Below are positions 1 to 28,211 of a stretch of DNA of 28,211 nt, one piece after another. The stretch is taken from IMG/VR virus record IMGVR_UViG_3300035666_000129, positions 1 through 28,211 of that record; one strand, written 5' to 3'. This DNA is from a virus. Made by a program: the position numbers and the translations under genes. Under the pieces are notes generated by a model. The model searched no databases and was not told the origin of the DNA. It saw nothing but the letters and a program-made list of their open reading frames with translations. Position 1 is the first letter of the stretch, and every line of letters begins with the position of its first letter.

Positions 1-308
1 CTGGAGAAAATTATCCTGTTGGTGATACAGATTCTTATGCAGTAACGGATGTTTATGTAGATTCTCCTGGATATGATTACTCAAATGGAGATACTGCAAC
101 GGATAATTTAGGAAATACTTATTCTCTGACGATTGATAACGGTGCTGTGATTTCTGCCACACCAATAAATAAAATTGAAGTGACAGAAGAAGTTACAATT
201 CAAATCAATTCTAAAACTGGTGTCGGTGCAATTCTGAAACCAATTATTGGTCTCTCCTCAAGCATTCCAAATAAAAAACTTCAAAAACAAATAGATTGTA
301 TCACATAA
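1..308 (+). CDS. C-terminal end of a virion structural protein (5' end outside window)
   Basis: An open frame runs from the window edge to TAA at 306-308 (codons start at positions divisible by 3), giving the last 101 residues of a longer protein. It contains GENYPVGD near the start and ends KQIDCIT. The visible part is rich in Gly, Asp, Thr and beta-branched residues, with SPGYDYSNGD and YSLTIDNGAVI segments, as is common in beta-rich tail or baseplate proteins of T4-type cyanophages. The next gene starts two bases after the stop, so it belongs to the same late operon. No catalytic motif is visible. The exact baseplate or tail role cannot be told from this fragment. Confidence 0.75.
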   Translation, partial: GENYPVGDTDSYAVTDVYVDSPGYDYSNGDTATDNLGNTYSLTIDNGAVISATPINKIEVTEEVTIQINSKTGVGAILKPIIGLSSSIPNKKLQKQIDCIT

Positions 309-309
309 T

Positions 310-855
310 ATGGCAGTTAATTACGAAGCTAGAGATATTTTTAGTCTAGGACCAAAATTCAGAATCACAACAAATGATATTGAAGTTGGTGCTGATGGAA
401 AGTCTGTATATTCATTGTATTCTTACAATGATAACAATGACGTTAATTTAATGTCATTCAGCGAGTCTGGTGCTTTTAGAATTCTAAATGATCGAACAAT
501 TGAAATCATTGCTGGAAATAAGTCCTCTGGAAAAAGTGTAGACATTGTAATTGCTGGAAGAAATGGTGATGTAACAATCACTGCCTGTGGTAATGGCGCG
601 ATTCGTATTAAAGGCAAAAGTGTAATGATTGAAGCTGTCGAAGATTTGGATCTAAAGGCAGGAAGAAACATTACAGCATCGTGTGGATCTGGAAGAATAC
701 TGATGAAGGCAAACAAGATTGATCAGGTTGGTCTGACAGGAAATGCCATTACAAATACCTTTGGTGCTCGTTGTTTCGCCAAGTCTCCTGTTGGTGCAGA
801 GTATATTACTGATGTCTTTGTTGGTGGAACTGATGTTAACATAGGTATCGCATAA
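310..855 (+). CDS. Small virion structural protein with spike-like beta repeats
   Basis: This 181-residue protein starts at ATG 310, two bases after the upstream stop, and its stop overlaps the next start (TAATG at 853-857). Residues about 60-140 are short alternating beta strands with turns at Gly, Asn and Asp (IEIIAGNKS, VDIVIAGRNGDVTI, IRIKGKSVMIEA, DLDLKAGRNI). This spacing resembles the beta-helical repeats of phage central spike and VgrG/gp5 C-terminal domains. No lysozyme domain or signal peptide is present. The N-terminal MAVNYEARDIFSLGPKFRI is similar in style to the next protein's MAVNLFNFLEPKIG, so the pair may dock on the same partner. A baseplate or fibre-tip role is inferred from context; the fold call is tentative. 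Confidence 0.7.
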   Translation: MAVNYEARDIFSLGPKFRITTNDIEVGADGKSVYSLYSYNDNNDVNLMSFSESGAFRILNDRTIEIIAGNKSSGKSVDIVIAGRNGDVTITACGNGAIRIKGKSVMIEAVEDLDLKAGRNITASCGSGRILMKANKIDQVGLTGNAITNTFGARCFAKSPVGAEYITDVFVGGTDVNIGIA

Positions 856-1517
856 TGGCAGTTAATCTTTTTAATTTTCTAGAACCAAAAATTGGTCAGC
901 AGAAATATTATCACGATAATTCCACATTCAATCAAGACCTCACAATCTGTGGCAGTACTGCTACATTTGGAGAATCTTTCACATTAGGTAAAGCAACAAT
1001 ATGTGGGGATGTTTTTATTATTAAAAATCCAATAGCAAAAAATCCAACTACACCAAATCTTTTTGTATCTGGATCAATCTTTGGCACAAAAAGTCTTTCA
1101 ATTACGGGAACATCACTTTTCAATAATTTGGTTACGATAAACAAAAACCTAATTGTAAATGGAAAACTCACAATTGCTGGTGTTGCTGATGTTGCTGCAG
1201 AGATACAACTTGCAAAAACTCTTCCAACTCCTTCAGACGAACGTTTAAAAGAAAATATACATACAATTACAGATCCAATTGCAAAAGTCTGTGCTCTTCG
1301 TGGAGTATCTTATGATCTTATCAAAGACCAAAAGAAACAAATTGGTGTAATCGCACAAGAAGTTGAACAAGTTATTCCAGAAGTTGTTGCTGATATTCCA
1401 GATGGATATAAAGGAGTTCATTATGGAAATCTTGTTGGACTTTTAATTGAAGCGATCAAAGAACAGCAAAAACAAATTGATGAACTGAAAGAAAAATTGG
1501 AGAAAATAAATGAGTGA
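855..1517 (+). CDS. Fibre/spike protein with C-terminal peptidase S74 intramolecular chaperone
   Basis: This is a 220-residue protein. Residues 1-120 are beta-rich, with repeated strand-turn units (LTICGSTATFG, ATICGDVFIIKN, LIVNGKLTIAG). Residues about 126-195 match the peptidase S74 / intramolecular chaperone domain: SDERLKENI at 127-135 gives the Ser127-Lys132 dyad expected for self-cleavage, and IGVIAQEVE lies at 163-171. Residues 195-220 form a charged coiled coil. In this family the C-terminal domain drives trimerisation of a beta-helical fibre or spike and then cuts itself off, so the mature protein would be about the first 126 residues. The start overlaps the upstream stop, and its own end overlaps the next gene by 8 bp. 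Function in a tail spike or fibre is an inference from the domain. Confidence 0.85.
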   Translation: MAVNLFNFLEPKIGQQKYYHDNSTFNQDLTICGSTATFGESFTLGKATICGDVFIIKNPIAKNPTTPNLFVSGSIFGTKSLSITGTSLFNNLVTINKNLIVNGKLTIAGVADVAAEIQLAKTLPTPSDERLKENIHTITDPIAKVCALRGVSYDLIKDQKKQIGVIAQEVEQVIPEVVADIPDGYKGVHYGNLVGLLIEAIKEQQKQIDELKEKLEKINE

Positions 1518-2193
1518 ATTAACTGATCTTCTTTCTAATAAGAGAAGTGGAAATGCTGATGCAATTGAAACGATAAAAGGAAGACAACCAGAAACTCAAA
1601 AAAACGTTGGACTTTTTTCTGGGATTTCATTAAATGTTGATAGTCGCATCGTTGCAATTGCTGCCAGTATCGTAACTCTTCAAAATGAAATCGTAACATT
1701 ATCCAATAGCGCCTTTGCAGTTGGTTGCGGAACGACTGGAGGGGTAACAACAGTTTATCCAGATAGTGTTAAGAATTATAGTTATAATATTTGTACTCCT
1801 TCTTATGATGGAAATAGTCCATATGATGTTACCGTGAGTACTTTAAGTGTTTCTAATGCTGGTATTGGAACTCTCTTAATTTATACTCAAAATGATTCAA
1901 CTCAGTCTGGTATTGGATCTCTTTATGGTACAATAAATACGTGTTTTAGTCCTCTTTCTGGTTGTAATAGTGGCATATGCGTTGCATTTGCATCATCAAT
2001 TACATCCAAACAAACTGAGATTACAAATCTTAGAACACAATTAACTGATTTGGTTTCAACATCCAATAAGATCAGAGGTGAAAGAGTTGATTATGAAATT
2101 CAAAGATATGGTGAAAATTATGGTATTCGTATCTTAGGTGAGGAAAATACCAGAATATCCCTGGCAATTACCGCAATCCAAAATTATTCTTAA
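1510..2193 (+). CDS. Probable virion structural protein, unknown function
   Basis: This 227-residue protein starts at ATG 1510 inside the last codons of the S74 gene (8-bp overlap), which suggests translational coupling. The N-terminal third includes ETIKGRQPETQKN followed by a helical stretch (IVAIAASIVTLQNEIVTLS). The middle is Ser/Thr/Gly-rich with several cysteines (about 80-160), and a second helical segment (ITSKQTEITNLRTQLTDLV) sits near 165-185. The two heptad-like helices on either side of a Gly/Ser-rich core suggest an oligomeric structural component. It is the last gene of this late block; a sigma70-type promoter for non-structural genes follows seven bases after the stop. No family is recognised. 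Confidence 0.7.
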   Translation: MSELTDLLSNKRSGNADAIETIKGRQPETQKNVGLFSGISLNVDSRIVAIAASIVTLQNEIVTLSNSAFAVGCGTTGGVTTVYPDSVKNYSYNICTPSYDGNSPYDVTVSTLSVSNAGIGTLLIYTQNDSTQSGIGSLYGTINTCFSPLSGCNSGICVAFASSITSKQTEITNLRTQLTDLVSTSNKIRGERVDYEIQRYGENYGIRILGEENTRISLAITAIQNYS

Positions 2194-2199
2194 GACCCC

Positions 2200-2228
2200 T
2201 TGACACCCCGCCCTAGGCGCCCTATAAT
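2200..2228 (+). promoter_or_regulatory. Perfect consensus sigma70 promoter (TTGACA-N17-TATAAT)
   Basis: TTGACA lies at 2200-2205 and TATAAT at 2223-2228, with exactly 17 bp between them. The spacer is GC-rich and contains CGCC-CTA-GGCG, unlike the AT-rich surroundings. The predicted start is near 2234-2236, about 20 nt before ATG 2255. It should be read by host RNA polymerase and would transcribe the two small genes and the tRNAs that follow. Confidence 0.85.
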
Positions 2229-2254
2229 ATGGGGGTAATCAAACAAACCACATT

Positions 2255-2458
2255 ATGAATACTGAATGCGTACTGGGCATCGTCATTGACGTTTGCACCA
2301 AGTCCTTTCTACTCCTTAGCGATCAAGGTAATGAAAAGCACGTTCAGTGTGATACGACCGAAGAATTTATGAACGTACTGGAAGTTGTAACCAGTAATCT
2401 TGAACCAGATCAAATCGAATATGCCGATCTTGCAATCTATGAAAAAACTTACGATTGA
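2255..2458 (+). CDS. Small hypothetical protein (67 aa)
   Basis: This 67-residue acidic protein begins MNTECVLGIVIDVCTKSF and ends DLAIYEKTYD. ATG 2255 is the first ATG after the strong promoter at 2200-2228. No Shine-Dalgarno is visible in the roughly 20-nt A/C-rich leader. Its last 20 bases overlap the next gene, the antitoxin-like protein, so the two are probably translated together. The N-terminal half reads as alternating beta strands (VLGIVIDV, SFLLLSD, EKHVQC) and the C-terminal half as helix. No family is recognised and no catalytic motif is seen. Confidence 0.65.
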   Translation: MNTECVLGIVIDVCTKSFLLLSDQGNEKHVQCDTTEEFMNVLEVVTSNLEPDQIEYADLAIYEKTYD

Positions 2459-2609
2459 AGACCTAGAAAACAACTTTGATGAGTATCTCGATAAGGTAGA
2501 GCAAGGTGAATCCTACCTTATCGAGAATGAAAATGGCAGTGTAATGCTCGTCAAGTATGAAGAAGAAGAACTCTTACGAATATACACTGACCACGACGAA
2601 GCATCATAA
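2439..2609 (+). CDS. Orphan Phd/YefM-like antitoxin domain protein
   Basis: This 56-residue protein starts at ATG 2439, inside the end of the upstream gene. A longer reading from TTG 2400 is possible, but the family similarity begins at MKKLTIEDLENNF. The pattern of helix (LENNFDEYLDKVEQGE), strand (SYLIENENG) and strand (SVMLVKYEE) is that of the N-terminal DNA-binding fold of Phd/YefM antitoxins, which is short and dimeric. T4-type cyanophages often carry such a protein, annotated as plasmid stability protein. No toxin gene of the Doc, YoeB or other partner type is adjacent. It might neutralise a host toxin or act as a small transcriptional regulator of its own operon; that is inference. 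The tRNA begins 9 bases after its stop. Confidence 0.65.
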   Translation: MKKLTIEDLENNFDEYLDKVEQGESYLIENENGSVMLVKYEEEELLRIYTDHDEAS

Positions 2610-2617
2610 CCTATAAG

Positions 2618-2709
2618 GGGGGCATAGTTCAACGGTTAGAACAGCAAGCTTATACCTTGTATTAGCGGCAGATTACCGCGAGGTCCTGGTTCGAATCCAG
2701 GTGTCCCTA
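2618..2709 (+). tRNA. tRNA, anticodon UAU (nominal Ile), with long class II variable arm
   Basis: A full cloverleaf can be drawn. The acceptor is GGGGGCA (2618-2624) with TGTCCCT (2702-2708), including two G-U pairs. The D stem is GTTC/GAAC. The anticodon stem is GCAAG/CTTGT around the loop CTTATAC, giving anticodon TAT at 2651-2653. The T arm is CCTGG-TTCGAAT-CCAGG (2685-2701), the discriminator is A2709, and no CCA is encoded. The variable region is 24 nt (2661-2684) and folds GCGG/CCGC around a 7-nt loop, as in Leu, Ser or Tyr tRNAs. A UAU anticodon would read AUA as Ile, but the body is not that of a normal Ile tRNA. The gene identity is therefore firm but the charged amino acid is uncertain. 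Confidence 0.8.
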
Positions 2710-2711
2710 TT

Positions 2712-2734
2712 GCTATTCTTTATTTGCGAATAGC
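2712..2734 (+). repeat. Inter-tRNA hairpin
   Basis: GCTATTC (2712-2718) pairs perfectly with GAATAGC (2728-2734) around a 9-nt loop. It fills most of the 29-nt gap between the two tRNA genes and has no T-run, so a processing signal or spacer is more likely than a terminator. Confidence 0.5.
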
Positions 2735-2738
2735 GAAT

Positions 2739-2811
2739 GCTCGTTTAGCTCTCTGGCGAAAGCGCGGTCCTCATAAGACCTGATAGACTGGTTCGATCCC
2801 AGTAACGAGCA
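2739..2811 (+). tRNA. tRNA, anticodon CAU (Met or Ile2)
   Basis: The acceptor GCTCGTT (2739-2745) pairs fully with AACGAGC (2804-2810). The D stem is the 3-bp GCT/AGC. The anticodon arm GGTC-CTCATAA-GACC carries CAT at 2772-2774, and the 5-nt variable loop is GATAG. The T arm is ACTGG-TTCGATC-CCAGT (2787-2803), the discriminator is A2811, and no CCA is encoded. Position 27-43 is a C-U mismatch. The full 7-bp acceptor argues against an initiator tRNA. CAU could decode AUG as elongator Met, or AUA if TilS converts C34 to lysidine; the sequence alone does not decide. Confidence 0.88.
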
Positions 2812-2813
2812 CT

Positions 2814-2893
2814 TGCCGTGGTTCAAAACTTATGATAGAATCCAGTGGGGCGTCTATCAAACGGTTTTGATTTAGTCTCACAAACACACGGCA
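2814..2893 (+). ncRNA. Candidate structured RNA of three nested stems
   Basis: Three perfectly nested stems fill the gap between tRNA-CAU and the tRNA-Leu promoter. The outer stem is TGCCGTG (2814-2820) with CACGGCA (2887-2893). The middle stem is TCAAAAC (2823-2829) with GTTTTGA (2864-2870). The inner stem is TGATAGA (2833-2839) with TCTATCA (2853-2859), closing a 13-nt G-rich loop. It is not a tRNA, because no T arm or anticodon arm fits, and there is no T-run for a terminator. A weak promoter-like match (TTGCCG at 2813, 17 bp, TAGAAT at 2836) overlaps the same bases and is an alternative reading. Confidence 0.45.
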
Positions 2894-2896
2894 TTC

Positions 2897-2925
2897 TTGA
2901 CCACTACAACTCTCTGAGTTATAAT
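2897..2925 (+). promoter_or_regulatory. Sigma70-type promoter for tRNA-Leu (TTGACC-N17-TATAAT)
   Basis: TTGACC at 2897-2902 and TATAAT at 2920-2925 are separated by 17 bp. The predicted start, near 2931-2933, is only about five nucleotides before the tRNA-Leu acceptor stem at 2937, so this appears to be a dedicated promoter for the intron-containing tRNA. Confidence 0.8.
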
Positions 2926-2936
2926 GGTCTTATCAA

Positions 2937-3218
2937 GCGAGTATGGTGGAATCGGTAGACACACCAGACTTATGAAAATTGAGCCTCATTTGGGAAACCT
3001 TATGAGTGTAATTCCTCAAATTCGGTGAAACCTGTAAAATGGCAATACCGAGCCAAGCATCATAAGATGAAGGTGTAGAGACTAGACGGGGAACACCTAA
3101 ACCGAAAGGTATGGTGAAGGTATAGTCCAGACCACAAACCGAAAGGGTAGTGAAAACTATAGTGGTACGAAAATCTGTTGGGGGCAACCCCGTGGGAGTT
3201 CAAGTCTCCCTACTCGCA
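2937..3218 (+). tRNA. tRNA-Leu (UAA), interrupted by a group I intron
   Basis: Exon 1 is 2937-2971 and exon 2 is 3170-3218; the joined tRNA is 84 nt. The acceptor GCGAGTA (2937-2943) pairs with TACTCGC (3211-3217), with discriminator A3218 and no encoded CCA. The D region GGTGGAATCGGTAGAC is typical of tRNA-Leu. The anticodon loop restores to CTTAAAA when exon 1 (ending CAGACTT) joins exon 2 (AAAATCTG), so the intron sits between U34 and A35. The long variable arm GGGG-GCAA-CCCC and the T arm GGGAG-TTCAAGT-CTCCC are both intact. Cyanobacteria and plastids carry a group I intron at this same site. The tRNA would read UUA, common in AT-rich phage genes. Its promoter lies immediately upstream. 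Confidence 0.93.
2972..3169 (+). ncRNA. Group I intron (ribozyme) in tRNA-Leu(UAA)
   Basis: The intron is 198 nt and all expected helices can be drawn. P1 pairs exon CTT with GAG in the intron (U-G at the splice site). P2 is CTCAT/ATGAG. P3 is TTCCTC/GGGGAA. P4 is TTCGGT/ACCGAG. P6 is GCC/GGT with P6a CATC-ATAA-GATG. P7 is GACTA/TAGTC. P8 is CACC/GGTG capped by ACC-GAAA-GGT. P9 is ACCAC/GTGGT enclosing two GAAA-capped hairpins. The conserved segments GGTGAAACC, CCGAGCCAAGC and AGAGACTAGACGG match the P, Q and R elements of cyanobacterial tRNA-Leu introns. The last intron base is G (omega-G, 3169). It carries no open reading frame of its own and is compact for this family. Confidence 0.9.
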
Positions 3219-3222
3219 TAAA

Positions 3223-3230
3223 AATAAATA
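3223..3230 (+). promoter_or_regulatory. T4-type late promoter motif (AATAAATA)
   Basis: AATAAATA lies 21 bases before ATG 3252, in the short gap after tRNA-Leu. The spacing is that of T4-type late promoters, read by the phage late sigma factor and sliding clamp. The motif is AT-rich and could arise by chance, so confidence is moderate. Confidence 0.5.
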
Positions 3231-3251
3231 TAAGATATCGGGCACACCCCT

Positions 3252-3554
3252 ATGTCTTATCGTATCGATCACGCATACTGCTGGTACAATAATGGCAGTA
3301 TGATCGTGAAGATGTACTTTATTAATCACGTTCCATTCACATTCGACGAACTTCCAGAAGGGCATTTATATGACCAAGATCTTTGTAGAGCAGCAGACAA
3401 AGAAAGATCTTTCGAACCAGAAGACTTATATAAAAACTCGTTTTATCTTATAGATGAACTAGTGCATCCGTGCTTTTTTCCAGTAGATTTGGAGAATCCA
3501 GAAGATATGCCTGATGATATTATTGAATATGATGAGGAAGATTTAATGGGATAA
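3252..3554 (+). CDS. Small acidic hypothetical protein (100 aa)
   Basis: The protein starts MSYRIDHAYCWYNN and becomes strongly acidic towards the C-terminus (DLENPEDMPDDIIEYDEEDL). It has many aromatic residues, no signal peptide and no membrane segment. A late-type motif lies upstream at 3223-3230 and a strong intrinsic terminator at 3586-3609 follows, so it may be a one-gene transcription unit or the end of the tRNA transcript. The acidic tail could mimic DNA, as in some phage anti-host proteins, but nothing else supports this. No family is recognised. Confidence 0.7.
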   Translation: MSYRIDHAYCWYNNGSMIVKMYFINHVPFTFDELPEGHLYDQDLCRAADKERSFEPEDLYKNSFYLIDELVHPCFFPVDLENPEDMPDDIIEYDEEDLMG

Positions 3555-3585
3555 ATAGTGATGCTTAATCGTGGTTGTTTAAGCT

Positions 3586-3609
3586 GGAAGGGGTCTTACG
3601 ACCCTTTTC
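3586..3609 (+). terminator. Rho-independent terminator
   Basis: GGAAGGGGTC (3586-3595) pairs with GACCCTTTTC (3600-3609) around the loop TTAC, giving 10 bp with two G-U pairs, followed by TTGTATAA. It lies after the 100-aa gene and just before the endonuclease late promoter. Confidence 0.7.
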
Positions 3610-3612
3610 TTG

Positions 3613-3620
3613 TATAAATA
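3613..3620 (+). promoter_or_regulatory. T4-type late promoter (TATAAATA)
   Basis: An exact TATAAATA lies 22 bases before ATG 3643, directly after the terminator and inside the inverted repeat. This is the best match in the window to the canonical T4 late promoter. Confidence 0.75.
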
Positions 3621-3642
3621 ATTGTAACCACGATTAAAGCAG

Positions 3643-4191
3643 ATGGAATACTACACTTACGCTTATTTGCGTGAAGATGGCACACCTTATTATATTGGTA
3701 AGGGAAAGGCAGGAAGGATCAATAATAAACTCCACGCAATTCACCTACCTCCAGAAGAAGGAAGAAGAATATTCTTAAAGCAAAACCTTACAGATGAAGA
3801 AGCACGTAAGCACGAGGTTTATATGATTGCTGTGCTTGGTAGAAAAGATTTAGGTACTGGCATTTTAAGAAATGTGACCAATGGTGGAGAAGGATGTTCT
3901 GGACGCCGTTTAAGTGATGAAACTAAAAAGAAGTTAAGTGATAGGCATAAGGGAAGAGAATTCACGAAAGAACATAGAAGAAAATTAAGTGAATCTGCGA
4001 AGAAAAGAAAGGCAAGTAATGAAACAAAAGAAAAAATTAGGAAGTCTTCAATGGGGAAAAATAATCCCTCCTATGGAAAAAAATGGTGGAATAATGGTGT
4101 AGAAAATAAACTCTGTAAAGAGTGTCCTGGTGAAAATTATGTCTTGGGATTTTTGAATAAGCACTGGATAAAAAACATAAATAAAGAATAA
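3643..4191 (+). CDS. Free-standing GIY-YIG homing endonuclease with NUMOD3 repeats
   Basis: This 182-residue protein has the GIY-YIG nuclease core at the N-terminus: YTYAYLR (residues 4-10) and YYIGKGK (16-22), then Arg25, and the acidic residue of DEEARKHEVYMI (51-62, probably Glu58) as likely metal ligand. NVTNGGEGCSG (77-87) follows, as in phage Seg-type enzymes. Residues about 87-147 are lysine-rich NUMOD3 DNA-binding repeats (GRRLSDETKKKLS, GREFTKEHRRKLS), and the end has the WWNNG...CPGENYVLG segment seen in this family. It would cut a specific DNA site and spread by repair. It is not inside the upstream intron; it lies 424 bases after tRNA-Leu. Its expression seems restricted to late infection by the surrounding inverted repeat and late promoter. 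Confidence 0.9.
   Translation: MEYYTYAYLREDGTPYYIGKGKAGRINNKLHAIHLPPEEGRRIFLKQNLTDEEARKHEVYMIAVLGRKDLGTGILRNVTNGGEGCSGRRLSDETKKKLSDRHKGREFTKEHRRKLSESAKKRKASNETKEKIRKSSMGKNNPSYGKKWWNNGVENKLCKECPGENYVLGFLNKHWIKNINKE
4176..4183 (+). promoter_or_regulatory. T4-type late promoter motif (CATAAATA)
   Basis: CATAAATA lies within the last codons of the endonuclease gene, 36 bases before the GTG start at 4220 of the 2278-residue gene. It is the only late-type motif before that long structural block. Confidence 0.6.
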
Positions 4192-4219
4192 GACAGATAG
4201 TTGTAGGAGTTAGGATACC

Positions 4220-7200
4220 GTGCCTTTGAATAAATTGGACAATTTCATCAAGAATACAGAAGGTCGTATTCTTTATGTAAATCCAAATGACCTTGACGCT
4301 ACTGATGCGATTACAAATCAAGGTAATTCTCTTGCTCAGCCATTTAAAACAATTCAGAGAGCACTGTTAGAGGCAGCAAGATTTTCATATGTAAAGGGTG
4401 ATAATAACGACTTAGTTGAAAAGACTACAATTTTGCTCTTTCCAGGCGAATATGTTATCGATAACAGACCTGGATATGCGATTTATGATAACAGTGGAAC
4501 CGCTTATGCAGTTCCAAGAGCAGGTGGAGTCGGATCTATTGCTGCGTCAGTACTTTCTTTAGGTCTTGATTCAAACTTTGATTTAACGCAAGAAGATAAT
4601 ATTCTCTATAAGTTTAATAGTGTTTATGGTGGTGTTGTAGTCCCAAGAGGAACTTCAATTGTTGGACTCGACCTCCGTAAGACTAAGCTACGTCCAAAAT
4701 ATGTACCAAATCCTACTGATTCAACTGTAGATACTGCAGCGATTTTTAGAATCACTGGTGCTTGCTACTTCTGGCAGTTTTCGTTCTTTGATGCCGATTC
4801 GACAGACGTAGTTTATACAAACCCTGATAACTTTGCATCAAACTATCGTTCAACACCAAACTTCTCACACCATAAACTTACTTGCTTCGAATTCTGTGAT
4901 GGTGTAAATCAAATTACTTTATCTAATGGTGCTACAACGGGTCTGACTGACCTTGATATGTATTATAGCAAAGTATCAAATGCTTATAATCAATATCGTG
5001 ACATTGATCAGAAGTTTCCAAGTTCTCCTAGAGGATTCAATAAGAGAAATCCTGAGTGGCAAATTGTTGGTGCTTTTGCTTCAGATCCAATTAGTATTTC
5101 ATCAATTATCTCTGGAAATGGTGCAACTCCAACAAGCGTTGTAACAGTTATCACAGCAGTTCCTCATAATTTAAACCAGGGAACTCCAATTAAGATTAAA
5201 GGAGTCAGTGGTTCTGGTGTTGTTGCTCCTTATAATATTTCTACAATAGTTCAGAATGTTGTAGACGCGACTACATTCACATATCTCCTGCCATCACTTT
5301 CATCATATCCAAACATTAACCCAAGTCCAAGTGCTTCTGGAGCGACGGTTACTGTTGAAACTGATACTGTATCTGGTGCATCTCCATACATCTTTAACTG
5401 CTCCTTACGTTCAGTATGGGGTATGAATGGACTTCACGCTGATGGTAATAAGTCTGCTGGATTTAGAAGTACTGTTGTTGCACAGTTCACGGCAATCTCT
5501 CTACAAAAAGATGACCGTGCTTTTGTAAAATACGATAAGTCTTCTAGAACATATCAGGGAGTTAATTATACGACTGTTTATGGATCTTCACTTCCAGAAG
5601 GTGCATCACAGACAGACTCTACAAAGGTCTATCACTTAGACCCAGACGCTGTTTATCGCAGAGGATGGGAAACGAGTCATATGAAAATTTCAAATGACAG
5701 TTTCATTCAGATTGTTTCTGTTTTTGCAATTGGATTTAATCGTCACTTTGATGCAAATTCTGGTGGTGATGGATCGATTACAAACTCCAACTCCAACTTT
5801 GGACAGATTTCACTGACGGCAACTGGATTTAAAAAGGAAGCATTTAGTAAAGATAACAAAGCCTTCATTACATCAGTTCTTCCTCCAAGAGCAGTTTCGG
5901 AAACAGAAACAGAAGTTCAGTGGTTAGCATTTGATGATGCATTAACGAAGACCATTGGCATTTCAAGTCACCTTTATCTTTCTGGATTTAACTCTCCTGA
6001 TGTGCTTCCACCATCTCAAGCGCAAGGTTGTAGAGTTGGTGCAAAAACAAACGATACTCTATACTTAGTGTCTGCTGGATCTACATTCTCAGCATCCATT
6101 TATATGTGCGATAATGTGATCAGCACAACTGGACTTACAACAGCATTAGGAACTACAAGTGCTGTAAAAATTTATGATGTTACTTCTGGACCTACATCTG
6201 ATTCATTCACAATTGGTGCAAACAACCTCTTAACTGGAGAAAAGGTTAAAATTATCAGTGACGATGGAGATCTTCCAGAAAATATTACTGAGCACGTAAC
6301 ATATTATGCTATTAACAATGGTGATAATAATACTGTTAAACTTGCTTCTTCCTTCACGAACTCTTCTCAGGGGCAAGCAATTACAGTTTATGGTGGTACA
6401 AAACTTCATATCCTAAGTCGAGTATCAGATAAGGATTCTGGAGAACTGGGTTCACCAATTCAATATGATGCTCAAAATAGAAATTGGTTTGTTCACGTTA
6501 ATGCAAGCAATGACATTTATAATGCTTTCGTAAATGATACAATTCCAAATTATTCTTCTACAAGAGAACTTGGATATCTTAAGAGAAAGATTGATCAAAG
6601 AAGTCTAGATGAAAGACTTTATAAGTTCCGTGTTGTTATTCCAAAAGAGCAGGAAAATGCTAGAGATCCTGAGATTGGATTTGTAATTCAAGAATCAAGT
6701 ACAACAGGTGCAAGAAGCAATGTTGATTTCACAAGAACAAGCATTGCAACTACAGATTATGAGTATAACAAAAATCCAAGATTCATTGCAACGTGTTCAT
6801 CGAGTTCTGGAACAATCACCGTATTAACAGAACTTCCTCATAATGTTCAAATTGGTGAAATCGTTAACATTAAGAATGTTCAATCCACTACAAATGCAAG
6901 TGGTGTTGGAAATAGTGGATACAATGGTACCTTCGTTGTTACTGGAGTTCCGAACTCATATTCATTCCAGTATGGGCAAACTGATATTGATGGAACTTCC
7001 CACTTAGTAGGAACATTCTCAAATAATGTTGGAATCAGAAGTACAAATCTTCCAAGATTCGAAAGAAATGATTTCCAGAGCAATCTCTACATCTATGATC
7101 ACGATGTCATTTCTCCATACATTTATAATCAACAAGACGGCATTTATCACCTTTATGTGTTGAATGCAAGCAATGCAATGAACGCCGAATTCACAAATCT

Positions 7201-10200
7201 TGAATTTGGTCAGTTGGCGACGAATCTTTATCCAGAATTGGATAGAGATAATGTTACATCAAACCCACCAACAGCAAAGACATTTGCAAAGCGTTCTCCA
7301 ATCGGTGCCATTGTTACAAATGATCTGAAGAAGAGTATCACTAGAGAAAGTGCAGACCTTCTTCTAAAAACAGTTGGTTTGGGTCTTACAATTTCTTCGG
7401 TTTCAACTGGTGGTGGAACCGCAACACTTACATTCCCAAGATTCCACGGTCTTTCTGGAATTGCAACAGGTACAGTTACTGGAGGCAGTGGATATGTTGA
7501 TGGAACCTATTATAATGTAAAACTTCTAAATGGTTCTCAGACTGGAACTTGGAATGGTGCTACTGCAAAAGTAGTTATTTCTAGCGGTGTAGTCACTTCT
7601 GTTGATATCATTGCACCAGGTTCTGGATACAGTGCTGCTGGACTGTACTTTGATCAAACTGCAATCGGTGCTGGAAATGGTGCCGCAAGATATACGATTG
7701 CTACGACAGGTATTTCGACGAATGTTGGTGACGTTGTTCAACTCGCTGGTATTGGAACTACTGCAAGTAATCACTATTTGATTACCTCAGTACCTTCATC
7801 AACTCAAGTTGCAGTTGCAAAAACCACAGGTGACCCAGATATTCTACCAACACAATATGCATTTGTTGTTGGACCATCCTCACGTGTTCTACTGACTTAT
7901 TATGATTCTGTATCTGGAATTACAACAGTTAGAACAACTGCTGCACACGGTCTATTATCTGGAAACAGATTCCAAATTCTAGATTCTTCTTATAATAATG
8001 TTGGGGAGTATGTTGTAAAAGAAAAATTAGCATATAATCAATTCACAATCACTACAAATAAGCAGTTATCCATTACAAATGGATTTGTAATGAAGCACGG
8101 ATTATCTGCAAATGATGGTATATCCGATAGTTCACAAGAAAATTATGGAATCAGACACGTATCCTTCTATGGAAACGATAAATTCACACTAAGTTCTGCA
8201 ATTACTACAGGAACATCTATTAGTATTCAGAGCACTGGAATTGGTACTGCTGTAAGACTTCCTCTTGGTTCTTACATTCAGATTGATAATGAAATTATGA
8301 GAGTGGTCAGTAGCAATAATAATTCTACTGCAACTGTAATTCGTGGTTCTCTTGGAACTCGCCAAGAAAGTCACGATGCAAACTCTTTAATTCGCAAAAT
8401 TGAACCTCTAGCGATTGAATTCCGTAGACCTTCGATTCTTCGTGCTTCTGGTCATACATTTGAATATCTTGGTTACGGTCCTGGTAACTATTCAACAGGT
8501 CTCCCTCAAGTACAGGTCAAAACACTCAATGAGCAAGAAAACCTCTTAGCGCAGGGTCAGAAGCGTTCCTGTGGACTTGTAATTTATAGTGGTATGAATA
8601 ATGCTGGAGAAATCTTCAGCGGTAAGACGAAGTTTGATATACCAGCTCCAACTGAAACTGGTGAAGATCCAGAATCTGTCAATGTTATCTTTGATAATGT
8701 TACGATTAGAAATAGACTTTGGGTTGAAGGTGGAGCATCAGGAACTGTTCTGTCTCAGTTTGATGGTCCAGTTAGCTTCAATAAGCAAGTCAGAGCAAAG
8801 AACATTGATGTTGCAGAATCAATTCGTGCCGCTACTTATGAGAATTTCAAGCTAAGCGATCTTCCAACAACAGATGAACCAACATTTGCTCAGGATCGTG
8901 TTTTAAAAGTTAATGATGCTGCAACTGGATATGAATTAACTGATCCTCACGAATTAGACATCTACAAACTCAGAAGTTTTGGTGTAAGCAATGATCCTAC
9001 AGTTTATGCTGGTATCGGATCTACAGTTAGCAGCCGTCTTCAAATTAGTGGAATTTCTACTGCTAAGTTTGCAATCAATCAAAGAGTTAAGGTTTTTGGT
9101 GCAACTGATTTTAGTGACAGCACTTTAGTTGAAAGTCCAGTTACAGCATCTTGTAGTGCTGTAAAAGTTGGAACTGCGGCAACTGTTTCGACATATTTTT
9201 ATTGGGTTGCTCAGTATCACTTTAGAAATGGTAAGGTTGGACCTGCAGCACAGATTGCACCACTTGCAGGAATTGGTCAAGTAGATATTGCAAACTGGAA
9301 TGACCTAAACAACATTACATTAACTCTTGCCAGAACGAACACAAATTATGGTATTCTGGTTTATCGTCAAGAAAGTGCTGGAACAAGTGGAACTGCAAAT
9401 ATCAACAATGCAAAACTTGTTGGAATTCTTGGACCAAAAGAACTTGGATCTTCTACTTCAGGAATCACTTGGATAGACTACGGTTTATATGAGAAGACTG
9501 AATGGTCAACAAAGGGAACTTCAAATGAATATACAAGTAATCAAGTTCACTTCCCACTTGTTGGTGTTACAACATCTAGAAGAGGTTGGGCAATTGATCG
9601 AATTGTTGGAATCGGTGTAAGTTTCATTACCCTAAATGGACAGTATCGAGTTAATCCTGATGGAGCAGTTAAAGTTGTTCACGATAATACCTATGCAATT
9701 ACTCAAGCAATTAATTCTACAGTTGCAAATGGTGGAAATCAACTTGATCTTTCAAGTGGAACCTATTTGGTTAATAACATTACAATTCCAACTGGATTTA
9801 GTTTGAAAGGTAATGGCAAGAACACTGTTGTTAAGTTGCAGTATTTTGCTACTGATTTAACAGATGGTGGTGGAAATTCGCTAGAGTTTAATGGTAACTT
9901 AGTTGGTATTGCAACCACAAATCCAACTGACATTACAATTAGCAATCTGACAATCGACGGAAACTCTGGAAATAATATCCTGTTTAATGATGATCTTGAT
10001 AATTACTTGATGTACTTCCCAGAAATAGATTCATCACTTATCAAAGGAATTGAAGTTCGTAACTCATCTGGACACGGATTATATGTCTATGATTCTAGAA
10101 GACTTTCAATCGAGGATTCATCTTTTGTTGATGGATGTATTACTGATAGATATTCATTCCAACCATTGAATGCTCAACAGTCACAAACTCTGAGAGTCAA

Positions 10201-11056
10201 TGATTCTTTATTCGAAAACTATCCAGGACCTGTTGATCTGTCTGTAACTTCGGTTGTTTCAACGAGTGGTAATATTATTCGCAACTGTGGAACTGGTCTT
10301 AGAACGTATGCTTCTGGTAAGATTACAACCACAAACAATATCATTCTTGGACCATCTGATGAGTGGATTCCAACACCTGACATTTATGATAGTGACTACA
10401 ACTCAGTGAACTTTACTATTCAAAGAGGAGTTACTTTTAATAGCCCTGTACTTCTTTATGTTGAAGATGGTGACGCTAAAGATATTAGCAGCACTCAGGT
10501 TTCAATTATTTCCGCTGGAATTGGTACTGTTGTTGGACAAGGAACTACAAATGAAACTCTTGGATCAAGATTCTTGAACTTCAATATTACAACTCCAGAT
10601 TCTGGAACATTTGGAAGACAGAATGGATATATTCAACTGAGTCTCACATCAACTCAAACCAATACTCTTGGATTAAGTTCTTCTCTTGGTTATGATATTA
10701 TTGCCAAGGAGTTTCTTACCCAACCAGCAGGATTTACTACATATATTGGTATTGGTACAGGAACCTGGAATACAATCGGTGCTGGAGCAACCCAATACAC
10801 GGTAACTCTTGATGATTATACACAATTCAGTGGTATTTCAACAGGGGATATCGTTAAATTGGTGAACCACTCAGTTTCACCAGATCTATCAACAACTGAA
10901 TTTACAGTTGCTGAGAAGATTGATGCAGGAGCTATAACGAAGAGACTTAGACTTACTGGAATTACAACAACTTCAGTAACTAACGGAGCTCAGACTGGAT
11001 ATATATCTATAAGGAACATCTTTACCATCGCAAAAGGAAGAGTCGGAGTAATTTAA
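4220..11056 (+). CDS. Giant virion structural protein (2278 aa), tail/fibre type, with beta-helix domain
   Basis: The start is GTG 4220, preceded by TAGGAGTTAGGATACC, where GGAG is a plausible ribosome site. Residues about 15-90 (YVNPNDLDATDA, PFKTIQRALLEAARF, TILLFPGEYVID) resemble the first coil of pectate-lyase-like right-handed beta-helices. A second beta-helix region lies at about 1826-2065 (AITQAINSTVANGG, LSSGTYLVNNITI, SLKGNGKNT, ITISNLTIDGNSGNN). In between, a module with the pattern PHNL-x-x-G followed by beta strands recurs at about 306-355, 863-917 and 1233-1276. No signal peptide or membrane segment is present. Cyanomyophages carry proteins of this type in the late block, as baseplate- or fibre-linked virion components. 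The beta-helix could bind or degrade glycans; no catalytic residues are assigned. It is followed by its neighbour after one base. Confidence 0.85.
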   Translation: MPLNKLDNFIKNTEGRILYVNPNDLDATDAITNQGNSLAQPFKTIQRALLEAARFSYVKGDNNDLVEKTTILLFPGEYVIDNRPGYAIYDNSGTAYAVPRAGGVGSIAASVLSLGLDSNFDLTQEDNILYKFNSVYGGVVVPRGTSIVGLDLRKTKLRPKYVPNPTDSTVDTAAIFRITGACYFWQFSFFDADSTDVVYTNPDNFASNYRSTPNFSHHKLTCFEFCDGVNQITLSNGATTGLTDLDMYYSKVSNAYNQYRDIDQKFPSSPRGFNKRNPEWQIVGAFASDPISISSIISGNGATPTSVVTVITAVPHNLNQGTPIKIKGVSGSGVVAPYNISTIVQNVVDATTFTYLLPSLSSYPNINPSPSASGATVTVETDTVSGASPYIFNCSLRSVWGMNGLHADGNKSAGFRSTVVAQFTAISLQKDDRAFVKYDKSSRTYQGVNYTTVYGSSLPEGASQTDSTKVYHLDPDAVYRRGWETSHMKISNDSFIQIVSVFAIGFNRHFDANSGGDGSITNSNSNFGQISLTATGFKKEAFSKDNKAFITSVLPPRAVSETETEVQWLAFDDALTKTIGISSHLYLSGFNSPDVLPPSQAQGCRVGAKTNDTLYLVSAGSTFSASIYMCDNVISTTGLTTALGTTSAVKIYDVTSGPTSDSFTIGANNLLTGEKVKIISDDGDLPENITEHVTYYAINNGDNNTVKLASSFTNSSQGQAITVYGGTKLHILSRVSDKDSGELGSPIQYDAQNRNWFVHVNASNDIYNAFVNDTIPNYSSTRELGYLKRKIDQRSLDERLYKFRVVIPKEQENARDPEIGFVIQESSTTGARSNVDFTRTSIATTDYEYNKNPRFIATCSSSSGTITVLTELPHNVQIGEIVNIKNVQSTTNASGVGNSGYNGTFVVTGVPNSYSFQYGQTDIDGTSHLVGTFSNNVGIRSTNLPRFERNDFQSNLYIYDHDVISPYIYNQQDGIYHLYVLNASNAMNAEFTNLEFGQLATNLYPELDRDNVTSNPPTAKTFAKRSPIGAIVTNDLKKSITRESADLLLKTVGLGLTISSVSTGGGTATLTFPRFHGLSGIATGTVTGGSGYVDGTYYNVKLLNGSQTGTWNGATAKVVISSGVVTSVDIIAPGSGYSAAGLYFDQTAIGAGNGAARYTIATTGISTNVGDVVQLAGIGTTASNHYLITSVPSSTQVAVAKTTGDPDILPTQYAFVVGPSSRVLLTYYDSVSGITTVRTTAAHGLLSGNRFQILDSSYNNVGEYVVKEKLAYNQFTITTNKQLSITNGFVMKHGLSANDGISDSSQENYGIRHVSFYGNDKFTLSSAITTGTSISIQSTGIGTAVRLPLGSYIQIDNEIMRVVSSNNNSTATVIRGSLGTRQESHDANSLIRKIEPLAIEFRRPSILRASGHTFEYLGYGPGNYSTGLPQVQVKTLNEQENLLAQGQKRSCGLVIYSGMNNAGEIFSGKTKFDIPAPTETGEDPESVNVIFDNVTIRNRLWVEGGASGTVLSQFDGPVSFNKQVRAKNIDVAESIRAATYENFKLSDLPTTDEPTFAQDRVLKVNDAATGYELTDPHELDIYKLRSFGVSNDPTVYAGIGSTVSSRLQISGISTAKFAINQRVKVFGATDFSDSTLVESPVTASCSAVKVGTAATVSTYFYWVAQYHFRNGKVGPAAQIAPLAGIGQVDIANWNDLNNITLTLARTNTNYGILVYRQESAGTSGTANINNAKLVGILGPKELGSSTSGITWIDYGLYEKTEWSTKGTSNEYTSNQVHFPLVGVTTSRRGWAIDRIVGIGVSFITLNGQYRVNPDGAVKVVHDNTYAITQAINSTVANGGNQLDLSSGTYLVNNITIPTGFSLKGNGKNTVVKLQYFATDLTDGGGNSLEFNGNLVGIATTNPTDITISNLTIDGNSGNNILFNDDLDNYLMYFPEIDSSLIKGIEVRNSSGHGLYVYDSRRLSIEDSSFVDGCITDRYSFQPLNAQQSQTLRVNDSLFENYPGPVDLSVTSVVSTSGNIIRNCGTGLRTYASGKITTTNNIILGPSDEWIPTPDIYDSDYNSVNFTIQRGVTFNSPVLLYVEDGDAKDISSTQVSIISAGIGTVVGQGTTNETLGSRFLNFNITTPDSGTFGRQNGYIQLSLTSTQTNTLGLSSSLGYDIIAKEFLTQPAGFTTYIGIGTGTWNTIGAGATQYTVTLDDYTQFSGISTGDIVKLVNHSVSPDLSTTEFTVAEKIDAGAITKRLRLTGITTTSVTNGAQTGYISIRNIFTIAKGRVGVI

Positions 11057-11057
11057 G

Positions 11058-14000
11058 ATGCCAGATAACACAAACGTTAATAATAATGCAGCAGTTGTCG
11101 TTGTAGGTAGAACTGCTCCGGTACCTCCTGGGCAACAAACGTCTGAAAAATCTATTCCTGTTGTAATTGCAAGTGATCAATCAACAATTCCAGTTGCTGA
11201 ACAAAATAAAGTTCAGTCTGAAGTTGCTCTTTCTCTTCTTGGTATTCCCCGTTCCGAAGTTGCTCTTGGTATCTTTGCTGACGTTAACACTTATGATGTG
11301 AACCCAACTGAGTGGGCATCAAATCCTGAACAATATTCTACAGTTTCAAATACTGGAGTTTATGCTGGTGTTGGTCAGACAATGGGTTGGGGTCTGACTC
11401 ACGTTCCTGAAGAATCTGGAGCATTGGTCGAAGGTCCTGCAGATAGAACCGCAGTTTTAACTTCAAAAAGATTCTTTAGATATCAACCAGGTCGTGTATC
11501 TTCTGCAACGTTTGGTGTTAAGACTTCGCTCATCAGTGATGATGGAGCATCAGTACAAAACCCTGCAGTTCGTAAGTATGGAATTTTTGATAATTACGAT
11601 GGATATTATTGGGAATCTAGAAATGATGGAACCGGAGATAACTTCAGTGTCGTTAGAAGAACACAGTCTATCATTTATGAAAACGCACTAACTTTTGGTA
11701 CTGGTGCTGGGCAACAAACTCAAGATTATGGAAGAACAAACCCATTAGATCCATTATCTGCAAGAGGATCTGAGTCGCAATCTAATGCAACGGCACTTCA
11801 AAACCCTGTTGCAACACCTAAGAAATTCGGTGATCTTGTAATCTTAAGAGATAATCTGCTGATGACTCACGCAGCAGTTTATGATCCATCTTTACTTCAA
11901 AATGAATCTCAAGTTGGTATTTCAACTGTAACTGGTGGAAATACGATTTCAATTGCTGGACTTGGAAAAACCATCACTAATGCCACATATGACATTAGTA
12001 CTGGATTAATGGTCATTACCACTTCTGCAGCTCACGGATTTGAAGAAGGTAAGTTTATTACCTTAACTGGTATTGGAATGACTTGTTATTTGAATCCAAC
12101 TACTCCTATTAGATATCCAAACAGAACTTTTGGATATAATGTGCTTCAAGTGAATTCTAGCACTTCTTTTACTGTTAACATTGGTATTTCAACCGTTCCA
12201 ACTTACTATCAATCAGGTGGAATGGCAGTTGGTCTTTCTACTGGACAGTATGTATCCTACTCCAAAGGAACAAACGTTGGAGTGATTACTGGACTCACAG
12301 ATACTAAGATTTATAGACTTGCTTCTGTTGGTATTAACACTACAACAGGTCTAGGAACACTTACACTCAATAATCTTGATGGAAGCTCTGTAACTGGCAT
12401 TACAAATGTCAGTGGTATTTCTTCTCACGTTTTAATTACTCCAGTTCCTTTTGTACAACCTACAAGCGGTGCTTTAATTAATGCATCGAGAACAAAATAT
12501 ACAACTGTTAAAGCAACAGGAATGTTCCCATATATGTACGAAGATGGTGATGGGAATAATGAAGGATATGTCGATACAACTTTAGGAGCTTCAGATACAT
12601 CAACTCTAAAAGATCAAATTGATGCAGTTAATACTTATTATGATAAGTGGGTCAACCAAAACGTCAGTATGGATTATTGGAACGTCTACGAGTATCGTGT
12701 TCCAAGATCTAGATTTAGTGGAGATAGACTAGATGGTGAAACTGAAGATCTACTCTATAGTGATGCTGTAAGCGATAAGAGAGCAGGTCAAAATGTCACT
12801 GATGCAGATACTGGAGAGTTATTAACTGATACAAGTATCTGGGACATTGATCTTACCAAGGTTACAATGTATAAGATTGAATTCTCTTGGTATGGTGCTG
12901 TTGGTGCTCTATTCCTTGCTTATGTTCCTGTCAGCAACGGTGAAGCAAGATGGGTTCGTGTTCATCATTTAAGAGCATCGAACCAACTTAAGGTTTCATC
13001 TCTTGGAAATGCAACTCTACCAATTACCTACCTTGTTTATGGTGGTGGAGGTGCAAACAGATTTGGTTATACAAATACGAAGAGACTTGCATCAACATTC
13101 TCTTATGGTTCGGCATCTGAGCACATTGTTAAATATGGTGCTTCTTACTATATTGATGGTGGAGACAGAGGAACCGTTAAACTGTTTAGTTACTCTACGC
13201 CATCAACTTTAAGCGTTTATGGTTCAAAGAGATTGTACACTGTAGGTGCTGGAGTCACCGAAGTTGTACTTACAAATGCCACAAGTGCATCTGATCCATA
13301 CATTACTGCGGGAACTTCTGCTGGTCTTTCTACATCTTTCTATGTTGGATCTCAAGTTATTACTTCAAATGTTCTAGATCAAAACATTAAAGTTAACTTT
13401 GTAGATACATCAAACAGAAGACTTTATTTAAATGCTCCATTAAATTCAACTTCATTATCTACGATTACAATTATTCCAAATCGTCTCACACCTTTAATTG
13501 GATTAAAGTGTAGAGACTTTATTCAAAGTAGCACTGGAAGAAATGTAAGAAACAGAACTCAGGTTTATCCAACACGTCTTTCTTCTGGTTCCACTGGAGT
13601 TCTTAAACTAGATCTTCTGAAAACTCCTATTTTCCAGACAACTGCTTCAACAACTGGAACACTTGCTCTTTCTTCTGATACAAATATTGGAAAGACAGGT
13701 AATCCAACTCAGGTCGGAGTTAGCAATTCAAGTTATCTTTCAGATAATACTGGTGTTTATGGTTATTTCAGAGGATACTATCAAAATGATGTAACTCAAA
13801 AACCAATTTCAGTTCTTGGATATCTTGAAAATAGAGGAACAGTCAGTGGTTATTATTTCTATGCCTTAAATTCAACCTCAGATAATATTATTCTAACCAC
13901 CAGCAATGACTTCCTGAAAGAAGAGAATAGTGATCCAACTGGAAATGGAGTTTCTGGTATCACAACTGAATTCACTCTTGCACAATTATCTTCAATTAAG

Positions 14001-14243
14001 GTTAATCCTCAAGTCAGAAGCCCAATTCCTGGAACTGGAACTGTAGTTTCAAGTATTTTCGTACCTGCTTCTGGAGCACAGTATGATTTATCACCATACT
14101 TTGATTATAACAAAGAATATCTTTCCTTCCCACTTACAAATCAAGTAGATAGTTTATATCTATGCGCTTCAACACAATCAATATATAATAGCGGAGCAGC
14201 ATTTGCAGATATCTCTGCAAGCATCACCTGGGAGGAGCAGTGA
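11058..14243 (+). CDS. Virion structural protein (1061 aa), paralogue of the next gene
   Basis: The N-terminus is MPDNTNVNNNAAVVVVG followed by a Pro-rich stretch. Blocks shared with the downstream 1219-residue protein, in the same order, are: QSEVALSLLGIPRSEVAL (about 53-70), RYQPGRVSSATFGVK (about 140), VTMYKIEFSWYGAVGA (about 601-616), ARWVRVHHL and YGASYYIDGGDRGT (about 692), and a C-terminus ending in WEEQ. It also holds one copy of the AHGF-x-x-G module (about 314-375) found in the giant protein upstream. It is Ser/Thr/Gly-rich with no catalytic motif. The gene starts one base after the upstream stop. A tail or fibre-associated virion role is inferred from its position and composition. 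Confidence 0.85.
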   Translation: MPDNTNVNNNAAVVVVGRTAPVPPGQQTSEKSIPVVIASDQSTIPVAEQNKVQSEVALSLLGIPRSEVALGIFADVNTYDVNPTEWASNPEQYSTVSNTGVYAGVGQTMGWGLTHVPEESGALVEGPADRTAVLTSKRFFRYQPGRVSSATFGVKTSLISDDGASVQNPAVRKYGIFDNYDGYYWESRNDGTGDNFSVVRRTQSIIYENALTFGTGAGQQTQDYGRTNPLDPLSARGSESQSNATALQNPVATPKKFGDLVILRDNLLMTHAAVYDPSLLQNESQVGISTVTGGNTISIAGLGKTITNATYDISTGLMVITTSAAHGFEEGKFITLTGIGMTCYLNPTTPIRYPNRTFGYNVLQVNSSTSFTVNIGISTVPTYYQSGGMAVGLSTGQYVSYSKGTNVGVITGLTDTKIYRLASVGINTTTGLGTLTLNNLDGSSVTGITNVSGISSHVLITPVPFVQPTSGALINASRTKYTTVKATGMFPYMYEDGDGNNEGYVDTTLGASDTSTLKDQIDAVNTYYDKWVNQNVSMDYWNVYEYRVPRSRFSGDRLDGETEDLLYSDAVSDKRAGQNVTDADTGELLTDTSIWDIDLTKVTMYKIEFSWYGAVGALFLAYVPVSNGEARWVRVHHLRASNQLKVSSLGNATLPITYLVYGGGGANRFGYTNTKRLASTFSYGSASEHIVKYGASYYIDGGDRGTVKLFSYSTPSTLSVYGSKRLYTVGAGVTEVVLTNATSASDPYITAGTSAGLSTSFYVGSQVITSNVLDQNIKVNFVDTSNRRLYLNAPLNSTSLSTITIIPNRLTPLIGLKCRDFIQSSTGRNVRNRTQVYPTRLSSGSTGVLKLDLLKTPIFQTTASTTGTLALSSDTNIGKTGNPTQVGVSNSSYLSDNTGVYGYFRGYYQNDVTQKPISVLGYLENRGTVSGYYFYALNSTSDNIILTTSNDFLKEENSDPTGNGVSGITTEFTLAQLSSIKVNPQVRSPIPGTGTVVSSIFVPASGAQYDLSPYFDYNKEYLSFPLTNQVDSLYLCASTQSIYNSGAAFADISASITWEEQ

Positions 14244-14246
14244 TCT

Positions 14247-17200
14247 ATGTCCGGAGGTGGTAAGGATATAAAAATAGGGGACGATAAACGCAGAATATCG
14301 ATCGTCCCCAGTAATCAACAAGACTTATATAATATATCAAACGGTGAACTTTTAACTGATGAATTTGGTAATACTTTAATTACTGAAGTTGATACTTATT
14401 ATACTCTAGATGCAAGCAAAAAAAGATCAACCTCAATTGTTTTTAATGATCGTGATGCAGCATATACTAGACTTCAATTTCGGCAAGTTGGTATTGTAAC
14501 TGCAGTTTATGGTGATTTGGATGTTGATGTTTCTACTGGTGTCGGTACAACAGGTGGTGGAACAGTAGGATTTGGAACCACTGTTGCAGATGCAGTTGGT
14601 ATTGCTGTTACTCTTGCAGAATATCCATATCTAGAAGTTAGAGTTGTTGATAGAGTTACTCTGCAGGGAAATAAAATTTATTTTGATAGTTCAATTTCAA
14701 ATTTAGATGTAAGAGTTGGGGACCAAATTGACGGTCCTGACATTCCTGATGGTACTTTTATTTCAAGAATCGTTGGTCTTGGTAATACATACACGGCATT
14801 CTTATCTAATAATATATCATCATCTCAAGTTCAATCTGCTCAAGTATTAATTAAAAGGGCAACAGAGACAACAAGAAAGTCTGATGTAATTTGGAAGATT
14901 GAAGAGCAATTCAAAGAACAAAGTGAAGTTAGTACAACATTACTTGGTGTCAATCGCTCAGAAGTTCAATTAGCTTTATTTTCAAACGTTTCATCTTATG
15001 GACTAGATCCTGATGAATTTGAATTTTATTCATATGATGCTGGAGTTAGTTTTGGTTCTTGGGATAATAGGGGAAATGAAATTTATGGAAATCGTTATGA
15101 TGCAACGAGAACTGAAGAAATTCAAGAATCTGCAATTAAAATTACTGCGTTTCCTGTACCATATTCTTTTCCCTTTGGACCAAAGTTTGAAAAACTAGGA
15201 TTGTATAACAATACACTCTTTAGTCAATATATAACTTTTATTCAACTAGGAAACGATCTTTATAATTACTTCAATGGTGCAGGTGGAACAGCATATCCAT
15301 CTGACTGGAAAGATAAGTTCTTATCACCTGCTTTTGCTTATGTTTCTGGAGGAGACGTTGTTTATGCTGCAGGAACTGAAGCAGCATTTAGGCAGATTGA
15401 TACTTGGACTGATACCTGGAGAGATATAAAAGATAGTCTTCTAGTTGATCCTGTAACTGGAAACAATTTTACGTTTACTACAATTATTTTACTTTTGAAT
15501 TATTATGTAGATTCCACTACAACTAGACCTGGATATTCTGATTCTGATCAAAGATATGCATATCTACAATCAAGAAGAGTTTTTAGATATCAGCCTGGTA
15601 GAATTAGTGGATTTACATTTGGTTTAAGATCTTCTACAGAACCTGTTACTGGTATTACTCTAGAATGGGGAATTTCTAACCCAACAGATCAATATGTTTT
15701 TAAAATTGATGCTGGACAGTTTTATATTGTACGCAGAAGTACAATTCCACTTGAAAGCAGTGCTTTAGCAAGAAGTGGTTTAACTATTGCAGATCAAACA
15801 CGTATTGTAAGTGGAGATCCATTTGATGATACTCTATATTGGACTATTCAAATACCTAGAGATAAATTCAATGGTGATCCATTGAATTCAAATGGACCTT
15901 CTGGATATTTGTTGAATCCAGAAAAAGTTACAATGTATAAGATTGAATTTGGTTGGTATGGTGCTATCGGTGCAAGATTCTATGCTTATATTCCTACAGA
16001 TAATGGTGATGCAAGATGGGTAGTTATTCATACATTAGTCATTGAAAACTCTCTAGGTTCTCCTTGTTTACAAGATTCTTATTTTAGATTTAAGTATGCT
16101 CTTAATGTTGCAAACACTGGAGATGTTAGAACACCACAGTACATCTATAAGTATGGTGCTTCTTATTATATTGATGGTGATGATGAAGGAACATCTCAAA
16201 TCTATTCAGCAAGTTCTAAGCAAAGAACAATAAGTTCTTCAAAAGTTAAGTCTCTTCTTGGAGTTACACCGAAAGATTTTATTCTAAATCGTGATGGAGT
16301 TCCGATTCAGAATAAAAAGATTATTGTTCCTACAGAGTTAAATGTTTCCACAGATTCACTAACAGAAGTTAAGGTTGTAACTTGTACTGCCTGCCCAGGA
16401 TTTGGTCACGTTTATACACCAGGAATTGCAAAAACCGAAAGTGGAAGATATTTGGATATTCAATTTAGTGATCCAAATACAATTACAACAGTTGGTGTAA
16501 GTTCTTTTACTGCGGATGATGTTGGTGCTAAGATTATTGCCCCATCAATTTATAATGCTTATATTACAAGTGTGAATGTGAACACTCAAACTGCAACTGT
16601 GAAGGGATTTGGTGGTTTAGCTAGTTTCTCTTTAACTGACCGTAATATTGGATCTCCAAGTAACGTTGTTTATGATCGTGTTCTCGGAATTACAACTACA
16701 ATTGGTATTGGTGTAACATATCCACATCAAATTAGATTAAGTAACTATGATTGTTATGCAGCATCAGACTTTGGATTTACTGGATCTACACTTGAAATTC
16801 AATTCGTGAATCCAAATTCTGGAGACAGTTATGCACACTTTGCAGATTTTCTAATTGGAATTACTGATAAAAAACCTGATGTATCACTTCCTGATACATT
16901 GAACGGATTTATTATTCCTGGAGTTGGTACAACAACAATTCTAGCAAACTCTGATATTCTTTATGGTGAGCATACTCATAGCTATACTGCTGCTGATGAA
17001 GATGGTGTAGAAACTGCTGAGGGTTGGGCTCCACAACAACCGTCAATTCGTATGGGTATTGATTATCGTATTCCATCTCTTGCAAATCCTGCTGGCGGTA
17101 TTTGTTCAAAAGCAACGGTCATTGTTGAAGATCCATTACAGATTCCAAATGCAAATGAATTTAATGTGAACCCACAAACAGGTTTAAGTGATGGAAATCT

Positions 17201-17906
17201 ATATGTTCAAATTCAAGGAACATTTCCAGCAATTGATTACAATGGTGGTCAGATTGCAATTCTGCAAACTGGCGGAACGGTGAATATTACAAATTCAAGA
17301 TTTGTTGGAGTAACGAGTAGTTATTCTTCTGGTGGAGATACTTATTCTTATATTCGAATTGATCAAACGTTAAGTGCTGGGTCCAATTTCACCATTCTAA
17401 TTAGACCTATCAATATAACAGCAGAGGGATCAGTTAACTCAACAAAACTTTATAACTATAATCTATATCCTCTCTATTTGGTTACAAGACTGAGAGATTA
17501 TGCTCAGATAAACAATATCACTGTTAAAGAAACTATCGGAGATTTCCAAAGAACAGTTAGTCCCAAGTGGTATATTCTTGGTAATGCTATTGAAGTTACA
17601 AATGCTGATGGAAATGCTGACACAACTGGAGTTTCACCAACTAACTTTAATGAAATAGCTAGATTATCATCTGCTCTTATTGATGTTCAAAATGAGCAAT
17701 CTTTAAGACCATATACTGAAAGAGACACTCTTTATATTGGAGCAAACTCTACTGAAACCATTGATATGGGAAAAATATTTGGTCCAGAGAAGAGAGTTAT
17801 TACACCAGATAACAACAATCTTGAAGCAACTTTTATTACTGCTAAAAAGATTGATGGTGGTGGAAGTGGAACTGCTGAAGTTAGTCTTAACTTTAAAGAA
17901 CAATAA
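14247..17906 (+). CDS. Virion structural protein (1219 aa), paralogue of the previous gene
   Basis: A strong Shine-Dalgarno, GGAGGA (14231-14236), lies inside the end of the upstream gene, 10 bases before ATG 14247. The N-terminal 220 residues have no counterpart in the paralogue (MSGGGKDIKIGDDKRRISIV). The shared blocks follow: QSEVSTTLLGVNRSEVQL (about 227), RYQPGRISGFTFGLR (about 445), VTMYKIEFGWYGAIGAR (about 561), ARWVVIHTL, YGASYYIDGDDEGT (about 635), and an end in FKEQ. The region after about 650 includes a cysteine-containing VVTCTACPGFGHVYTPG stretch and a His-containing GEHTHSYTAADED stretch. It is a large beta-rich virion protein; the pair probably occupy related positions in the tail or fibres. 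Confidence 0.85.
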   Translation: MSGGGKDIKIGDDKRRISIVPSNQQDLYNISNGELLTDEFGNTLITEVDTYYTLDASKKRSTSIVFNDRDAAYTRLQFRQVGIVTAVYGDLDVDVSTGVGTTGGGTVGFGTTVADAVGIAVTLAEYPYLEVRVVDRVTLQGNKIYFDSSISNLDVRVGDQIDGPDIPDGTFISRIVGLGNTYTAFLSNNISSSQVQSAQVLIKRATETTRKSDVIWKIEEQFKEQSEVSTTLLGVNRSEVQLALFSNVSSYGLDPDEFEFYSYDAGVSFGSWDNRGNEIYGNRYDATRTEEIQESAIKITAFPVPYSFPFGPKFEKLGLYNNTLFSQYITFIQLGNDLYNYFNGAGGTAYPSDWKDKFLSPAFAYVSGGDVVYAAGTEAAFRQIDTWTDTWRDIKDSLLVDPVTGNNFTFTTIILLLNYYVDSTTTRPGYSDSDQRYAYLQSRRVFRYQPGRISGFTFGLRSSTEPVTGITLEWGISNPTDQYVFKIDAGQFYIVRRSTIPLESSALARSGLTIADQTRIVSGDPFDDTLYWTIQIPRDKFNGDPLNSNGPSGYLLNPEKVTMYKIEFGWYGAIGARFYAYIPTDNGDARWVVIHTLVIENSLGSPCLQDSYFRFKYALNVANTGDVRTPQYIYKYGASYYIDGDDEGTSQIYSASSKQRTISSSKVKSLLGVTPKDFILNRDGVPIQNKKIIVPTELNVSTDSLTEVKVVTCTACPGFGHVYTPGIAKTESGRYLDIQFSDPNTITTVGVSSFTADDVGAKIIAPSIYNAYITSVNVNTQTATVKGFGGLASFSLTDRNIGSPSNVVYDRVLGITTTIGIGVTYPHQIRLSNYDCYAASDFGFTGSTLEIQFVNPNSGDSYAHFADFLIGITDKKPDVSLPDTLNGFIIPGVGTTTILANSDILYGEHTHSYTAADEDGVETAEGWAPQQPSIRMGIDYRIPSLANPAGGICSKATVIVEDPLQIPNANEFNVNPQTGLSDGNLYVQIQGTFPAIDYNGGQIAILQTGGTVNITNSRFVGVTSSYSSGGDTYSYIRIDQTLSAGSNFTILIRPINITAEGSVNSTKLYNYNLYPLYLVTRLRDYAQINNITVKETIGDFQRTVSPKWYILGNAIEVTNADGNADTTGVSPTNFNEIARLSSALIDVQNEQSLRPYTERDTLYIGANSTETIDMGKIFGPEKRVITPDNNNLEATFITAKKIDGGGSGTAEVSLNFKEQ

Positions 17907-17912
17907 TAAATA
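17905..17912 (+). promoter_or_regulatory. T4-type late promoter motif (AATAAATA)
   Basis: AATAAATA overlaps the stop codon of the 1219-residue gene and lies 18 bases before ATG 17931 of the collar protein, the usual late-promoter spacing. Confidence 0.55.
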
Positions 17913-17930
17913 AAGAAAAAACAAATTATA

Positions 17931-18443
17931 ATGGCAACTCGTAGACCTTTAATTGTTAATTCTGCTGCAAATCAGATACAGGAACTGACAGATTCTGATG
18001 GGCTAGTTGGAAATGGAACGATTCCAATTGGTGGTATTATTATGTGGTCTGGTTCTATTGCAAGTATTCCCACAGGATGGGCACTTTGCAATGGTTCGAG
18101 TGGAACTCCAGACTTAAGAAGTCGTTTTATTGTAGGTGCAACCAGTGACGCTTCTACTGGAGTTACATTTAATGCTGATACTGGCGCTGTAAGTGGAGCA
18201 TATGCACCTGGAAATACTGGTGGTGAAACTGCTCATCAACTGACAACTGCTGAGATGCCATCTCACAGTCACCAATTATCTAGATATTCTGGAAATAATA
18301 ACGTTAATAGTCAATCTGGTAGATATGCTCTTGCAACCACTAATGATATTGGACCAGATTCTACCAATAGTACCGGTGCAGACGACTACCACGAAAACAG
18401 ACCCCCATATTATGCGCTTGCATTTATTATGAGGACCATCTGA
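17931..18443 (+). CDS. Phage tail-collar domain fibre protein
   Basis: This 170-residue protein carries the phage tail-collar domain at about 31-70: IPIGGIIMWSGS, IPTGWALCNGSSGTPDL and RSRFIVGA. The N-terminal NSAANQIQELTDSDGL is a short segment often found in front of such domains and probably mediates docking. The C-terminal half includes HQLTTAEMPSHSHQ, whose clustered histidines often bind metal in short tail fibre tips, and ends with PPYYALAFIMR, a standard ending of this family. Length is typical of compact collar proteins. It lies in the late operon between the large paralogues and the LRR fibre, and ends one base before the next gene. A role in fibre tips or host attachment is likely. 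Confidence 0.9.
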   Translation: MATRRPLIVNSAANQIQELTDSDGLVGNGTIPIGGIIMWSGSIASIPTGWALCNGSSGTPDLRSRFIVGATSDASTGVTFNADTGAVSGAYAPGNTGGETAHQLTTAEMPSHSHQLSRYSGNNNVNSQSGRYALATTNDIGPDSTNSTGADDYHENRPPYYALAFIMRTI

Positions 18444-18444
18444 T

Positions 18445-20859
18445 ATGGCAATTACTAATCCAAAGTTATTTGGTTTAAATGTATTAAGCTTTCTCTCTGA
18501 TGTTCAGGATAGAAATACCTCACTTGTTTCCTTAAATCTTCCACCACTTGATCTTGATGTTATCAGAGGATCTCAGAATGCTGGTGCAACAAGAGGTGAT
18601 TGGATTAGTCTTTCTAGATTAACAAATCCTCTGTATAAAACTCTTGATCGCTTTTATTATGACTCTCAATTATATTCTTCAATTTTAGATTCAAAAGCAG
18701 GAACTAACCGAACTTTATTTGGAAATATTGTTCTAAACGGTGCATTAAGTGGTAATGCAATTCGTTATCGTTATCTTGATGGAACAGGACCTTCTGCTAC
18801 GGTTAAAATCGCAGATATTTCAACATCAAGAGTCAGTGCTTGGAGTTCAAGTGCTTCTCCGGTATTAGACACATCTCCAATCTCTTATGGTGCAAGAGTT
18901 GGAATTATCACTGGTGGATTGCTGCAATTTTCAACTCAGTCTCCAAGTGTAAGTGGTCCAAGACTTCAAACAACTCTAGTTCCTCAAGCAAAAGAATTCG
19001 ATTCAGAATTTCCTACACATAAAATAATGTGTAACATTGATGGAAGAACAATATCTCTTTATGCAATGAAAGGTATTCCCGTTGTATTCACGGGGTTCTT
19101 TAGAAATCTTGATGCAAATATTCAACTCACATCTTTAATTAATAATACTCCAGCAAGTTGGAAAATTGTAGATACAGATAACGCAAATTCCTTCACAAGA
19201 TTTCCAAATCAAGGATCGACAATTCGTTATCGTTCTGCAATTTCAAAAGAAAGATATATTCAGTTTTATTATAATCCCGATAATGTTTCATCTGTAACCA
19301 TTAACTCCGCAAATATTTCAAGTATACCTGCAGTTAAGTTTCAAAATTTAACTAGTTTTAATCTTGCAAGCAATAGTATTGCTAATTTTCCAGACTTAAC
19401 TTTTGTTACACCTAGTTTACAAAATTTATTTTTAAATCAAAATCCTTTTTATCTAAGTGAGACTTCAACAGAAAGAAGTTTAAATTCAAATATTGTTTCA
19501 AAGATACCAACAGGACTTAAGAATTTAACACTTGGTGGAACATTTTATGGATCTATCCCACAAAATTTAATTAGTAATCGTTTCACAACACTTACAACTC
19601 TAAATCTATCAAGAAGTAGTGGTCCATATTTTCATCCAGATAATGATGATGCAAATTGTACTCTACCAAATGTTCCAAATACCTGTGAAACTTATAATGT
19701 TTATGGCAATGATTTCAGAGCATTTGGGACAACAAGCGGAAGTTCTTATAATGTTAAAGATCTTACAAATCTAATTTCACTAGATTTGGGTGGGAATTAT
19801 TACTTAACTGACGCTGGATTTAGTTTATCATCTTCAAATACAAAAATTCAATATGTAAGTATCTACAATACTGGATTACCTTGCCCAGATTTAAGTGCAA
19901 AAACATCTTTAACTACATTTTATGCACATTATTGTAGAAATATTGGAAGTATCTTCACAGGTAGCAACGTCTATAAGTTTAATGGTTGTAGTTCATTAAG
20001 TACTTTATATTTTTATAATTCGCCATTGACTGGTGCAATGCCAAAATTCACGAATACAAGTCTTTCTTATGTTGAACTTAGATATACATCACTGACTGGT
20101 GGAGATATAAGTGGCGACACTAGTTATGTAATTCCAGAAAAGACATTTGAATTATCACCAAATATTCAATATTTCCTACTTCAGTCAGGTAATTTATTAA
20201 CGACACCAATTCATCCAAACGCTTTTTCTTATACTCCAAATCTATATTATCTTTGGTATATTTCTTATGGTAGAACAACAGGTAACTTCCCAAGTCTTGC
20301 CGCTTGTTCGAACTTAACCTATCTTGTACTTCATTACAATAACTTTAGTGGAAATGTACCTAATTTTGCAGCAAATAGAAATATCTACTACGCAGATTTA
20401 AGTTATAATGCTTTTAGTGGAACAATACCTGCATATAAGAACCTTTCTGGATTAACATATCTTTATCTTTATAATAATCAATTCACGACCTTACAGAAGT
20501 TTGAAAATCTTCCTTACTTATATTATTTTTATGCTCATAATAATTTAATTTCTGGGCAAATTCCAGATTTCACAGGATGCCCAAGATTATACTATTTGAT
20601 TCTTTTTAATAATCGATTCACAGATTATGCTCCTGGCGCATTTGCACAAATTTATAACATTAGATATATTGATATTTCTGGAAATAATCTAACTCAGCAA
20701 GCGATAAATGCGATTATTTCTGATTTGTTCACTAACTATACTGCTGTCAATCGTCGTGGAGTTACAATTAATTTGCGTGGTAATGCTCTTCCAAGTGGCA
20801 TATCCTTGGATAGAATTGAATTCTTAAGATCTAGAGGTTGGAGTATCACTTACGAATAA
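18445..20859 (+). CDS. Fibre protein with C-terminal leucine-rich repeats (804 aa)
   Basis: Residues 1-270 form a virion-anchor region recognisable from cyanophage fibre-like proteins (FGLNVLSFLSDVQDRNT, LDLDVIRGSQNAGATRGDW, LFGNIVLNGALSG, IADISTSRVSAWSS). From about 282 to the end are leucine-rich repeats with the pattern LxxLxLxxNxFSGxIP, for example LVLHYNNFSGNVPNF, ADLSYNAFSGTIPAY and LYLYNNQFTTL. This is the repeat type best known from plant receptor proteins. The last unit ends with DRIEFLRSRGWSITYE. No signal peptide is present, in keeping with a virion protein. LRRs form a curved binding surface, so a host-receptor-binding role is the natural inference. Repeat number may vary between related phages. 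Confidence 0.88.
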   Translation: MAITNPKLFGLNVLSFLSDVQDRNTSLVSLNLPPLDLDVIRGSQNAGATRGDWISLSRLTNPLYKTLDRFYYDSQLYSSILDSKAGTNRTLFGNIVLNGALSGNAIRYRYLDGTGPSATVKIADISTSRVSAWSSSASPVLDTSPISYGARVGIITGGLLQFSTQSPSVSGPRLQTTLVPQAKEFDSEFPTHKIMCNIDGRTISLYAMKGIPVVFTGFFRNLDANIQLTSLINNTPASWKIVDTDNANSFTRFPNQGSTIRYRSAISKERYIQFYYNPDNVSSVTINSANISSIPAVKFQNLTSFNLASNSIANFPDLTFVTPSLQNLFLNQNPFYLSETSTERSLNSNIVSKIPTGLKNLTLGGTFYGSIPQNLISNRFTTLTTLNLSRSSGPYFHPDNDDANCTLPNVPNTCETYNVYGNDFRAFGTTSGSSYNVKDLTNLISLDLGGNYYLTDAGFSLSSSNTKIQYVSIYNTGLPCPDLSAKTSLTTFYAHYCRNIGSIFTGSNVYKFNGCSSLSTLYFYNSPLTGAMPKFTNTSLSYVELRYTSLTGGDISGDTSYVIPEKTFELSPNIQYFLLQSGNLLTTPIHPNAFSYTPNLYYLWYISYGRTTGNFPSLAACSNLTYLVLHYNNFSGNVPNFAANRNIYYADLSYNAFSGTIPAYKNLSGLTYLYLYNNQFTTLQKFENLPYLYYFYAHNNLISGQIPDFTGCPRLYYLILFNNRFTDYAPGAFAQIYNIRYIDISGNNLTQQAINAIISDLFTNYTAVNRRGVTINLRGNALPSGISLDRIEFLRSRGWSITYE

Positions 20860-20860
20860 T

Positions 20861-21781
20861 ATGGCAATACAGAATCAAGGATTTAGAAAAGATTTAAATC
20901 TAGAAGAAAACACAAACGATACCACAACACTTAACAACTTAGGTGGTGCTGGTATTGCTAATGACCTTAGAATCATTCAGAACAATTTAAGAAACATATC
21001 TACTGTTTCTTATAATAGTCTTTCAACAGGATTCTTTTATTTTGGTGCGTCAAATCAATTTGTATTCACCAATGATGATGTCGTAGGTGTAAGCAAAACT
21101 GTTAATGTCGGTTCTGGAACAACCTTATTCTTTGGTGTAGACTATTTTGTTTGTAATTCTAACGGGCAGAATCAATTTAAACTTTCAACAACTCCATCAA
21201 CATCATCAGTTGGAATTAACACAATCAATGTAAGTTCTGTATCTGTAACAGACTTTTATTTTATTCGAAAAGATGCTGTTCATCAAGAAAACTTAATTAA
21301 TTTTATTCAACCAATCGTTCAAGACACTGCAAACTTTTCTTATACTGGTGCAGGTATTGGAATATTTGATACAGTACAGGCGAATAATGATACTGCAAAT
21401 TATTTGATTGGTAGAAAATATAAAGCAAATGAAAATATAACAACCAGTGTAGATGATTTAAAGTATGAAGGATCAGTGGTTATCAATGATCCAGTCAAGT
21501 TAAATACTGATTCAACAGGTCTTGCAAACGCAAAATCTCCTGGAATTTTTATCGGTAACACACGAGCATTCTCAAGTGATAATAATCCTTGGACTCAAGT
21601 GGGTACTGCACTAAGCACAATGAGTGATTCTGTTTCCGTTGGAGAACTTTATTTTGCAAATGATATTCGAATCACTGGATTTGGCACAGAATCTGCAACA
21701 CAAGTTACCGTTACTTCATTCACTCATAAAATTCCAGTTGTTGTTAACGGAGAAACTTATTATTTGCTTCTACGTACATAA
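20861..21781 (+). CDS. Virion structural / fibre-associated protein (306 aa)
   Basis: The protein begins MAIQNQGFRKDLNLEEN, then TTTLNNLGG. This N-terminal motif recurs in the oppositely oriented 717-residue protein next door (GIRRDRNLSDVSDPTASLNNL), so both probably use the same docking site. The body is beta-rich with FYFGASNQFVFTNDDVV and TTLFFGVDYFVC segments, and the end is VVVNGETYYLLLRT. It begins one base after the LRR gene, and its last 12 bases overlap the end of the converging gene on the other strand. No enzymatic motif is visible. A baseplate- or fibre-linked role is inferred from the late-operon position. Confidence 0.75.
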   Translation: MAIQNQGFRKDLNLEENTNDTTTLNNLGGAGIANDLRIIQNNLRNISTVSYNSLSTGFFYFGASNQFVFTNDDVVGVSKTVNVGSGTTLFFGVDYFVCNSNGQNQFKLSTTPSTSSVGINTINVSSVSVTDFYFIRKDAVHQENLINFIQPIVQDTANFSYTGAGIGIFDTVQANNDTANYLIGRKYKANENITTSVDDLKYEGSVVINDPVKLNTDSTGLANAKSPGIFIGNTRAFSSDNNPWTQVGTALSTMSDSVSVGELYFANDIRITGFGTESATQVTVTSFTHKIPVVVNGETYYLLLRT

Positions 21782-23923
21782 AATTCTAAAAGTTCCTGAT
21801 GGTGTTTGAATTGGCAATCTGCAAGCAGATACGTCAGAAGAACTATAAGTTGTAATTGTATTTGCAATTCCAACTCTAAGAGCATCAAAAACAATATTTC
21901 CAGAATGAATTTTAAGACTTGGTGATGCAGAAACTGTTTCTAGTCCATCTAAAGTAGGGCTAAATGGTGGAGAAGTATCTGTTGGTGGGCAGCATAAAGT
22001 TCTATCACCACTTGCATTTGTAACGGTGAAGTTTGATCCTGAAATCAAACTACGAATTGTTGGTTTATTGATTGTAATACTATTTGCTGTGAAAGATGAA
22101 ATAGTAGTGCCAGAATCAAATTGGAATCCTTGAACAGTCCAACCATTTGAAATTCCTGTGGTGCTATTAACTGGAATTACAGTTGATCCAGAAGAGGTGA
22201 GTGAAGAAACAATCAAACAGGAAGTATTTGCTGGAAGGCAGAAAGCATCAAGTGCGTTATTAATCAATCCTCTTGATTGATAAAAATAAACAGTTGTACC
22301 TGCACCAACTGTCTGTGAAGGAGATATCGTGAATGCAGATGCTGATCCTGTTGTTGTAATTCCAGTGTATGCTTGAACTCCAGAACCAATGATTACCATT
22401 CCAGATTTTAAATTAGTTGTATCACCACTACTTAATGTGAACGATCCAGCACTTCCACTTCCAACTGCTCTTTTAACAAATCCCCGATGATCAATGAAAG
22501 TGAGTGTCTCTGTTCCTGATGCTGTGGCGCTCGTATCTAAAATAACTGAATTATTGATAACAATTTGAGATACTCGTGCGTTTGTTGGAATTGCATTTCC
22601 AAATACATAATTACCAATTTCAATTCCAGATGTATTCGAAATCGTTATAACTTTTGATGAATTAACCGTTGTTCCTGTTGTAGTTGCTTTCGTTATAGCA
22701 TCAAGAGATGTTTTTGGTTGATAGGTAACATCAACTTTTTTAGAAGTTTGAATTCTTACATAATCATTAGAACTTGCTGTTCCTCCGATTGTACCTCCAC
22801 CAAAATTAATTGAATTATCTAAGAAGATTGGAAAAGAACCTTTTGAACTATCACTGAAATCATAATTTATATCATAAAGATATTGATATCTTAAAAATTC
22901 AGTTGATGAACCTCCTGGTCTTCTTAAAAGAAAACTAATATTTCTCTGAGCACTAATAGCATCCACTGACTGTGGAACATAATATCTGAATCGAATTCTA
23001 TATCTTTGATAAGCTTCAAGAACATATGTGGTATAATAAACTTGGGTGCTTTGCCCGATTGTTTTAAAGAAAGTAATATTTCCACTTACATTGGAAGAAA
23101 GTGCATATGTGCTACCAGAAGGTGGTAGAAGTGTTATAATACCACTATCTCTATCATAGGAATCAACAGTTGTTCCAGCAACAATACCCGAAGCAGAGAC
23201 ACTTTGCCCAATACCGATATGTTTTGTATTTGCAGGGCTTGCTAGTGTAATCGTGTTTGTGTCGATAGTACCAGAACCAGAAAAAACACTGGATAAACCA
23301 ACTCTTGATGCCTCTGTGTATGTTCCAACACCAGAAACATATCCTTCAGTTTGAAAATCGACAGTTAACAGTGCGCTTCCATTCACATAAAAAGTATGTG
23401 CTCCTGTATCTGTTGGAATAAAGTATCCTTCCCATTCTACACCACCATTCACGTCAGATGATTCTGGAGTGATTTTTCCACTATAAGTGAATTGCCCAGC
23501 TTCCCAAAAGTTATCAACTTTAAATGGGCTTCCAGAGAAAATATTTGTTGTATTTTCAAAAACTTGAGTTTTATCATAATATTTTGCTGTTAATCCACCA
23601 CCTCCATTAATTCTAGGTTCTCCTGAGAATGATCTAAATCTATCTAAACGATTTTGATATGTAATTCTTGGGAAAAATGATTGAGTAACTCCATTAGAAT
23701 CCGTGAATACTTCTGCACTTCCTATAATCTGCCTATATCCATCGTTTGTTAATCCATTAGAAAAAATATTTCTAATGGGATTTAAGTCTTCTGAAATAAA
23801 CGTTGAATTGGCATCATCAACAAGAGTATCTAAAAGATTATTCAATGAAGCGGTAGGATCTGAGACATCGGATAAGTTTCTATCTCTCCTTATTCCAATT
23901 CTTTTGTATGTCTTTAATGCCAT
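21770..23923 (-). CDS. Virion structural protein with PA14-like domain (717 aa), inverted orientation
   Basis: This is the only real gene on the minus strand. The N-terminus GIRRDRNLSDVSDPTASLNNL matches the anchor of the converging 306-residue protein. Residues about 110-345 look like a PA14 domain (GGLTAKYYDKTQVF, FTYSGKITPESSDVNGGVEW, GYFIPTDTGAHTFYVNGSA, YVLEAYQRYRIRFRYY), split near 195-295 by an inserted beta module. Three further modules with the same pattern follow at about 416-476, 490-548 and 577-635. The C-terminus contains CC and several other cysteines. PA14 domains bind carbohydrate, so a host-surface-binding fibre is a reasonable inference. It has its own late-type promoter motif at 23939-23946. 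Its stop overlaps the neighbour's stop by 12 bases. Confidence 0.82.
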   Translation of the reverse strand: MALKTYKRIGIRRDRNLSDVSDPTASLNNLLDTLVDDANSTFISEDLNPIRNIFSNGLTNDGYRQIIGSAEVFTDSNGVTQSFFPRITYQNRLDRFRSFSGEPRINGGGGLTAKYYDKTQVFENTTNIFSGSPFKVDNFWEAGQFTYSGKITPESSDVNGGVEWEGYFIPTDTGAHTFYVNGSALLTVDFQTEGYVSGVGTYTEASRVGLSSVFSGSGTIDTNTITLASPANTKHIGIGQSVSASGIVAGTTVDSYDRDSGIITLLPPSGSTYALSSNVSGNITFFKTIGQSTQVYYTTYVLEAYQRYRIRFRYYVPQSVDAISAQRNISFLLRRPGGSSTEFLRYQYLYDINYDFSDSSKGSFPIFLDNSINFGGGTIGGTASSNDYVRIQTSKKVDVTYQPKTSLDAITKATTTGTTVNSSKVITISNTSGIEIGNYVFGNAIPTNARVSQIVINNSVILDTSATASGTETLTFIDHRGFVKRAVGSGSAGSFTLSSGDTTNLKSGMVIIGSGVQAYTGITTTGSASAFTISPSQTVGAGTTVYFYQSRGLINNALDAFCLPANTSCLIVSSLTSSGSTVIPVNSTTGISNGWTVQGFQFDSGTTISSFTANSITINKPTIRSLISGSNFTVTNASGDRTLCCPPTDTSPPFSPTLDGLETVSASPSLKIHSGNIVFDALRVGIANTITTYSSSDVSACRLPIQTPSGTFRILCT

Positions 23924-23938
23924 TTCCGTTTTTTCTAT

Positions 23939-23946
23939 TATTTATT
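23939..23946 (-). promoter_or_regulatory. T4-type late promoter motif on the minus strand (AATAAATA)
   Basis: Read on the minus strand, AATAAATA lies 15 bases before the ATG of the 717-residue gene. It supports this gene being transcribed late and separately from the plus-strand block. Confidence 0.6.
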
Positions 23947-23999
23947 GATATGAGGACACTTTAAGAACCGTCCACTGGGTCGCACTAGGGGAGGTTTTC

Positions 24000-24008
24000 T
24001 GCTATAAT
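24000..24008 (+). promoter_or_regulatory. Extended -10 sigma70 promoter (TGCTATAAT) for the helicase
   Basis: TATAAT at 24003-24008 is preceded by TG at the extended -10 position (24000-24001). No good -35 box is seen at 17 bp. The predicted start near 24014-24016 is only 6-8 bases before ATG 24022, so the mRNA would be almost leaderless. The same context, TTTTCTGCTA, recurs at 25260-25269. Confidence 0.65.
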
Positions 24009-24021
24009 AGTCCTATACGCA

Positions 24022-25257
24022 ATGAGGTCAGTGATTAAACTCCGTCCCCACCAGCAACGTGCTCTGGATGCCTTGCTGCAGCATCGTATTGGTCAGGTGA
24101 TCATGCCGACTGGTTCTGGCAAGACCAACGTTGCCATCTTTGATGCGATTCGTGAGTTTCAATCTGATACTCCTAAGACTATTGTAGTTGTTGCTCCTCG
24201 CATTCTATTGGCAGAACAACTGTCTAGTGAGTTTCTTGAGTTTATCACGACTGCTGCTGTTCTGCACGTCCATAGTGGTGAAACTCATCATCAAAGTACG
24301 ACCAAACCTTCTGAAATCTACAACTGGTCTCGCCGTGCCTACAAGCATCAACTGATCTTCACTACCTACAACTCTCTGCAGCGCCTGCAGCAAGCAGATC
24401 TTCACGTTGATACCATCTACTTCGATGAAGCACATAACAGCGTTCAGCGTCACTTTTTCCCTGCTACGGAGCACTTCGCTTCTACTGCTGACCGCTGCTA
24501 CTTCTTCACTGCTACTCCTAAGCATTCTGCTACTGTTTCCAAACCTGGCATGAATGACGCTGCCGTTTATGGCAACGTGATTTGCAATGTTCCTGCTCCC
24601 GAACTGGTGGACGGTGGTTTCATTGTTCCTCCTAAAGTTGTTGTTCAGCAGTTTGAAATGCTCTCCAAAGGTCAGATCGTTGCTGATGTTGACTGTGAGA
24701 ATCTGATTCAGACGATTGATGCTCAGGAGGTGGGCAAGGTTCTGATCTGCTCCAAGGCAACCAAGCAGATCGTTTCTTTGGTTTCGCAGACTGATTTCTG
24801 TAAGCAACTGGAGGACCGTGGTTTCTCCTGGATGTACATCACGTCTAAGACTGGTGCTGTGATTGACGGTCAGAAGGTCAACCGTGAGGTGTTCTTCGAC
24901 ACTCTCTCTGCTTGGGGCAAGGACATCGACAAGAAGTTTGTAGTGCTGCACCACAGCATTCTGTCTGAGGGTATCAACGTGTCTGGTCTGGAGGCAGTGC
25001 TGTTTATGCGGTCGATGGACTACATTGGGATCTCCCAGACCATTGGGCGGGTCATTCGCCTGCATAAGGACGATGCAGAGGGTCTCAGCAGCGGCAGGAT
25101 CACCCCTGGTGCCCTTCAGGACTACACCAAGTCCTTCGGACTGGTCTGCATTCCTGTCTACTCTTCTGTGGGCATCAGCACCGCTAAGAAGGTCCAAGCG
25201 GTGGTGGATACCGTGTTCAACCAAGGGCAACCTGCCATCAGCGTTGTCAAACGCTGA
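24022..25257 (+). CDS. SF2 DEAH-box helicase (ResIII/UvsW-type core)
   Basis: This 411-residue protein carries the SF2 motifs in order: LRPHQ (7-11), Walker A PTGSGKT (29-35), VAPR (57-60), FTTY (113-116), DEAH (135-138), FTATP (162-166), SEGIN (315-319) and QTIGRVIR (339-346). It should be an ATP-driven DNA or RNA translocase or unwinding enzyme. T4 UvsW, which resolves branched DNA and shuts down origin use, has an extra N-terminal DNA-binding domain that is missing here; this protein is little more than the two RecA folds, so the uvsW name is not given. The gene is visibly more GC-rich than the structural block (34 of 60 bases G/C at 24061-24120, versus 18 of 60 at 20401-20460). The leader is very short with no Shine-Dalgarno before ATG 24022; GTG 24031 is an alternative start. 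Confidence 0.9.
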   Translation: MRSVIKLRPHQQRALDALLQHRIGQVIMPTGSGKTNVAIFDAIREFQSDTPKTIVVVAPRILLAEQLSSEFLEFITTAAVLHVHSGETHHQSTTKPSEIYNWSRRAYKHQLIFTTYNSLQRLQQADLHVDTIYFDEAHNSVQRHFFPATEHFASTADRCYFFTATPKHSATVSKPGMNDAAVYGNVICNVPAPELVDGGFIVPPKVVVQQFEMLSKGQIVADVDCENLIQTIDAQEVGKVLICSKATKQIVSLVSQTDFCKQLEDRGFSWMYITSKTGAVIDGQKVNREVFFDTLSAWGKDIDKKFVVLHHSILSEGINVSGLEAVLFMRSMDYIGISQTIGRVIRLHKDDAEGLSSGRITPGALQDYTKSFGLVCIPVYSSVGISTAKKVQAVVDTVFNQGQPAISVVKR

Positions 25258-25272
25258 TTTTTCTGCTAAACT
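25244..25272 (+). promoter_or_regulatory. Sigma70-type promoter (TTGTCA-N17-TAAACT, with TG extension)
   Basis: TTGTCA at 25244-25249 and TAAACT at 25267-25272 are 17 bp apart, with TGC in front of the -10 box. It lies over the end of the helicase gene and would drive the small-gene cluster from 25300. Confidence 0.5.
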
Positions 25273-25299
25273 ACCTACACATCAGGAGGAATCCACCCA

Positions 25300-25443
25300 A
25301 TGCGCTGCAAAGTTCAACTTTTTGTTGCTGGTAAAGTCTTTGATGAAATTGTTGAAGCACGTGACTATCAAGATGCAAAACAAACTGCACTTGCTCGTAA
25401 TCCTAAGGCTAAAATTATCAGTGTAACTGCGGTATTTGGATGA
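25300..25443 (+). CDS. Very small hypothetical protein (47 aa)
   Basis: The gene is marked by the best Shine-Dalgarno of the window, AGGAGG at 25284-25289, 10 bases before ATG 25300. The 47-residue product begins MRCKVQLFVAGKVFDEIVEA and ends KAKIISVTAVFG. It reads as strand, helix, strand (QLFVAGKVFDEIVEA, QDAKQTALARN, AKIISVTAVF), a compact fold. The stop overlaps the next ATG (ATGA at 25440-25443), so the two are translationally coupled. It is too short for a domain call, but the ribosome site and coupling make it convincing. Function unknown. Confidence 0.75.
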   Translation: MRCKVQLFVAGKVFDEIVEARDYQDAKQTALARNPKAKIISVTAVFG

Positions 25444-25670
25444 ACACCCAAAACGAAGGTATTTTTAATCCTAAACCAGGAAGTCCGAATGGTTATGTGA
25501 CTAAGGATGGAATGTGGGCAGCAGTTCCTTGGGGTAAGAAATTTGTTATCATTCATAACGGAGAACAAGTTCACACTGCCAACAACTATGCAACTGCTAA
25601 ATCTTATATTTTAAAACAAGTTAAGGCTTCTAAAAAGAAAACTTCAACTGTTGAACAATTTTTCGGTTAA
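25440..25670 (+). CDS. Small basic hypothetical protein (76 aa)
   Basis: It starts at ATG 25440, overlapping the upstream stop by 4 bases. The N-terminal half contains NGYVTKDGMWAAVPWGKKFV with closely spaced tryptophans, then VIIHNGEQVHTANNYATAKS. The C-terminus is lysine-rich (KQVKASKKKTS) and ends EQFFG. The pattern of paired strands followed by a helix and a basic tail would suit a small nucleic-acid-binding protein, but that is only a composition argument. No family is recognised. Confidence 0.7.
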   Translation: MNTQNEGIFNPKPGSPNGYVTKDGMWAAVPWGKKFVIIHNGEQVHTANNYATAKSYILKQVKASKKKTSTVEQFFG

Positions 25671-25693
25671 ATAGTGTAGCAGTATTACACATT

Positions 25694-25864
25694 ATGGAAG
25701 AAACTCCTGAAGTCAAATGGAATCGTGGTCTTGATCTGTTTATTGAGAGTGTTCATAAACCAGATCACGAACTTCGTCAATGTTCTCATAATCAGAAATG
25801 CTATCACGAATTGATGGCAGTGCGTGGGCACGTGCTAGACTACCTAAAAAATTTAAGACGATGA
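25694..25864 (+). CDS. Very small hypothetical protein (56 aa)
   Basis: The reading frame from ATG 25694 gives MEETPEVKWNRGLDLFIES and ends YLKNLRR; the stop overlaps the next start (ATGA at 25861-25864). It contains two cysteines and several histidines (HKPDHELRQCSHNQKCYHEL), which could bind a metal, and is otherwise helical and charged. No Shine-Dalgarno is evident. The overlap with the membrane protein gene and the uninterrupted gene-dense context are the main support. Function unknown. Confidence 0.6.
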   Translation: MEETPEVKWNRGLDLFIESVHKPDHELRQCSHNQKCYHELMAVRGHVLDYLKNLRR

Positions 25865-26091
25865 CTTACTATGCTTGGTTTATCGTATTCGCAGTAGTGG
25901 CATACTTCATCGCAACGGATGATAGTGTCGCTGCTGCTTTTTATTATCTTGCAAAGTTAGCAAAATCTAACTTTGAGAAACAAAAGTGGTGGTTATTGAA
26001 CAATCCACGTAATCCTGTGGTAAAATATCTAATGTGGCGTCGTTCTATGAAACTCGCAAAAGAGTTGATGGACGAATATAAAAATAAATAA
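25861..26091 (+). CDS. Small single-pass membrane protein (76 aa)
   Basis: ATG 25861 is chosen over the in-frame ATG 25798 because it makes the usual ATGA overlap with the upstream gene and because the protein then begins directly with its membrane segment, MTYYAWFIVFAVVAYFIA. A second moderately hydrophobic helix (VAAAFYYLAKLA) follows at about 23-34. The remainder is basic and aromatic (KQKWWLLNNPRNPVVKY, WRRSMKLAKELM), consistent with a cytoplasmic tail. It may act at the host inner membrane, but no family is recognised. Confidence 0.68.
   Translation: MTYYAWFIVFAVVAYFIATDDSVAAAFYYLAKLAKSNFEKQKWWLLNNPRNPVVKYLMWRRSMKLAKELMDEYKNK
26083..26090 (+). promoter_or_regulatory. Late-promoter-like motif (AATAAATA)
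   Basis: AATAAATA overlaps the stop of the membrane protein gene and lies 21 bases before ATG 26112. In this region of small, probably early genes it may be a chance match in the Lys/Asn-rich C-terminal codons. Confidence 0.35.
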
Positions 26092-26111
26092 CCCTATATC
26101 TGGTAATTCTT

Positions 26112-26429
26112 ATGCTCTCTACGCAGTATCGGTTGAGACTTGAAGCAATCTGTGAGAAGATTGTACTTCACGAAGAAGTGAGTTTGGAAGATATGATTTG
26201 GGCAGAAAAACTTGCGAAAGCAAATCGTTCTGCTGCCACAATACTACGTCAGGCAAGACGTAAAGCAGAAAACCCTAATATGGATGAAATGGATGATTTC
26301 CTAAACTCAATGGATATTGGTGGTTTAGGGCACGAAAGATTTGGTAGGAGAGGATTTGATAGTCCTGATGAACTTCTTGACTGGTTTAAACGTGATGAAG
26401 ACGAAACCGATTGGAGGACTCGGGATTGA
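26112..26429 (+). CDS. Small hypothetical protein (105 aa)
   Basis: The N-terminal half is helical (YRLRLEAICEKIVLHEEVS, IWAEKLAKANRSAATILRQA). The C-terminal half is acidic with aromatic residues (MDEMDDFLNSMD, FDSPDELLDWFKRDEDETDW). The basic-then-acidic division might indicate a protein that binds its own partner or DNA at one end. It starts 20 bases after the membrane protein gene. Its stop shares bases with the TTG start of the next gene (TTGA at 26426-26429). No known domain. Confidence 0.72.
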   Translation: MLSTQYRLRLEAICEKIVLHEEVSLEDMIWAEKLAKANRSAATILRQARRKAENPNMDEMDDFLNSMDIGGLGHERFGRRGFDSPDELLDWFKRDEDETDWRTRD

Positions 26430-26623
26430 CCTACGAAGAGTTTGTAAATAAAAGTCCAGAGCATTATATGGATATGGTGCGCTTGATTGATATTAAGACA
26501 AAGTATCGTATGGAATTCACTGATCAAGAAAAAGAAATTAACGAACATATTATGGAGTTTCAACATCAAACTAAGTTAAATGAGTTGAGAGATAAATTTG
26601 AGAAGTGTTTGGAGAAAGAATAA
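26426..26623 (+). CDS. Small helical hypothetical protein (65 aa), TTG start
   Basis: The frame has no ATG near its start. TTG 26426 is preferred because GGAGG lies about 10 bases upstream (26412-26416) and because TTG overlaps the previous stop. An upstream TTG at 26411 would add five residues and lose the ribosome site. After the start the product reads TYEEFVNKSPEHYMDMVR and then a long charged helix (EKEINEHIMEFQHQTKLNEL, RDKFEKCLEKE) with coiled-coil character. Its stop overlaps the next ATG (TAATG). Function unknown. Confidence 0.6.
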   Translation: MTYEEFVNKSPEHYMDMVRLIDIKTKYRMEFTDQEKEINEHIMEFQHQTKLNELRDKFEKCLEKE

Positions 26624-26823
26624 TGAAATCATTTCAAGAATTTTTATCAGAAGAAGAAAAAGCATCAAAAGCGACTGCAAAATATCAGAATGAACCAAAG
26701 GGTAATGAAAAGTGCTCTAATTGTAATATGTGGAGACCACCCAATGCTTGCACTGCTGTGAAAGGTAAGATTTCACCTGATGGATGGTGTAAGTGGCATC
26801 AGTATGATCGAAAAAATCAATGA
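26623..26823 (+). CDS. HiPIP-like four-cysteine protein (66 aa)
   Basis: It starts at ATG 26623, overlapping the upstream stop. Residues 1-25 form a charged helix (MKSFQEFLSEEEKASK). The rest has four cysteines, Cys31-x2-Cys34-x8-Cys43-x12-Cys56, with GWCKW around the last one. The C-x2-C plus GWCxxW arrangement is that of high-potential iron-sulfur proteins, where the four cysteines hold a 4Fe-4S cluster and the aromatic residues shield it. The cysteine spacing is tighter than in classical bacterial HiPIPs, and there is no signal peptide although classical HiPIPs are periplasmic. It could be a small redox or structural Fe-S or zinc protein. The family link is good by motif; the metal is not proven. 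Confidence 0.72.
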   Translation: MKSFQEFLSEEEKASKATAKYQNEPKGNEKCSNCNMWRPPNACTAVKGKISPDGWCKWHQYDRKNQ

Positions 26824-27011
26824 AACACGCCGTCATACTTTCACTTTGTTTTCTTCCACTAGCGGTTATATATCTTATAATGAAAGTATCTGTCTGGTTG
26901 TCCTCTAGCGTATCAGAAGTCAATTATGTCCGAGAAGATTCCAAACGAGAGCACGGACCCTACGTGGAAAATGCATATGGAGACGTTGATGAAGAGGCAG
27001 AGAAGGATTGA
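26820..27011 (+). CDS. Small N-terminally anchored membrane protein (63 aa)
   Basis: ATG 26820 overlaps the previous stop (ATGA). The product begins MKHAVILSLCFLPLAVIYLI, a clear membrane anchor or signal-anchor, and ends in a very acidic tail (GDVDEEAEKD). The 3' 86 bases lie in a different frame over the start of the following gene, so one of the two may be misread, or the region is coded twice. Both have supporting signals: here the ATGA coupling and the well-formed hydrophobic N-terminus. No family is recognised. Confidence 0.55.
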   Translation: MKHAVILSLCFLPLAVIYLIMKVSVWLSSSVSEVNYVREDSKREHGPYVENAYGDVDEEAEKD

Positions 27012-27144
27012 GATTGCTGAAGTAATCGATGAAGCAATATGGCGATGGTACTTTGAACACGGCAAAGAAGTTCCCAACTGGAAATATCAAAGAGACCCCC
27101 AGTGGTGGGTCGATTATTTGGCAGAACTTGACAACCAAGAGTAA
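26926..27144 (+). CDS. Small Trp-rich hypothetical protein (72 aa)
   Basis: From ATG 26926 the product starts MSEKIPNESTDPTW. The C-terminal part is rich in tryptophan and charge (AIWRWYFEHGKEVPNW, RDPQWWVDYLAELD), a pattern that looks selected rather than random. It overlaps the upstream membrane protein gene by 86 bases in another frame; a later in-frame ATG at 26971 would shorten the overlap to 41 bases. A consensus promoter for the next genes lies over its 3' end. Function unknown. Confidence 0.65.
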   Translation: MSEKIPNESTDPTWKMHMETLMKRQRRIEIAEVIDEAIWRWYFEHGKEVPNWKYQRDPQWWVDYLAELDNQE

Positions 27145-27156
27145 ATACCCTATAAT
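27128..27156 (+). promoter_or_regulatory. Perfect consensus sigma70 promoter (TTGACA-N17-TATAAT)
   Basis: TTGACA at 27128-27133 and TATAAT at 27151-27156 are 17 bp apart. The -35 box lies in the last codons of the upstream gene. The predicted start near 27163 leaves a leader of about 16 A/C-rich bases before ATG 27179, with no Shine-Dalgarno. Confidence 0.8.
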
Positions 27157-27178
27157 ACACCCAAATACACCCATTATT

Positions 27179-27382
27179 ATGGACTACAAACCCTATAGTA
27201 TGGAATGGAGTCGGCGGCGGTATCTTGCCGAAGCAATCCAACAATACTTTGATACTGATGCGTCCCTGAATGTCGTTCTGGACGATATTGTTGGTGTGCT
27301 TGAAGAAAATGTAGAGCACCACAAGAGTCGTGCCGAACGCTTTCAAGAAGTTCTGGATGGTCTGAAGTCTCTTCCTTACTGA
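27179..27382 (+). CDS. Small helical hypothetical protein (67 aa)
   Basis: ATG 27179 is chosen because it is the first in-frame ATG after the strong promoter at 27128-27156; a longer frame from 27029 would cross that promoter. The product begins MDYKPYSMEWSRRRYLAEA and is mostly helical and acidic (QQYFDTDASLNVVLDDIVG, VLEENVEHHKSRAERFQEVL). The end is KSLPY. It is the first gene of a tightly packed run. No domain is recognised. Confidence 0.7.
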   Translation: MDYKPYSMEWSRRRYLAEAIQQYFDTDASLNVVLDDIVGVLEENVEHHKSRAERFQEVLDGLKSLPY

Positions 27383-27383
27383 T

Positions 27384-27569
27384 ATGAAACCCAACTTTCG
27401 TAAGGTATTGGAGATGGCACTGGAAGAAGGTGTCCGTTATGGATACAATCGTGCCCATAAACACGTAGAGAATCCACACGAAGATGCTGTGGTTGATTGT
27501 GTGGTGGATGGTGCGATGAACTCTCTATATGAATGGTTTGACTTTGAGGATAACAATGAATCCACGTAA
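27384..27569 (+). CDS. Small hypothetical protein (61 aa)
   Basis: It starts one base after the preceding stop. The product begins MKPNFRKVLEMALEEGVRYG and is helical throughout, with YNRAHKHVENPHEDAVVD in the middle and an acidic end (EWFDFEDNNEST). Three histidines near one turn could bind a metal, but this is weak. It overlaps the next gene by 14 bases in another frame. Function unknown. Confidence 0.68.
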   Translation: MKPNFRKVLEMALEEGVRYGYNRAHKHVENPHEDAVVDCVVDGAMNSLYEWFDFEDNNEST

Positions 27570-27717
27570 TATTGCTATTGTTTTATTTGGATTTGCTGTG
27601 GGTCTGTTGGTGTCTTATAATCTTACACCAGAAAAGACCCCACACCATACATCTACGGTCTCTGGGTCTTCTGGTGACCTTAAATGCACTACATCTTGTG
27701 TAATTAAAGAACAATGA
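27556..27717 (+). CDS. Small single-pass membrane protein (53 aa)
   Basis: ATG 27556 is preferred to the in-frame ATG 27529 because GAGGA at 27546-27550 gives a well-spaced ribosome site and the overlap with the previous gene is then short. The product begins MNPRNIAIVLFGFAVGLLVS, one N-terminal membrane segment, followed by a Ser/Thr-rich stretch and two cysteines in KCTTSC. The tail may sit in the periplasm. It is coupled to the next gene by an ATGA overlap at 27714-27717. Confidence 0.65.
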   Translation: MNPRNIAIVLFGFAVGLLVSYNLTPEKTPHHTSTVSGSSGDLKCTTSCVIKEQ

Positions 27718-28001
27718 ATCTAATTCAATTCAAGCATCGTTATGACTTTGGACACGAATATTATGTCCAGATTATAAACATCAGGCGTAGAAGTTTACTT
27801 CAAGTTTCTGTAAGTTGGAACGATCAAGCATCTTGGCCCTATCTTCAGATTACTTCTGGTAGCGGAACTGCTCTGGGTATTCTGTTCTGGGGATATAAGT
27901 TTGGGTTTGATATTGATTTCATTTCCCGCACTTGGAACTGGGATTATATGAAGGAGGTGGATGAAAAGCAGCTTGATTATGTTGAAATGGATGAGTGCTG
28001 A
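27714..28001 (+). CDS. Small hypothetical protein (95 aa)
   Basis: It starts in ATGA overlap with the previous gene. The N-terminal two thirds are beta-rich with many aromatics (FKHRYDFGHEYYVQIINIR, VSVSWNDQASWPYLQI, ALGILFWGYKFGFDIDF). The end is acidic (KEVDEKQLDYVEMDEC). No cleavable signal peptide is seen. The compact beta pattern suggests a small barrel or sandwich fold. Function unknown. Its stop overlaps the next start (TGATG). Confidence 0.72.
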   Translation: MNLIQFKHRYDFGHEYYVQIINIRRRSLLQVSVSWNDQASWPYLQITSGSGTALGILFWGYKFGFDIDFISRTWNWDYMKEVDEKQLDYVEMDEC

Positions 28002-28211
28002 TGTTTAGTAAAGCACTGAAAGGAACTGAAAAAATGAAAACCACTCTGAACTGGTGGGAATACTGGATTGGTCACTGTTGGATGACAGGATGGCAGAGTA
28101 TGCGAATGACATTTCGCATCTGGGCTGACCTTATGACATCCAACTATGATAACTATGCTCTCCCCAGAACAGTAGAAGATCCAGAAGAAGAATGTAGAGA
28201 TTGGTTCTGGG
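28001..28211 (+). CDS. Small hypothetical protein, 3' end outside window
   Basis: An open frame runs from ATG 28001 to the window edge (at least 70 residues). It begins MFSKALKGTEKMKTTLNWWE, with a possible alternative ATG at 28034, and is rich in Trp and Met (EYWIGHCWMTGWQSMRMTF). The C-terminal visible part is acidic (VEDPEEECRDWFW). The aromatic helix could be amphipathic and membrane-associated. It is the last member of the packed run; no family is recognised. Confidence 0.65.
   Translation, partial: MFSKALKGTEKMKTTLNWWEYWIGHCWMTGWQSMRMTFRIWADLMTSNYDNYALPRTVEDPEEECRDWFW

Follow-up and report, generated by a model that had tools for sequence, protein, structure and literature searches.

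A candidate late-on translational switch: a late promoter within a start-site hairpin ahead of a GIY-YIG endonuclease gene in cyanophages

Results

A GIY-YIG endonuclease gene between phrog_4134 and a tail-fibre gene

The window, by which we mean the whole stretch of viral DNA analysed here (28,211 nucleotides, 28 kb), covers late tail genes from a T4-like cyanophage. The plus-strand gene at 3252..3554 encodes a protein of 100 aa that belongs to phrog_4134, a family of unknown function, and its stop codon falls within a promoter-like octamer described below (P1). It is followed on the same strand by an endonuclease gene at 3643..4191 (182 aa, ATG at 3643-3645) and, 3' of this insertion, by a tail-fibre gene at 4220..11056. 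In the isolate S-SRM01, a homologue of the phrog_4134 gene adjoins the tail-fibre gene, and the endonuclease is absent at that site.

The endonuclease has an N-terminal GIY-YIG domain followed by NUMOD3 repeats. The motif YAY...YYIGKG is present, and R25, E58 and N77 are invariant among 26 relatives. A profile search of PDB sequences gave no match. The top PDB matches of its predicted structure (mean pLDDT 73) were all GIY-YIG domains of UvrC, with probabilities of 0.75-0.98 but with E values of at least 0.09. The enzyme was therefore taken as a GIY-YIG endonuclease on the combined basis of the motif residues, the NUMOD3 repeats and the UvrC-like predicted fold.

The 3' end of the endonuclease gene holds a promoter core, CATAAATA (4176..4183, plus strand), which precedes the tail-fibre gene and is likely its late promoter. 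S-SRM01, which carries no endonuclease here, has its own native CTAAATA ahead of the tail-fibre gene. Embedded promoters have been described for the seg and mob genes of T4 and are thought to favour retention of these genes (PMC2988022).

Two further features of the window were noted. At 2937-3218 lies a tRNA-Leu-like gene, missed by the default tRNA scan, whose anticodon loop is split by a group I intron (Rfam RF00028, 2962-3151); S-SRM01 (locus L082) has an unsplit tRNA at the equivalent place, seemingly with a TAA anticodon. A small ORF at 2400-2606, overlapping the preceding ORF, matched a Phd/YefM-like antitoxin with a score under the Pfam cut-off and was also matched by a PHROG antitoxin family.

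Anatomy of the regulatory head

The region directly before the endonuclease gene contains a long inverted repeat. Its 5' arm, TGCTTAATCGTGGTT (3562..3576), and its 3' arm, AACCACGATTAAAGCA (3626..3641), both on the plus strand, can be read from the sequence as 15 base pairs with A3636 bulged, and G3642 is the only base that separates the 3' arm from the ATG at 3643-3645. Folding of 3540-3680 gave -43 kcal/mol, compared with a mean of -26 kcal/mol in 200 dinucleotide shuffles (z -5.5), none of which was as good. The inverted-repeat fold is not a product of chance. An earlier sequence-only reading of this DNA had described the one-bulge repeat, ending one base short of the start codon, and its description was right to the base.

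That reading had also placed a terminator and TATAAATA between the arms, and both were found there on the plus strand. The intrinsic-terminator-like hairpin occupies 3586..3612 (stem 3586-3609, loop TTAC, U-rich tail CCCTTTTCTTG). The late promoter P2, TATAAATA, lies at 3613..3620 and is the sole exact copy in the 28 kb window. The late start was placed by T4-type spacing, with +1 six bases past the octamer. By this spacing, the predicted start at 3626 is the first base of the 3' arm, so that this arm would form the first 16 nt of the late mRNA. The 5' arm complements the 5' end of the predicted late mRNA of the endonuclease and is separate from P2, its end being 36 nt ahead of the promoter. 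Judged by the sequence, the late RNA would indeed lose the 5' arm, as had been proposed.

Several elements went beyond the sequence-only reading, among them the core CATAAATA in the 3' end of the endonuclease gene. The second is another late-promoter-like octamer, P1, GATAAATA (3550..3557, plus strand), which matches NATAAATA, the reported late promoter of cyanomyoviruses (PMC2984593). Its predicted +1, 3563, is the first base of the third element, a local stem-loop at 3563..3584 (plus strand) formed by GCTTAA (3563-3568) and TTAAGC (3579-3584). This stem-loop is an alternative to the long-range pairing and holds the inner 5' arm in its loop. When 3563-3612 was folded alone, the stem-loop was present in the minimum-energy fold and was followed by the terminator (-20.4 kcal/mol). 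No relevant Rfam family was found over 3530-3660 at gathering or permissive thresholds; a mir-60 match (E 0.23) was rejected as chance.

The head recurs in related phages with different letters

Using the endonuclease as query, we obtained 80 IMG/VR loci, and the regions upstream of their start codons had a near-identical layout written in different letters. Together with two pattern scans independent of the protein and two more protein scans, this search of IMG/VR and isolate genomes yielded at least 178 distinct cassettes, which lie in cyanophage-like genomes. To be collected, a cassette had to have TAAATA, ATAAATA and a complementarity of 8 or more. The invariance of the two cores is thus partly by construction, since both belong to the collecting rule; loci found by protein alone display both cores independently of it. 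P2 reads TATAAATA in 178 of 192 candidate cassettes. The TAAATA of P1, whose core is part of the search definition, is invariant across 79 aligned cassettes. In 166 of the 178 cassettes, 5 nt separate TAAATA from the stem. The T-tract of the terminator is present in 152 of the 178, and the region between the stem-loop and P2 folds at -14.0 kcal/mol versus -3.8 kcal/mol after shuffling.

The genes behind the cassettes encode mostly GIY-YIG enzymes of several kinds and some HNH enzymes; an open frame of 139 aa behind one cassette (L027) gave no match. Among the isolates, S-SRM01 has seven cassettes, B23 has three candidates and S-B68 has one. The regulatory head is absent upstream of some related enzymes, for example in ACG-2014f and RN05-S.

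Other arrangements were seen as well. At six loci (L326, L334, L343, L387, L493 and L083) a second architecture, GGGCAGCAAC...GTTGCGTAAGTCCCA, stands before related GIY-YIG genes. It has long complementary arms whose pairing extends to the ATG, and a terminator-like hairpin seems to enclose its 5' arm. At other loci, such as L025, L032, L271 and L277 (empty form L296), different phages carry different cassettes at almost one position between the same flanking genes, which suggests that cassettes were repeatedly inserted or replaced around the same target genes. One S-SRM01 cassette (L488, 17900-18200) lies just 5' of the gene for single-stranded DNA-binding protein and near the helicase-loader gene, the same neighbourhood as that of T4 segG (32/59).

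The two arms covary

The arms were compared for compensatory changes, as the sequence-only reading had suggested. They covary strongly, in dozens of cassettes from many genomic surroundings, and independent variation was not seen. In the swap test, each 5' arm of 89 representative cassettes was paired with the 3' arm of another cassette that differed in at least 3 of 10 bases. The duplex of a cassette's own arms had a mean of -22.1 kcal/mol, compared with -8.9 kcal/mol after swapping, and the own partner was the stronger in 99.9% of 6732 swaps.

Pairs were then counted on TGC-type cassettes alone, because TGC and AACCAC types are one base out of register when mixed. The window's own cassette is of the AACCAC type, so it takes part in the swap test and lies outside the pair counts. 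The helix that joins the 5' loop to the mRNA 5' end (the first ten bases around the late start) was 98.0% paired in an alignment of 43 TGC-type cassettes, a percentage inflated by selection because the cassettes had been gathered with a minimum complementarity of 8. When the partner was slid, pairing fell to 23-40%. Double changes occurred in 7 of the 10 pairs, and double-change cells numbered 124, compared with 33.8 ± 5.3 in shuffles. The covarying positions change as base pairs, of several pair types. Covariation is properly tested by the swaps, the slides and the double changes.

The arms belong to the cassette rather than to late promoters

We then used 113 kb of the S-SRM01 genome as a control. 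Of the 55 [AC]TAAATA sites in these stretches, six have arms that reach at least -19.9 kcal/mol in strength, and these sites are exactly the six endonuclease cassettes present there. The next-best value, -15.1 kcal/mol, came from a site that overlaps a cassette, and nothing comparable to the cassette arms was found at the other 49 sites. This control ruled out that such arms are a general late-promoter feature, and the hairpin is therefore a feature of the endonuclease cassette.

Empty sites were also compared with occupied ones (39 rows, minus two that were not actually empty, leaving 37 distinct sites). TAAATA is missing at the junction in 31 of the 37, as in the pair ...GACTGAC|TAAATATAAGTGCC versus ...GACTGAC|CTCATACC (L235 versus L203), and the left edge of the cassette is sharp, at TAAATA. 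These results indicate that the TAAATA of P1 is cassette-borne, and the idea that P1 is merely a late promoter already present at the insertion point was rejected in general. The window's own site is an exception, as its empty relative S-SRM01 has the native CTAAATA.

A probable late-on switch

We consider it probable, with a chance of roughly two in three, that the head at 3550-3642 places the endonuclease under late-on control through escape from the start-site hairpin. RNA arriving from upstream would mostly be halted at the internal terminator. RNA that reads through would contain both arms, and its 3' arm would be paired at the start codon, which would prevent ribosome initiation. Late in infection, a gp55-type RNA polymerase would start at P2 (TATAAATA, +1 at 3626), and the resulting RNA would open with the 3' arm, without the 5' arm, and with an open start site. 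By analogy with T4 I-TevI, T4 segB and Aeh1 mobE, the GIY-YIG endonuclease would be made only late. The promoter core embedded in the 3' end of its gene would sustain expression of the tail-fibre gene that follows.

Predicted energies are consistent with this scheme. For the window's copy, the predicted cost of opening positions -12 to +6 relative to the start codon is 14.2 kcal/mol in read-through RNA versus 1.4 kcal/mol in RNA starting at 3626; the means over 89 cassettes are 9.4 versus 3.3 kcal/mol. The predicted leaders are 17-25 nt long, and in 177 of 178 cassettes the leader contains no Shine-Dalgarno-like GGAG, GAGG or AGGA. The helix would thus hide the start site itself rather than a classical ribosome site. 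At the window's locus early read-through may be slight, since the neighbours are late structural genes. The S-SRM01 cassettes lie within long same-strand operons, one of them among replication genes, and read-through is therefore expected there.

One observation speaks against a pure cis switch. The outer part of the long-range helix has a competitor in the local 5' stem, which such a switch does not need and which is the better kept of the two (own partner stronger in 87% versus 70% of swaps).

A possible antisense RNA and other explanations

The segment from P1 to the terminator may also be a small-RNA gene. Its product, an RNA of about 50 nt, would carry in its loop the antisense of the first ~10 nt of the P2 mRNA; by repressing the endonuclease in trans, it would set the enzyme's dose in late infection. 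This reading, which is compatible with the cis switch, we regard as possible but tentative. The spacing of exactly 5 nt from TAAATA to the stem-loop in 166 of 178 cassettes would put +1 at the stem foot, and the P1 core came with the cassette at most sites, given its absence from 31 of 37 empty ones. The stem-loop and the terminator fold as a stand-alone unit, and in the swaps the local stem holds up better than the outer helix. Pairing begins at +1 of the mRNA, and the swap and pair-count results show that the loop is complementary to the translation leader of its target. Moreover, cyanophage S-PM2 is known to make CfrI, an RNA that is antisense to an endonuclease gene (PMC2984593). However, cis pairing suffices to explain the covariation. 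The base before the TAAATA of P1 is C, not A, in about one third of the sites, and in S-SRM01 CTAAATA has little strand bias whereas ATAAATA is strongly biased, so that some cassettes may have a weak P1 or none. The pairing cores differ among the cassettes of one genome (seven in S-SRM01), yet their diversity within a genome is no greater than between unrelated genomes. Selected orthogonality among one genome's cassettes is accordingly not claimed (own -22.0 versus cross -8.4 kcal/mol; permutation p 0.38 and 0.30).

Both modes of control could be united in a mobile, nuclease-independent RNA module with two promoters, in which a cis early-off switch is combined with antisense dose control in trans and the loop-target pairs diversify by cassette. 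We put this forward as a speculative proposal, possible but less likely than not.

It is very unlikely that the inverted repeat acts as DNA, either as an operator for the endonuclease or as part of its homing target. I-TevI does bind an operator over its own late promoter and represses it (PMC2988022), and the sharp left edge of the cassette at TAAATA would fit a DNA site. But the arms change together as base pairs of several types, a single protein is unlikely to recognise arms with dozens of different sequences, and GIY-YIG and HNH enzymes alike have this head in front of them. Least credible of all is an insulator only, in which a terminator against upstream transcription is joined to an ordinary late promoter and the repeat is incidental or an RNase site; the conservation of both terminator and promoter agrees with it, but it leaves unexplained the covariation of the arms and their absence at the other late-promoter-like sites of S-SRM01.

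Discussion

The late-on switch proposed here would work like that of I-TevI in the td intron of T4, where read-through RNA hides the translation start and late RNA is unable to form the hairpin (PMC2988022). The same arrangement holds for I-TevII, I-TevIII, T4 segB and Aeh1 mobE (Edgell et al. 2010, PMC2988022); control by hairpin and late promoter was shown for mobE and is implicated for segB (PMC3014915). The sequence-only reading had likened the head to that of I-TevI and had supposed that the logic arose anew for a free-standing enzyme. Its likeness in logic stands, as the start is predicted to be closed in read-through RNA and open in late RNA, and its likeness in anatomy does not. The supposed novelty has to be given up, because segB and mobE, both free-standing, are already covered by reviews (PMC2988022, PMC3014915).

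The anatomical contrast was drawn with the sequences of I-TevI and segB. I-TevI is intron-encoded, and its late promoter is itself the 5' arm (AATAAATACTTC... / ...GAGGTATTT). Its compact hairpin encloses the Shine-Dalgarno sequence GAGG, whereas the cyanophage leaders mostly have none, and there is neither a terminator between its arms nor a second TAAATA within 140 nt. T4 segB resembles the cyanophage gene in being a free-standing GIY-YIG gene with a late promoter upstream and a hairpin over the start codon. In segB, however, the late promoter again forms the 5' arm (AACATAAATA / TATTTATGTT), without a terminator between the arms, without a separate 5' stem-loop and, as in I-TevI, without a further promoter core in the 140 nt upstream. 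For mobE of Aeromonas phage Aeh1, Gibb and Edgell (2007 and 2009) reportedly described a hairpin and reduced translation initiation. This HNH enzyme is likewise free-standing, and the hairpin in its RNA lowers translation initiation (PMC3014915). We therefore regard the cyanophage head as a new variant of I-TevI-type control, which would work alike but is built differently from I-TevI and segB, and which is plausibly independent in origin. No prior description of it was found in the literature searched, subscription journals lying outside that scope.

Leader helices also silence read-through RNA of the T4 genes e, soc and 49, and in the case of e, transcripts that start at nearby late promoters do not contain the 5' strand and are translated (PMC3014915). 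Those are resident phage genes, whereas the cyanophage head belongs to a mobile cassette. CfrI shares with the possible small RNA that it is antisense to a cyanophage homing-endonuclease gene. It is, however, a cis-antisense RNA of about 225 nt that spans psbA and the endonuclease gene on the opposite strand (PMC2984593), whereas the module here lies on the same strand as its gene; no Rfam match to CfrI was found in the window.

An antisense RNA encoded by the phage is a prediction that can easily be tested. A review of 2010 stated that no functionally characterised trans-acting small RNA was known from T4 (PMC3014915). The cassettes supply a large natural set of compensatory variants with which late-on translational control in cyanophages can be tested. 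A selfish endonuclease has to cut the genomes of rivals yet spare its own carrier. The head described here has a conserved architecture and a sequence rewritten copy by copy, and is common to different nuclease families, which suggests that control of timing moves together with the mobile element.
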